From positions 1 through 48,059 of the IMG/VR virus record IMGVR_UViG_3300037153_000276: a stretch of 48,059 nucleotides of DNA; one strand, 5' to 3'. Source of the DNA: a virus. The notes below the pieces were generated by a model that saw only the letters and a list, made by a program, of their open reading frames with translations, did not search any database and was not told the DNA's origin. Positions 1-48,059 of the stretch are shown here, in pieces; positions within the stretch are counted from its first letter, which is position 1; each line of letters starts with the position of its first letter. The position numbers were made by a program, and so were the translations under genes.

Positions 1-177
1 GGGCGCCTGGGCTTGACGATCGAGGTCGCGGGCCGCAGCCAGCTCGAGGACCAAGCAACGCTGCAGGACACAGGAGTCCTGACCACGGATGGAGTCCAAC
101 CCCTCCTAGGGGTCGACTTCGCGCGGCGGGACTTGGTGTCGCTGGCCGTTACCTTCCGCGTGCCCCTTACCCATGGG
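1..177. repeat. Terminal redundancy, left copy
   Basis: Bases 1-177 are the same as 47883-48059 except at base 128 (G here, A at 48010). The repeat lies inside the outer-membrane barrel gene, which continues in frame across the join. This means a circular or circularly permuted genome closed by overlap, about 47,882 bp in length. The mismatch changes an Arg codon (CGG) to a Gln codon (CAG), so the two ends probably come from different molecules or variants. Confidence 0.95.
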
Positions 178-273
178 TTCCTCGCGCTGGTGGGGGTCTC
201 AATTCCGCTTACGCACCCCGACTTTGCGCCCGAGGCAGCCACACCCATCTTGGGTCTAGGTGGAACGTGGTAG
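1..273 (+). CDS. Outer-membrane beta-barrel protein, C-terminal part (continued from 47079)
   Basis: This is the in-frame continuation of the gene that leaves the right end of the window. It encodes alternating hydrophobic/polar strands, [20 protein letters not shown] and [11 protein letters not shown], and ends in [12 protein letters not shown] final aromatic residue closing the last strand is typical of outer-membrane barrels recognised by the BAM machinery. The TTG at base 13 is only an internal codon of the whole gene. The last seven bases overlap the GTG start of the collagen-like gene, so the two are probably translationally coupled. Confidence 0.75.
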
Positions 274-899
274 TTGCTATGCTGGCTCTCGCAGCGGTGC
301 TAGGGTGGGGTGGAGTGGGGTGGAGCCACCCGCATCCGTTCTGCGTGCTCAACAAGAAATGTGCAAGGGGGCTACAAGGTGAGATGGGACCCGTGGGTCC
401 CCAAGGACCCATTGGACTACCTGGCCCTTCTGGGGATCGTGGTGCTACTGGCCTTCCTGGTGTGGCTGGTGCTCCAGGGCCTGCGGGTCCAGTTGGACGT
501 GTTGGTCCCACAGGTCCGGTAGGGCCATCGGGGGCGACCGGACCGTCCGGAGTACTAGGGCCGGCGGGACCAACAGGACCAACTGGCGCAATGGGACCAA
601 CCGGGGCCCCCGGCCCGAGTGCCCAGACGCAGATCGTAACCATCACGCAAGACTTCGGGCGGCCCGCATCGGGGGCGTTTATACAACTCGTCGCGACATG
701 CCCACCCGGCATGCAAGTGGTAGGTGGGGGAACACTCGTTAACTTCGTTCCGCCAAGCGACACCGATACTGCACGGGTGCACCTGCTGTTTTCGGGCCCG
801 CTTAGCGAGAGCGAATGGATGGTGGCGTCAACACTCGTATCGAGGCCCTCCCAGGGCTCGAACCTATTCTACACTGTAACGGCGGTGTGCATACCATGA
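267..899 (+). CDS. Secreted collagen-like protein
   Basis: This 210-residue protein starts at the GTG at 267, which has AGGTGG just upstream and overlaps the barrel gene. Residues 1-20 are a hydrophobic signal-like segment rich in Ala/Leu/Val/Trp but without a basic n-region. Residues 35-118 are 28 uninterrupted Gly-X-Y triplets with many Pro at X and Y. The remaining 90 residues form a small beta domain with [11 protein letters not shown] and a terminal AVCIP, a pattern common in collagen-like phage and bacterial surface proteins. Gly-X-Y repeats trimerise, so an extracellular or virion-surface trimer is expected. It sits between an outer-membrane barrel and an endolysin, which suggests a cell-envelope role. 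The start of the gene contains a G-rich island at 303-323. Confidence 0.85.
303..323 (+). repeat. G-rich island a (GGGTGGGGTGG type)
   Basis: This G-tract run encodes GWGGVGW in the leader of the collagen-like protein. It is one of at least seven similar islands, on both strands, and has enough G-runs to form a G-quadruplex. Confidence 0.6.
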
Positions 900-1471
900 T
901 TCACCGAGACTATTTCTTCGATAACATCAAGTATTACCTCTTCAAGTCGTTCAACCAGGACCAAGTAGATGGGCTGAACGTGTTTCTAGACTGGTACGAC
1001 AACGAGAACCCACCCATCCCCGAGAAGTACCACATTGATGATCGGTGCCTGGCGTACATCTTGGCTACCACGTACCACGAGACTGCAGCGACGATGCAGC
1101 CCATCGCCGAGTACGGGAAGGGCAAGGGCAAATCCTACGGGAACCCGGCCGGCCCCTACGGACAGTGCTATTACGGCCGAGGGTACGTCCAGCTCACGTG
1201 GTACGACAACTATAAGCGCCAGGACGACAAGCTCGGTTTGAACGAGGCCCTCGTGAAAAACGCGGACCTGGCGCTCGATCCCCAGATCGCAAAGGACGTG
1301 ATCATCAAGGGGATGTACGATGGGGACTTCACGGGGGTGGGCCTCGGCAAGTTCTTCACGATTGATTTGACTGACTGGTACAACGCACGGACGATCGTGA
1401 ATGGGCACGATCGGGCCAGCGATATTGCCGCGTATGCAGAGAAGTTCGCCAACGCCCTAACGGAGATGTAG
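896..1471 (+). CDS. GH19-type endolysin (chitinase/lysozyme fold)
   Basis: This 191-residue enzyme is predicted to cut peptidoglycan sugar chains at lysis. The ATG at 896 overlaps the upstream TGA (ATGA), so it is preferred to earlier in-frame codons. Family-19 landmarks are visible: [13 protein letters not shown] with the catalytic-type Glu at residue 62, a second acidic position at Glu72 (AEYG), and [15 protein letters not shown] at about residues 92-106, matching the YxGRGxxQLT-xxNY signature. No signal peptide or SAR segment is present, so release must depend on a holin; the two-TM protein at 2311-2514 is the nearest candidate. Lying at the start of the structural block rather than at its end is a little unusual. 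Confidence 0.88.
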
Positions 1472-1473
1472 CC

Positions 1474-1596
1474 ATGGCAAAGAGGCCATTGATGCAGGTA
1501 CCCGCCGCGGTCAAGGGGAAGCCACCGAGGGCGATCCGACCACTGGCACCGAAGGCAAAGACTGGCGCGCCTAAGCGCGGGAAGATGGCTTACTGA
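1474..1596 (+). CDS. Small basic protein, 40 aa
   Basis: This Lys/Arg/Pro-rich peptide begins two bases after the endolysin stop and its TGA overlaps the ATG of the next gene (TGATG). I do not recognise it. Tight packing on both sides supports a real gene; similar short basic peptides lie at 4325 and 7634 in this late block. Confidence 0.6.
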   Translation: MAKRPLMQVPAAVKGKPPRAIRPLAPKAKTGAPKRGKMAY

Positions 1597-2090
1597 TGGC
1601 CCAGCAAGCAGGGGCAGGTCCACAGAGGCCGACCATGGGCCTGGATCAGTGGATGCAGGCGGATCCGGGTCAGAAAGCCGCGTTCGACAAGTCGATGTTC
1701 GACTACTACCGTCAGATGCAGGCTCAGGGTGGACCAGCTCTCGTGGGACCCGCAGCCGATTACCAGAACATTCCCCCAACGAATCCCTCGGCCGCCCCAC
1801 AGACACCGCAAACGCCAGCGCCAGAGGCGGGTGGGACGCCAAGGAGCCTTGGCCTCGGCCTGGGGCTTAACGCGGGCCAACGCGCAAGCTGGCAGGCGGC
1901 CGCCCAGAGTGGGCAGGGCGCGCAGTGGCTCGGGGAGCACAGGAACGTTGCCCAGCGGGTCCAAAACCAGGTGCAAGCCGGAAGCCCGCAAGAGCAGAAG
2001 CTGCAGCAGTTCATAGCAACCGGCCAAGCGCAGAGGCCATACCAAAAGAACCAGCAAGCGCTCCTCGAGGCAACCAAGAGGAGGAGATAG
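1596..2090 (+). CDS. Gln/Pro/Ala-rich hypothetical virion protein
   Basis: This 164-residue protein starts in a TGATG overlap with the 40-residue gene. The N-terminal 50 residues include MGLDQWMQADPGQKAAF and an aromatic FDYYRQM segment, followed by a Pro/Gln-rich linker and a helical, basic C-terminus. No family is recognised. Composition and place suggest a minor structural or internal protein. AGGAGG at its end serves as the ribosome site of the next gene. Confidence 0.65.
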   Translation: MAQQAGAGPQRPTMGLDQWMQADPGQKAAFDKSMFDYYRQMQAQGGPALVGPAADYQNIPPTNPSAAPQTPQTPAPEAGGTPRSLGLGLGLNAGQRASWQAAAQSGQGAQWLGEHRNVAQRVQNQVQAGSPQEQKLQQFIATGQAQRPYQKNQQALLEATKRRR

Positions 2091-2092
2091 CT

Positions 2093-2308
2093 ATGCCATC
2101 CGTGTCGAAGGCCCAGCAGCACTTCCTAGGGATGCAGTACGGGAAGGCGAAGGCTGGGGAGAAGACGAAGGTTGACATGACCAAGAGTCAACTGAAGGAC
2201 TTCGCGTCGACCAAAACGAAGGGGCTACCGGGCCACGTGAAGGAGGGAAAGCCGACGAGCGGCAAGGCTGTGGAGAAGGCGGCGGCCAAGCTGAGAAGGA
2301 GTCGGTAA
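2093..2308 (+). CDS. DUF3008-like small phage protein
   Basis: This 71-residue protein starts at the ATG at 2093, preceded by GAGGAGATAG. The sequence MPSVSKAQQHFLGMQYGKAK followed by a Lys-rich segment and LKDFASTKTKGLPGHV matches the small phage family with MPxxSKxQQxxxGM at the front and DFASTKxxGLP later. The biochemical role of that family is unknown to me; it is usually found among virion or packaging genes, as here. Confidence 0.75.
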   Translation: MPSVSKAQQHFLGMQYGKAKAGEKTKVDMTKSQLKDFASTKTKGLPGHVKEGKPTSGKAVEKAAAKLRRSR

Positions 2309-2310
2309 AG

Positions 2311-2514
2311 ATGCTGCTCATTCAGCTGGTGGTCATCCTGATCGTGATTGGGGTGCTGTTGTGGGCAGTGAACAACTATATCCCGATGGACGCCCGGATC
2401 AAGCAGATCATCAACGCAGTGGTCATCATTGCTATCGTGATCTGGCTCCTGTTGTGGCTGATGGCTGCGGTGGGTCTGGTCAGCATGCCAGGCACACCGA
2501 GGTTAGTGCCGTGA
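2311..2514 (+). CDS. Two-TM small membrane protein (Thivi_2564-like, holin candidate)
   Basis: This 67-residue protein has two hydrophobic segments, residues 2-20 (LLIQLVVILIVIGVLLWAV) and about 33-54 (IINAVVIIAIVIWLLLWL), separated by NNYIPMDARIKQ. The 'NxYIPMD' linker with a second TM is typical of a small phage membrane family often annotated Thivi_2564. It lies close to the endolysin, so a holin or holin-like lysis role is plausible, but the family has no proven function that I know of. Confidence 0.75.
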   Translation: MLLIQLVVILIVIGVLLWAVNNYIPMDARIKQIINAVVIIAIVIWLLLWLMAAVGLVSMPGTPRLVP

Positions 2515-2747
2515 CGTTCGACTGGCCGTGGTGTGCGCAGTGTGGGCACGGCGTTGACAAGGTGGAGCGGCGGCAGGACTTCTGGACGGGGGATGTGGTG
2601 TACACGGTGTATTGCCACGGCCAGTCTCAAAACCAGTGGGTTCGCGGACTAGATCTGCATGATGTGACGATGATTTGGGCCACGGCATCGGTGGACGAGA
2701 AGCCAACGGATCAATACCCGAGCGTAACGTACAAGAGGCCAAACTAG
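2511..2747 (+). CDS. Small Cys/His protein, zinc-ribbon-like
   Basis: The GTG at 2511 overlaps the TGA of the membrane-protein gene (GTGA), giving 78 residues. It begins MTFDWPWCAQCGHGVDKV, a CxxCGHG knuckle, and has YCHGQSQ further on, so one metal site may be formed from CxxC plus C-H. The rest is polar with no recognised family. Confidence 0.6.
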   Translation: MTFDWPWCAQCGHGVDKVERRQDFWTGDVVYTVYCHGQSQNQWVRGLDLHDVTMIWATASVDEKPTDQYPSVTYKRPN

Positions 2748-3836
2748 GTGCCTGAAGGCTACACATCGGGCGGGGGCCTGTCTGCTGGGTGGCAGAAGAG
2801 GCTGACGCCAGAGCAGCAGGCGTCGCTGGACATCCAGAAGATCCTGTTCCAGCACAGTAGACCATTCACGAGGACGCTTGAGGATTGGGAGGACGAGGCA
2901 AGGCGGGAGAGGGGCTTGTCGCCGGAGGCGTGGAAGAAGGAGGTGCTATCGCAGCCGAGTGACCAAAAGCTCAACGAGGCGATCAATGTGGCGCTCAGCT
3001 TCGGGATGGGCATAGTTGACCCGAAGTATAAGTTGCAAGCTGCATACCGGGATCCTGAGCTAGCGGAGTATACGGTTCATCGAGCGGAAGGTGGGGACCC
3101 GATTGGGCGAATGCGATTCGATTATACGCCCGAGAAGAAGCAGCTGTATCTTGGGTGGGCGAGCAAGAACGAGGGGATCGAGGATCTGGGGGCCGGACAG
3201 ATGATGCACCTCTTCCGGGAGGTTGGGAAGGACTTCCCGGAGGCGGAGACGGTGAGGTTCTACCGGATACCCAACGAGCAGAAGGCGGGTGGGGGCACGG
3301 TTGGACGGAAGGGGTACACGGAAGAGGTCACGCTGCCGCTTAAGCGTCGTGCGAAGGGCGTGGAGAGCGAGGCGACACGGGAGATGTTTGGGCAGGCGGT
3401 GGAGCAGGAGCAGAAGAAGTCGCGGGTCGTGCGGCGGAGGATGGAGCAGGGCCCGACCGAGTACGATGAGGATATCCGACCGAACTACTCATTGCTGAGG
3501 GATCTGTCGGAGCACGACCAGGAGATTGCGGATCTGATGGAGGAGGGAGCGTTCGACGATATCAGCTATCATACTGGGGCGAGATTCCGGGAGCGAATGC
3601 AGCGGCTAGGGGCGGAGGGGGCCGTCGAGGTTAATGACCAGTTGAACAACAAGGCTCTCCAGCGGATGATCGAGGAGCGGCGGGCACGGACGGGTGTGAC
3701 GGGACAGATACCGACGTTTGAGGAGGCATACGAACGGGGCTTGCATCTCGAGCACCGCGCGACACGGGCAGCGATGGAAGAGGAGGAGCGGAGGCTCACG
3801 AGGCTCCTGCAGCAAATACGGGGAAGCGATGAGTAG
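2748..3836 (+). CDS. Hypothetical virion protein with possible GNAT-like core
   Basis: The GTG at 2748 directly follows the previous stop, giving 362 residues. Residues 1-80 are helical and charged. Residues 100-170 (EGGDPIGRMRFDY, YLGWASKNEGI, GQMMHLFREVGKDFPEAETV) have the beta-alpha rhythm of an acetyltransferase-like domain, with no clear acetyl-CoA motif. The C-terminal half is a long charged helical region ending in RLLQQI. It ends inside the small-terminase start region. A minor capsid or internal protein is possible; the function is unknown. Confidence 0.6.
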   Translation: MPEGYTSGGGLSAGWQKRLTPEQQASLDIQKILFQHSRPFTRTLEDWEDEARRERGLSPEAWKKEVLSQPSDQKLNEAINVALSFGMGIVDPKYKLQAAYRDPELAEYTVHRAEGGDPIGRMRFDYTPEKKQLYLGWASKNEGIEDLGAGQMMHLFREVGKDFPEAETVRFYRIPNEQKAGGGTVGRKGYTEEVTLPLKRRAKGVESEATREMFGQAVEQEQKKSRVVRRRMEQGPTEYDEDIRPNYSLLRDLSEHDQEIADLMEEGAFDDISYHTGARFRERMQRLGAEGAVEVNDQLNNKALQRMIEERRARTGVTGQIPTFEEAYERGLHLEHRATRAAMEEEERRLTRLLQQIRGSDE

Positions 3837-4350
3837 GCACCTAGATTACAGGGAGCTCGAGCCCCTCGAGCGGCGGGTGGCCCTGATGAGGGCGGCCGGT
3901 ATGAGTGAAGCCGTGATTGGGCGCTTTATTGATACCGACTATATGACGGTCAAGAATATCCTGCTACGGCCCCGAGTCGCTCGATACTTGATTGCGCTGG
4001 AGTCGACGTTCGTGGAGGAGATCAGCGAGAGCGCGAAGCACCTAGACGCTGCGATCCAGAACGAGGCGACGTATGCGTTCGACGTCGAGCGCAAAGTAAT
4101 GGATCGTCTATTTGCGATGGAGCAAAATGTCCGCGCACAAATTGGAGCAGCGTCGACGGCGCAGGATATACTTGATCGAGCTGGCAAACGCGCGCCAACG
4201 AAAGTCCAGACAGAGGTCACGCATACGATCGACGCCGAGGCCCTGGCGCATGTTGCTACTGTGCTTCAAGAGGTACATGGGCAGGCGGCAATCGACGTGA
4301 CGCCAAACGGGAATGGGGGCCAAAATGGCCGCGAAGAAGCTGGCGACTGA
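3829..4350 (+). CDS. Probable terminase small subunit
   Basis: This 173-residue protein starts at the ATG at 3829, overlapping the end of the preceding gene by eight bases. Residues 5-50 (LEPLERRVALMRAAGMSEAV followed by IGRFIDTDYMTVKNIL) form a helix-turn-helix of the kind used by small terminases to bind packaging sites. The middle is helical (oligomerisation) and the C-terminal tail is Gly/Asn-rich. Its place about 500 bases before the large terminase supports the call. An unrelated DNA-binding protein is the alternative. Confidence 0.7.
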   Translation: MSRHLDYRELEPLERRVALMRAAGMSEAVIGRFIDTDYMTVKNILLRPRVARYLIALESTFVEEISESAKHLDAAIQNEATYAFDVERKVMDRLFAMEQNVRAQIGAASTAQDILDRAGKRAPTKVQTEVTHTIDAEALAHVATVLQEVHGQAAIDVTPNGNGGQNGREEAGD

Positions 4351-4444
4351 TTGGCAGGGCAAGAAGCCACCTACGAAGGGGCAGAAGGCATTCATCAACA
4401 TAATACGGGCCCTCCCAGGGCCCAAGAAAGGGAAAGGTAAATGA
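4325..4444 (+). CDS. Small basic protein, 39 aa
   Basis: The ATG at 4325 lies inside the end of the small terminase gene in another frame and the stop overlaps the next start (AAATGA). The product is Lys-rich (MAAKKLATDWQGKKPPTKG). It is unrecognised; overlaps on both sides support translation. Confidence 0.5.
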   Translation: MAAKKLATDWQGKKPPTKGQKAFINIIRALPGPKKGKGK

Positions 4445-4695
4445 AGGCCCTGAACAGCACGAGGCATGTGACTCTAAAGTATCCGCGCGACACCCCAAGG
4501 ATCTCGAGGAAGCGGCTGTGGTACGACAGGAGTGAGTGGCGGCAGGATCCGCAGGCGGTGCTGGAGGGGAGCAAGGGGATCATTGATCAGCAGCTGACGG
4601 GGGCCAGGAGCACGGGGGCGCTCGAGCAGACAAACTACAAGGACTTCGTGGATCTGGTGAATCGGGCCGGCCGCGTGGGGATAAGGAAGGTGTGA
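4441..4695 (+). CDS. Hypothetical protein, 84 aa
   Basis: The start overlaps the preceding TGA. The product is basic (RISRKRLWYDRSEWRQDP) with a helical tail (NYKDFVDLVNRAGRVGIRKV). It lies between the two terminase genes; no family is recognised. Confidence 0.55.
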   Translation: MKALNSTRHVTLKYPRDTPRISRKRLWYDRSEWRQDPQAVLEGSKGIIDQQLTGARSTGALEQTNYKDFVDLVNRAGRVGIRKV

Positions 4696-4805
4696 TGATG
4701 GAGAAGCGACTTGAAGAGGATCCGGAGGCCGAGGCGGACGAGGGCGGGGAGGAAGAACTCGAGGAGCTGGAGGACCCAGAGGACGATAGCGTTGACGATG
4801 ACTAA
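4695..4805 (+). CDS. Very acidic small protein, 36 aa
   Basis: This begins at ATGATG overlapping the previous TGA. More than half of the residues are Asp or Glu (EEDPEAEADEGGEEELEELE). Such acidic peptides can act as DNA mimics or as partners of basic proteins, but nothing specific supports that here. Confidence 0.5.
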   Translation: MMEKRLEEDPEAEADEGGEEELEELEDPEDDSVDDD

Positions 4806-4809
4806 CTGC

Positions 4810-4830
4810 TGGATCGTTCAATCGCTGAAG
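4810..4830 (+). promoter_or_regulatory. TTCA-N5-TGAA palindrome, site 1
   Basis: The core TTCA (4817-4820), ATCGC, TGAA (4826-4829) lies in the 29-base gap before the large terminase, ending five bases before its ATG. The upstream TTGG of the other copies is degenerate here (TGGA). A protein bound here would cover the ribosome-binding region or the leader. Confidence 0.65.
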
Positions 4831-4834
4831 CGAT

Positions 4835-6373
4835 ATGCTAGCTAGCGACTTCGAGCAGGCCGAGTACGCGGTGCGGACCGGGGACACGGGTTCGCGCAGC
4901 GAGCAGGTCCGGACGAGTCTGCGAGCCCAAGCGCAGCGTAGCACGTACGTGATGGCCAAGGCGATCATTGGGTTCCATGACCTGACGCCTAGGCTGCACG
5001 CGGAGATGTGCTCATGGATCGAGAGCCCAAGCACCAGGAAGCTCGGCCTTGTCCCGCGGGACCACCTGAAGACGAGTGTGTGGACTATCGCCGATACGGT
5101 AAGGTTGATCGCGGCGAACCCGAACATCAGGTTGCTGATCGCGAACGAAACGGCGACAAACGCGAGCCACTTCCTACGTCGTATCCAAGCGGTATTCGAG
5201 CGCGCTACGTTGTTCCGGTGGCTGTTCCCAGAGCTGATACCGGACATCGGGAAGTGCAAGTGGAGCGAGAGCGAGATGCTCGTCCCGAGGACGAAGGACT
5301 ACCCCGAGAGCACGGTGGAGGTGATGGGGGTCGGGGGTGCGGTTGTTAGCCGGCACTACAATAGGATCAAGTTGGATGACCTGGTTGGGAAGGAGGCTAG
5401 CGAGAGCGTGGATGTGATGAAGAAAACGATCGATTGGTACCTGTACTGCGAGTCACTGCTCGAGAAGCCAATTGACCCGATTGAAACATACGGCACTCGG
5501 TGGACCCACAAGGATTTGTATGCGTGGATCCAAGAGCATGAGCACGACATCGACTTCTTCCATCGGAAGGCCGTTGACAAAGAGGGCCTGACCCTATGGC
5601 CGGAGCGGTTCCCGATCAAGGAGTTGATGCGCATCAAGAACAAGATCGGAAGCTTCAAGTTCAGTTGCCAGTACCAGAACGAGCCCTTCGATCCCGAGCA
5701 CATGACCTTCGACCCTGGGTGGCTAAGGTTCTTCGAGCTAAACGGATGGCAGCCGGACGAGGACACTGGGAGCACGCTGCTGAACTTCGTCGGTGTGCCG
5801 AAGCCTGTGCGCGTCGTGCCAGTGATCCTGTGTGATCCAGCGGTTAGCGAGAAGGACTACGCCGCGCGAAGCGCGGTGGTGGTGGCCGGCCTCGATGAGG
5901 CGGAGAGGGTGCTGGTCTTGGAGGCGTGGGCCGATCGGAGCCAGCCGTTAAAGATGATCGAGAAGATCTTCGATATGGCCCAACGTTGGGACCCCATCGC
6001 CGTGGTAGTCGAGGGGGTTGCCTATCAGCGTGCGCTCAAAGGCTTCATAGAGGCCGAGTGTATTCGGCGGGGAAAGTGGCTCAATGTTCGTGAAGTGAGG
6101 CCCGGGGGCCGGGAAGGGAAAGAGAGCCGCATCAGGGGGCTTCAGCCGTACGCCGAACGGGGACGCCTTTGGATTCGACGGTCAACCTGCCAGGTACTGG
6201 TCGACGAGTTCGAGGCGTTTCCGTTGGGCGAAACTGTTGATGTCCTCGATGCGCTATCGTATGGCCCCCAAGTCTGGGTAACGCCTGACATGGATCGCCC
6301 CGAGATCGGAGCACACATGATCGAAGAAAAGGCCCCGAGCTACGAAGGAGTGAGTCGTGCAACTGGCTATTGA
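4835..6373 (+). CDS. Terminase large subunit
   Basis: This 512-residue ATP-driven DNA packaging motor and nuclease has a Walker A variant LVPRDHLKTSV at residues 73-83 and a Walker B ending in KLDDLV (Asp181-Asp182). The RNase-H-like nuclease domain shows its three acidic positions at about Asp334 (VILCDPAV), Glu393 (VVVEGVAYQ) and Asp472 (VLDALSYG). The length is normal for the family. The ATG at 4835 has only a weak GAAG ribosome site, which overlaps palindrome site 1. It lies between the small terminase and the portal, the common packaging order. Confidence 0.93.
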   Translation: MLASDFEQAEYAVRTGDTGSRSEQVRTSLRAQAQRSTYVMAKAIIGFHDLTPRLHAEMCSWIESPSTRKLGLVPRDHLKTSVWTIADTVRLIAANPNIRLLIANETATNASHFLRRIQAVFERATLFRWLFPELIPDIGKCKWSESEMLVPRTKDYPESTVEVMGVGGAVVSRHYNRIKLDDLVGKEASESVDVMKKTIDWYLYCESLLEKPIDPIETYGTRWTHKDLYAWIQEHEHDIDFFHRKAVDKEGLTLWPERFPIKELMRIKNKIGSFKFSCQYQNEPFDPEHMTFDPGWLRFFELNGWQPDEDTGSTLLNFVGVPKPVRVVPVILCDPAVSEKDYAARSAVVVAGLDEAERVLVLEAWADRSQPLKMIEKIFDMAQRWDPIAVVVEGVAYQRALKGFIEAECIRRGKWLNVREVRPGGREGKESRIRGLQPYAERGRLWIRRSTCQVLVDEFEAFPLGETVDVLDALSYGPQVWVTPDMDRPEIGAHMIEEKAPSYEGVSRATGY

Positions 6374-6400
6374 TTCTTCCCGACCCGGGTATTCCCCCAG

Positions 6401-6457
6401 AGCCCTCCGGTGGGTGGTGGGGTGGGGTGGTCCGGGGGTGGGGGGAGGGGGGGTGGA
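6401..6457 (+). repeat. G-rich island b with CCCTCCGG head
   Basis: This island lies in the 88-base gap between terminase and the next gene. CCCTCCGG (6403-6410) is followed by about 47 bases that are almost pure G with single T, TCC or A breaks. Copies with the same head are at 27399 (plus) and 38449 (minus). It is strongly G-quadruplex-prone on the coding strand and could block or slow transcription between terminase and head genes. Confidence 0.75.
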
Positions 6458-6461
6458 CTGA

Positions 6462-6824
6462 ATGCCATCCACAGCTAGAGTAACAATCGCTCAACAAGAT
6501 ACAACGAAGGTCGTGACCGAGTCGCTAGATCACGTCTGGAACACCCAATACGGGCGCCACGATACCCTGAGCCTGGCCGCGGCCACATCTGCCACTGTCA
6601 ACTGGCCGACGACTGGCGAGACCTTTGTTTATCTGGTCATCATCGTTCCTGGGGCCACGGGGGGCGACCTGACTCTGACCGCGGTGGGTGCAACGGGCGG
6701 CTGGCTAACCACACTCCCGCCTGGGAGCATCCGTACACCGATCCTGCTCCCGAAGCCCAAGACCGCGACCGGCTTCACGCTTCTTTCCACTGTCGCGGCC
6801 GAGTGCTCAATGGTGTTCTTCTGA
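6462..6824 (+). CDS. Hypothetical structural protein, 120 aa
   Basis: This small all-beta protein (residues 30-120 alternate hydrophobic strands and Gly/Thr turns, for example ETFVYLVIIVPGATGGDLTL) begins after island b. There is no clear ribosome site (GGACTGA). Its place before the portal and its beta composition suggest a decoration or connector protein; no family is named. Confidence 0.6.
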   Translation: MPSTARVTIAQQDTTKVVTESLDHVWNTQYGRHDTLSLAAATSATVNWPTTGETFVYLVIIVPGATGGDLTLTAVGATGGWLTTLPPGSIRTPILLPKPKTATGFTLLSTVAAECSMVFF

Positions 6825-7225
6825 TGCCACAGCAATCAGCGGCAGGCCCAACCCAGAGTGCAAAGACGGCAGCCCAGGGCTCTCGACGCAACGACCCAAT
6901 GCAAGTAGGGGCGAAGATGCCATCAGAAGAGGATTGGAAGAAGCTAGTGCCGAGAGACTCAGACCCAGCCGCCAAAGAGGCTATGCAGGCAATGTTCAAG
7001 GCGAGCTTCCTCGAGCCAGGCGTTGGCTTAGGGACTAAGGTTTCCGACCCTCAGACTGGCATCCGGCGCGAGCAAGCACGGCGGATGGCTCAGGGAGCGT
7101 CGGCCCGCGAGCGGATGCGTATGTTCCAGGAGGCTGGAGTAACCGACCGAGTTGGGATGGCCCGGATATTTGATCGCGCGTACACAACGCCTGAGAGGGC
7201 GTTCCTGATGGGCAAGGGGAAATAA
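6824..7225 (+). CDS. Hypothetical virion protein, 133 aa
   Basis: The ATG at 6824 overlaps the previous TGA (TGATG). The N-terminus is Gln/Ser/Ala-rich and disordered; the rest is helical with many Arg and Met (RREQARRMAQGASARERMRM). Unrecognised; packed between structural genes. Confidence 0.6.
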   Translation: MPQQSAAGPTQSAKTAAQGSRRNDPMQVGAKMPSEEDWKKLVPRDSDPAAKEAMQAMFKASFLEPGVGLGTKVSDPQTGIRREQARRMAQGASARERMRMFQEAGVTDRVGMARIFDRAYTTPERAFLMGKGK

Positions 7226-7226
7226 C

Positions 7227-7625
7227 ATGGGACAGATGATGGGTAGTATGGGTACCACAACCGAGATGGCTCGGTCATCACCCAACTTCATGGGGCCGAT
7301 GCCAGGCGAGACTACTGGCGCGTCAGGTGTCATGGGCGCGTTGGGCGGTCTAAAGAAGATGACGGATTTCGCCTCTTTTTTAGGAGATACGCCAGAGGAG
7401 CGCGCGGACAACGCGAAGAAGTTCGCTGCTCTGGTGAAGGACGTCGGTAACACCGTCAAGGACGTAGGCGATTCGACACTCATGCAGCGCATGATGAAGG
7501 AGCAGATGGGTGGCGCCCAATTCATTGGTGAGGGCCAGTCACCATCGGGCGGCATCTCTCCCATCCCACGTACCTTCGATCCGAGCGCGGCTGCCCAAAT
7601 CATGAGCCGTTTAGGCTTCAAGTGA
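7227..7625 (+). CDS. Met/Gly-rich hypothetical virion protein, 132 aa
   Basis: This starts two bases after the previous stop with AAGGGGAAATAAC as ribosome site. It has a Met/Gly-rich head (MGQMMGSMGTT), a helical middle (DNAKKFAALVKDVGNTVKDV) and a Pro/Ser tail. Unrecognised; the helical segment could be amphipathic. Confidence 0.6.
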   Translation: MGQMMGSMGTTTEMARSSPNFMGPMPGETTGASGVMGALGGLKKMTDFASFLGDTPEERADNAKKFAALVKDVGNTVKDVGDSTLMQRMMKEQMGGAQFIGEGQSPSGGISPIPRTFDPSAAAQIMSRLGFK

Positions 7626-7633
7626 GGTGAGTC

Positions 7634-7702
7634 ATGGGTCGTGCACAAAAGAACGTTCGTCGTGGTGGCAACACTCAGAAGAAGCCCAAGGGCGTGAAGT
7701 AG
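7634..7702 (+). CDS. Small basic peptide, 22 aa
   Basis: This Lys/Arg/Asn-rich peptide (MGRAQKNVRRGGNTQKKPKG) is preceded by GAGGTGAGTC and ends two bases before the portal start. The ribosome site and lack of gap make translation plausible. Confidence 0.45.
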   Translation: MGRAQKNVRRGGNTQKKPKGVK

Positions 7703-7703
7703 A

Positions 7704-9608
7704 ATGTATACAGGAGTCATTCCGGGCGCTCCTGTCGCCTTGACCCCGAGGGACAAGCAGTGGCTACCTCAGTATCTATCCAGCGAGCTGGAGGAGGCGT
7801 TGTATGTGCATGAGTTGAAGCTCGAGTGGATTGACGAGTCCAACCGCTTGTATCTGGGTGATCCGCTTACGGCCCGGAAGACCTTTCCGTGGGACGGTGC
7901 CGCGAACCTTGTGGTGCCGCTGGTGGGCATCACTGTTGACTCGATTGTAGCTCGCATCATCAACACCATCTTCGCTGTCCAGCCCTTCTGGAGTGCCCAA
8001 GCGCTAATCAAGGACCTAGAGCCTGTCGTTCATCCGCTGCAAGACTTCATGGAATGGTCTCGCGTTAATGAGCTGGATATGTATGTCCAGATCCGTAAGT
8101 GGATCGTCGAGGTTGTGAAGCACGGGTGGGCCTACCTCAAGATCTATTGGGAGTCGTTTACCCAGCGTGGCTTCGTGGTTCAGGGCGGGGCCGCGCGGCC
8201 CAAGGACAAGATTGTCCGCCGCCCACAAGTGCAGCACGTCTTGCTAGCGGATATCATCTGTCAGTCTGGCATCGAGGACGAGCTCGGGCAGGCCGAGTGG
8301 ATGGCCCACCGTATCCGTCTGACGGATGGCCAGCTTCAGTGGCGCAAGCACGATCGGGTGTACGAGGAAGTCGACAAGATCCTGGCTCATAAGGCTGAGA
8401 TGACGCCGATGGAGGAAAAGGTCCTCGAGAACGAGCTCGAGAAGGACGCGCCGAAACCTAGGGACAAACTGAATACACTCTACGAAGTCTACGCGGACTT
8501 GCCTCTCGCGGGTAGCGACCTACCTGTGCCTGTGATGATTACCTACCACCACGAGACGCGGACGATCGCCCGCTGTGTCTATAACCCTGATGTAATGGGC
8601 GAGCGTCCTTTCAAGAAGGGCAAGTTCATCGACCGAGAAGGGAAGCGAGATGGGATCGGGATCTCAAGGCAGCTCGCACTTATACAGGACGAAATATCCA
8701 CGCTACACAACCAGCAAGTTGACAACGCAACCCTCGCCAACACCAGGTTCTTTGTGGGGCGACGTGGTGTCGTTAGAAATGGAACTAAGGTCTGGCCCGG
8801 GCGGTTTCTTACAGTGCCAGACCCGGCAAGGGATGTCATTACCCTCCCGATGGCCGATGTGTATCCCAGCATGCGGCAGCTTGAGACATCGTGCCTTGCA
8901 TATGCTGAACGACGATCCGGAGTTGCTGATTACCAGTTGGGTCGAGAGTCGAACGTACTCGGAAACCGGGCGACTGCGACTGGTACCCTTGCCCTCATCC
9001 AAGAAGGCAACCGACGATTCGATCTAAATGTTCGCGACGTTCGTGATTGCCTGGGTAGCGTGGGCAAGAAGCTCCTGCTCTTGAATGCCCAATTCCGACC
9101 ATCCGGGATGGCCTACTTCGTAAAGGGGGCCGACGGTGAACTGGTCGAGAACGTCTTTAACCTTCCCGACGAGTTCGTCGCCGACGGCATCGGGATGGAG
9201 CTGACAGCGAGCACCGCGACCATCAATCGTGAGATCGAGAAGCAAGGCTTGCTGGCAATGATGGGTACCCTCACCCAGTACTACCAGCAGCTGATCCAGA
9301 TCGGTGGAATCGCCATGAATCCGCAGACCCCACCTCCGATTCAGCAAATGGCCGTACAGATGGCCGACGGTGCTCGCTACCTTATGTCGATGATCGTCCA
9401 GACTTATGAGATCCGGGCGGTCGATACCCTGCTGCCACCGAGCCTAGCCGACCAACTGGAGAGTGATGCCAATGCCAATCCCCCACAACCCGGAGGACCT
9501 CCGGGAGGCCCTCCACAGAATACAAACGGAACCGGAGTGGGTTCTCCTATGGGAGCATCTTCTGGAGGCCCGGCAGGGGTGCCTCCTGCGCCTGGTGGGG
9601 TGCAGTAA
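7704..9608 (+). CDS. Portal protein
   Basis: This 634-residue protein forms the dodecameric channel at one capsid vertex. Hallmarks of the short-tailed-phage portal family are the segment FPWDGAANLVVPLVG near residue 60, a long helical wing, and NATLANTRFFVGRRGVV near residue 345. The last 50 residues are a Gly/Pro/Asn-rich tail (PGGPPGGPPQNTNGTG), read in a DNA stretch that also codes for a different protein in frame +1 (9466-9780). It lies just after the terminase genes and before scaffold and capsid, the standard order. Confidence 0.9.
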   Translation: MYTGVIPGAPVALTPRDKQWLPQYLSSELEEALYVHELKLEWIDESNRLYLGDPLTARKTFPWDGAANLVVPLVGITVDSIVARIINTIFAVQPFWSAQALIKDLEPVVHPLQDFMEWSRVNELDMYVQIRKWIVEVVKHGWAYLKIYWESFTQRGFVVQGGAARPKDKIVRRPQVQHVLLADIICQSGIEDELGQAEWMAHRIRLTDGQLQWRKHDRVYEEVDKILAHKAEMTPMEEKVLENELEKDAPKPRDKLNTLYEVYADLPLAGSDLPVPVMITYHHETRTIARCVYNPDVMGERPFKKGKFIDREGKRDGIGISRQLALIQDEISTLHNQQVDNATLANTRFFVGRRGVVRNGTKVWPGRFLTVPDPARDVITLPMADVYPSMRQLETSCLAYAERRSGVADYQLGRESNVLGNRATATGTLALIQEGNRRFDLNVRDVRDCLGSVGKKLLLLNAQFRPSGMAYFVKGADGELVENVFNLPDEFVADGIGMELTASTATINREIEKQGLLAMMGTLTQYYQQLIQIGGIAMNPQTPPPIQQMAVQMADGARYLMSMIVQTYEIRAVDTLLPPSLADQLESDANANPPQPGGPPGGPPQNTNGTGVGSPMGASSGGPAGVPPAPGGVQ

Positions 9609-9780
9609 CTGGGAAGAGTTCCTGGAGATCCGGGGTGAGTTCAACGCGCTGAATGTCGTCATTGACTTCGGTGATATATTGCTAGAGCGCCTGGAACAGG
9701 CGCGGCAAGAGGTGACAAATGATCGGCGACAACGAGGACGAGAAGGCGGATACTCAGGACGAGTCAACGGAGAAGGATGA
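9466..9780 (+). CDS. Hypothetical head protein overlapping the portal gene
   Basis: About 104 residues are read in a frame different from the portal for the first 143 bases. EDLREALHRIQTEPEW and LVGCSNWEEFLEIRGEFNAL look like a genuine helical protein, of the kind often found between portal and scaffold. The last 20 residues (NDRRQRGREGGYSGRV) overlap the scaffold start and are low complexity. The start codon is uncertain: GTG 9463, ATG 9466 and ATG 9472 are all possible. Confidence 0.6.
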   Translation: MPMPIPHNPEDLREALHRIQTEPEWVLLWEHLLEARQGCLLRLVGCSNWEEFLEIRGEFNALNVVIDFGDILLERLEQARQEVTNDRRQRGREGGYSGRVNGEG

Positions 9781-10441
9781 GTCAAAGGTTGACCTATCTG
9801 AGAAGCTCAGCCGTCTAGAGCAAGAAAACCAGGAGATGCGTGGCGTCACGCAACGTAGCCTCGAAGAGGCTGCGGCTGCGCGGGGCCAAGTCAGCGTCAT
9901 CCTGGAGCAGATCCAGCGGGCGGCCGCCGCTGGCGATCGGGGCGCTCAGCAACAAGTCAAGACGTTGCGGGACCGCTTCGACGAGGACCCAGTTGCCGCG
10001 ATGAACGATCTCGTGACAATGAGGGTTGGCCCAATCGTGCAGGAGTACTTCGGACGCAGTGCGGACAACGAGCGGGATATCGCTCGTCAGAAGCATGGTA
10101 AGCAGTTCGACAAGTACGCCGACGAGGTCGACGAGTTCATGAAGGACATGCCGCTAGATGTCAAGGCGAAGCCTGGCAGCTACTCGGCTGCACTCAAGTA
10201 CGTGCGCTCCCAGCACCTCGAAGAGGAGGTTGAGGAGGCACGCAAACAGGAACGCGAACGCGCTTCGCAGCCGGAAGGCGCCAGCCCGGCTGAGGCAAAG
10301 GAGTCCAGGAATCGGCCCGTGTCCCGTGAGGAGCGGGAGATCATGAAGGCGTTCGACATGGATGAGGACGACTGGAACAAGTGGGGAACCCCAACTGGTG
10401 ATCGGCCGGCCAAGTCCAAGGGGCGCACAAAGGCTGCGTGA
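9719..10441 (+). CDS. Probable capsid scaffolding protein
   Basis: This 240-residue highly charged helical protein starts at 9719 after GAGGTGAC. Residues 1-75 are acidic then coiled-coil-like (LSEKLSRLEQENQEM), the middle has repeated acidic helices (KYADEVDEFMKDMPLD), and the basic tail ends KSKGRTKAA. Acidic coiled coil plus basic C-terminus, placed between portal and capsid, is the usual look of a scaffold. No protease domain is seen. Confidence 0.75.
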   Translation: MIGDNEDEKADTQDESTEKDESKVDLSEKLSRLEQENQEMRGVTQRSLEEAAAARGQVSVILEQIQRAAAAGDRGAQQQVKTLRDRFDEDPVAAMNDLVTMRVGPIVQEYFGRSADNERDIARQKHGKQFDKYADEVDEFMKDMPLDVKAKPGSYSAALKYVRSQHLEEEVEEARKQERERASQPEGASPAEAKESRNRPVSREEREIMKAFDMDEDDWNKWGTPTGDRPAKSKGRTKAA

Positions 10442-10890
10442 TGGGTATAACCTTCGTGAAGGACGAAGCGGACAAGAAGATGGCGGCGGGCATCTATGAC
10501 CCGCTCCATGTCGAGAACAAGGATCCGAACTACCACTACAGGTGGCTCCGCAAGGAGAAGTTGAACATGGCCCGTAAGCGGGACTTCCTCGGATATGAGG
10601 TCGTTCAGGGCGGGCCAGAGGAAGGCGTGTGCAAAGACAACACGCCTCTGAAGGCTGGCGAGGCGATCGTCGGCGCGGTCGAAGTAGGGGACCTGGTGCT
10701 CGCGCGGATTCCGAAGGAGCTGCACGAGGAATACCGGAAGCGGAACAAGCAAAAGATCGACGCTCTGGCGACCGGCGTGACTGCTGGATTCAAGCAGGCG
10801 GTGGGCGAGGGAGCGTACGAGGAGCATCGGGACGTGCCGGGCTACGCGGGCAGCGTCACTCGGGACGATGTGGATCTGGAGGATAAGTAG
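10441..10890 (+). CDS. Hypothetical head protein, 149 aa
   Basis: The ATG at 10441 overlaps the scaffold TGA. KEKLNMARKRDFLGYEVVQ and VGDLVLARIPKELHEEYRKR suggest a small beta core with charged helices. It is conserved in position (between scaffold and capsid) in comparable phages, but I cannot name a function. Confidence 0.65.
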   Translation: MGITFVKDEADKKMAAGIYDPLHVENKDPNYHYRWLRKEKLNMARKRDFLGYEVVQGGPEEGVCKDNTPLKAGEAIVGAVEVGDLVLARIPKELHEEYRKRNKQKIDALATGVTAGFKQAVGEGAYEEHRDVPGYAGSVTRDDVDLEDK

Positions 10891-11328
10891 ATGCGGCAGC
10901 TTGAGCAACAGAGGACCGTCTCGGGCAACAGCCCTGAGACGTTGACCTTTCCGGAGGCTGCGGGACAGACCTTCGAGGTGGGAGCGCCGGTGGTACTCAG
11001 CGCTGCAGGGACCGTGCAGGAAGCTGCGACGCCTGCGGCGTCGGTCGTTGGCGTGGCGGCGGTGAACGCTAGTGGGGTGACGGGTAGGGGCGCTCAGGTC
11101 TGGATTGCTAACGACGACACGCTGTTCGGTGTCGTGATGCCGGGCGGGGTTCAGGCCGACATCGGTAAGCTGGTGACCGTCAAGAAGACTGGTGCCCTGT
11201 GGACCGCCGATCGTGCAACAGCGGGTACGTTCTTGGTCATGGAGATTGGCCAGTCGTTGCCCCCAGGCCAGGTGATCGCGCGTGGGAAGTTCTTAGAGAG
11301 CGCGACCCAGCTGGCGAAGACGGCGTAG
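10891..11328 (+). CDS. Probable head decoration protein
   Basis: This 145-residue beta-rich protein (FEVGAPVVLSAAGTVQEAAT; GKLVTVKKTGALWTADRAT; PPGQVIARGKFLES) begins on the base after the previous stop. The repeated Gly/Val/Thr strands and its place immediately before the major capsid gene fit a capsid decoration or stabilisation protein. Confidence 0.6.
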   Translation: MRQLEQQRTVSGNSPETLTFPEAAGQTFEVGAPVVLSAAGTVQEAATPAASVVGVAAVNASGVTGRGAQVWIANDDTLFGVVMPGGVQADIGKLVTVKKTGALWTADRATAGTFLVMEIGQSLPPGQVIARGKFLESATQLAKTA

Positions 11329-11337
11329 GAGGGGGGC

Positions 11338-12246
11338 ATGGTCAACGTATCAGGTGCATTTAGCTATCTGCTGGCCCCTGGTCTGCGGAAGGTGTTCTTC
11401 CAACACTTGGAAGACCGCCCAGCCGAGTATTCGAAGATCGCCAACCAGGAGAAGTCCAGCAAGGCATACGAGGAGGATCTCGAGGTGGGCGGCCTCGGGT
11501 CCATGCCCATCAAGCCCGAAGGTCGTGGGATCGTGTACCAGGACTTCAGGCAGGGTGGCAAGAAGCGCTACATTCACTTGACGTACGGGCTCGGCTTCCG
11601 CGTTACCCTCGAGATGATGGAAGACGATCTGTACAACGTCATGAAGAAGAACACCAAGGAGCTGTCCAAGGCCGCGCGGAATGCGCGGGAGGTGGCCTTC
11701 TTCAACATGCTCAACAACGGGTTCACAACGGAGTACGGGTTCCCGAAGTTTGGCTTGAACGAGCCGCTGTTCAGCGCGACACATACCAAGCTAGGTGGGG
11801 GGACGGGTTCGAACCGGGCGGCCACCGATGCAGACCTCTCGCCAACGTCCCTCGAGGCTGCAATCATCTCGTTCGAGTCCCTAACCGACGAGATGGATAT
11901 CCCGGTCGTCATCAAGCCGAAGCTGTTGGTCGTCGGGCCTCAGCTCAAGATGACTGCCCGGGAGATCCTTGGCTCGGAGTTCAGGCCGTACACCTCGAAC
12001 AACGAGATCAACGCGTTGCGCGAGGAGGGCCTTGACTACATGGTCGGGCACTACATCGTGGATCCGGACAGCTGGTTCCTGCTAGCTGGCAAGGGCGACC
12101 ACGACCTGAACTTCTTCGAGCGGCAGGCGGTTCGGTTCCAGAACGGTGATGACTTCGACTCGGGCGACGCAAAGTTCAAGGCGTTCCAGCGCTTCTCCAC
12201 CGGCGCAGGCGAGTGGCGGGGCGCCTACGGATCGCAGGGGGCCTGA
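11338..12246 (+). CDS. Major capsid protein (HK97-fold)
   Basis: This 302-residue protein is preceded by a very strong ribosome site (AGGAGGGGGGC), as expected for the most abundant virion protein. The N-terminal part (residues 30-90) resembles the N-arm and E-loop, RFxVTLEMMEDD-type helices follow, then FNMLNNGFTTEYG and the P-domain segment MDIPVVIKPKLLVVGPQLKM. LVVGPxL and the closing DGxxF-like NGDDFDSGDAKF are familiar in Mu-gpT-like/HK97-like capsid proteins. Palindrome site 2 follows in the gap after it. Confidence 0.85.
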   Translation: MVNVSGAFSYLLAPGLRKVFFQHLEDRPAEYSKIANQEKSSKAYEEDLEVGGLGSMPIKPEGRGIVYQDFRQGGKKRYIHLTYGLGFRVTLEMMEDDLYNVMKKNTKELSKAARNAREVAFFNMLNNGFTTEYGFPKFGLNEPLFSATHTKLGGGTGSNRAATDADLSPTSLEAAIISFESLTDEMDIPVVIKPKLLVVGPQLKMTAREILGSEFRPYTSNNEINALREEGLDYMVGHYIVDPDSWFLLAGKGDHDLNFFERQAVRFQNGDDFDSGDAKFKAFQRFSTGAGEWRGAYGSQGA

Positions 12247-12255
12247 CCACAAGGG

Positions 12256-12277
12256 CGTTCAACGATTGAACGACCAA
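12256..12277 (-). promoter_or_regulatory. TTCA-N5-TGAA palindrome, site 2
   Basis: CGTTCAA-CGA-TTGAACG is a perfect 7-bp palindrome in the 45-base gap after the capsid gene. On the minus strand it reads TTGGTCG-TTCA, the same flank as site 4, so this is the only copy whose asymmetric flank points the other way. No T-tract follows, so it is not a classical terminator. Confidence 0.75.
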
Positions 12278-12291
12278 GAGGGAGGCCAACA

Positions 12292-12972
12292 ATGCCACTC
12301 GGTAATCTGTATCCACGGTTCGTGAGCGTTCTAGGGTCCGACAAGCAGAAGAGCGGGCTTGGTGTGTTTGGGGTGCTTACGACCTGTGGCACGTTGTCCT
12401 TCTCCACCACTGGGGGTGATTTCTGGATCTATCTTGACGGTACGAATCCAGTCACCCCTATGTGGGGAGGATTCACCGAAGTCATGACAAACCCCGGCGG
12501 CGGTGTCGCGCTGGGGACAGCCGTAGCGGTTACCCCAACTGAGCTAGATCGAGTCGAGGGTATCACTGTACTTGGGGCTGGGCGGGTTTCGGGCGCTGCA
12601 GTAATAGTGGGCCCGAAGCCTGCCTTGGGCCTAATGAGGAACAACACGAACGATATCGTTTACTTGTTCGCGCTTCCGAACGGGGACCTACGGATGGGTA
12701 GCGAGGCGAACTGGCTCGCGGGGGCTGGGGGGACTCTACTGGCCACTATTGCTCCTTCGGGCTTCGGGGATACTCGCCGAGAGGGTGCGAGTTTGCTGAA
12801 GGGCAATACCCGCCCAGATACCTACAATGGCTTAGTACTTGCATCTAGCGGAGTTCGAGGTGCTGGGCTTCTGCTGGCTTCTGGCGACCATCGAGCCGTG
12901 GTTGCGATGTCTGCTGATACCGCAACTACTTTGAAGTTCGAGCAGGCAACTGCTTGGCTTGCGGCAGCGTAA
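12292..12972 (+). CDS. Hypothetical virion protein, 226 aa
   Basis: This begins after GAGGGAGGCCAACA. It is all-beta, Gly/Thr/Val-rich (TLSFSTTGGDFWIYLDGTNP; ELDRVEGITVLGAGRVSGAA) and lies between capsid and tail genes. A decoration, tail or fibre-associated protein is possible. No specific family is recognised. Confidence 0.6.
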   Translation: MPLGNLYPRFVSVLGSDKQKSGLGVFGVLTTCGTLSFSTTGGDFWIYLDGTNPVTPMWGGFTEVMTNPGGGVALGTAVAVTPTELDRVEGITVLGAGRVSGAAVIVGPKPALGLMRNNTNDIVYLFALPNGDLRMGSEANWLAGAGGTLLATIAPSGFGDTRREGASLLKGNTRPDTYNGLVLASSGVRGAGLLLASGDHRAVVAMSADTATTLKFEQATAWLAAA

Positions 12973-13160
12973 TGGACACACGGTACCGCATCGAGATTGA
13001 GCACACTGGGGAGTGCTGGGAGGTGCGGTTCCCGCAACTGAGGGGCTGCGTCGGTCGTGGATTCACTATTGAGGAAGCGATCGACGCAGCACGATTTGCA
13101 CAGGACGACTATCTGTTAAGATTCGCGGACGCTCAGCGGTGGGGGGAGATCTGTGGCTAA
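12972..13160 (+). CDS. HicB-like small protein
   Basis: The ATG at 12972 overlaps the previous TAA, giving 62 residues. YRIEIEHTGECWEVRFPQLR followed by GCVGRGFTIEEAIDAARF matches the partial RNase-H-like fold of HicB antitoxins (strands ending in FPxLxGC, then GxTxEEA). The usual C-terminal DNA-binding domain is missing and no HicA toxin lies beside it. It may be an anti-toxin decoy or a domesticated structural factor; both are inferences. A position inside the virion block is unusual. Confidence 0.65.
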   Translation: MDTRYRIEIEHTGECWEVRFPQLRGCVGRGFTIEEAIDAARFAQDDYLLRFADAQRWGEICG

Positions 13161-13725
13161 GTCGGTTGTAAGCCTCACAAGGCTCCAGAATCCTGACGAC
13201 ATCATGTACTGGTCGCGGCAGCATGTCGAAGAGCTACAGAGGATATTCCTAGGGTCCGGCGCGGGCTTCATCGACGGGGACGCGATCCTGGATGGAACGC
13301 TTGGAACCGACAAGTTGCTGGCGACGGCTGGTGGGATCTGGAACTCGAGTCACGCTTACCCGATTGGTACCGCTCAGATAATCCAGCTACCAAACGTGTG
13401 GGCAAGCTCGGGTGGCGTGATTACAGCGACGAATGAGTTAGTAGCACCTTCATTCGCTGGGTGGGGCATCGTTACATTCGCTGGTCGTATCATGGAGACC
13501 GACGCGGGTGGAACGCGTATAACTCTGCAGGAGAATCCCGGTAGTGGTTACTACGATCGTATGGGATGGTCGGGCGGCATACCTGTGGATCCTAACCTCT
13601 CGCTGTTGATCCCAATGGCCGCGAACGCTCGATACCGGATGACCATCACGAATACCAAAGTGCAGACCCTGGGCTTTGGTCTGTTTACCCTTGGCATGAT
13701 TGGCCAAGCGGCGGAGCCACCATGA
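13153..13725 (+). CDS. Hypothetical tail/fibre-associated protein, 190 aa
   Basis: The GTG at 13153 follows GGGGGGAGATCT and overlaps the HicB-like gene by eight bases. FLGSGAGFIDGDAILDGTLG resembles the DGSV-type repeats at the front of the long tail fibre two genes downstream. The rest is beta-rich. It probably interacts with or extends the fibre. Confidence 0.6.
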   Translation: MAKSVVSLTRLQNPDDIMYWSRQHVEELQRIFLGSGAGFIDGDAILDGTLGTDKLLATAGGIWNSSHAYPIGTAQIIQLPNVWASSGGVITATNELVAPSFAGWGIVTFAGRIMETDAGGTRITLQENPGSGYYDRMGWSGGIPVDPNLSLLIPMAANARYRMTITNTKVQTLGFGLFTLGMIGQAAEPP

Positions 13726-14474
13726 GCGAGTACGGAGAAGTTGGAAGCACCAGCCCCGGACCAGTGTTCCCGCGGTATGGGGAGCAGTGGTTCGAGTGCT
13801 ACATTTGCGGGTTCGATTTCCCGCTTAGCGAGGCTCGTCGTCACTACAAGAGCAACCGCCTTGTTGACATGGCTTGTGATGACGAGAAGACTCACAGCGA
13901 CTACATGGCAGAGCGCGAGATTCCTCGGGAGGAACCTATAGAGACGGAGCAACCTGTTACTTGCCAGGGCCCGGCCGTGGATGATACGTGGTATGGTGGG
14001 TTGTGGAACGAGATGGAGTGGTACGGGAAGGGTGACCCATGTGAGACGCAGCCGGTACCGCCGATCGGAACCCTGCCACCTACCGAGACCTTGACACCGG
14101 GCATGCCGACCCAGCCAGGAACATTAACACCTGGCATGCCTGTGCAGGAGGATCCTATGCTGCTGGAGGCGGTGTGGACCTACAACAATACCAAGACTGA
14201 GCCTCCCCAGAGGGGGCAGATTCGGTATGACAAGATAGATACGTTCTTCATCCACAAGACCGATCAGGACGGCTTCTACCGGGGGCCTGAGATGGAAGGG
14301 AATACGTTGCCAATGGACCTGCTAGTCCGGGGCAACGATGAGTCGATGGTCACCTTCACAATCGGGAACGCACACGACAAGGGAACTTACTATGCATTCC
14401 AGGGGCATGTGACGCAGGGTGATCCAGAGTTGATAACGACTGGTCCGGTTCTCCTAACCTGGCTGAGGGGCTGA
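13722..14474 (+). CDS. Zinc-knuckle hypothetical protein, 250 aa
   Basis: The ATG at 13722 overlaps the previous stop. Residues 24-52 contain FECYICGFDFPLSEARRHYK and a later Cys/Asp segment, a zinc-finger-like site seen in some phage tail-region proteins. A Pro/Thr-rich linker (residues 108-140; TLTPGMP twice) joins it to a C-terminal beta domain with VRGNDESMVTFTIGNA. The C-terminal half looks like a small binding domain; the function is unknown. Confidence 0.6.
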   Translation: MSEYGEVGSTSPGPVFPRYGEQWFECYICGFDFPLSEARRHYKSNRLVDMACDDEKTHSDYMAEREIPREEPIETEQPVTCQGPAVDDTWYGGLWNEMEWYGKGDPCETQPVPPIGTLPPTETLTPGMPTQPGTLTPGMPVQEDPMLLEAVWTYNNTKTEPPQRGQIRYDKIDTFFIHKTDQDGFYRGPEMEGNTLPMDLLVRGNDESMVTFTIGNAHDKGTYYAFQGHVTQGDPELITTGPVLLTWLRG

Positions 14475-17149
14475 TGGGTACTATCCAGCGGTCAATCAAG
14501 CGGGGCGATGTTCGGCAGTTCGATGAGTCCTACGCTAAGGGCTTCAAGAACGCTTGGGCGAGTGAGGTCGACGCTGACTTCAACATCTTGTTCGACTCGT
14601 GGAACAACGGGTTCCCCGGGAACCTAGCCCTGGCTGATGGCAGCGTTACGAACGCGAAGCTAGCTGACGGTTCAGTCACCAACAGTAAGCTCGCGGCTAA
14701 TAGCGTGAACAGCGGGAATATCATTGACGGAGCAGTCACAACCGTTGACATCCAGGACGGGGCGATCACGGGGCCGAAGATAGCTGGCGGCGTAATTGAC
14801 CTAACGAAGCTGGCTGCGAATTCCGTTGATGCCTCGAAGATCGTTGACGGGTCAGTTGGCTCGGCGGAGCTGGCCGCTAACTCTGTTACGACTCCCAAGA
14901 TCGTTGACCTAAACGTCACCACGGTGAAGATCGCGGATGGGGCGGTAACGGACGCGAAGATCACTTCGGTAGCATGGGCTAAGATTACAGGTGCTCCAGC
15001 GGGTATGGCTCCGTCGGGAGCCGCTGGCGGATCGCTTGCTGGGACCTATCCGAATCCTACAATCGCGGCTAATGCGGTTGGCCCAAACGAGATTCTTGAC
15101 GGGTGTGTCTCAACCACTGAACTTGCGCCGAATGTTAACCAGCGCCTCACGCCACCTTATGGGGTTCCGCAGGCGAGCATGGTGCTGTCGGTGGACGCTA
15201 CTGGTACCTCAGTGGTCTGGCAAGCTGCCCCACCAGCTACGCTTACGCCCGGTCAAGTCACCACCCCGTATATCGCGGACGCGCCGAATGGTGTCACAGA
15301 CGCAAAAATTACCAGCGTGGCCTGGACAAAGGTGACAGGAGCACCCACCTCGCTGCCACCGTCTGGGCCCGCTGGTGGTGATCTGGCAGGGACCTACCCA
15401 AACCCTACGATCAAGCCTGGGTTGATCCCTGTGATCCCGACCTCGCTACCACCATCGGGACCTGCTGGTGGGAACCTCACTGGTAACTACCCGAACCCAA
15501 CGATCGGCGCTGGTCAGGTCACGAACGCGATGGTCGCTGATGTGGCCTGGAGCAAGCTAACTGGCACCACCGGTGCAATCGTGGATGCCGACATCAACGC
15601 CACCGCTAACATCAACTGGAACAAGATGGCGGCGACCGGCTCGGTCGGTGGCGACCTTGGCGGCACGATGCCGAACCCAACCGTCATTCCGACAGTGAAG
15701 TCGAAGTGGACGGACAGCGGCACCGTCCTTAGTCCGACGCCAGCCGCCTACGCGGGCAAGCTGTCACTAGACTCGACGGGGCACCTCGCGCTGCCGGCTG
15801 ACACGAACCAGCTGGTGCTCGGCCCGTCCACGATCAAGTCGCGCATCCGGGGCTTCAGCACGGGCGCGCTCGGCTTCTCCACGAACCGCACCGACGCCGA
15901 CGGCCAGGACGACGCCACGCGGCCGACATGGCGGATGACCATGAACCCGGCAGCGGGCGCGGACACGTGGGCGATCGACCGCAAGGTTCCGGGCGGCGGC
16001 ACGTTCGCGAACCTGCTCACGCTCGACAACACGGGCAACTTGATAGTTGCCAATCCTACGCAAGCGATCCGTGTGCTGCTCGGTCCCTTGAGTGCGGGCG
16101 GCGTGTTCCTCGCTGCCAACAACTCCTTCGCGCCTGATGTCCCAGCATCCCCCTCATGGTCACTGCTCCTCGATGCAAGCGCGACCGACAAGTGCTATAT
16201 CCAGCGGCGCGCGGGCGGTGCGGCGGCAGGGGGTGGGGCGAACCTACTCACGCTCGACAACCTCGGTGACCTAACGACGGGCATGGGCACGGTCAAGACC
16301 GTGTGGCGTGGGGCCGATACGGCCGCCGCCATCCGCTACAACCGAGACAACGTAGGCACGCAGCAGGATGTCAGCAAGCCGGGGTGGGTGCTCCAAGTAG
16401 GCGGCTCTGGAGCCAACGACAGCGCGGCGTTCTTCCGCGCCGCGCCTGGCAACGGGGCTCTGACCACCCTACTGGCGCTTGACAGCGCGGGCGTTCTCAC
16501 CGTCCCCGGTAGCACCATGAGCGCGGAGGCGCTGCGGATCGGCAGCCGCACCATCAAGGGTCGTCTCGCCACGCACGGGACAGTCGATAGCACATACCTG
16601 ACTAGTAACGCGGTCCTCAATGCTAGCTCGACCGCGTGGGTGCAGGATGACGTGAGCAAGTCCTCCTGGGTGCTGCGTCTCGATACGAACGGCGATGTGT
16701 TTACATTGGGGCGCATCGCGCCGGGTGGCACGCTCACCGGCACACCCATGCAGACCATAGATGCATCTGGAAACCTGACCATCGTCGGCGCGACCGCCAC
16801 CAAGGCCAGCGGCACCACCTGGGCGAACCCGAGCGACGAACGGATGAAGCGGGACGTGGCGGACTACGGCACCGGGCTCGCCGCGATTACGCAGCTGCGG
16901 CCTGTGTCGTTCAAGTACAATGGGCAGTTCGGCAGCGTGGATGACGACCGGCTCTGCTACGGCTTCGTCGCGCAGGAGGTCGAGCCCGTGATGCCCGAGT
17001 GCGTGGGGGAACGCGACTACTTCCCCCTGGGTCCGGACAACCCCACAGCGACTCGGATCAAGACTCTCGACCAATCGAACATGATCCTCGCCCTGGTAAA
17101 TGCGGTGAAAGAACTGGCGGCGCGGGTGCAGGCGTTGGAGGCAGCATGA
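14474..17149 (+). CDS. Tail fibre with C-terminal S74 intramolecular chaperone
   Basis: This 891-residue receptor-binding fibre starts at the ATG at 14474 in a TGATG overlap. Residues 50-180 hold about 12 degenerate repeats of the type NAKLADGSVTNSKLAANSV, likely a trimeric beta-helix or shaft. Residues 170-400 contain repeats of PPSGPAGGDLAGTYPNPTI. The middle has repeated 'LLTLDNTGNL' units. From residue 787 an S74-type chaperone follows: SDERMKRDV with the catalytic-type Ser787 and Lys792, FKYNG, and YGFVAQEVEPVMPE, ending in a coiled coil. S74 domains trimerise the fibre and then cut themselves off. Codon choice shifts within the gene: the segment after about 15.7 kb is richer in GC than the repeats before it. 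Confidence 0.9.
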   Translation: MGTIQRSIKRGDVRQFDESYAKGFKNAWASEVDADFNILFDSWNNGFPGNLALADGSVTNAKLADGSVTNSKLAANSVNSGNIIDGAVTTVDIQDGAITGPKIAGGVIDLTKLAANSVDASKIVDGSVGSAELAANSVTTPKIVDLNVTTVKIADGAVTDAKITSVAWAKITGAPAGMAPSGAAGGSLAGTYPNPTIAANAVGPNEILDGCVSTTELAPNVNQRLTPPYGVPQASMVLSVDATGTSVVWQAAPPATLTPGQVTTPYIADAPNGVTDAKITSVAWTKVTGAPTSLPPSGPAGGDLAGTYPNPTIKPGLIPVIPTSLPPSGPAGGNLTGNYPNPTIGAGQVTNAMVADVAWSKLTGTTGAIVDADINATANINWNKMAATGSVGGDLGGTMPNPTVIPTVKSKWTDSGTVLSPTPAAYAGKLSLDSTGHLALPADTNQLVLGPSTIKSRIRGFSTGALGFSTNRTDADGQDDATRPTWRMTMNPAAGADTWAIDRKVPGGGTFANLLTLDNTGNLIVANPTQAIRVLLGPLSAGGVFLAANNSFAPDVPASPSWSLLLDASATDKCYIQRRAGGAAAGGGANLLTLDNLGDLTTGMGTVKTVWRGADTAAAIRYNRDNVGTQQDVSKPGWVLQVGGSGANDSAAFFRAAPGNGALTTLLALDSAGVLTVPGSTMSAEALRIGSRTIKGRLATHGTVDSTYLTSNAVLNASSTAWVQDDVSKSSWVLRLDTNGDVFTLGRIAPGGTLTGTPMQTIDASGNLTIVGATATKASGTTWANPSDERMKRDVADYGTGLAAITQLRPVSFKYNGQFGSVDDDRLCYGFVAQEVEPVMPECVGERDYFPLGPDNPTATRIKTLDQSNMILALVNAVKELAARVQALEAA

Positions 17150-17442
17150 GTCTGGAAGAACGAAGGAAGGTACTGACGGAGCGCCTGGCCAACGCTCGAG
17201 CGCAGCGGAACGAGTTGCGAGAGGCGTTGGCCCAGCATGAGCAGGGTATTCAGCAGATTATGGGTGCGCTTCAGGTGTTGGAGGATCTAATCAATGAATC
17301 CGCAGACATACGACGACATCAAGACGGAGGTGATCAAGCGGCTGGGCAACCGGCAGGATCTCTCGACGAGGGCGGACCAGTGGATCAACGACGCCTTCAC
17401 GGAACTAACTCAGGCTCCCAAGGCGAGCTTCCGGGAACTTGA
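17146..17442 (+). CDS. Coiled-coil small protein, 98 aa
   Basis: The ATG at 17146 overlaps the fibre stop (ATGA). The first 50 residues are a clear coiled coil (LEERRKVLTERLANARAQRN; REALAQHEQGIQQIMGALQV). The last 45 residues are read through the start of the adaptor gene and are low complexity, so the functional part is probably the coiled coil. Confidence 0.6.
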   Translation: MSLEERRKVLTERLANARAQRNELREALAQHEQGIQQIMGALQVLEDLINESADIRRHQDGGDQAAGQPAGSLDEGGPVDQRRLHGTNSGSQGELPGT

Positions 17443-17902
17443 TGCGCTATACGATGTGGTGGCGAAGCAGGGTGTCCCACGGCTTGAGGTACCGGGGGAC
17501 TTCTGGTTTATCTTGTCGTTGAGGGACCCCACACGGAAGCTCGACCAGGTGCACTGGCAGGTCCTAGATAAGATCTACCGGACGGTAGGTATCGCAACGA
17601 GGTTCGCGCGGTACCAGGACCACCTGGAGCTGGACCCGATACCGGCCCAAGACACCGCGATGGTCATGCGGTATCGGCGTCGGTTGCCTACGTTGAAGGC
17701 TGGGTTAGAGATCCCACTCGAGCGCGAGTGGCACGAGATCCTGGTGACGCTGACGGTTGCAAAGGGGCTGGAAGCCCTGCAGCGTTTCGAGGAGGCTGCC
17801 GGCTACAAGGGCGTGATGGAGCAGAGTATAGCTAGCCGAATGGACAACCCGCTGCTGGAGGATGATGGGTACGAGACTACCATAGGGGTTCGCTTTAGTT
17901 GA
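17294..17902 (+). CDS. Head-to-tail adaptor protein (SU10-adaptor-like)
   Basis: This 202-residue protein is read from the ATG at 17294, inside the 3' part of the coiled-coil gene. MNPQTYDDIKTEVIKRLGNR and DQWINDAFTELTQAP open a helical domain, followed by beta strands (LELDPIPAQDTAMVMRYRRR) and a helical end. This layout is that of the adaptor that docks on the portal in SU10-like and P22-like tails. The next gene is the nozzle, in agreement. Confidence 0.7.
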   Translation: MNPQTYDDIKTEVIKRLGNRQDLSTRADQWINDAFTELTQAPKASFRELDALYDVVAKQGVPRLEVPGDFWFILSLRDPTRKLDQVHWQVLDKIYRTVGIATRFARYQDHLELDPIPAQDTAMVMRYRRRLPTLKAGLEIPLEREWHEILVTLTVAKGLEALQRFEEAAGYKGVMEQSIASRMDNPLLEDDGYETTIGVRFS

Positions 17903-17919
17903 TGCTTCACTAATTGAAG
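17899..17919 (+). promoter_or_regulatory. TTCA-N5-TGAA palindrome, site 3
   Basis: TTGA-TGC-TTCA (17906-17909), CTAAT, TGAA (17915-17918) begins in the stop codon of the adaptor gene and ends 11 bases before the GTG of the nozzle gene, in a 27-base gap. Confidence 0.7.
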
Positions 17920-17929
17920 GGGTGAGAGG

Positions 17930-19525
17930 GTGAGCCAGCAGCAATTCAGCCATAGCCAGGTCCCGACGAAGGGCTTGTATACTAGCGCGGTGTCCGATGC
18001 TCTAACGCCAGACTATAGTCCGTGGTGCCAGAACGTGCGCTTTCGGTTTGGGCAGATACTAAAGGCTCCCGGTCGTTCGATCGTGCTTCAAACGCAGCCT
18101 AAGACCGTTATGGACTTTGCGCTACACACTGACATCTCAGGTAACAAGACGGTGTTTGCCCTGGCTGCGAATGCACTTAACGATAACGATGCCTCACCGT
18201 ACAACGGTACAACTCACCAGTTAGGTACTGCGATTGCTCTGCCGCCTGTATCCCAGTTGAGTCGCCGGTTCTCGTGGACGCAGGGTGAGGAGCGGCTGTT
18301 CGTTGTGCGGGCCTCAGCGATATCAGCTGTCAAGGCTACAAGCCCAGGAGTGTTCACGGTTGAGGTGTTGACTAGCCCACAGGCTCAATTCGTGGAATAC
18401 TTCGGCAATCGTGTCTTCTTGATGAACGTGATTGGTGCAGCGAACCGGATCCAGTGGAGTGCGCGGGCAAACTACTCAGATTGGGTCCAGGGCCTAGGGC
18501 GTGGTGGATGGCTGGATCTGTACGATGGTACCGTTGACAACATAACGGGTGGCCACGTACTGAACGATCGACTTGTGGTGTACCGTACGTCGTCGATCAC
18601 GGATATTGTATCAACTGGCGACGACACGGCCCCGTTCTTGCCCCAGGGCCGGGCGTACGGGATCGGGTGCCAAGCACCCTGGACACTTTGCAACGCGGGC
18701 CAGTTCCACGTGTTCTTGGCCAACGACTACAACGTGTATGTGTGGGATGGTTCAAAGTTGACTGCCATCGGCACTCCTATCCACAATTACATCCGGCAGG
18801 TTCTCGATCAAGGCGACTTGAGTAACTGGGTTAATTTGCCGTTCGGTGCGATGTTTACGGGCTTCAAGGAATATCACCTGGTGGTCCCGCAGCCTAGTGG
18901 GCAGTGTGTCGTGTTGGTCTACGATTACCTCCGCGATACGTGGGCTCGGGATGTATTCACGAGCCTACGGGCCCTGTATGAGTTCTGGCAGACAGGGCTT
19001 ACTGGCTCGCCAGGTTATGACGGAACAGGTTTCCCGGTTATCTACCCGGTGCTACTGGCGAGTCGAGACAAGGACTTCTTCGTGATCGACGAGCGGATAG
19101 ATGGAGACCGCCTATCGAGGCCCGCGGACGGTGGACTGGAGATGCTTGTGGATACGCCAGACATGTACTGGGATCCAAACCAGTTCCAGAACGCTACGCT
19201 CGAGCGGGTACTGGTCTCGCAAGGCTGGCCACGGACTCCCGTGGCAATGTCGTGGTTGCTCGAGATAAGTGTTGACCGGGGCCAATCGTTCCCGTTGTCG
19301 CTGACTGTAACTCCAACGCAGAGCCATTGGGGTTACGAGTTTGTGGACACGAATGTGACGACTCAGGTTCGCAGATACCGCTTCCGGTATCCTGTTGAGA
19401 GCGGGGCTGGTAGACCCAGCTGGAGAGGATATAGCGAGCTTTATGTTCCCAGCGGAGAGTTTTTCCCAAGTGAGCGCGAAATCGGCGGACTCGGACGTGA
19501 CCTTCCGCCCACTGGTGTTGAGTAA
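17930..19525 (+). CDS. Tail nozzle/stabilisation protein
   Basis: This 531-residue protein starts with GTG at 17930 after GGTGAGAGG. It has the beta-propeller pattern of short-tail nozzle proteins (P22 gp10/SU10 nozzle type): PDYSPWCQNVRFRFGQILKA near the N-terminus, then repeated blades with ERLFVVRA, VEYFGNRVFLMNV, HVFLANDYNVYVWDG and CVVLVYDYLRDTWARD. It closes the bottom of the tail and releases DNA on attachment. It follows the adaptor gene. Confidence 0.8.
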   Translation: MSQQQFSHSQVPTKGLYTSAVSDALTPDYSPWCQNVRFRFGQILKAPGRSIVLQTQPKTVMDFALHTDISGNKTVFALAANALNDNDASPYNGTTHQLGTAIALPPVSQLSRRFSWTQGEERLFVVRASAISAVKATSPGVFTVEVLTSPQAQFVEYFGNRVFLMNVIGAANRIQWSARANYSDWVQGLGRGGWLDLYDGTVDNITGGHVLNDRLVVYRTSSITDIVSTGDDTAPFLPQGRAYGIGCQAPWTLCNAGQFHVFLANDYNVYVWDGSKLTAIGTPIHNYIRQVLDQGDLSNWVNLPFGAMFTGFKEYHLVVPQPSGQCVVLVYDYLRDTWARDVFTSLRALYEFWQTGLTGSPGYDGTGFPVIYPVLLASRDKDFFVIDERIDGDRLSRPADGGLEMLVDTPDMYWDPNQFQNATLERVLVSQGWPRTPVAMSWLLEISVDRGQSFPLSLTVTPTQSHWGYEFVDTNVTTQVRRYRFRYPVESGAGRPSWRGYSELYVPSGEFFPSEREIGGLGRDLPPTGVE

Positions 19526-20129
19526 GGGCAAGCTCGAATACCTGTGGGAGCGAATGCGGCAGTATCCACAGGTATTTGACGATGTGATCCCGCGTACGTT
19601 TGAGGCGTTCAAGGAAGGCATGCTAGCTCCGACGAACCAGTTCTACGAGATTGTGCAGGGCGAGGAAACGCTTGGCCTGGCGGCTGCCACGCAGGTTCGT
19701 CCGAGGTTGGATGCCAACATGCACGTCGTGATGTTCGATCGCCGGCTAAGGGGCCGAGAGCCGGTGTTGCTGGCGGCGATGCGGGACTTCGCCTTGCGCG
19801 CACAGCTTAGGCGGATGACAGTAATCCTACCGGAAGATAACCGGACAGCCATCAAGCTCGTGGGGCGGTTAGGCTTCAAGCTTGAGGGCGTGGTGAGAAA
19901 GGCGCATTTACGAGATGGAATCTACCGAGACTGCCACCTCTTTGGGATCCTTGCCGAGGAGCTATATAGCGACGGCAACAGTGGAAGACATCCATCAGCT
20001 GGGGGAGATGGGGACAATCTTCGCGAGCCTATACGGGGCGGGCCTGATGAGATTCAACCCGGCAGTGTTCAAGTCGAAGATGACTCTGTTTATGAGCCAA
20101 GGCACGGGGACGATCCTGTGTGCTCATGA
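19470..20129 (+). CDS. GNAT-family acetyltransferase 1
   Basis: The GTG at 19470 lies inside the end of the nozzle gene. Residues 10-165 have the GNAT order: VTFRPLVLSKGKLEYLWERM, a central beta strand (QFYEIVQGEETLGLAAAT), and DNRTAIKLVGRLGFKLEGVV, the typical N-AxxLxxxxGF-xxEG acetyl-CoA end. After about residue 168 the frame runs on through the next gene and is low complexity, so the true C-terminus has probably drifted. It may modify a virion or host protein. Confidence 0.75.
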   Translation: MSAKSADSDVTFRPLVLSKGKLEYLWERMRQYPQVFDDVIPRTFEAFKEGMLAPTNQFYEIVQGEETLGLAAATQVRPRLDANMHVVMFDRRLRGREPVLLAAMRDFALRAQLRRMTVILPEDNRTAIKLVGRLGFKLEGVVRKAHLRDGIYRDCHLFGILAEELYSDGNSGRHPSAGGDGDNLREPIRGGPDEIQPGSVQVEDDSVYEPRHGDDPVCS

Positions 20130-20406
20130 GGACTTCGATCTCAAGGGCGCGATCGCGGGCGTCGTGTACGAGAACGTGTTCGATGGGGAGCTGTGCGCTA
20201 GCGAGCTATTCTGGTACGTGTGGCCCGGGGCACAGAAGGGAACTGGAACTCGGTTGCTGGAGGCATTTGAGGAATGGGCCAAATTCCGTAAGTGTACTCG
20301 GGTAACGATGGCGTATATGCTCCACAACATGCCCGATCGCTTAGCGAAGTTTTATGAGCAGCAGGGCTACACGAAGTTTGAAAGCCACTATGTCAAGCTG
20401 ATATGA
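19915..20406 (+). CDS. GNAT-family acetyltransferase 2
   Basis: This 163-residue protein overlaps the first acetyltransferase. Good similarity begins at about 19950 (YIATATVEDIHQL), so the TTG at 19948 may be the true start. AIAGVVYENVFDGELCASEL, ELFWYVWPGAQKGTGTRLLE (a QxxGxG-type acetyl-CoA loop) and KFYEQQGYTKFESHYVK are GNAT landmarks. Phages often carry such paired GNATs beside tail genes. Confidence 0.75.
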   Translation: MESTETATSLGSLPRSYIATATVEDIHQLGEMGTIFASLYGAGLMRFNPAVFKSKMTLFMSQGTGTILCAHEDFDLKGAIAGVVYENVFDGELCASELFWYVWPGAQKGTGTRLLEAFEEWAKFRKCTRVTMAYMLHNMPDRLAKFYEQQGYTKFESHYVKLI

Positions 20407-20969
20407 AGCCGTACCTAATAGCCGTGGACGAGGTGTTCCCGTGGAACGAGTTCCTACTGCTGCGGGAATACGCATGGAACATGGAGTACCAAGATAAGAC
20501 TGGGCCCGACGGTGTGGTCTACAAGGACATTGGGTCGCCGGTACCGGCGGTGGCTCAGGAGATGCTTACCCACACATTGTCCTGGTTGATGGGCTACCGG
20601 ATAGTGCTGAAGATCTGTGCCTTCCGTCTATCGCCCGAGGGGACCGAGCCGCCACAGTGGGCACATAGCGATGCGGAGGTCTCGAAGTGGGCGTCGTTCG
20701 TTTACATGAATGAGGGCCCAGGGGGCACGGTGCTGCTTAGGCACATCGATCACGAAATGACTGAGCATCCAAAGAACCAGGCTGAGATCGATGTATGGAA
20801 ACGGGACTGCAACGATATGTCGAAGTGGAATATTATCGCTGAGGTTCCCTGTAAAGCCAACCGGGGACTCGTGATTCCAGCTAACCAGCTACACGCGGCG
20901 ATGCCGCCGCGAGGATTTGGGCAGTCGCCAATCGACGGGCGGTTGATCCTTTGGTCGTTCTTTGATTAG
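20403..20969 (+). CDS. 2-oxoglutarate/Fe(II)-dependent oxygenase
   Basis: This 188-residue protein starts at 20403 overlapping the GNAT stop. The iron triad is visible as H88-x-D90 (PQWAHSDAEV) and His164 (IPANQLHAAM), with Arg180 (GRLILWSFF) placed to bind 2-oxoglutarate. It is probably a protein hydroxylase. It forms a three-gene enzyme set with the two GNATs in the tail operon, suggesting modification of virion or host proteins; the target is unknown. Confidence 0.8.
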   Translation: MKPYLIAVDEVFPWNEFLLLREYAWNMEYQDKTGPDGVVYKDIGSPVPAVAQEMLTHTLSWLMGYRIVLKICAFRLSPEGTEPPQWAHSDAEVSKWASFVYMNEGPGGTVLLRHIDHEMTEHPKNQAEIDVWKRDCNDMSKWNIIAEVPCKANRGLVIPANQLHAAMPPRGFGQSPIDGRLILWSFFD

Positions 20970-20978
20970 GAGGTATGT

Positions 20979-21608
20979 ATGGCCGCGGTGACAGCAGCGG
21001 TGGTCGCCGGCGTGGCAACAGTCGCCGCGACTGGCATGCAGGTGGCGCAATCACAGGGCGCGTTTGGTGGCGGTAGTGGGAGCGGTAGCCAGCCAAACGT
21101 GAAGCCAATGCCGGAGGACCCCCAGGACAAGGCGATGAAGGACTACTTCGCCAGGATGACGGTCGCCAACGTGGACAAGACGTATCCAGGCTTCGGCGAG
21201 TTCCTGGAGTCGGGGGGCGATCCAGCGAAGGCCAAGTTCGATCTAACCGTCCCGGGCCTGAAGCCCAGCGAGGCGGCAGCCCTGGGGTTCGTCGGGGGCA
21301 AGGGCGAGGATATACCCGAGGTGAGCCAGGCGGGCTTAGCGTCGGGAGACATCACTAGCCTTACGCCGGCACAGCGGATCTTCTTGGCGAAGGAGCGAGC
21401 TGGTCAGGCTGCTGCATCGGGTGGTGAAGCGGGACCATGGGCTAGCAAGGTCAAGCGGCTGGGTGGCAAGATTGGGCGGTTGGAGGACAAGCTAGCAACG
21501 AAGTTCACACCTACTCCAGAGATCGAGCCCAGAGAGCAGAAGATCCAAGACAAGCTAACCAGGCTGCGTGGTAAGCTAGACACCGCCACCATGGCTGGCG
21601 ACAGGTAA
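20979..21608 (+). CDS. Internal virion (ejection) protein 1
   Basis: This 209-residue protein is preceded by TAGGAGG. The N-terminus is hydrophobic and Ala-rich (MAAVTAAVVAGVATVAATGM), followed by Gly/Ser and a helical charged body with coiled coil near the end (IEPREQKIQDKLTRLRGKLD). The position between tail genes and long helical proteins is typical of proteins injected with the DNA. The hydrophobic start may cross a membrane. Confidence 0.6.
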   Translation: MAAVTAAVVAGVATVAATGMQVAQSQGAFGGGSGSGSQPNVKPMPEDPQDKAMKDYFARMTVANVDKTYPGFGEFLESGGDPAKAKFDLTVPGLKPSEAAALGFVGGKGEDIPEVSQAGLASGDITSLTPAQRIFLAKERAGQAAASGGEAGPWASKVKRLGGKIGRLEDKLATKFTPTPEIEPREQKIQDKLTRLRGKLDTATMAGDR

Positions 21609-21614
21609 GCTCTA

Positions 21615-22196
21615 ATGGGACAACAACAAGGTACGCAGATTGGTAACACCGGTATCATGGGCCCAGCGCCCACGATCCAACAGGCCGGTGCAGGCACGAA
21701 CAAGACCATTGCTCCGTACTACGTTGGCTCTGGTGCGACGGGCAATGCGTACGAGCAGATGGTAGCGAAGGAGTACCAGGGTATCGAGGGTCGCACGACG
21801 AATCGCTTCGACGATATGTTCAGTAAGTACGTGGATGTGGCGAATCGGGAAGCAGTCCGCCAGGCATCCCAGATCGGTGAAACTCTTGGTAGCCGTGGCG
21901 CCTTGTACTCGAGCGCGAACCTGCAACAGCAGGCCGACATGAGACAGAAAGCTTCGCAGGACATTGCGGCTAAGGGCGCCGAGTTCCAGACGACACTGGA
22001 GAACCAGCGCCAGGCAGCGATGCAGAATGTCATGTCCAACCAGGCTGGTATAGCGCAGGCGGAGTACGGTGCTCGTGAGGCTGCGATGGCCCGTGCGTAC
22101 CAGGACTTTATCCGTCGGAGCGATGTGCCTCCGTTCGCCAGCACGGGCGCGCAGTGGGGTGCCACACGGCCAGGCTCTGGGACCATGGTGACCTGA
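21615..22196 (+). CDS. Internal virion protein 2
   Basis: This 193-residue Gln/Ala/Gly-rich helical protein (EAVRQASQIGETLGSRGALY; AAMQNVMSNQAGIAQAEYGA) is the second of four consecutive putative ejection proteins. No family is named, but composition and place fit. Confidence 0.6.
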   Translation: MGQQQGTQIGNTGIMGPAPTIQQAGAGTNKTIAPYYVGSGATGNAYEQMVAKEYQGIEGRTTNRFDDMFSKYVDVANREAVRQASQIGETLGSRGALYSSANLQQQADMRQKASQDIAAKGAEFQTTLENQRQAAMQNVMSNQAGIAQAEYGAREAAMARAYQDFIRRSDVPPFASTGAQWGATRPGSGTMVT

Positions 22197-22197
22197 C

Positions 22198-23913
22198 ATG
22201 CCAGTCGTAGATCTCAGGGGTAAGAACGCTGAGCGGCAAGCTCAGATGATGATGATGATGCAGCAGTTCCGGAATCGCTCGGCCACGCTGGGTGGAGGCG
22301 AATCGGAGCTGGAGCGGGTGGAGAAGGAGATAGAGGAGAGGCGGAAGGAGCGCGAGGAAGAGGCGCGTCTAAGGGGCGTGGCTGAGTCGCAGATGGGTGC
22401 CAACCGGGCGCTCGAGGAGCAGCGTACCAGCGCGAAGAACGTTGGCGAGTGGAAGGCTGGCCAGCAGAACATCCTCGACTGGGAGGAGGAGGCTCGTAAG
22501 AAGAGGGAGCTCGAGGAGGGCACCCTGCCACTGAGGCGGGCTCAGACCGGCGAGGCACTGGCTGGTACTGAGTTCAAGAAGCAGCAAGCTATCCACGAAC
22601 GGGCCCAGACTGGCAAGACCCTGGCTGAGACTGAGGGCATCCTCAACGAAGACCAGCGAAAGTCCACGGAGGCTTTGATCGACCGAGCCCGGCGGCAGCG
22701 GAACATGGCTCGCGTGACGGTAACCGAGGGTGGTGTCGTAGATAAGTCGGGCGCGGATGCCCTCGAGCACGCCGAGCGGGTACTGACGGGTAACCCTGGC
22801 TACGTGCTGCCCCGCAACCCTGATGGCTCGTGGAAGGCGCCGAGCAAGGTCGAGCTAGGCATGGTGGACGAGAAGGGGAACCCCACCGCGAAGTATGCCG
22901 AGGCGATTGACAAGATCCAGGAGCCGAACAGTCCGTTTGGGAAGCTGATGGGGGATGCTGCGGAGGCCAAGGCTAACGGTGCACCGCCATGGGTCATGGA
23001 GCAGTACAAGGCGAAGTGGCTCAAGGAGTCGGCGATGACCGAAGGCGAGATGAAGGGCTCGATGGTCAAGCCATTCTTGGAACGGCAGGACTACGAGGGC
23101 GCAGCACGGGCCCTGGCAGCCTTTAGGGCACCGCCAAAGCCCCAGATGCCCAGCAAAGAGGAGCGAATGGAGTTCGCTCGGCAGGGCCGTCTCATCACGC
23201 AGATTGAAGGGATCCAACAGCAGTACAACAAGTTGAAGTCTGAGGGGCGAATCCCGGTTGGACGCCTACGACAGCCGATGCTGGATGCCTGGGCGGCGGT
23301 AGGAAACGATGACCCTGAGTTGCAGACCCTCCGCAAAGACGTGAACCAGATGATGGGCGATTACGTCTTGTATCTATCCGGCCGAGCGGCGACGGACCAG
23401 GAGCGGGCGGATATCAAAACTAGGATCCCGTCGTTGTTCGACAGCACCCAAACGTTTGAGGCGTCACTACCCGCGTTCCAGAACAAGGTCAAGACAAACG
23501 TTTCGATCGACGCTGGCCTTCTCTACAGCCTTGGCTACAAGATCCCCGACAACGTGCCGATCCTGCCGATGGAGGACATTCTCAAGCAGGGGCCGGTACC
23601 GAACATCATCACTGAGACGGGCTTCATCCCGGCCGAGAACATCAAGCAGCACATTAAGGGTATTGGGGTACTGGGCCGGGATCCGAAGCGCATAGGTGAT
23701 CTAGCCAACGAGCTACGAGACAAGGGTGGGCCGCCGGTTGCCCAACCGGGTGGTCCCGAGTCGAGTGAGACCCAGGAGCCACCGATGTCTACGGAGAGCA
23801 ACGCCGTGCTGTCGCCTGAGCTACCTAGTGACCCGAAGGCATACAAGGATCCAGCGAAGGCACGTGGCTTGCTAATGGAACGTGACAAGATCATGAAGAG
23901 CCTGGAGGACTGA
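22198..23913 (+). CDS. Internal virion protein 3 (long helical)
   Basis: This 571-residue charged helical protein starts one base after the previous stop (ATG at 22198). Residues 15-175 are rich in Glu/Arg/Gln and likely coiled coil (LERVEKEIEERRKEREEEAR). A four-Met run (DNA ATGATGATGATG, residues 16-20) is visible. A Pro/Ser-rich tail precedes the last helix. It probably forms part of an ejected core or trans-envelope channel. Confidence 0.6.
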   Translation: MPVVDLRGKNAERQAQMMMMMQQFRNRSATLGGGESELERVEKEIEERRKEREEEARLRGVAESQMGANRALEEQRTSAKNVGEWKAGQQNILDWEEEARKKRELEEGTLPLRRAQTGEALAGTEFKKQQAIHERAQTGKTLAETEGILNEDQRKSTEALIDRARRQRNMARVTVTEGGVVDKSGADALEHAERVLTGNPGYVLPRNPDGSWKAPSKVELGMVDEKGNPTAKYAEAIDKIQEPNSPFGKLMGDAAEAKANGAPPWVMEQYKAKWLKESAMTEGEMKGSMVKPFLERQDYEGAARALAAFRAPPKPQMPSKEERMEFARQGRLITQIEGIQQQYNKLKSEGRIPVGRLRQPMLDAWAAVGNDDPELQTLRKDVNQMMGDYVLYLSGRAATDQERADIKTRIPSLFDSTQTFEASLPAFQNKVKTNVSIDAGLLYSLGYKIPDNVPILPMEDILKQGPVPNIITETGFIPAENIKQHIKGIGVLGRDPKRIGDLANELRDKGGPPVAQPGGPESSETQEPPMSTESNAVLSPELPSDPKAYKDPAKARGLLMERDKIMKSLED

Positions 23914-23914
23914 C

Positions 23915-26056
23915 ATGAGTCCAACCGAGCGTGAGCGCGCCTTAGCGAAGCTAGCAGAGATCGACGCCCAGCTCGAGGCAGAACGTACGATGGACCCTAG
24001 GGGCCCAGCCGGCGCGTTCTCGGAGCCGATCTACACCACTGACAAGCCGCCAGTCATAACCGAGGGAAAGGGCAGCTTGCAGAAAGCCGTGGAGTTCGGG
24101 GTACCAATCGCGACGACCATGTACGGTGCAGCGAAGGGCGCCGAGATGATAGCTCCCATCGCATCAAAGGTCCCGACTCCGATGGGCAAGGCTGTCGTGC
24201 TAGGAGGCGGTGCAGTCGCCGGAGCTGCGCTGGCGGGCGCTGGCACCGAGATGACTCTGCAAGGCGTCCAGGCGACGATGGGCTTGCCAGGGGCACCGGA
24301 TAGCATTGACGATGCGTACCGGAGGACCTTGGCGGCGGGTATGGGTGAGGGCCAGGCGGAGCTGATCGGGCGGACTGTGATCGGCCCTGTCACCTCGGCT
24401 ATCACGCCGTTCCGGCGGGCGATGACTCCCGAGAGCGCCGACGTCCTAAAGACGATGGCGAACCGGGTCCGGGCCGCCTACGAGGAGATCGGGGGCAAGC
24501 CTCTGGTAGAGGAGACCCGAAGGTTGTGGAACCCTGGCCGTATCTTGGAACCGTTGGAGACTGAGCTGAAGGATAGCGCGGTCTACAAGCGACTACGAGA
24601 TGCGGGCCTTGATCCGGAGGTCGCACGGCGAGTTGCGATCACGGGGGGTGCGGTACCAAGCCGCCTTGATACGAGTATCACCTCGAAGTTCTGGGATCGC
24701 GTCAGCGGCTCTAAGATGGTGCCTGATGAAGCGTACGAGCAAGCTCGAGGGAAGCTCCTGCACTACGCAACGCTAAACGATCTTGGCTCGAGCTTCGCAG
24801 ATCAGATACCGCCAGAGCAGATGGGCAAGGTTGTCACGGCGGCCCTGAGTGGGCGCTTCGATACCCTCAACGCGGTCCGCCAGACCGCTATGAACACGTT
24901 GGATGAGAAGCTGCCAGTGGGCCTTAAGCTCGACATCAGTGATCTACGGAAAACGATGGGAGCTACCGCGAGTGTCAAGGGCCCTAGTGGCACGACTATA
25001 TCGGGCTTCCCGAAGGGGCCGGCGAGCAAGCAGCCGGGGGCCAAGATCATCCTTGGGCTACCTGACAACGCGAGCTTTGCGGATATCCAGACGGCGCGGG
25101 CTACGCTGGGGAATATGGCGAGAGATACCCGCCAGTTCCCTGACCCGGCTGCGCGGCTTGAGCTGAGGCAGCGTATTGTCGAGCTTGACAACGCTACCCG
25201 AGATGGCCTGCCACCCAGGTACCGGAGCACGTTTAGGAAGTGGACTCGGGCGGACGACGATATCAACAAGGCTGGGTTCGATGCACACTTCGTGGAAGGC
25301 TTGCTCCACAAGGAGGAGAACGCCTACAGGGTGGCGAAATCGATCATCGACAACAAGAGTGTGGACGACTTTGGTAGGCTGGAGGTTGCGCTTAAGGGGA
25401 CCCAGAATGGTCCCCGTATTCTTGGCCAGGTAAAGAGCGCGATCGCCGACCAGTTCTTCAAGGAGTCGGTCAGCAGCGGTGGCATTCTGCAGCCAAGCCA
25501 GCTACACACTGCGTTAGGTAACAACACCTTGGGGTACGGCAAATACTTCCTGGAGTCGACGCTTGGTCCCGAGTACGTCCGCACGCTACATAAATACATC
25601 GAGGCCATGGGCACGGTCGACAAGGCGGTGCAGAAGGCGGGTAGCGCGACTCGGGTCGGCTTGACGCTCGCGGGCACCGTGGCTGGCGTCACAGGCCTGA
25701 TGCGCGGCGTGCCGGGTACTACAACGGGGAGCGGATTTCTTACCGCGGTGACGGTGCTGTTCTCGCCGGCGGTGGTATCGAAGGCGCTCACGAATACAGC
25801 CGCCAGCAAGCTGCTGGTCAAGACTGCCGAGAACGTCGCGGCTGGTCGCAACCCGAAGACTACCGCGAGGCTAGCCGCCCGGGTACTTGACTATATTGGT
25901 ATGACGCCAGAAGCCGCGCTGGCATCCATAACCAACGTGCCAGCTACGCCGCGGCAACAGGCCGCGGGGATGGTGCAGCAGGGAGTCGTGGGACAGGGCG
26001 TGCCAACCGGCCAGCCGCTCCCGATGACCGGCGGCACGCCACTGCCTGGAACCTGA
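23915..26056 (+). CDS. Internal virion protein 4
   Basis: This is the last gene of the plus block, 713 residues. It has a hydrophobic segment with Gly/Ala repeats at about residues 85-125 (AVVLGGGAVAGAALAGAGTE), a long helical middle, a second hydrophobic stretch near residue 590 (RVGLTLAGTVAGVTGLM), and a Pro/Gly C-terminus. No lysozyme or protease motif is seen. Two potential membrane-active segments fit a DNA-ejection role. Confidence 0.6.
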   Translation: MSPTERERALAKLAEIDAQLEAERTMDPRGPAGAFSEPIYTTDKPPVITEGKGSLQKAVEFGVPIATTMYGAAKGAEMIAPIASKVPTPMGKAVVLGGGAVAGAALAGAGTEMTLQGVQATMGLPGAPDSIDDAYRRTLAAGMGEGQAELIGRTVIGPVTSAITPFRRAMTPESADVLKTMANRVRAAYEEIGGKPLVEETRRLWNPGRILEPLETELKDSAVYKRLRDAGLDPEVARRVAITGGAVPSRLDTSITSKFWDRVSGSKMVPDEAYEQARGKLLHYATLNDLGSSFADQIPPEQMGKVVTAALSGRFDTLNAVRQTAMNTLDEKLPVGLKLDISDLRKTMGATASVKGPSGTTISGFPKGPASKQPGAKIILGLPDNASFADIQTARATLGNMARDTRQFPDPAARLELRQRIVELDNATRDGLPPRYRSTFRKWTRADDDINKAGFDAHFVEGLLHKEENAYRVAKSIIDNKSVDDFGRLEVALKGTQNGPRILGQVKSAIADQFFKESVSSGGILQPSQLHTALGNNTLGYGKYFLESTLGPEYVRTLHKYIEAMGTVDKAVQKAGSATRVGLTLAGTVAGVTGLMRGVPGTTTGSGFLTAVTVLFSPAVVSKALTNTAASKLLVKTAENVAAGRNPKTTARLAARVLDYIGMTPEAALASITNVPATPRQQAAGMVQQGVVGQGVPTGQPLPMTGGTPLPGT

Positions 26057-26060
26057 TTCG

Positions 26061-26081
26061 TTGGTCGTTCACCAATTGAAC
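26061..26081 (+). promoter_or_regulatory. TTCA-N5-TGAA palindrome, site 4
   Basis: TTGGTCG-TTCA (26068-26071), CCAAT, TGAA (26077-26080) fills most of the 32-base gap between the converging blocks. A promoter is not needed here for either side. No T-run follows on either strand, so an intrinsic terminator is also unlikely. This location argues for a block to transcription or a DNA-architecture role. Confidence 0.75.
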
Positions 26082-26088
26082 CGGCCCG

Positions 26089-27228
26089 CTAGAGGTCGTC
26101 GCCGATCCAAACGTACTGGCTCGGGTGGGTCTCGTCCCGCTTGACCATCCCAGACTCAATGAGTGTTTCCATGATGATCTTGAGCTGGTCTGCCCGACAG
26201 GGGTATAGCTTGCGGAGGACCTCGCTGTGACCGACGCGCTTGGCCCGCCTGATGAAGGTGGCAGCTCTGCTTAGATAGTTGGTCTGCTGGTCCCCGCCGA
26301 TCTCGGCGAAGGCATGGGGCGCGTTGTTCTCCACCGTCTCCACGGCCCGAAGGGCTCCGTCAAGAAAGCCCTCGTCGATCTCGCGGCTAAGCGACGAGCC
26401 GGCCAGTACCATTGCGATTCGCAGCACGTGGTCGTGCTTGCGGCCCCACATACCCTCAAGTCGCTTGTCGGCGGGCGGTTCCATGCTGTTGTACCACTGA
26501 GTGTACCACTCCTTCGCCGCTGGAGTGAGTTTGAACTCGCCCTCGAGCTCACCGATCTTGGATATGAGCGCGCAGAGCTGGAGTCGAAGTTCTTCGTCCT
26601 CCTCAGTGAGTTCGGGCAACGCGTTTCGACGGGGTGTGTCACCCTGATAAATGAACAGCACTCGCGATGCGAAGCCCTCGAGGAGCGCGCTAGGCGGAAT
26701 GCCCTGCGCTACGCCATCCGGCGTCGTCGCCGCAATGATGCAGAGGAATAGATCCTTGAGTAGGACCTGGCCTTTGTTCTTGGTCTTGTACTGCCAGTCC
26801 TTGGGGCAATCGTACATGTCGGTGAGGATATGAATCAGCGGCTCCCCATACTGCTGTTTCGTCAGAAACACACTAAGCTCGCCCGAATGGACCAAAATGT
26901 TCGGGGCCAATTGGCTGCCTTCGTCCGGTCGAATTTCCTCAATGAAGCGCTCGGGCGTAATCTTGCCGGCAATAACTCTTGTCGTTGGCACCCCCTTAAG
27001 CAGGTCTACACCTATGTTGATCGCGGTCGACTTACGACACCGAGCGGACCCGGCCACGAGGATGGTGAACAGGTTCGGGAAGAGCCGGTAATACCCCCGA
27101 TTAATGAAGCACTTGCGGCCCAGCGCCGCCGCCACCATCGTCATCCCGACCCACAGGTGGAAGTCGTCTGGCGATTCTTGTTTGCTGGTGTAACGAAGAT
27201 AGAGCCTTAGGAAGCTCTCATCCAGCAT
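26089..27228 (-). CDS. DUF3987-type replicative helicase/ATPase
   Basis: This 379-residue P-loop ATPase has Walker A AGSARCRKST (residues 59-68), with Arg in place of the usual second Gly as in other DUF3987 proteins. A later acidic beta strand (NILVHSGELSVFL) resembles the Walker B-like 'sGEl' signature of that family. The end is winged-helix-like (LRKLYPCRADQLKIIMETLI). It is probably the helicase or primase-helicase partner of the polymerase encoded upstream in the same operon. No separate primase domain is seen. Confidence 0.75.
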   Translation of the reverse strand: MLDESFLRLYLRYTSKQESPDDFHLWVGMTMVAAALGRKCFINRGYYRLFPNLFTILVAGSARCRKSTAINIGVDLLKGVPTTRVIAGKITPERFIEEIRPDEGSQLAPNILVHSGELSVFLTKQQYGEPLIHILTDMYDCPKDWQYKTKNKGQVLLKDLFLCIIAATTPDGVAQGIPPSALLEGFASRVLFIYQGDTPRRNALPELTEEDEELRLQLCALISKIGELEGEFKLTPAAKEWYTQWYNSMEPPADKRLEGMWGRKHDHVLRIAMVLAGSSLSREIDEGFLDGALRAVETVENNAPHAFAEIGGDQQTNYLSRAATFIRRAKRVGHSEVLRKLYPCRADQLKIIMETLIESGMVKRDETHPSQYVWIGDDL

Positions 27229-27574
27229 TACTCTCTACCTCTTGCAGAGCTACCCACTCGAGTACGATTCGCTCTAGCAAGCATCGCGGTACGCCACTAG
27301 CTAGCAGGTCTTGGTATCGGACTACTGGATGGACGTGTTTGAGTTTGCAGACAAAGTTGTGAGGAAGTTTCGTGCGAGCCTGGTATACCCCCACTGCTCC
27401 CTCCGGAGGGGGGGTGGGGTGGGGGGGTGGCACAGACTCAGCTCGAACTATCGCCAAGGCATCTAAGAACGTTTCTTCCCCTACGCTTTCCCTTATCCTT
27501 AACAGTAGGTCGTACAACCGTGAGGGTTCGATACTCGGCAGGTCGAACTTGCCGTATGATGTATCGGTTACCAT
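27218..27574 (-). CDS. Hypothetical protein, 118 aa, with Pro-rich insert
   Basis: The ATG overlaps the upstream stop (ATGA) and the end overlaps the helicase start. VTDTSYGKFDLPSIEPSRLY and a helical C-terminal half (LLERIVLEWVALQEVESNAG) flank a PPPHPTPPPEG segment that is encoded by G-rich island c. The insert looks added to a folded protein. Function unknown. Confidence 0.55.
   Translation of the reverse strand: MVTDTSYGKFDLPSIEPSRLYDLLLRIRESVGEETFLDALAIVRAESVPPPHPTPPPEGAVGVYQARTKLPHNFVCKLKHVHPVVRYQDLLASGVPRCLLERIVLEWVALQEVESNAG
27399..27430 (+). repeat. G-rich island c with CCCTCCGG head
   Basis: CCCTCCGG is followed by AGGGGGGGTGGGG and GGGGGGGTGG. It lies inside the 118-residue minus-strand gene, where it encodes the Pro-rich insert. 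The layout is the same as islands b and d. Confidence 0.75.
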
Positions 27575-27774
27575 CAGGTGCCTCCACTTCTAGGCGCATG
27601 TCTGAAGATCCTCGTTGCTTTCTCTTGTGCTAGCTCCACGAGTTGGTCCCTCTCTACTTTGTCTGGTACGTAAGGCTCGGTGCCTGTGTATCTACCATAC
27701 TCGTCAAAGCCCACCCACACTGTCGGCTCGCCACTGACTCGGATCAGGAAGTGGGCTCTTGAGATCAACCTCAT
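27574..27774 (-). CDS. Hypothetical small protein, 66 aa
   Basis: This is read from an ATG 71 bases inside the 3' end of the polymerase gene. VSGEPTVWVGFDEYGRYTGT then a helix (DQLVELAQEKATRIFRHAPR) look like a real small protein. The overlap with both neighbours suggests translational coupling. Confidence 0.5.
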   Translation of the reverse strand: MRLISRAHFLIRVSGEPTVWVGFDEYGRYTGTEPYVPDKVERDQLVELAQEKATRIFRHAPRSGGT

Positions 27775-30022
27775 GCAAGTCCCCCCAGCTATAGCCGATC
27801 TTCAACTCGACCGGTATCGTTATAGTGCCTCCCCATGTCTCTACTGGTGTTGTCATGGCCTGTTCCAGGGCTACCAACGCCGTGGCTGCGTCCTCTTCGG
27901 GGACCTCGTTGACTATCGAGTCGTGTACCTGGGCGACGACGTGGTAGCCCTGTGCCACTAGCCTTCGTACCCCGATGTTTGTCACGCCTACGATGCTGCT
28001 TTGTGGACGTTGCGCGTAGCCCTTCCTGAATAGGTCTTCGTCCATGCGGTCAAGAAACAGTCGTCGCCTCCCGAATGCGTCGTGTATGCATCGGGTTGCC
28101 CTGAGTATAGAACGTATACGTGGGTACCAATTAGCTCTAAGTTCAGGCGCAAGCACGTGGTAGGACTCGATGAGGAACTCGGCCTTGGCTTTCGCTCCCC
28201 ACAACCCCCGTATGTCGAGCTCATCTATGTTGATCCCGGCCAGCCTAAGGATGATGATTAGCTTCTTCCATGCCATCCCGTAGTTGCTAGCATGCGTGAC
28301 CGTCTTGAACGTCTTGTAGATAACCTCTTCGCTCTTGCTGACTGGGCGGTGCAGGGTCCGCGACGCAAACTCGCAGTAGGGATTGATGCGTTCATCTGTG
28401 TACAATTTCTGGAGGGTCGGGCTCTCGCTATCGAACGCAACGAACATCGCTTCCGCACGCTTCAAATCTCCCTGTATCAGTACGTGCCCAGGCGCCGCTA
28501 CAAACATCTTCCTGGCACGCATCGGGATGTTCTGCAGCTGAGGCCCGCTGCCCCTACCCCGGCTACTTAAGCGGCCCGACTTGGTCCCATGGATCAGATA
28601 GTCCGCCTTGTACCGGCCCTCCGGGCCAACTTGCATAGACAGAAACCCGCTAAGCATCGTACGACGCTCGCGAACGTCCAGGATCTTCCTGAAGATCGGC
28701 GCATGCCTCTCGCTGTCGTAAGACAGCTTACGCAGTGTATCTTCGTCTGTGCTTGGGAGCCCGCCCTTCGTGAGCTTGAGCTTTGGTAGCTTGAGCTCGT
28801 CGTGGAGCAGGCGTCGCAAGTCGACTGGGCTCCTGACATTGATGTCGAACCCCACCATCTGCTCGAGCTGTAGCTGCAGGTACTCACGCTCTAACTCCAT
28901 GCGTGCCCTAGTCGATTCCAGGGCCGGCTTGTCGATCACGAACCCTTCGCTCTGCATCTGCATGATTGGCCTGATCAGAGACATAACGTGTTCGTGGAAG
29001 TATCTAGTTTGACCCGCCTTCTCGAGTTCGGACTGGAGACCTAGGTAGCACTCGTACGTACACGCAGCATCCTTGCAGTTATATTCCCACAGATTGGTGC
29101 TGCTCTCATGCTTGTAGTAAGGCTCGTTTGTGTAGATGCTAACGATGAAGCCTAGGTCGTGGTCGAACTCCGGGTAGAGGAGGTGGTGCGCGAGCATGGT
29201 ATCAAACGCAATACGCGGGAACTGGAACCCGTACCTTTCCAGCCGGGTAAGGTCAAATTGGATATTCTGTCCGATGATTCCACGGGACCGAAAGACACGG
29301 TGGAGCTTACGCCATACGTACGCAAGCTCGCTAACTGAGAGACGACCTCCTCTGAATGGAATGCAGATTGCTCGGCTGGGATCGTCAGAGATACCGACAC
29401 ACGTAGGGTAGTCCAGCCCGATTGTCTCGATATCCACCGAAATAGGGTCGCCAAGCCCGTCGAGATAGCTAATAGTTTCGTCAAGCCCGGCGTCGATCGT
29501 GAACTTGCGTGTAGGCTTATTGATATGCGGGTAGGCGGCTTCACGTCGGGCTCTCCTTAGGTCGTGTTCGATGATATAGGTTAGGGGCCAATCACGCTGG
29601 GCTGCGGCAGTGTGATATGTGCCGATAACTTTTCGGCCGGGCACCAGAGTGCAAGGCAGTACAGTACCTCGCCACTGCTCAATTGATGGCTTTCCGGTGA
29701 GAGCAAACAGTGCCTGTGCTCCGACGGCAACGAACAGATTTGCAGTGGTCCGAGCAAGTTCATCCCGCAGAACGGGCAGTACCTCAGCAATTTCGACGGG
29801 CGTAGGAACGGAGTTATGATCATGGAAGTCTTTCCTGACATTAGTGACGTAGCACTCAGCCCGCGAGACGCCGGCCAGCCTCCAAAGCAGGTCGCCCGAC
29901 GGGCCCGTGAATGGTCTACCGGAGTAGCACTCATCGGTGCCTGGTCGGGCGCCTACCCAAGCTATCTGACAGGCGATCGTGCCGCTAGGCGGGACGATTT
30001 TCCCGTGCAGGTTGCTCGGCAT
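27704..30022 (-). CDS. Uracil-DNA-glycosylase-like / DNA polymerase I fusion
   Basis: This 772-residue replicative polymerase has three parts. Residues about 18-150 resemble family-4 uracil-DNA glycosylases: VGARPGTDE, SGRPFTGPSGDLL, YVTNVRKDF and a late GTYHTAA. The usual GEAPG Glu is changed (GARPG), so glycosylase activity is doubtful. A 3'-5' exonuclease follows, with VDIET (196-200), GQNIQFDLTRL and YNCKDAAC. Family-A polymerase motifs then appear: A in LIQGDLKRAEAMF, B in TFKTVTHASNYGMAW, and C in QVHDSIVNE (Asp701). A glycosylase-like N-terminus on a phage PolA is known from SPO1-type phages. The domain could tether the enzyme to uracil or modified DNA. Confidence 0.88.
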   Translation of the reverse strand: MPSNLHGKIVPPSGTIACQIAWVGARPGTDECYSGRPFTGPSGDLLWRLAGVSRAECYVTNVRKDFHDHNSVPTPVEIAEVLPVLRDELARTTANLFVAVGAQALFALTGKPSIEQWRGTVLPCTLVPGRKVIGTYHTAAAQRDWPLTYIIEHDLRRARREAAYPHINKPTRKFTIDAGLDETISYLDGLGDPISVDIETIGLDYPTCVGISDDPSRAICIPFRGGRLSVSELAYVWRKLHRVFRSRGIIGQNIQFDLTRLERYGFQFPRIAFDTMLAHHLLYPEFDHDLGFIVSIYTNEPYYKHESSTNLWEYNCKDAACTYECYLGLQSELEKAGQTRYFHEHVMSLIRPIMQMQSEGFVIDKPALESTRARMELEREYLQLQLEQMVGFDINVRSPVDLRRLLHDELKLPKLKLTKGGLPSTDEDTLRKLSYDSERHAPIFRKILDVRERRTMLSGFLSMQVGPEGRYKADYLIHGTKSGRLSSRGRGSGPQLQNIPMRARKMFVAAPGHVLIQGDLKRAEAMFVAFDSESPTLQKLYTDERINPYCEFASRTLHRPVSKSEEVIYKTFKTVTHASNYGMAWKKLIIILRLAGINIDELDIRGLWGAKAKAEFLIESYHVLAPELRANWYPRIRSILRATRCIHDAFGRRRLFLDRMDEDLFRKGYAQRPQSSIVGVTNIGVRRLVAQGYHVVAQVHDSIVNEVPEEDAATALVALEQAMTTPVETWGGTITIPVELKIGYSWGDLHEVDLKSPLPDPSQWRADSVGGL

Positions 30023-30028
30023 ATGATC

Positions 30029-31474
30029 TCATTCAGCAACCACTGAGGGCTGAGGTTCACCAGCAGGCTCAGGATCAACAACTGGCGCCACGTCAGAGAC
30101 CGCCTCACTCGCCAGATCACGAGCCACGCGGTCCACCGCGCTGCGATAGAAGTCTTGATGCTTCTCAATCCCGATGAACCTGCATCCGAGCTGAGCTGCA
30201 GCAACCAACGTGCTTCCAGATCCGGCGAAGGGGTCCAGTACGATCTCTCCCTTGACGGCGCTCGCTTCGACGAGGTGTCGCATGAGCGCGACGGGCTTCT
30301 CAACGCTGTGGATCTTCTTTCCGACGGTGTCATACTTGAGCACATTGAACGGTTGAGGCTTGACTAGTATACGGCCTCGATTCACCCAGAAGCAAGGCTC
30401 GTAGCTATAGATCCAGCTCCGGGTGGGATCCCCGATGCCTGTCGTTTGCTTCATCCAGATGAGCGGTGTTGCCTCGCACTCCCCAAAGTGCCGCTTGAGC
30501 ATGAGGTACACTGGCTCGTACCTGGTCATGTGGAAGAACACGTAGGCATGTCCGTCCGGCTTCAGCAGCCTGGCCGCGTGCATAAACGTCTCGTCCAGCA
30601 TGTCCATAATGGTCTTCGGGTCGTCGTCGTACATGGCGCCCTGTGATTCGGCGAACTTGCTCGAGCTTACGGCAGAGCCTTCCTTGTACAGTCCAATCCC
30701 GTAAGGCGGATCTGTGACAATAAGGTCAACAGAATCCTCCGGCAGTCCACGCAGGACATCACGTGCATCAGCATGGTAGAATACGCCAATCCCTTTCCAG
30801 ACAGCTTTGCGAATCGGCTGCCGGACAAAGGTCGGCGCCTCGGGTGCTTCACCTTCTTGCTCGAGCTCTTCGTCGTCCTCAACGAGTTGTCCATGGTCCT
30901 CACCTTGCTTTCGCTTGGCGAGCTCCGCGCGTAGCGCAGTCTCCTTCATTCGGCGGTAGCGCTTGAACGCGGACGACTTCGTCTTTTCTTCGATGAGGTC
31001 CGGGTATTCCTTGAGCGCCTTGGCCAAAGCCAGGTCCATCGAGATGCTGCCGGTCGCCCTGTCTAGCTCGCGGGCTGCCTCCTCGATGCCGTACCCACCG
31101 TTCTCTGATAGAGGGTTACCCTTCTCGCCGTACCGCTCCTGCTTTGCCATGTACAACTTGTACAGGCCGACCACCTCCTCTTGCCACTCGAGATCCTTGC
31201 GTCGGATGTTCTCCTCTAGCTCGAGTTCCTGTCGCACAATGGGGTCGAGCGCTTCCATTCGCCGGTACAGGATGTCGGGATGGCCGAGGCTCTTGGCCGC
31301 CAAGATGCGGCGGTGGCCGGCGATGAGGTTGTTCTCGTTATCAAGCACAATCGGTGTGAGCAATCCGAACCGAGCGATCGACGCGGCAAGCTCCTCAATG
31401 TTGCCGAAGTATTTCCGCATCCGGTGCTTCTCACCGATGACGATGTCCGTGATGGGGATGCGATCGTCAGCCAT
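30029..31474 (-). CDS. ParB-N / DNA methyltransferase fusion
   Basis: In this 481-residue protein, residues 5-75 form a ParB/sulfiredoxin-like N-terminal domain (GLLTPIVLDNENNLIAGHRR). Residues 100-165 contain a helical DNA-binding-like region. From residue 225 a methyltransferase follows, with motif IV DPPYG at 255-259 and motif I LDPFAGSGST about 165 residues later; this order is the beta class of N6-adenine/N4-cytosine enzymes. It probably methylates phage DNA against host restriction. The ParB-like part might read a specific site or bind a nucleotide. The palindromes described here are one possible target, without direct evidence. Confidence 0.85.
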   Translation of the reverse strand: MADDRIPITDIVIGEKHRMRKYFGNIEELAASIARFGLLTPIVLDNENNLIAGHRRILAAKSLGHPDILYRRMEALDPIVRQELELEENIRRKDLEWQEEVVGLYKLYMAKQERYGEKGNPLSENGGYGIEEAARELDRATGSISMDLALAKALKEYPDLIEEKTKSSAFKRYRRMKETALRAELAKRKQGEDHGQLVEDDEELEQEGEAPEAPTFVRQPIRKAVWKGIGVFYHADARDVLRGLPEDSVDLIVTDPPYGIGLYKEGSAVSSSKFAESQGAMYDDDPKTIMDMLDETFMHAARLLKPDGHAYVFFHMTRYEPVYLMLKRHFGECEATPLIWMKQTTGIGDPTRSWIYSYEPCFWVNRGRILVKPQPFNVLKYDTVGKKIHSVEKPVALMRHLVEASAVKGEIVLDPFAGSGSTLVAAAQLGCRFIGIEKHQDFYRSAVDRVARDLASEAVSDVAPVVDPEPAGEPQPSVVAE

Positions 31475-31700
31475 TCTTCTTGCCTTTCCTACCGCTCTCC
31501 CACGGGTGGTTCGTGAGCAGGTCCCCGAGCTTCTCGAAGGTGCGGCCCATCGATTTGGGTGTCGGGAACGAACTCAGTGCCTGGTCGATCTGCTCCTCGC
31601 TATCGTTCTCGATACCACCATGGAGCTCACGCATCGCGTCGGCGATGGCATCCAGCTCCTCGCTGACCTTGGTAGCAAGACTCAATGCCCTCTGGTTCAT
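31467..31700 (-). CDS. Hypothetical small helical protein, 77 aa
   Basis: This begins after AGAGGTGACAC and overlaps the methyltransferase start by eight bases. The helical sequence LSLATKVSEELDAIADAMRE and basic tail (SGRKGKKNG) are unrecognised. Confidence 0.6.
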   Translation of the reverse strand: MNQRALSLATKVSEELDAIADAMRELHGGIENDSEEQIDQALSSFPTPKSMGRTFEKLGDLLTNHPWESGRKGKKNG

Positions 31701-31740
31701 GTGTCACCTCTATCTTGGACGCCCGACGGCCCGGAGAGGG

Positions 31741-31760
31741 TCCACTGGGGGGCCAGTGGA
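31741..31760 (-). other. Hairpin upstream of the 77-aa gene
   Basis: TCCACTGG-GGGG-CCAGTGGA is an 8-bp perfect stem, enclosed by a further imperfect stem made of GGACGCCCGACGG (31718-31730) and CCGCCGGGCGCCC. It lies in the 90-base spacer after the ssDNA-binding gene. There is no T-run, so RNA stability, processing or spacing are more likely roles than termination. Confidence 0.6.
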
Positions 31761-31790
31761 TGGCAGACCGCCGGGCGCCCAAGGTCTAGA

Positions 31791-32186
31791 CTATGCCTTC
31801 GAGTAGGGCGGGTTCACTTCGGCGCGGATCGCCGTCGGGTCGGACTGGTCTGGCTTGTGGTTCACGGTGACGTACAACTCCTTGCCTGGGAAGTCCTGAA
31901 GGTGGAAGCCGTTGGCCGAGAACTCGACGCCGGCTGCCTTCATGAACCGCTTCATGTTCCACATGGCGCTTGGGTGGAAGCTCAGGGTGAGGAATAGCTG
32001 GCGGTTCTTGAACTTCTCCTCCACATCGAGGGGCTGCAGCCGCACGTCGATGTACGGGTACTCGCTTCCCTCCTTGTGCTTCTTCTGGGCGCTCTTGACG
32101 CGCACCAGTTGGAGACCCGCCGGGACGGGTGCTGACCCATCGTCGACGTCATCCAGGTTGATGTTGATGAAATCTGCATCACCCAT
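31791..32186 (-). CDS. Putative ssDNA-binding protein (DUF669-like)
   Basis: This 131-residue protein starts from the ATG at 32186 behind AAGGAGAGAGTATC; an in-frame ATG at 32324 has no ribosome site. It begins with an acidic INLDDVDDG and has alternating beta strands (LQLVRVKSAQKKHKEGSEYP; RQLFLTLSFHPSAMWNMKRF; LYVTVNHKPDQSDP), like DUF669-type accessory or OB-fold proteins. It sits next to the RecA-like ATPase, consistent with a recombination/replication set. Confidence 0.65.
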   Translation of the reverse strand: MGDADFININLDDVDDGSAPVPAGLQLVRVKSAQKKHKEGSEYPYIDVRLQPLDVEEKFKNRQLFLTLSFHPSAMWNMKRFMKAAGVEFSANGFHLQDFPGKELYVTVNHKPDQSDPTAIRAEVNPPYSKA

Positions 32187-32200
32187 GATACTCTCTCCTT

Positions 32201-32218
32201 GGCCTGCTACCGCAGGCC
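32201..32218 (-). other. Hairpin at the ribosome site of the ssDNA-binding gene
   Basis: GGCCTGC-GGTA-GCAGGCC (minus-strand reading) is a perfect 7-bp stem ending just before AAGGAG. A second hairpin, GACCCC-TCCG-GGGGTC, lies 7 bases further upstream (32225-32240). Confidence 0.7.
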
Positions 32219-32351
32219 GGTTAAGACCCCCGGAGGGGTCGTCAAAGCAGTATAGGTTGTCAAGCGTGGCGTACATTCTAGCCACCGGATATCCTTGCCA
32301 ACCACAAACCGGACAGGTAAACATTTTTCGTAATGACGCGGTGCAGCGTAG

Positions 32352-33134
32352 CTACGAGAAGATCTCCGGTCCCGCTAGGGTTTCGGGATCGAGTCTGCGA
32401 GATGTACGAGCTGCTGCACCATTGGCAGTAACAGTTTGGAGTTTATACTTTCCCGAACGTTCACGTCCACTGAGCCAGTAAGCCTCAGTGAAGAAGCGGA
32501 CCAAGTTATCTCCCATCTGCCCTGCGACAGAAGGTCGGATAACGTCTTGCTTAGTATCCTCGTCAGTTCTTCGCTTCTCGTGGCAGATGACAATTCGATC
32601 GCAAGGGAGAGTAAGGAATCCATTGAGATACTCCATCATTCCGGCTAAGTAGATCCCCCAAAGTCTCTCGGTCATGAACGAGACACGGTGCGTGTACATG
32701 AGCAGCCTGGACCAGTGGTCCCCTACGGCCGTTAGGGTGTCGAGCACGACGCAATCGTAATCTAACCCATCGGGGCTTCGTGCCTGCTTGAGCAAATCGT
32801 TCGTGACAGCTACCAGCTTCTCGTAGCCTAGGGGCTTCTTCGCAGGAATGGTGCCAGCTTGCACGTTCTTCGGATCCGGACTCCAGGGTATCTCGATCCG
32901 CTCGGGGTTGCCAAGGGGCTCGTTCGGCTGCCACACCGAGGCAGCCCCGCGATTGGGTAGCAGCTCCATCTCCTGCAATTTCTGGTCCATGTCGAGCCAG
33001 AGCTTACGCTTGCCTGGATGCATGGCTGCGAGCGTTGTCTTGCCGCTACCTGCTGGGCCATAGAACAGGTAGCTGCGCCCCCGGTAATGCACGTTGTCTT
33101 CGAGGGCTGGCATGATGTTGTCTAGCTCACTCAT
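32352..33134 (-). CDS. RecA/Sak4-like AAA ATPase
   Basis: This 260-residue protein has Walker A YGPAGSGKTT (residues 25-34) and a Walker B-type strand YDCVVLDTLTAV. Phage proteins of this size and pattern (Sak4-like) anneal ssDNA or help recombination. It is flanked by a putative SSB, an Acb2-like gene and a RecB-like nuclease, which together make a recombination module. It overlaps the Acb2-like gene by four bases. Confidence 0.78.
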   Translation of the reverse strand: MSELDNIMPALEDNVHYRGRSYLFYGPAGSGKTTLAAMHPGKRKLWLDMDQKLQEMELLPNRGAASVWQPNEPLGNPERIEIPWSPDPKNVQAGTIPAKKPLGYEKLVAVTNDLLKQARSPDGLDYDCVVLDTLTAVGDHWSRLLMYTHRVSFMTERLWGIYLAGMMEYLNGFLTLPCDRIVICHEKRRTDEDTKQDVIRPSVAGQMGDNLVRFFTEAYWLSGRERSGKYKLQTVTANGAAARTSRRLDPETLAGPEIFS

Positions 33135-33346
33135 GGCTTGCCCCTAGAGATGGCGGCATTAGCCCAGAAGACTACCTCCTCTAGCTTGGTGAGTGCAAGA
33201 GACTGCTCACGGCTCTCGGGTGTGGTGTCTGCGATTAGGTGTGCTATCTCTCCGGCACGCTCACGGATCTCGTGGCAGCGCTCCTGCTGAGTTGTGTCGA
33301 TTAGGTGAGCAGAGAAACGCTCGTTGAGTTCGTTCTTGGTAATCAT
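33131..33346 (-). CDS. Acb2/Tad1-hairpin-type putative anti-CBASS sponge
   Basis: This 71-residue protein starts from the ATG at 33346 behind GAGGAAGGACAGCGA. It has a helical hairpin with ERCHEIRERAGEIAHLIADT then TPESREQSLALTKLEEVVFW and ANAAISR. The 'SREKSLALTKLEEAxFWANAAIAR' pattern is that of Acb2-type proteins, hexamers that soak up cyclic dinucleotides and trinucleotides made by CBASS (some also bind Thoeris signals). It overlaps both neighbours by four bases within the replication operon, so it would be made early, when a signalling sponge is useful. Confidence 0.8.
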   Translation of the reverse strand: MITKNELNERFSAHLIDTTQQERCHEIRERAGEIAHLIADTTPESREQSLALTKLEEVVFWANAAISRGKP

Positions 33347-34269
33347 TCGCTGTCCTTCCTCGGCTCCCACGGCTCAACCTTGTAGGCAGAGCGCTTGAGA
33401 GTCTCGCGGGTCTGTGCCGCGGCTATGCAGAGTGGATAGTATTCGCAGATCTTGTTATAGGCCCCGCAGGCGAAGGGTGCGGCCTTTGGGAAGAACCCAG
33501 CGTGCTGCATGTCGGAGATCTGCATCGCGACGAATGCAGTCTCACGTTCCCACTGGTCGAACTCCTCGGGGGTGCGGTGAGTGAAGATGCGGGCGAAGCT
33601 GTCGTCGCCAATCTTCGTCGTGATCCGTATTGCGTTCGACATGGCGGCGTGGATGGGCTGGTCGATGAGCTTGCTAGCCCCACGCATGTACCCTGTGAAC
33701 TGCCCAGACAGCTTGAAGCCCGCATCGAATACCATGCCGAAACGGGTGGTAGTCTTGTGATCGACGGTCATCGGCGTGCCCTCGTAATCGACGACGAGGT
33801 CAATGCGGCCGATGTACTTGAAGTCAAACTCACCAAAGTAGTGCGTCGAGGTGAGCTGAATCTCGAAGGGCTTCTCCACCAGCAGTACCCTAAAGGGCTC
33901 CCGTCTCCACTTGGCTAGGTACTGCTGCAGGATCTCGAGGCCACGATCAACCGTGCGGACCTCTTTTGGATCCTCGGGATCGTCGGTGTAGTTTGCTAGA
34001 AAGACGGCGCTGATGCGGGGTATCTCGATGCCCTTGCAGTAGAAGCAACCCTGGTCGCACAGTGGACACTTGACCTTCTCGAAGCCGGTGCCTTTGTAGA
34101 GCGACTCTAGGGCCTTGTGGATCGCGCCGCCGAACATGAGTGCCGACTCGCGTTTGCGGTCCACGGGGACGAGATGCTCGATATACCTATACGCGAATTT
34201 TTGCGGGCAGAGGTGGAACGTTTCTATCTTACTGGAGTCCAACCAGGACTCCGAGCTTGGTTCCCCCAT
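33343..34269 (-). CDS. PD-(D/E)XK nuclease, RecB/Cas4-like
   Basis: In this 308-residue protein the nuclease core is GRIDLVVDY (Asp157) and TVDHKTTTR (Asp170, Lys172), the D...DxK form. A possible iron-sulphur cluster is made from Cys21 (FHLCPQKF) and C-terminal cysteines in CGAYNKICEYYPLC, as in Cas4/AddB. An insert with CPLCDQGCFYCKG (residues 68-80) adds a zinc-knuckle-like loop that is less usual. It is probably an exonuclease working with the RecA-like ATPase in recombination or DNA end processing. Confidence 0.85.
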   Translation of the reverse strand: MGEPSSESWLDSSKIETFHLCPQKFAYRYIEHLVPVDRKRESALMFGGAIHKALESLYKGTGFEKVKCPLCDQGCFYCKGIEIPRISAVFLANYTDDPEDPKEVRTVDRGLEILQQYLAKWRREPFRVLLVEKPFEIQLTSTHYFGEFDFKYIGRIDLVVDYEGTPMTVDHKTTTRFGMVFDAGFKLSGQFTGYMRGASKLIDQPIHAAMSNAIRITTKIGDDSFARIFTHRTPEEFDQWERETAFVAMQISDMQHAGFFPKAAPFACGAYNKICEYYPLCIAAAQTRETLKRSAYKVEPWEPRKDSE

Positions 34270-34283
34270 CGACTTCTCCCTCT

Positions 34284-34544
34284 CTATTCGTCGCCCATCA
34301 CATCGCGCATCTGATCGATATTATCGTTCCAGTCATCGACGCACTCGGCACAGATGTTACCGAGCGTGGTGCTCAACACAATAGGCGCCGCCTTGTTGCA
34401 TGCGTCGCAGACCTCGGCGTCCGTCCCCGTGAGCCTAACGAACAACTGAGAGGCTAGCCACTGCATGTCGGTGTACGGTAGCTCAACGTGACCAGACCAG
34501 TCGAGTAGTTCGATCTCTCGTAGGATCTTATGTGCAGTGAGCAT
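34284..34544 (-). CDS. Zinc-knuckle hypothetical protein, 86 aa
   Basis: This starts from the ATG at 34544 with GGTGAG upstream; a GTG at 34553 is an alternative. It has a helical front (AHKILREIELLDWSGHV) and two CxxC pairs (EVCDACNKA; NICAECVDD). Function unknown. Confidence 0.6.
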   Translation of the reverse strand: MLTAHKILREIELLDWSGHVELPYTDMQWLASQLFVRLTGTDAEVCDACNKAAPIVLSTTLGNICAECVDDWNDNIDQMRDVMGDE

Positions 34545-34545
34545 G

Positions 34546-34722
34546 TCACTCACCAAATAGGTCGTCCCGCCACGTCCGTTTGGCGGGGTCTTTAGGGGGC
34601 TTCTTTTCATCGAGTCGCTTGGGTTGCTTCGGGGTCTTGCTGCTGGGTACTCTGACTGCTTGCAGTTCTGTGATTGCTGCGATGAGCTCATCGTCGCTCA
34701 TTTCGTCCATTTGTTTCCCCAT
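34546..34722 (-). CDS. Small Lys/Pro-rich protein, 58 aa
   Basis: The ATG at 34722 follows GAGAGGGTTATT and is preferred. An open frame reaches back to a GTG at 34893 but that part looks non-coding. DEMSDDELIAAITELQAVRV precedes a basic, Pro-rich tail. The 259 bases between here and 34982 hold no other convincing gene. Confidence 0.55.
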   Translation of the reverse strand: MGKQMDEMSDDELIAAITELQAVRVPSSKTPKQPKRLDEKKPPKDPAKRTWRDDLFGE

Positions 34723-34981
34723 AATAACCCTCTCGAACCGCCTGTAGTATCCGATCTCTCGGGTGGTCGTCCCGTTTGGGCGTGGTCCATTGGCGGTTTT
34801 CCAGAGAATCACTGACCGTCCCTCCCCGGGAGTTGGTAGGGAATTATCCCCTCGCTTTACCCCACCGTTTGGCGCTGGCCGCTTCTTTGCCACTTACGCG
34901 GAGGAGGCCACCTCGGAGGGCTAGTAGGGTAGCCCTACCCACAACGGCTCCATCGTTGCGCCCTCCTTGTTCCCTTCGGGC

Positions 34982-35275
34982 TCAGAGCCCGAGGGACTCC
35001 AGGTACTGCGCCCGCTTACGCTCGCGGGGCTCGGTCTCGGTCTCCTTCTGGAGCTTGGCGCGCTCGACGCCCTGCAGGTACACGACATGGGCGTTGATGA
35101 ACCGACGGAAAACTGCCTTCTCACCGAGCAGCGCGACGGCGTCTCCGATCGAGGCGGGCAGTTCTGCCTGGAAGTCCTGCTCGCTCTTGTCGTCGCCCTT
35201 GCCGGTGCTGACCTTGAGGGTCACTTGCTTGACCTTCGCTTCGTGCTTGTCTGGAACCGCGATGTTGCTTGCCAT
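34982..35275 (-). CDS. Hypothetical protein, 97 aa
   Basis: This is preceded by AAAGAGGATTTC. It has beta-strand then helical sequence (KVKQVTLKVSTGKGDDK; FRRFINAHVVYLQGVERAKL). The highly charged C-terminus is like that of the plus-strand gene at 45110, but similarity is not clear. Unrecognised. Confidence 0.65.
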   Translation of the reverse strand: MASNIAVPDKHEAKVKQVTLKVSTGKGDDKSEQDFQAELPASIGDAVALLGEKAVFRRFINAHVVYLQGVERAKLQKETETEPRERKRAQYLESLGL

Positions 35276-35370
35276 GAAATCCTCTTTCTGGCCGTTTCAA
35301 AGGCCGGTTCGGTTTGGGGGTAGCCCCCTGGTAGTCATAGCAAGGAAGGTGCCATTGTCAAATTTACAAT

Positions 35371-35802
35371 TCACCTAAGAACCATGGTGTTGACTAGACC
35401 ACACTGTGCTCGAAGCAATGCCTTGAGCTTCCGTAGATAGGGGAACAAGACAGCATTCCCCGTGATTGTTGGGTCGACTGCGATCTCTGGTGTTAGCTGA
35501 AATTCTGACCAGAGCAAGTGGCCGGAGGCAATTCGCTTCGTTACCACGCGAGCGCCCGTAGGTACCTTGATGTTTAGCTCTATCTGCTCTATGATCTCTC
35601 GCCTGGTGGCGTCTAGCTCGAGCTGGATACCGGGCTCAGTTAGCATGCAGATCACTTGCGCGAGGTTGAACATCTCCACCTGGGCAGCATGGAACTGATG
35701 TACCATGTCCACGGTACGGTTCCGGGGCAGGTGACCATGCGTCTGGCGTAGCTCCTTGAAGCGCGCGATTGCCAACTGCAATGATGTTTGCTTCTCTAGC
35801 AT
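35371..35802 (-). CDS. Hypothetical helical protein, 143 aa
   Basis: This is all-alpha in front (LQLAIARFKELRQTHGHLPR; MVHQFHAAQVEMFNLAQVIC), beta-like after residue 80. It begins a few bases after the J-domain gene stop. Unrecognised. Confidence 0.55.
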   Translation of the reverse strand: MLEKQTSLQLAIARFKELRQTHGHLPRNRTVDMVHQFHAAQVEMFNLAQVICMLTEPGIQLELDATRREIIEQIELNIKVPTGARVVTKRIASGHLLWSEFQLTPEIAVDPTITGNAVLFPYLRKLKALLRAQCGLVNTMVLR

Positions 35803-35809
35803 TCTCCTC

Positions 35810-36274
35810 TCACAACCAACCCTTCTGGTGAGCTATCCACTCACTGAACACGATGGTTCCTACGTCATCGTACTCCCATACTTCGTTTGCGTTCTTGTGG
35901 AGTTGGGACTTTGGGAACCAGATGGGCTCGTCCTCTTTCGGTACTTGTACGAGTATAGCTTTGTCGCTGTCCCGGATGCATTCCACGTCCTCGAGCATCC
36001 ACCAGCCGTACGCGTACTTCTCCATGTTCTTTGGTCTAGGTGGATCTTCATGCTTGGGCCGCCGAGGTGGTGGCTCTGGTCTCTTGGGTGGATCCTGGTA
36101 AGTATACCGGGTGTTGTTCAGTATACCTTCGAGGTGCTCCTTTGTGGCTGTAAGGACTAGCATTCTTTCGTGTGAACCACCATGGTCGGGATGGTTCTTC
36201 TTAGCGAGGCTGAGGTAACCGGCCTTGACTAGCTCTAAACCTACCTGCTTACTCCAGTCGACGCTTTTCGGCAT
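35810..36274 (-). CDS. J-domain-like protein 1
   Basis: This 154-residue protein starts from the ATG at 36274. Residues 8-58 form a J-domain-like helical hairpin with the HPD loop in AKKNHPDHGGSHERM. HPD is what stimulates Hsp70/DnaK. A Pro/Arg-rich linker (PKRPEPPPRRPKHEDPPRP) leads to a C-terminal domain with VQVPKEDEPIWFPKSQL and SEWIAHQKGWL, which looks like a substrate- or target-binding module. It might recruit host DnaK to the replication complex. A second HPDHGGS protein is encoded at 43140-43490. Confidence 0.75.
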   Translation of the reverse strand: MPKSVDWSKQVGLELVKAGYLSLAKKNHPDHGGSHERMLVLTATKEHLEGILNNTRYTYQDPPKRPEPPPRRPKHEDPPRPKNMEKYAYGWWMLEDVECIRDSDKAILVQVPKEDEPIWFPKSQLHKNANEVWEYDDVGTIVFSEWIAHQKGWL

Positions 36275-36343
36275 AGGCACCCCTAGGCGCAATCACGCCT
36301 TAGAACATAGCAAGCCACTGGACGCAGCAAGACGTCCAGCCGG

Positions 36344-36364
36344 TTGGCCGTTCAATCAGTGAAC
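36344..36364 (+). promoter_or_regulatory. TTCA-N5-TGAA palindrome, site 5
   Basis: TTGGCCG-TTCA (36351-36354), ATCAG, TGAA (36360-36363) with GTTCA/TGAAC arms lies in the 189-base gap before the J-domain gene. An AGGCG-CGCCT hairpin (36285-36300) sits nearer the start codon. Confidence 0.75.
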
Positions 36365-36420
36365 TAGATTGTGGGTTTTAGTCATGTCTCACTTTGTCGA
36401 CGGCTGAGACGCACCGTTTA

Positions 36421-36439
36421 CCCCGGCTCCTAGCCGGGG
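36421..36439. other. 8-bp hairpin after the 168-aa gene
   Basis: CCCCGGCT-CCT-AGCCGGGG is a perfect stem downstream (minus reading) of the gene ending at 36464. It is GC-rich but lacks a T-tract on either side, so it would be at best a weak or factor-assisted terminator. Confidence 0.55.
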
Positions 36440-36463
36440 CGGGCGCATGGCGCCCTCACCACA

Positions 36464-36970
36464 TCAACGCTTCTTCTTTCGGTCTAACGTGCTGCTGCCC
36501 CGAGCCGTGAGCCGGCCGCGGGGGTCAACCAGGTCCCGGTATACACAGACAGCGTGGGCGACGGCCATCGTCGCTGGATCAAAGGAATCCTGGCCCATAC
36601 ACACCGCCATTTCTTCTGGCGCGAGCTTGTTGCTATTAGCGATGGACCACTTGGTCTCGCGGGCTCGGCGACAGAGCATGAATATCAACAGATCACGGCG
36701 CCGGCCCCGGAGCGTAGGCAGGGCGCAGATCACTGTGTCGTAGTCGAGCTTGACGCGCTTGCCCTCACGCGCGGCGAACCGTAGGTACTTGTAGGGCTCT
36801 TTGGTAATGTTGACCATGACGAACCGGAGCCTCGAGCTACCCGTGAAGTGAGTAGCTCGGAGGGTGACTTCGGGTGCCGAGATCAGCCAGACGAATCGGC
36901 CTTGGTAGCCGACCCGCCGGCAGATCTCGCGGATGGTGGCTTGGCGCCTATAGACGGATACAACGTCCAT
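36464..36970 (-). CDS. Hypothetical basic protein, 168 aa
   Basis: The ATG at 36970 overlaps the upstream TGA (ATGA). This mixed alpha/beta protein is rich in Arg (TIREICRRVGYQGRFVWLIS; KLDYDTVICALPTLRGRRRD) with a late DSFDPATMAVAHAVCVYRD. Acidic residues at the start and near DSFD might form a RuvC-like site, but I cannot show this. Function unknown. Confidence 0.55.
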   Translation of the reverse strand: MDVVSVYRRQATIREICRRVGYQGRFVWLISAPEVTLRATHFTGSSRLRFVMVNITKEPYKYLRFAAREGKRVKLDYDTVICALPTLRGRRRDLLIFMLCRRARETKWSIANSNKLAPEEMAVCMGQDSFDPATMAVAHAVCVYRDLVDPRGRLTARGSSTLDRKKKR

Positions 36971-37293
36971 CAGAGCAACCGACCACCGGACTTTGTGATG
37001 ACTAGGGCTGTGAACTTCGTGAGCACGGCTACACAACCGAACGACATCTCGAGCGGCATGTCGTGTACCTCGGTCATGTGGGCCGTGAAGAGGGAGCAGG
37101 AGCGGACCGCTGGTTCGACCAGCATGCCACCGCTCTCCACGACCATTGGGTACCAACACGACATGAAGTGGAAGAGTAGACTTCCCACCACATCGTGGTT
37201 GGCGCTTGGAAACTCGGCGATGATCTCGGCCGCTGCGTCAACAGCGTGGGTATGTAGGGGCTCGTGTTCCATCCAGCCGTCATCGAATTCCAT
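36970..37293 (-). CDS. Hypothetical protein, 107 aa
   Basis: The ATG at 37293 behind AAAGGAGGGGTTG is a far better start than the earlier in-frame ATG. The product is alpha/beta with His/Met-rich segments (HEPLHTHAVDAAAEIIAEFP; LLFHFMSCWYPMVVESGG). Unrecognised. The 149 bases before the next gene show nothing I can name. Confidence 0.6.
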   Translation of the reverse strand: MEFDDGWMEHEPLHTHAVDAAAEIIAEFPSANHDVVGSLLFHFMSCWYPMVVESGGMLVEPAVRSCSLFTAHMTEVHDMPLEMSFGCVAVLTKFTALVITKSGGRLL

Positions 37294-37442
37294 CAACCCC
37301 TCCTTTGAAGTTGGGAGCCTCGCCATGCTCCCGCGTCCATCTGATCAGCCCACTCTAGGTTTTGGATCAACGCCACGCCTATCACGTAGCTCCCTACTCA
37401 CCTAGGCACGATGGATTTCCGGCTGGCCAGGCCGGCTACGCC

Positions 37443-37679
37443 TCAGTCCTCGCAAATCGTGGCAAAGTCATCGAGGATCGCCTTGTAGATTGTGTCATGT
37501 TCTTGGGGTGTGATCTGGGTGATCTCCGCCTCCTCCTCGGGGTCGAATACCTGGTAGGCGAAGACCAACTCATCATCCTCATCCATCTCACCGTCCTGTA
37601 CGTAGTGGTCGTGTACCTTGACGACTAGGGTCCGACCTCGTAGGAATACCTCGAGTTCGAAGCTCACCCAGAATCCCAT
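37443..37679 (-). CDS. Acidic hypothetical protein, 78 aa
   Basis: The ATG at 37679 lies two bases after the upstream TAA. Two beta strands (FWVSFELEVFLRGRTLVVKV) are followed by a long acidic helix (EEEAEITQITPQEHDTIYKA). Unrecognised. Confidence 0.55.
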   Translation of the reverse strand: MGFWVSFELEVFLRGRTLVVKVHDHYVQDGEMDEDDELVFAYQVFDPEEEAEITQITPQEHDTIYKAILDDFATICED

Positions 37680-37681
37680 GT

Positions 37682-37867
37682 TTATGGCTTCACCTTGTCG
37701 CGCGTGAAGCTGATTAGGCCCCGGTCGATCCGGAGGGTCCACCCGCACCTTTCGTCTAGGCAGACCCATGCCTTGAACTTGACTGAGCCGCCGGTGTCGC
37801 TTCCGTAGTCTGACAGGGGAACGATCTGGAACCTGTTACACCTCGGGCACTTCGGGAACTCTGTCAT
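37682..37867 (-). CDS. Zinc-ribbon protein, 61 aa
   Basis: PKCPRCNRFQIVPL and WVCLDERCGWTLRID give CxxC...CxxxxC, a single zinc ribbon. It overlaps the SLOG gene end by 32 bases. Confidence 0.65.
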   Translation of the reverse strand: MTEFPKCPRCNRFQIVPLSDYGSDTGGSVKFKAWVCLDERCGWTLRIDRGLISFTRDKVKP

Positions 37868-38303
37868 TGTTGTCCTCCACCCTCACTAGGCCGCTAGGGA
37901 GCACGATCATGCAGGTTTTGTGCACTCGGCGTGCCCAGCGGACAGTTGCCCACGTCCCACTCCGGAGGACTTCTACACTCTCGCCTGGGAAAGCCAAGAG
38001 CACCTCCACCGCCTCCACAATATCGTGATTCCTTGCCAAATAGGGCCGAGGGTTGTGCATGTAATGGTGACCCTCGGTGTCTGCTCGATGCCTAGGGTCC
38101 GACGGGGGATGGCAGATCGTCCGATACCCGATCGCCTTGGCTAGCTCGTCTGCCTGCTCGTCGATACCCATGCAGTCTCCATGATGCAGGAACGCGTACC
38201 CGAGAAGCCGGGCTCCCTCCAGAATCCGTTCGAGCATCTCCAGTTGACGGTGGGACCCGCCTATGCGAGCCCCAGTCACTCCGATGTGCCGACCTGTTTT
38301 CAC
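37836..38303 (-). CDS. SLOG-family nucleotide-binding protein
   Basis: This 155-residue Rossmann-like protein has GVTGARIGGSHRQLEML at the start, FLHHGDCMGIDEQADELAKA, RPYLARNHDIVEAVEVLLAF and RSGTWATVRWARR at the end. These are the landmarks of the SLOG/LOG-DprA superfamily, whose members sense or process nucleotide ligands and often appear in anti-phage signalling systems. In a phage early operon it may bind or degrade a host signal; that is inference. Confidence 0.78.
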   Translation of the reverse strand: MKTGRHIGVTGARIGGSHRQLEMLERILEGARLLGYAFLHHGDCMGIDEQADELAKAIGYRTICHPPSDPRHRADTEGHHYMHNPRPYLARNHDIVEAVEVLLAFPGESVEVLRSGTWATVRWARRVHKTCMIVLPSGLVRVEDNNDRVPEVPEV

Positions 38304-38346
38304 TTCACCTCCATTAGTTGTATATACTGCCCGGATGCAGCGCGCT

Positions 38347-38679
38347 CTACTTCAGCAGATCTAGGTCAGCGGCAAAGGTCCACGTTTTTGGGCCGCCTTC
38401 GGCTGGCTTCGATCGGTGCCCCACCCCACCCCGCCCCCCGCCCGGAGGGCTCTTAGGGTGAACGGAGTGGGACCCCACCCCACCCCCCGGTGGCCGGAGG
38501 TCGGGGATCAGTCCGTGCGCGTAGTCGGCGCACTTCGTGATCCCCTGGCAGATAGCCTGGTAGACCTCCGTCTTGAGTTGCTCCAGCCGAAGCGACCCGC
38601 ATGGCATGAGGCGAATCGCTTCGGCTGCGTTTTGGAGCAGGTGCTCCACGACGTCCAGTTCGGTTGGAGAGCGTGGCAT
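38347..38679 (-). CDS. Hypothetical protein with Gly/Pro inserts, 110 aa
   Basis: The N-terminal helical domain (ELDVVEHLLQNAAEAIRLMP) is followed by LRPPGGGVGSHSVHPKS and PPGGGRGGVGH, both coded by G-rich islands d and e. The real folded unit is probably the first 65 residues, with low-complexity material acquired later. Confidence 0.55.
   Translation of the reverse strand: MPRSPTELDVVEHLLQNAAEAIRLMPCGSLRLEQLKTEVYQAICQGITKCADYAHGLIPDLRPPGGGVGSHSVHPKSPPGGGRGGVGHRSKPAEGGPKTWTFAADLDLLK
38419..38449 (-). repeat. G-rich island d with CCCTCCGG head (minus)
   Basis: On the minus strand this is CCCTCCGG, then GCGGGGGGCGGGG, then TGGGGTGGGG. It matches islands b and c in layout, opposite in orientation, and lies inside a coding sequence. 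Confidence 0.75.
38473..38490 (-). repeat. G-rich island e (minus)
   Basis: CCGGGGGGTGGGGTGGGG on the minus strand, 24 bases from island d, both in the same gene. It shares GGGTGGGG...TCC with islands f and g. Confidence 0.65.
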
Positions 38680-38680
38680 G

Positions 38681-38902
38681 TTACAGGCACCCGTTGCAGT
38701 AGGTGAACTCGGGGAGGATCCTTACCCCACACCTGCGGCAGTTGTTGTGCCTGCGCTTCTCCACCAGGTCCTTTAGCTCGTTGTTGAGGTTGTAGCCCTC
38801 ATCGTAGAGCTTCTGCAGGTAAGGATCCTTGAACTTGTACCGGGGCTGGCCCGCTGCTGCGTGGGCTGCCCCGATCTTGATGAATTCGTCGTCTCCCTTC
38901 AT
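38681..38902 (-). CDS. Zinc-knuckle protein, 73 aa
   Basis: The helical front (DPYLQKLYDEGYNLNNELKD) leads to a C-terminal CRRCGVRILPEFTYCNGC, a four-cysteine zinc site. Unknown function. Confidence 0.6.
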   Translation of the reverse strand: MKGDDEFIKIGAAHAAAGQPRYKFKDPYLQKLYDEGYNLNNELKDLVEKRRHNNCRRCGVRILPEFTYCNGCL

Positions 38903-38903
38903 G

Positions 38904-39131
38904 CTAGCCCTCCCCGAACATATCCTCCCAACACTGGGGGCATGTACCGCTGATGAACATCTCGCGAATGTCCGCGCTGAGCTCGGGCATCGCGTCCTGG
39001 ATGAGACTGCCCTTGCGCCAGTCCTCGAGATGCTCGAGATTGACCGGGGCTTCGATCTGGGTGGGGCACCACTGGCACCTCAGCAGAACGTAGTCCTGGC
39101 CTTCCTTCTTGAATAGCGTGAACTCTCTCAT
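38904..39131 (-). CDS. Zinc-knuckle protein, 75 aa
   Basis: RCQWCPTQIEAPVN and TCPQCWEDMFGEG give two CxxC pairs. It overlaps the upstream gene by four bases. Unknown function. Confidence 0.6.
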   Translation of the reverse strand: MREFTLFKKEGQDYVLLRCQWCPTQIEAPVNLEHLEDWRKGSLIQDAMPELSADIREMFISGTCPQCWEDMFGEG

Positions 39132-39523
39132 GGGTGCGTGTAGACGGCGCTTGGGCCGTGGCCTTCGAGCTTGAGCTTCTTGGCCGCGACGAACTCGCGT
39201 AACAGGCGGGTAGCGGCGCGGGTATTGACGTCGAGAGCCGAGACAACTATCTCGTTGGTCAACGACTTCTGCTTGGCGACTAGGGTCGTCATCTTGGTCC
39301 GCAGGGCTACCATCTTGGCCTTGGAGCTGCGCTTGGTGACCCGACGGGGCTGCGGCTCCCAGCGCTTGCGGGGCTTGAACAGTCTGTGCGCCTCGTTCAT
39401 GTGTGGCTTGCAGAGGTCAAGCGTTGGCGCGCTTTTTGTCACGCGGCCGTTTGTTAGTTGTAGTGTTCCGACGGCGTTTTTGTGCTGCTTGCACCAGTCG
39501 CACTCCAGAATAGTCACCTTCAC
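39128..39523 (-). CDS. Basic zinc-knuckle protein with possible winged helix, 131 aa
   Basis: The GTG at 39523 follows AAAAGGAGAGTAAAC and a perfect hairpin (39539-39556: GGGCGCT-ACTG-AGCGCCC). ECDWCKQHK and LDLCKPHMNEAHRLF suggest a CxxC...CxxH site; the helix AATRLLREFVAAKKLKLEGH looks like a helix-turn-helix end. A DNA-binding role is possible. Confidence 0.6.
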   Translation of the reverse strand: MKVTILECDWCKQHKNAVGTLQLTNGRVTKSAPTLDLCKPHMNEAHRLFKPRKRWEPQPRRVTKRSSKAKMVALRTKMTTLVAKQKSLTNEIVVSALDVNTRAATRLLREFVAAKKLKLEGHGPSAVYTHP

Positions 39524-39791
39524 GTTTACTCTCCTTTTGGGCGCTCAGTAGCGCCCCGCGGGCCTCGCCGCGGTTGTGCTCTTTCACGAACTTGTGGTAG
39601 TCCGCGCTGAGCTTGTAATACCGGCTCTTGATGAGCCGACCATCGATGCTCCACGTGTCACTGCGATACGAGTCACACCGCTCGCAGTAGAACGTGATGC
39701 GCCTGTCGTTTCCCTCGAGGACATAGACGGGGCCTATGACCTCTAGGGCATGGCCCGACAGGGCCCGGCAGATCATCGCGCGATTCTTCAC
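39417..39791 (-). CDS. Hypothetical Cys-pair protein, 124 aa
   Basis: The GTG at 39791 overlaps the upstream stop. ITFYCERCDSYRSDTW and a helical DYHKFVKEHNRGEARGALL look genuine. The last 45 residues overlap the start of the next gene and are Arg/Lys/Asn-rich, so the active part is probably the first 80 residues. Confidence 0.55.
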   Translation of the reverse strand: MKNRAMICRALSGHALEVIGPVYVLEGNDRRITFYCERCDSYRSDTWSIDGRLIKSRYYKLSADYHKFVKEHNRGEARGALLSAQKESKREGDYSGVRLVQAAQKRRRNTTTNKRPRDKKRANA

Positions 39792-39946
39792 GCCGCATCC
39801 TCTCTGGCTTCCGCAGCCGCCTCTTCGCGAACAATCCTGGCGATGGCGCTGAGTGCCTCAGTGCCGGTGATATCCCCCCGATTCAGGGCTCGGAGGACGC
39901 CCGCGATTCTGCGTAGCGTTCGTTTGTTGGATGGGTTGCCCTTCAT
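39788..39946 (-). CDS. Small helical protein, 52 aa
   Basis: The ATG at 39946 is preceded by GAAAGGACACGCA and by a CGGGCG-ACCAA-CGCCCG hairpin (39972-39988). The product is a basic helical peptide (KRTLRRIAGVLRALNRGDIT) ending acidic. Unknown. Confidence 0.6.
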   Translation of the reverse strand: MKGNPSNKRTLRRIAGVLRALNRGDITGTEALSAIARIVREEAAAEAREDAA

Positions 39947-40010
39947 TGCGTGTCCTTTCTGGTTAGTTCTTCGGGCGTTGGTCGCCCGGGGGTCCCAGGT
40001 TGAGACCTTA

Positions 40011-40039
40011 GTTGGCCCTTCAATGGGTGAAGGGCCAAC
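40011..40039 (+). promoter_or_regulatory. TTCA-N5-TGAA palindrome, site 6 (12-bp arms)
   Basis: GTTGGCCCTTCA-ATGGG-TGAAGGGCCAAC is a perfect 12-bp inverted repeat, the strongest copy. Both halves carry the TTGG flank, so it looks like two full half-sites. It lies in a 100-base gap. A terminator is possible from the stem strength, but there is no T-run. Confidence 0.85.
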
Positions 40040-40046
40040 CGGGGTG

Positions 40047-40250
40047 TCAACTCAGGTTTTGAATCTCCCATCCCGCCCTGAAGCCCTTGATGAAAACCTT
40101 GACCATCATAGGGTTCTTGTCGCGGAAGACCTCGACGTTGTACGTCGGGCCTGTGTGGAACAGACGGTACACGTACACTCCGTCGGTTCGACCGTAGGTA
40201 ACCTGGAGCGGGAGGTCCTGCAGCCAGGTCTCAAATTGCTCTAGGTTCAT
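40047..40250 (-). CDS. Small hypothetical protein, 67 aa
   Basis: The ATG at 40250 overlaps the previous TGA region. A helix (LEQFETWLQDLP) is followed by beta strands (GVYVYRLFHTGPTYNVEVFR; MMVKVFIKGFRAGWEIQ). Unknown. Confidence 0.6.
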   Translation of the reverse strand: MNLEQFETWLQDLPLQVTYGRTDGVYVYRLFHTGPTYNVEVFRDKNPMMVKVFIKGFRAGWEIQNLS

Positions 40251-40480
40251 GTCTGACGGGCCTCCTCGAGCAGCTCCCGTACGGCGGTCCTGAGCTCGTG
40301 GAGCTGCGCCACGAGGAGTTGGCGTTCCGCCTCGCTCTTGCACAGCGCCTTGAGGTTGGTGTAGCACCCACCGAACCGCTGGTACATCTCGTGACATATA
40401 CCCTGGAAGCTCTTGCTTCCGGGCGTCGTCTCGAATGCGACGGTGGGCCGCTTCGTCTTTGGTGCATTGAGTTTGTTCAC
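40247..40480 (-). CDS. Small helical protein, 77 aa
   Basis: The GTG at 40480 lies behind GGGAGGTCGTCGG and overlaps the upstream TGA (GTGA). A helical pair with MYQRFGGCYTNLKALCKSEA and LLVAQLHELRTAVRELLEEA. Unknown. Confidence 0.6.
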   Translation of the reverse strand: MNKLNAPKTKRPTVAFETTPGSKSFQGICHEMYQRFGGCYTNLKALCKSEAERQLLVAQLHELRTAVRELLEEARQT

Positions 40481-40776
40481 CCGACGACCTCCCATTCCTC
40501 GAGATCAACCTGTGCGTTGATCACGTTGTTGTACACGTCGTCGGAGTCCACGTCCCAGTAGACCCGCTTCGGGCGCTCCAGGGTGTAGTTGCTCCGGACG
40601 TACGCGCTGTACGCTGCGTCGTGGTCCCTGTCGAGCTTGTTGAGGATCTCCGCCAGATTGTCCTCGACCCAGTTGGCCGCTGCGCTCGGCGTCTTGAACT
40701 CGTCGGGCACCTCGAGCTCGATCTCAGCCGTCGCGGGGCAGTGTACCTCGACGGTGAGCTTGCACTTTAGCTTCAT
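40477..40776 (-). CDS. Hypothetical protein, 99 aa
   Basis: The ATG at 40776 follows GAAAGGACAACC and the UUCG hairpin. Beta front (MKLKCKLTVEVHCPATAEIE) then helical and charged (WVEDNLAEILNKLDRDHDAA). Unknown. Confidence 0.6.
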   Translation of the reverse strand: MKLKCKLTVEVHCPATAEIELEVPDEFKTPSAAANWVEDNLAEILNKLDRDHDAAYSAYVRSNYTLERPKRVYWDVDSDDVYNNVINAQVDLEEWEVVG

Positions 40777-40788
40777 GGTTGTCCTTTC

Positions 40789-40810
40789 GGTGGGGGCCGA
40801 AGCCCCCACC
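40789..40810 (-). other. UUCG-capped 9-bp hairpin before the 99-aa gene
   Basis: In the minus reading, GGTGGGGGC-TTCG-GCCCCCACC, a C(UUCG)G tetraloop on a 9-bp stem, among the most stable RNA hairpins. GAAAGGAC follows. There is no T-run, so a leader element is preferred to a terminator. Confidence 0.75.
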
Positions 40811-40822
40811 ATGGGTTGATGG

Positions 40823-41038
40823 TTAACGGTTGCCCTTCTTGTTGTTCTTGTACTTGAGAGGTGGCAGTGTGGGCATAACCTCCTTCACTGCCTGGGTGAG
40901 CAAGGTGTACCCGACGTCCTGGATCGACCGGCCGGTGTGGATGGCGATCGTGCGGATGTCGTCCCGTAGCTGGCCGTAGATGTTGATAGACGACCAGCTC
41001 TTGCGAGGTGTTTCCTTGGCTGTGATGCGGATTGCCAT
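40823..41038 (-). CDS. Ribbon-helix-helix-like DNA-binding protein
   Basis: This 71-residue protein shows SSINIYGQLRDDIRTIAIHT then GRSIQDVGYTLLTQAVKEVM, matching the strand-helix-helix order of Arc/MetJ/CopG regulators, with a basic tail (KYKNNKKGNR). It could bind short palindromes and is one of three candidate readers of the TTCA-N5-TGAA sites. Confidence 0.6.
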   Translation of the reverse strand: MAIRITAKETPRKSWSSINIYGQLRDDIRTIAIHTGRSIQDVGYTLLTQAVKEVMPTLPPLKYKNNKKGNR

Positions 41039-41044
41039 GGGTTG

Positions 41045-41206
41045 TTAGTCCACCTTCTCGAGCGTGACCTTGAGGGTCGTGGTGCCCTTGGCGAAGTGCT
41101 TCTGGACGTACAGGGTCCCGATGACGGGGGCCTCGTCCTCAGCGGGCTTCTCCTCGAACCTCACGGTGTTCTTGGTCTCGCGGACCTTCTCGAAGACTAC
41201 CGTCAT
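41045..41206 (-). CDS. Small beta protein, 53 aa
   Basis: The ATG at 41206 overlaps the upstream TGA. MTVVFEKVRETKNTVRFEEK and ends FAKGTTTLKVTLEKVD; a single beta sheet is likely. Unknown. Confidence 0.55.
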   Translation of the reverse strand: MTVVFEKVRETKNTVRFEEKPAEDEAPVIGTLYVQKHFAKGTTTLKVTLEKVD

Positions 41207-41484
41207 CACTCGTCCTCCGTACGGGCGATGGCCTCCATGATCTGGATCTGGTGGATGCGGATGGCGATGTTCTCGATCAACGCCGTGGCGTAGACCTTCG
41301 ACTCCACCATCATCTTGATGCCCTCCTCGATCCCCTCGGCCAGCTTGCCGCCGCCCTCGAAGAACACCTCGATGAACGGGTCCTGGAGGTGCTTGACCTC
41401 CGTGCCGGTCCCGCTCTTGCCGTTGCGCTCGAAGATGCGGACGGTGACGCCCGCCTTCTTGAGCTTCTCCACATTGATTACCAC
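41206..41484 (-). CDS. Hypothetical protein, 92 aa
   Basis: The GTG at 41484 is preceded by GAAAGGAGTCAGCA and by a GGGTTGC-TAC-GCAACCC hairpin (41505-41521). VINVEKLKKAGVTVRIFERN then a helical KLAEGIEEGIKMMVESKVYA. Unknown. Confidence 0.6.
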   Translation of the reverse strand: MVINVEKLKKAGVTVRIFERNGKSGTGTEVKHLQDPFIEVFFEGGGKLAEGIEEGIKMMVESKVYATALIENIAIRIHQIQIMEAIARTEDE

Positions 41485-41530
41485 TGCTGACTCCTTTCGG
41501 TTATGGGTTGCGTAGCAACCCGGGGTGCGG

Positions 41531-41590
41531 GATTGCACCTTGGAGGGCACGATTGGCGGGTCCGCCCGCCGTGCCCTCGGGGCTGCAATC
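41531..41590 (-). other. Nested long hairpin, 60 bases
   Basis: GATTGCA pairs with TGCAATC at the ends (41531-41537/41584-41590). Inside, GAGGGCAC (41543-41550) pairs with GTGCCCTC (41571-41578) and GGCGGG-TCCG-CCCGCC caps it. It follows the 22-residue membrane peptide on the minus strand, touching its stop codon. It has no T-run. RNase processing or a factor-dependent stop is possible. Confidence 0.7.
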
Positions 41591-41658
41591 TAGCAGGATA
41601 GGATCACCACGTACAGGAGGATCAAGAGCAAGAGGAAGATCATCCATGCCTCGTACAT
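41590..41658 (-). CDS. Single-TM micropeptide, 22 aa
   Basis: MYEAWMIFLLLLILLYVVIL followed by SC is one hydrophobic helix. Its start overlaps the upstream TGA (ATGA), which supports translation. It could modulate a membrane enzyme or early lysis inhibition; no evidence decides. Confidence 0.6.
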   Translation of the reverse strand: MYEAWMIFLLLLILLYVVILSC

Positions 41659-41966
41659 CACTTGCCCTCGTCGAGAATGCGTAGCGCGTTCTGCAGGTGC
41701 TCGGTGAGCTCTTCGTTGTCGGGGAACCCGCCGCAGTCGATGATGAACTCGGCGGCGGCAGCGAGGGCCGCGATCTGCGCGGGCACCAGCGGGACGCTGA
41801 TGGGCATTCCCTTGATGCGGGTGTGGATGACCCCCAGGTCGCACGCCTCGCAGAGTTGCCTGTCGTTGGCTTGGGGGATCAGGCGCTCGACTCGCTTCTT
41901 ACATTCTGGACACGTAATCATTAGGGTTCCTTTCTCGAGCGCCTCGCGCTCGTCCTTGGTGATCAT
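41658..41966 (-). CDS. Zinc-knuckle protein, 102 aa
   Basis: TCPECKKRVERLIP and QLCEACDLGVIHTRIKG give CxxC twice, then a helical Ala-rich C-terminus (PAQIAALAAAAEFIIDCGGF). Unknown function. Confidence 0.62.
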   Translation of the reverse strand: MITKDEREALEKGTLMITCPECKKRVERLIPQANDRQLCEACDLGVIHTRIKGMPISVPLVPAQIAALAAAAEFIIDCGGFPDNEELTEHLQNALRILDEGK

Positions 41967-41967
41967 G

Positions 41968-42252
41968 TTAGTCTCGCCCGAATCCCTTGGGGAGATCCAT
42001 GGCGTCGGCCTCGTTGACCAGGTCGATGGCGCACTCGATGTCGAGGTTGGCGACCTCCTCGAGCTTCTCGGCGACCGTGCTGCCCTGCATGTTCTCGGGT
42101 AGGCTGTCGTACCACTCTGAGTACTCGTCCTGCAGCTCAAGGAGCTGCTCGAGGCCCTCGAGGGCCTTGCTGACTGCTTCCTTCCACCTGTCGACGCGGG
42201 ATAGCATCTTGGGCTTCGGGGGCTTGGGGGGATCTGCGCTGAACGTTACCAT
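41968..42252 (-). CDS. Helical protein with shared VTFSADP front, 94 aa
   Basis: The ATG at 42252 starts MVTFSADPPKPPKPK, followed by helices (VDRWKEAVSKALEGLEQLLE). The front resembles those of the genes at 42880, 43490 and 45110. Unknown function. Confidence 0.6.
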   Translation of the reverse strand: MVTFSADPPKPPKPKMLSRVDRWKEAVSKALEGLEQLLELQDEYSEWYDSLPENMQGSTVAEKLEEVANLDIECAIDLVNEADAMDLPKGFGRD

Positions 42253-42311
42253 CACTCGTCCTCCAGTCGGGGGCTGACCTCGATGGTCAGGTTGTAGATG
42301 CAGAACTCCAT
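42252..42311 (-). CDS. Possible 19-aa peptide
   Basis: ATG at 42311 after AAAGAAGTGACA, MEFCIYNLTIEVSPRLEDE, stop overlapping the next ATG. Short, so uncertain, but it fills the only gap between tightly packed genes. Confidence 0.35.
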   Translation of the reverse strand: MEFCIYNLTIEVSPRLEDE

Positions 42312-42313
42312 TG

Positions 42314-42880
42314 TCACTTCTTTGCCTCCTTGTTATCCTTGTCCATCTGGCCGATGTGCTTGCAGGTGAAGCTCCTGCCGAACTTGAAAGCGGGGCAGGT
42401 GCAGAGGATGTGCCCGAGCTTGTCCTCGCGGATCTCGTACCACTTGCCCTTGCGGGACTCGGACTCGAAGGTCCGGAGGACGCGGTAGGGGGGCTTCACC
42501 GGTTGGGGCTTGTGGGTCTTGTAGAGCTTCATGTGCCGGCGCATGGACTGGGGAAGGTCACCGATGATCGAGTCGGGTAGTGGGCCGAGCTCGGTGAAGC
42601 GCCGCATTGCGTCGAGGTACGCCTGGTGGGCGTTGCCGAGGTCGATCACGGCCTGGCCCACGGCCTTGCGGAGTTCGAGGGTGTCGGGCTTCGCGACCTT
42701 GGTAGCTGGGCGGTAGTTGAAGCCTTGTAGCTCCTCGCGGTACGCGGGCTTGGGCACGACGCGGGGCGGCTCGTTCTTTGTCCGGGCGCCCGGGGGATTG
42801 CTCCCCCGGGTCTTGCCGGACTTGGTTTTGGCCGCCTTGGCCGTGGGGGCCTCAGCGGACCATGTGAAGTTAGTTGCCAT
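42314..42880 (-). CDS. SWIM-type zinc-finger protein
   Basis: In this 188-residue protein, residues 148-178 hold YEIREDKLGHILCTCPAFKF then FTCKHIG: Cys160-x-Cys162...Cys173-x-His175, the CxCx(n)CxH SWIM signature, which binds DNA or protein partners. The N-terminal 45 residues are basic and disordered. It opens with MATNFTWSAEAPT, a front shared with other early proteins. It may recruit recombination factors. Confidence 0.75.
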   Translation of the reverse strand: MATNFTWSAEAPTAKAAKTKSGKTRGSNPPGARTKNEPPRVVPKPAYREELQGFNYRPATKVAKPDTLELRKAVGQAVIDLGNAHQAYLDAMRRFTELGPLPDSIIGDLPQSMRRHMKLYKTHKPQPVKPPYRVLRTFESESRKGKWYEIREDKLGHILCTCPAFKFGRSFTCKHIGQMDKDNKEAKK

Positions 42881-43134
42881 CAGTCGATCACCCAGCCCTG
42901 TGCGAGCAGGTCGTCAATCGTGATCTTGATGGCGTGCTGCTTGATGAACTCGTCGTCGATGCGGAAGGCGTTCGCCCCGGGGACGAACCAGATCTTGCCA
43001 TCGAAGGGATCGCCGACGATGATGCCACAGGACGGGTTGCGGTCCGCGCGGCGCTTCATGGGCAGAACTGGCCACTTGGGCCAGTCGTTCGGGGAGAGGA
43101 TCATCTCTCGGTCAGTCTTGGGTGTGGGCTTCAT
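42880..43134 (-). CDS. Hypothetical protein, 84 aa
   Basis: The ATG at 43134 is at proper distance from AGAGG; ATG 43140 overlaps the upstream TAA and is the alternative. Sequence SCGIIVGDPFDGKIWFVPGA then a helical, acidic end. Unknown. Confidence 0.6.
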   Translation of the reverse strand: MKPTPKTDREMILSPNDWPKWPVLPMKRRADRNPSCGIIVGDPFDGKIWFVPGANAFRIDDEFIKQHAIKITIDDLLAQGWVID

Positions 43135-43139
43135 CTGCA

Positions 43140-43490
43140 TTACCTCTTGCCGACGAGCGCCCGGAGGGCGTCGCCGACCCGGTTGATCTCGACCATCTTG
43201 TCATGCGAGCCGCCATGGTCGGGGTGGTTGCGGAGGCTGAGGATTCGGTAGCCCGCGTTGATGATCTCCAGGGCCAGGGCCTGGTCAGCGATCGCGATGC
43301 CGGCGCTCCGGGTGCCGTTGCTCGAGGAGCCACTGCGGAAGCGCTGCCAGAATTCCTCCTCGCGGGCGCGCTGTGCCCGCTCATAGGCTTCGCGCTCCCG
43401 GCGTAGGCGGTCACGCTCGGCCTTGCGGCGTTCCTTGCGGAGCCGTTCGCGCTCTGCGCGCTTGGGCTCGGCTGTGAAGGTGACTGCCAT
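43140..43490 (-). CDS. J-domain-like protein 2
   Basis: This 116-residue protein starts from the ATG at 43490. The front MAVTFTAEPKR leads to a long Arg/Glu helix (RERLRKERRKAERDRLRRER), then IINAGYRILSLRNHPDHGGS and a second helix, a J-domain-like HPD hairpin like that at 35810. Possibly a DnaK-recruiting factor fused to a charged rod. Confidence 0.72.
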   Translation of the reverse strand: MAVTFTAEPKRAERERLRKERRKAERDRLRREREAYERAQRAREEEFWQRFRSGSSSNGTRSAGIAIADQALALEIINAGYRILSLRNHPDHGGSHDKMVEINRVGDALRALVGKR

Positions 43491-43502
43491 GGTGTCCTTT
43501 CT

Positions 43503-43519
43503 AGGTGGCCTTGCCACCT
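43503..43519 (-). other. Hairpin before J-domain-like gene 2
   Basis: AGGTGGC-AAG-GCCACCT (minus reading), a perfect 7-bp stem followed by AGAAAGGACACC and the ATG. Member of the hairpin-plus-ribosome-site pattern. Confidence 0.7.
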
Positions 43520-43619
43520 CGGCCCGGCGGTGTCCGCCCGCGGCCGCCCCAACCACCAACCCATCAACTCCGAAGCCAGAGTACATGAATCCGAGACATA
43601 TTGCAAGCGTGTTGAAACG

Positions 43620-43847
43620 CTACCGAGGGCCTCGCCGGCGCATATTCAATTGATCCCACCATGAGGGCGGGGGTTGATCGAGCCCTTGGACTATCTCGTC
43701 GAGACATGCGTCACAACAATAGTGCTCTGGATCGTGTGGTGCACGGTAAGAGTTGGTCGCTGGCTCCCCGCAGGCACACTCCTTGCCACATGAGCCGATG
43801 CCTCGTGCGATTGTGTATTCGATGCGACCCCACGCTTTACTTGTCAT
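43620..43847 (-). CDS. Cys-rich zinc protein, 75 aa
   Basis: The ATG at 43847 follows GGAGGAATA. GIGSCGKECACGEPATNSY and HYCCDACLDEIVQG contain seven Cys plus His, enough for two zinc sites. Overlaps the first minus gene by 11 bases. Unknown function. Confidence 0.62.
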   Translation of the reverse strand: MTSKAWGRIEYTIARGIGSCGKECACGEPATNSYRAPHDPEHYCCDACLDEIVQGLDQPPPSWWDQLNMRRRGPR

Positions 43848-44322
43848 TATTCCTCCGGCTAGCACGCTCGAGAATATCCATTGCGGCGTTGGGCTTGCCT
43901 ACTATGTCAGGGTGCTTGAGCGCAAGCTCGGCTTCTAGCTTTCGTATCCGTTCATGGTCTGAAGCGGCCAGAGGCGCGATTTCTGGCTCGTCACCGTAGA
44001 GCTTGTGCATCTTCCATCGCTTGCGTCTGTTGCGCACGCTCTCCATGCCGCTCCGGCTAGCAACATGCTCGCGCATGATCACTTCATGCTCGATACATAG
44101 ATGCCCACTACCCATCTCGTTTGGAGCCTTGGGCATCTTGCACCACGCACATACCTGTAGCCCCATGTAACGCATGAGGTATTCACGTATCTCGGGCCAC
44201 GTGGAGCGTAGGATGTGCTCTGGTACTTCCTCTGGTTGGTGGCCTAGCCTCTCTAGCTCGTCACATAGACGGCAGACATAATTCCAGTTGACTCGCCTAG
44301 TTCGTTTGTTGGGGAATGCCAT
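43837..44322 (-). CDS. First gene of the early block, zinc-knuckle protein, 161 aa
   Basis: The ATG at 44322 follows AGGAGGTCGCGA. YVCRLCDELERLG and LQVCAWCKMPKAPNEMGSGH with LCIEHEV give CxxC, CxxC and C..H pairs. A basic helix (RNRRKRWKMHKLYG) and helical tail follow. As the promoter-proximal early gene it may act on host functions; the family is unrecognised. Confidence 0.65.
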   Translation of the reverse strand: MAFPNKRTRRVNWNYVCRLCDELERLGHQPEEVPEHILRSTWPEIREYLMRYMGLQVCAWCKMPKAPNEMGSGHLCIEHEVIMREHVASRSGMESVRNRRKRWKMHKLYGDEPEIAPLAASDHERIRKLEAELALKHPDIVGKPNAAMDILERASRRNNDK

Positions 44323-44539
44323 TCGCGACCTCCTATTGGTCCGTGTGCAGTGCAGTGTCTGATATGTAGCAATTGTCGTGCCAAGCATGATTGCGTCGTC
44401 GGTTTGTTCGTCGACTTGTTGGTCTAGTTCAACGAAGGCTCGCAATGGTCCCTGGCGGTCGGTTCGGGTGTGTCTGGTCTTCTACCTATTAGCATATCCC
44501 TGCTCGCCGTGATCGACCAGCTGGTCCTAAATCGCTGTT

Positions 44540-44640
44540 AAATAGTACTACATTATGTTTTTTTTATACTATAGGCCGCGCGTTTGATTGCCACTTTATT
44601 TTGCTATTTTCTTTTGTCGTCAAAAACGACGACGCTAAAA
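44540..44640. other. AT-rich core with inverted repeat, possible origin
   Basis: AT-rich against a GC-rich genome, with an 8-T run (44568-44575), TATACTATA and, at 44616-44633, GTCGTC-AAAAAC-GACGAC. AT-rich DNA plus an inverted repeat in a divergent control region is typical of an origin or strong promoter. No DnaA box is obvious. Confidence 0.45.
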
Positions 44641-44730
44641 CGCGGGGATACCTGACCCACATATCGGTAGAAGCCCAGCCACAGCCCTACGCATTACCAC
44701 TCACACGTTGACAGGCCACAGAGCGCTTTG

Positions 44731-44752
44731 TTGGTGCTTCAATAACTGAAGC
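44731..44752 (+). promoter_or_regulatory. TTCA-N5-TGAA palindrome, site 7
   Basis: TTGGTGC-TTCA (44738-44741), ATAAC, TGAA (44747-44750) with GCTTCA/TGAAGC arms. It begins 17 bases after the TTGACA at 44708, so a bound protein would cover the -10 region of any promoter using that hexamer. Confidence 0.75.
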
Positions 44753-44799
44753 AGCGCGTTGTACGCCAACGGGCCTCGATGCTCTGTGCTCGCACTCTT

Positions 44800-44805
44800 T
44801 ATACA
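44800..44805 (+). promoter_or_regulatory. Possible -10 element (TATACA)
   Basis: TATACA is placed so that a transcript would begin at about 44811-44813, just where the paired segment begins. No good -35 hexamer lies 16-18 bases upstream, so the call is weak or depends on an activator. Confidence 0.35.
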
Positions 44806-44810
44806 CGCAC

Positions 44811-44910
44811 CCTGGCGCTGTGGCCTAGCCAACGAGCTAGCAAGCCGGCTGGCTCGCGGACGAGCCAACCACCGAGCTCTCGAGCTCGCGGCGAAGCATG
44901 GGGCGCCAGG
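44811..44910 (+). ncRNA. Candidate structured RNA or leader, about 100 nt
   Basis: CCTGGCGC (44811-44818) pairs perfectly with GCGCCAGG (44903-44910). Between them are TGGC-CTA-GCCA (44821-44831), TGGCTCG-CGGA-CGAGCCA (44850-44867) and CGAGC/GCTCG (44873-44888). This makes a four-helix, closed multibranch fold. It may be a small RNA or the 5' part of the leader of the gene at 45110. High GC makes some pairing expected by chance. Confidence 0.45.
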
Positions 44911-45022
44911 CAGGCAAGTGCTAAGGACCGCGGCGCGGCCACGAGACCTCGCACATGCCTTACCGAAAAAAAAGTTGGGAGGGGCTTGCATCGGGCAGCG
45001 GAATCGGGTCTACTCATGGTGT

Positions 45023-45096
45023 CCGAGGGATGGCGCCCTCGGATGCGGCGGCCGGATGGTCCGGCAACCGAAACGCCCGCGATGCAAGGCATCGCG
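45023..45096 (+). promoter_or_regulatory. Three consecutive leader hairpins
   Basis: CCGAGGG-ATGGCG-CCCTCGG (45023-45042), GCCGG-ATGGT-CCGGC (45051-45065) and CGCGATGC-AAG-GCATCGCG (45078-45096) lie end to end, the last ending two bases before the ribosome site TAGGAG. They may stabilise or regulate the early transcript. Confidence 0.65.
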
Positions 45097-45109
45097 ATAG
45101 GAGTCTCAA

Positions 45110-45556
45110 ATGGCAACCAAGGTAACGTTCTCCGCAGCGGTCACGCCCGAGGCGCAGAAGGCCGAGAAGACCGGCAAGAACGCGCCGCAAGCGTACATCT
45201 TCATCGGCCGGGACAAGTACCGGGCGACCGACGACCGGACGCCGCAGGACTGGCGCAAGCTGTTCGTGTGCCTGAGCCGGATGGCGAGGGGCGACGACGG
45301 GCGCGAGATGAGCCAGAATGAGTTCGGGCTCGGGATCGTGTACGACGCGCTGACCGAGATGGAGGCCGCCGCAAAGAAAGCTCTCAAGGGTGACTACGAC
45401 GCCGCCATCGAGAAGCATTGGTCGGACGCGCAGAAGGAAGACGCGGAGCGCGCGGCCGCAGCGGCCAAGAGGGCGAAGGCGAACGAGGCCGAGACCGCGA
45501 ACCTCGAGGAGACGCTCGAGCAGTCGGTCGCGGCGACGCCGAAGCGCCGCAAGTAA
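45110..45556 (+). CDS. Early monocistronic protein, 148 aa
   Basis: This starts at 45110 after TAGGAGTCTCAA. MATKVTFSAAVTPEAQK opens it, then a small alpha/beta body (QAYIFIGRDKYRATDDRTPQ; EFGLGIVYDALTEMEAAAKK) and a long charged Ala/Glu helical tail ending KRRK. It is the only gene between the control region and a strong terminator, with a structured leader, so it is likely made early and in quantity. The front is shared with several minus-strand proteins. Unknown function; a DNA-binding or takeover protein is a guess. Confidence 0.7.
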   Translation: MATKVTFSAAVTPEAQKAEKTGKNAPQAYIFIGRDKYRATDDRTPQDWRKLFVCLSRMARGDDGREMSQNEFGLGIVYDALTEMEAAAKKALKGDYDAAIEKHWSDAQKEDAERAAAAAKRAKANEAETANLEETLEQSVAATPKRRK

Positions 45557-45579
45557 GCTAGCTACCCGCTAGCGCAACG

Positions 45580-45614
45580 GGGGGGCTGGTCGCAAGACCA
45601 GCCCCCCTTTTTTT
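45580..45614 (+). terminator. Rho-independent terminator
   Basis: GGGGGGCTGGTC-GCAA-GACCAGCCCCCC is a perfect 12-bp stem with a GNRA-type loop, followed by seven T. It ends the transcript of the gene at 45110. It is the only classical terminator that I found. The next 259 bases show no gene. Confidence 0.93.
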
Positions 45615-45873
45615 CGTCTGGCTGCCTGGCTAGCTAGCTCGTCCATGTCGACCAGGCCGACCTGGTCACCCCCTCACGAGGGTTTCAAACCAGGGACCCG
45701 CAGGGTACCCCCTGTCTGAACAGCGCACAGTTTTTCTCGCTCTTTGTAAACCTTACACGCGCGGAGGGCTGCGGACAGCCTGGCTGCTATGCGTTTCAAT
45801 GCCTGCCAGCAGACTGGCACATTAATTGCATCCCTCGTAGGGGCGCCTTCTACCCCAACGAAAGGAGCCAGGG

Positions 45874-46230
45874 ATGGCTACTACCCGAGCGGACTCGGGT
45901 GCTTCGACAGAGGCACCAACCACAGCAGCAGAGAAGCCGAAGCCTGCAAAGCTCTCCGAGGACTTCAAGCCGAACGAACCCACTGGAGGGGGTCGGGGGA
46001 CCGACTCAGAAGGGAAGCCGGACGGATCGCTCTCGGACAAGCAGGTCGAGCGCGCGGCCACCGAGGCGTTGCTTTCTCTGCGACCCCAGCCGTCGGCTGA
46101 CGAGGTCAGCAAGGTTCTCGAGGCCCTGGGCGAGGTTGACGAGAAAGGGGCGCTGCGCGCCAAAGTCAAGACGGCCAAGGAGGCCGGGGACAAGGCTGTC
46201 GCGGAGTTGAACAAACAGCGGGCGGCTTGA
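45874..46230 (+). CDS. Disordered acidic/Pro-rich protein, 118 aa
   Basis: This is preceded by AAAGGAGCCAGGG. The first 60 residues are Thr/Ala/Pro/Gly-rich and disordered; residues 50-118 are helical (DKQVERAATEALLSLRPQPS; KTAKEAGDKAVAELNKQ). Unknown; the first gene after the terminator. Confidence 0.6.
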   Translation: MATTRADSGASTEAPTTAAEKPKPAKLSEDFKPNEPTGGGRGTDSEGKPDGSLSDKQVERAATEALLSLRPQPSADEVSKVLEALGEVDEKGALRAKVKTAKEAGDKAVAELNKQRAA

Positions 46231-46308
46231 TAGGCTCTGCCATCGCCGAAGCACGAGGCGAGGCAACAAAGCCCTAACTTCGACGCGCTTGGCGCGGGAG
46301 GCAAGTAG

Positions 46309-46503
46309 ATGGCGGCTCCAGATCCTGGCTACGCGGCCATGGCAGCCACGATGCCGTGCATGGTACGGCGCCAACTGGGGAAGTCGGCCGTGGCCACAAT
46401 ACCAGATTATGGCTTCTTCCCATGGAAGGGTCAGAACATCGACACGCCACGTGGCGTAGCTACCAAGTGGACCACCGATGACGACACGCACCCGATCCCA
46501 TGA
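46309..46503 (+). CDS. Small protein, 64 aa
   Basis: The ATG at 46309 follows GGGAGGCAAGTAG. MAAPDPGYAAMAATMPCMVR then FFPWKGQNIDTPRG. Unrecognised. Confidence 0.5.
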   Translation: MAAPDPGYAAMAATMPCMVRRQLGKSAVATIPDYGFFPWKGQNIDTPRGVATKWTTDDDTHPIP

Positions 46504-46598
46504 CGAGACCAAAGCTAGGAATCCGATCAAGGGTTCCTGCTGCGATCCCAAGGGTGCTACGGTCGGGGTCGGCACTGGTAGAGGTAGAGCGGGGCTAG
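46500..46598 (+). CDS. Small basic peptide, 32 aa
   Basis: ATG at 46500 overlaps the preceding TGA (ATGA). Arg/Val-rich (MTRPKLGIRSRVPAAIPRVL). Similar to the other short basic peptides of the plus block. Confidence 0.4.
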   Translation: MTRPKLGIRSRVPAAIPRVLRSGSALVEVERG

Positions 46599-46620
46599 CT
46601 CTTGGCTCCAAACCCAAGAA

Positions 46621-46640
46621 GGGGGTGGGGCGGGGCGGGG
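46621..46640 (+). repeat. G-rich island f
   Basis: GGGGGTGGGGCGGGGCGGGG followed by TCCGGC, intergenic, 14 bases before the XRE gene start. Shares GGGGTCCGGC with island g. Confidence 0.65.
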
Positions 46641-46654
46641 TCCGGCGCTAGCCG

Positions 46655-47101
46655 GTGAACGTCGGGCTGGGAGTCGAACGGGAATGGGGCGGATTCATCC
46701 AAGCGTTTGCCGAGACGGTCAAGGAGATCCGGATGATGCTAGGTCTCTCCCAGCAGGACCTAGCCAACCGGGCGATGACCAGCCAAGGGACAATCTCGCG
46801 CGTCGAGTCCGGGCTGCACCCAGACGTGCCGTTCATAACGGTGATGAAGCTCCTCCTGACGCTCTCCAGCGATACCAAGCTCATCCCCGAGGCGCTCCGC
46901 CCCCAAACACGCGACCTGCTGGGGTTTATAGACGTGCTGCGGCCGATCGTCCCTGGTCTGCAAGCGTCACCACCCGAACCGGCCTTCGCGAATCTTTTGT
47001 TGACGCTTCAATCTTTGACGCAGACACAAAGGCGGACGTTTGTTCGGCTGGTAATCCCAATAGCGAAATACGTGGCTAGTGACGGGACCGAGGATACCTA
47101 G
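46655..47101 (+). CDS. XRE-family helix-turn-helix regulator
   Basis: This 148-residue protein reads from the GTG at 46655 (no strong ribosome site). Residues 20-58 form an XRE/Cro-type DNA-binding domain: KEIRMMLGLSQQDLANRAMT and SQGTISRVESGL. The C-terminal half is helical, likely for dimerisation. It lies before the envelope/late genes and carries a near-match of the TTCA-N5-TGAA motif in its 3' end. It is a good candidate reader of the dispersed palindromes. Confidence 0.78.
   Translation: MNVGLGVEREWGGFIQAFAETVKEIRMMLGLSQQDLANRAMTSQGTISRVESGLHPDVPFITVMKLLLTLSSDTKLIPEALRPQTRDLLGFIDVLRPIVPGLQASPPEPAFANLLLTLQSLTQTQRRTFVRLVIPIAKYVASDGTEDT
47000..47019 (+). promoter_or_regulatory. Degenerate TTCA-N5-TGAA site 8
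   Basis: TTGA-CGC-TTCA (47007-47010), ATCTT, TGAC: one mismatch in the right half. It is inside the XRE gene about 60 bases before the GTG of the outer-membrane barrel gene, so it could control that gene. Confidence 0.45.
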
Positions 47102-48059
47102 TGCAGTCTTCCTGTTAATACTGAGCTATAGCATGGCTAAGGCTGATCCGAGACCTGCGCCTCAGAACCCCCTGCAAGCCCTGCGCGAGGCGCCCGAGCT
47201 CGCCGAGATACAGTCTGCTCCCCAGTTCACGTTTCTCGCTAATAAGCTCTCCCAAGCATTCGGCCAGCTCGCCCTGGAGGGCTCGTTCGCCGACGCGTTC
47301 AATCCAAGCCCAGCAGGGCCAACCCTACTGCCAGCGGCGCAGTCGATAGGTAAGGGCAAGTTCAGTTTAGGCGCAGCGGCCAGCACGTCTCGCATCGACT
47401 TCCAGCGGGCGCAGGGTCTAGTGTTAGGGCGCGGCGATGATTTGGTTGTCCAAGCCCTTAACTACCACCTCGAGCTGTGGCAATCAGTGCTCTTTCTGCT
47501 CGCCACGTATGGCCTGTGGGATGACTTCGACGCCACACTTACCATGCCCTTCGTGTGGACCAACACCAAGCTCGATGTCACTCGTGGGGGGGTGGGGGGT
47601 GGGGTCCGGCTATCCTCGGGCGCGCAAGGCGACTTGACGCTGCGCCTAAAATACTACCTCCAGTACAATACCGGCATCGGCCTAACCTTCAGCTTCCCAA
47701 CCGGGGTCCCAGAGAAGCTCACGAGCACAGGTGACTATTGGGTGGCCATGTTCGCCACTCATACCGAATCGCTGGGGAGCTGTTGCCAGCTCACCGGGAA
47801 TGCGGGCATCAACTTTGATCTCAACGATGTGGCCGCGAGTGAGGTCACATATGGCCTCGGGTTCGGGGCCATCCTGATCACTGGGCGCCTGGGCTTGACG
47901 ATCGAGGTCGCGGGCCGCAGCCAGCTCGAGGACCAAGCAACGCTGCAGGACACAGGAGTCCTGACCACGGATGGAGTCCAACCCCTCCTAGGGGTCGACT
48001 TCGCGCGGCAGGACTTGGTGTCGCTGGCCGTTACCTTCCGCGTGCCCCTTACCCATGGG
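47079..48059 (+). CDS. Outer-membrane beta-barrel protein, N-terminal part (continues at base 1)
   Basis: Joined to 1-273 this gene encodes about 358 residues. Starting from the GTG at 47079 the first 22 residues form a signal peptide: one Arg in the n-region, a hydrophobic AVFLLILSYS core, and an AKA|D cleavage site. The ATG at 47133 would give 340 residues without a signal, so the GTG is preferred although its ribosome site is weak; it overlaps the end of the XRE gene by 23 bases, which could couple translation. The mature protein has the strand pattern of the MetA-pathway/'transporter' outer-membrane barrels (PF13557-like), for example ATYGLWDDFDATLTMPFVWT followed by a GDLTLRLKYYL strand. 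A G-rich island inserts RGGVGGGVR between two predicted strands. The likely location is the host outer membrane; superinfection exclusion or envelope change are inferences only. Confidence 0.75.
   Translation, partial: MTGPRIPSAVFLLILSYSMAKADPRPAPQNPLQALREAPELAEIQSAPQFTFLANKLSQAFGQLALEGSFADAFNPSPAGPTLLPAAQSIGKGKFSLGAAASTSRIDFQRAQGLVLGRGDDLVVQALNYHLELWQSVLFLLATYGLWDDFDATLTMPFVWTNTKLDVTRGGVGGGVRLSSGAQGDLTLRLKYYLQYNTGIGLTFSFPTGVPEKLTSTGDYWVAMFATHTESLGSCCQLTGNAGINFDLNDVAASEVTYGLGFGAILITGRLGLTIEVAGRSQLEDQATLQDTGVLTTDGVQPLLGVDFARQDLVSLAVTFRVPLTHG
47586..47610 (+). repeat. G-rich island g
   Basis: GGGGGGGTGGGGGGTGGGG then TCCGGC lies inside the outer-membrane barrel gene, in frame, coding for RGGVGGGVR between two predicted strands. 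Confidence 0.65.
47883..48059. repeat. Terminal redundancy, right copy
   Basis: This is the second copy of bases 1-177, with a single difference at 48010 (A instead of G). A fixed direct terminal repeat would normally be identical at both ends, so assembly overlap of a circularly permuted or polymorphic population is the simpler reading. Confidence 0.95.

Follow-up and report, generated by a model that had tools for sequence, protein, structure and literature searches.

A predicted outer-membrane barrel encoded with an exported collagen-like protein in six phage records

Introduction

The secretion channel of Pseudomonas functional amyloid, FapF (PDB 5o65, 5o67 and 5o68; PMC5557850), is an outer-membrane barrel of about 12 strands encoded with the Fap subunits and the FapD protease, and its substrates also leave by Sec, waiting in the periplasm (PMC5557850). 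A PTG motif is present in both FapF and Pput2725, where in FapF it lies at the base of loop 5–6 (PMC5557850), and the same fold and motif characterise the Phenol_MetA_deg family (PF13557), represented by the COG4313 channel (PDB 4rl8). Phage-borne outer-membrane barrels are already known, for example lambda Lom (PF06316), encoded in the late region (PMC9836094), with several further phage-borne barrels present in BFVD. Exported proteins with collagen-like G-X-Y repeats have likewise been described in bacteria, including Legionella Lcl (PMC3460888).

Both the fold and bacterial exported collagen-like proteins are thus familiar; a limited literature search of titles and abstracts found none describing a phage barrel next to a gene for an exported collagen-like protein. 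What is new at the locus described here is that the barrel gene and such a collagen-like gene make up a conserved, apparently mobile pair. The solved fold nearest to the barrel is that of a polypeptide exporter, FapF.

Record ends and the joined barrel gene

The window, meaning the whole 48,059 bp of DNA analysed, is a soil phage record classed as linear (IMGVR_UViG_3300037153_000276). Positions 1–177 match 47883–48059 at 176 of 177 sites, the sole mismatch falling at position 128; this overlap of the two ends makes it probable that the genome is complete. When 47079–47882 is joined to 1–273, a frame of 1077 nt results (358 aa and a stop), which stays open with either version of the overlap. 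The features concerned are as follows.

46655..47101, plus strand: gene for an HTH_3 (Xre-type) regulator-like protein, its 3' end overlapping the barrel start by 23 nt
47079..48059, plus strand: predicted barrel gene, codons 1–327 of 358, resuming at 178–273 past the end overlap
47883..48059, plus strand: end overlap with 1–177, the contig being circular or terminally redundant despite its linear listing
1..273, plus strand: predicted barrel gene, last 91 codons including the stop, of which 1–177 duplicates 47883–48059

The join is further supported by synteny, since L003, whose TerL is 94% identical to that of the window, has homologues of the HTH gene (from the window end) and of the lysin (from the window start) as immediate neighbours, in that order. 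Assembly error as the source of the overlap was set aside, as the frame survives the one mismatch and the joined gene order fits this synteny. The initial annotation, which held that the linear representation splits one gene between 47079–48059 and 1–273 and that its product ends in an aromatic residue, is borne out on both counts by the overlap, the 358-codon frame and the L003 gene order, the terminal residue being W358. Another frame, 46684–47079, ends right beside the GTG; since the HTH match sits in 46655–47101, this frame was discarded as a candidate for the upstream gene.

Start codon and signal peptide

Upstream of ATG 47133 the frame is open back to a stop codon, and in that stretch the GTG at 47079 is the sole ATG, GTG or TTG codon; neither GTG 47079 nor ATG 47133 is preceded by a strong Shine–Dalgarno sequence. 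Read from the GTG, the protein begins with a candidate export signal.

47079..47144, plus strand: putative Sec signal peptide, MTGPRIPSAVFLLILSYSMAKA|D, scored by heuristic and matched in the L033 homologue

Signal peptides were scored with a home-made heuristic combining a hydrophobic core and a cleavage motif, by which the score of the GTG form was reached by 18 of 1800 starts having 45 open codons and ranked fifth among 151 ORFs, whereas the ATG 47133 form shows no signal-peptide-like core. The phage homologue L033 carries a clear signal peptide, MERAARPILIPVLLLASAIHA|Q, at a position matching that of the window. The proposal that GTG 47079 adds a Sec-signal-like N-terminus ending in AKA|D, which the ATG form would miss, is therefore favoured by this heuristic, and because only the GTG form scores and L033 has its signal peptide at the corresponding place, translation from the GTG is likely, though unproven. 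The barrel signal peptides of L034, L045 and L070 are weaker.

Sequence family

Alone, the 358-aa protein gave no useful match in the Pfam, NCBIfam, PHROGs, PDB, phage, plasmid and viral_contigs collections, and PHROGs has no family for it, so that ordinary annotation would miss the barrel. Relatives were sought with three probe alignments (A1–A3), built of degenerate motifs and made-up rows and used as search probes only, every match to which was confirmed by tblastn with the real window protein. A2 found no viral relative; A3 reached bacterial relatives in Sulfuriferula, several Acidobacteria and a Zixibacterium, mostly Acidobacteriota, with 22–25% identity extending up to the C-terminus. 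Once these bacterial relatives were used, the viral relatives L033, L034, L035, L045 and L070 were found, L033 aligning over residues 34–358 of the window protein at 29% identity (E 6e-28). Comparison of the phage and bacterial barrel profiles by hhalign gave a probability of 99.6 (E 9e-24).

Against the PF13557 cut-off of 22 bits, the bacterial L030 and L032 score 38.9 and 36.1 bits and the phage homologue L033 scores 32.3 bits. The joined window protein has no PF13557 match at E ≤ 1, nor does anything else in the record, so that the family named as a check in the initial annotation was not matched by the window protein itself. The broader claim of a barrel of the MetA-pathway/transporter type stood in part: it is favoured by homology and by the structural model of L033, with the family match confined to relatives. 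The window protein is thus supported, through those relatives, as a distant member of the Phenol_MetA_deg/COG4313/FapF barrel fold. FapF itself has no sequence match to the window protein.

Compared with Lom, the window barrel is longer and of another family, having no Pfam match to Lom at E ≤ 1, and none of the 13 aligned relatives matched PF06316. To our knowledge, Lom has no collagen-like partner.

Genomes with a relative of the barrel are more frequent in Acidobacteriota (31 of 297) than in the phylum of Sulfuriferula (2 of 299). A host search by TerL in Acidobacteriota returned generic matches only. The barrel was absent from 23 TerL relatives searched whole, a weak negative given the divergence of the query.

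Predicted fold

Full-length AlphaFold modelling of L033 from 13 aligned sequences predicted a barrel of about 12 strands after merging of breaks (pTM 0.68; pLDDT ∼90 over most core strands), with the PTG motif at the base of one extracellular loop and low-confidence helices at the N-terminus, a region absent in L034 and L045. Foldseek placed FapF as the top PDB match of the model (E 1.9e-11, probability 1.0), followed by the COG4313 channel of Pseudomonas putida (E 1.4e-8) and then FadL-type and porin barrels. Since TM-scores to FapF and the COG4313 channel are moderate (0.43–0.68 in either normalisation), the likeness predicted by the model is one of family level and no close match. The strands were mapped by alignment onto the window protein up to residue 324; single-sequence AlphaFold of its 327-aa part was uninformative (pLDDT 32). 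The motif is located in the window as follows.

47697..47705, plus strand: PTG motif, residues 207–209, invariant in the phage barrels

The collagen-like partner

In all six phage records, the window included, an exported G-X-Y (collagen-like) gene directly follows the barrel, either overlapping its stop or adjoining it, and in the window lysis genes come after this gene.

267..899, plus strand: exported collagen-like protein with a signal peptide, starting at GTG 267, which overlaps the barrel stop, or at ATG 279
896..1471, plus strand: GH19-like endolysin, joined to the collagen-like gene by an ATGA overlap
2311..2514, plus strand: small protein with two transmembrane segments, a holin candidate conserved in most relatives

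The window collagen-like protein has 28 G-X-Y triplets (84 residues) followed by a C-terminal domain of the pattern C...GGG...SGP...W...C; this domain is homologous across all six records, with repeats of 60–93 residues in the five measured. Lcl-type proteins differ from it in that the present one is phage-encoded, has its own C-terminal domain and follows its own upstream barrel gene. The pair directly precedes the endolysin in the window, L034, L035 and L045; in L070 it is followed by a BhlA-like holin and then the endolysin, and in L033 by a large ORF of another kind with no adjoining lysin. No G-X-Y gene was found near the bacterial homologues, most of whose loci show only ∼1.5 kb per side.

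Exported collagen-like genes occur in L012, L022 and L023 without a recognisable barrel, so that any dependence between the two genes runs one way at most. Those of L022 (17871–18368) and L023 (21114–21533) are Cys-rich and lie after fibre-like structural genes.

Mobility and selection

The TerL of the window has no match in the five other barrel-bearing phage records, and a search of 21 window genes against these loci gave no matches beyond the lysin and a fibre stretch, which suggests that the barrel and collagen-like genes travel between different phages as a mobile two-gene set; by sequence comparison the six genomes appear to use at least two unrelated packaging machineries. At the same site in L003 both genes are missing, and the HTH and lysin genes are adjacent.

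In a tree with 22 bacterial barrels, the six phage barrels form one clade on a long branch (support 100/100), the bacterial set having been gathered via the probe alignment, so that nearer bacterial relatives may exist. As dN/dS is ∼0.07 (L034/L035) and ∼0.2 (L034/L070) where dS is unsaturated, the phage barrel gene is, by this measure, maintained under purifying selection.

Possible functions of the pair

The pairing and mobility of the two genes make it most likely, as judged from gene arrangement, that they work together. The favoured reading, held tentatively at somewhat under even confidence and by analogy with FapF, is that they constitute a mobile phage envelope module in which the barrel exports or anchors a collagen-like fibre and thereby alters the host surface. 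Under this export-or-anchor reading, the pair, probably co-transcribed with the adjoining lysis genes, would yield a 358-aa protein that is exported by Sec, cut at AKA|D and inserted into the outer membrane of the host, where it forms a PTG-type barrel of about 12 strands. The collagen-like protein would be translated from its overlapping start and likewise exported by Sec, after which the barrel would bring it to the outer face of the infected cell or keep it there, in a manner resembling the export of Fap amyloid subunits by FapF. Late in infection, the displayed fibre may modify that surface, blocking further adsorption or changing adhesion. We infer a physical partnership, a direction of transport, surface display and a benefit from the pair. 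A more specific version, in which a virus-borne secretion channel is dedicated to the collagen-like fibre and the mobile two-gene system clothes the infected cell as it spreads among unrelated phages, is less probable.

FapF and the phage barrel are alike in being encoded with a Sec-exported, fibre-forming partner (predicted as such for the phage), an amyloid for the former and a collagen-like protein for the latter; in contrast to the Fap subunits and FapD, the window neighbours are HTH, collagen-like and lysin genes, with no FapD-type protease seen. Several observations count against export, however: the fold alone does not reveal the direction of transport, given that the COG4313 channel, which shares it, is an importer; the short barrels L034, L045 and L070 give no evident sign of the N-terminal coiled coil and helical plug known from FapF, and their signal peptides are weaker; and the barrel-less collagen-like genes of L012, L022 and L023 indicate that export does not always need a barrel. 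An auxiliary metabolic channel for uptake of hydrophobic compounds, as in COG4313/Phenol_MetA_deg importers, would account for the fold and the PTG motif held in common with the Pput2725 importer (PMC5557850), but is very improbable in view of the late lysis/structural setting, the paired collagen-like gene and the lack of catabolic genes seen adjoining, the phage setting and the collagen-like pairing also distinguishing the window protein from PF13557/COG4313 channels.

Location beside the endolysin raises a role in lysis, in which the barrel and a collagen-like rod would act with the endolysin on the outer membrane as a spanin-like or disruptin-like device. The pair precedes the endolysin in five of the six records, accompanied in L070 by the BhlA-like holin, and, taking the rise per residue of a collagen triple helix, the measured repeats would span ∼17–27 nm, near the depth of the periplasm; Lom, moreover, has been proposed to interact with holin (PMC9836094). 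Such a device is nevertheless unlikely, as the L033 pair sits away from the lysin, close relatives such as L003 presumably still lyse their hosts without the pair, and on inspection neither protein has spanin features, namely a lipobox o-spanin or a transmembrane–coiled-coil i-spanin. Little chance is likewise given to the barrel itself altering the surface, by masking or competing for the phage receptor or by excluding superinfection, with the collagen-like protein a separate or auxiliary surface factor: its predicted outer-membrane location, the moron-like insertion between the HTH and lysin genes and the standing of phage-borne outer-membrane proteins such as Lom as conversion proteins (PMC9836094) would all fit, but the collagen-like gene following the barrel in every record is left unexplained, and, for exclusion during a lytic cycle, a place by the lysin in the late operon would come late.

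Phage collagen-like proteins are usually taken for tail fibres; those considered here, with signal peptides and a dedicated outer-membrane barrel, would instead have the envelope of the host as their site of action. Should the barrel indeed export its neighbour, it would be the viral equivalent of a bacterial system for fibre secretion and give a phage a new means of remodelling the surface of its host.

Other genes of the window and related records

The site before the lysin appears to accept genes for exported proteins in general. At or near it, TerL relatives of the window encode other signal-peptide proteins (L006:414–1703, L016:5949–7151 and L015:6597–7202), those of L006 and L016 being mutually homologous (33%). 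Signal-peptide-like N-termini also occur near the pair at L034:424–1116, L034:3818–4264, L035:7991–9890 and L070:6779–7998. Elsewhere in the window, two large ORFs at 22198–23913 and 23915–26056 (571 and 713 aa) have no PHROG or Pfam match, and a gene at 30029–31474 on the minus strand, matching both ParB-like and DNA methyltransferase PHROGs, is probably a fusion.
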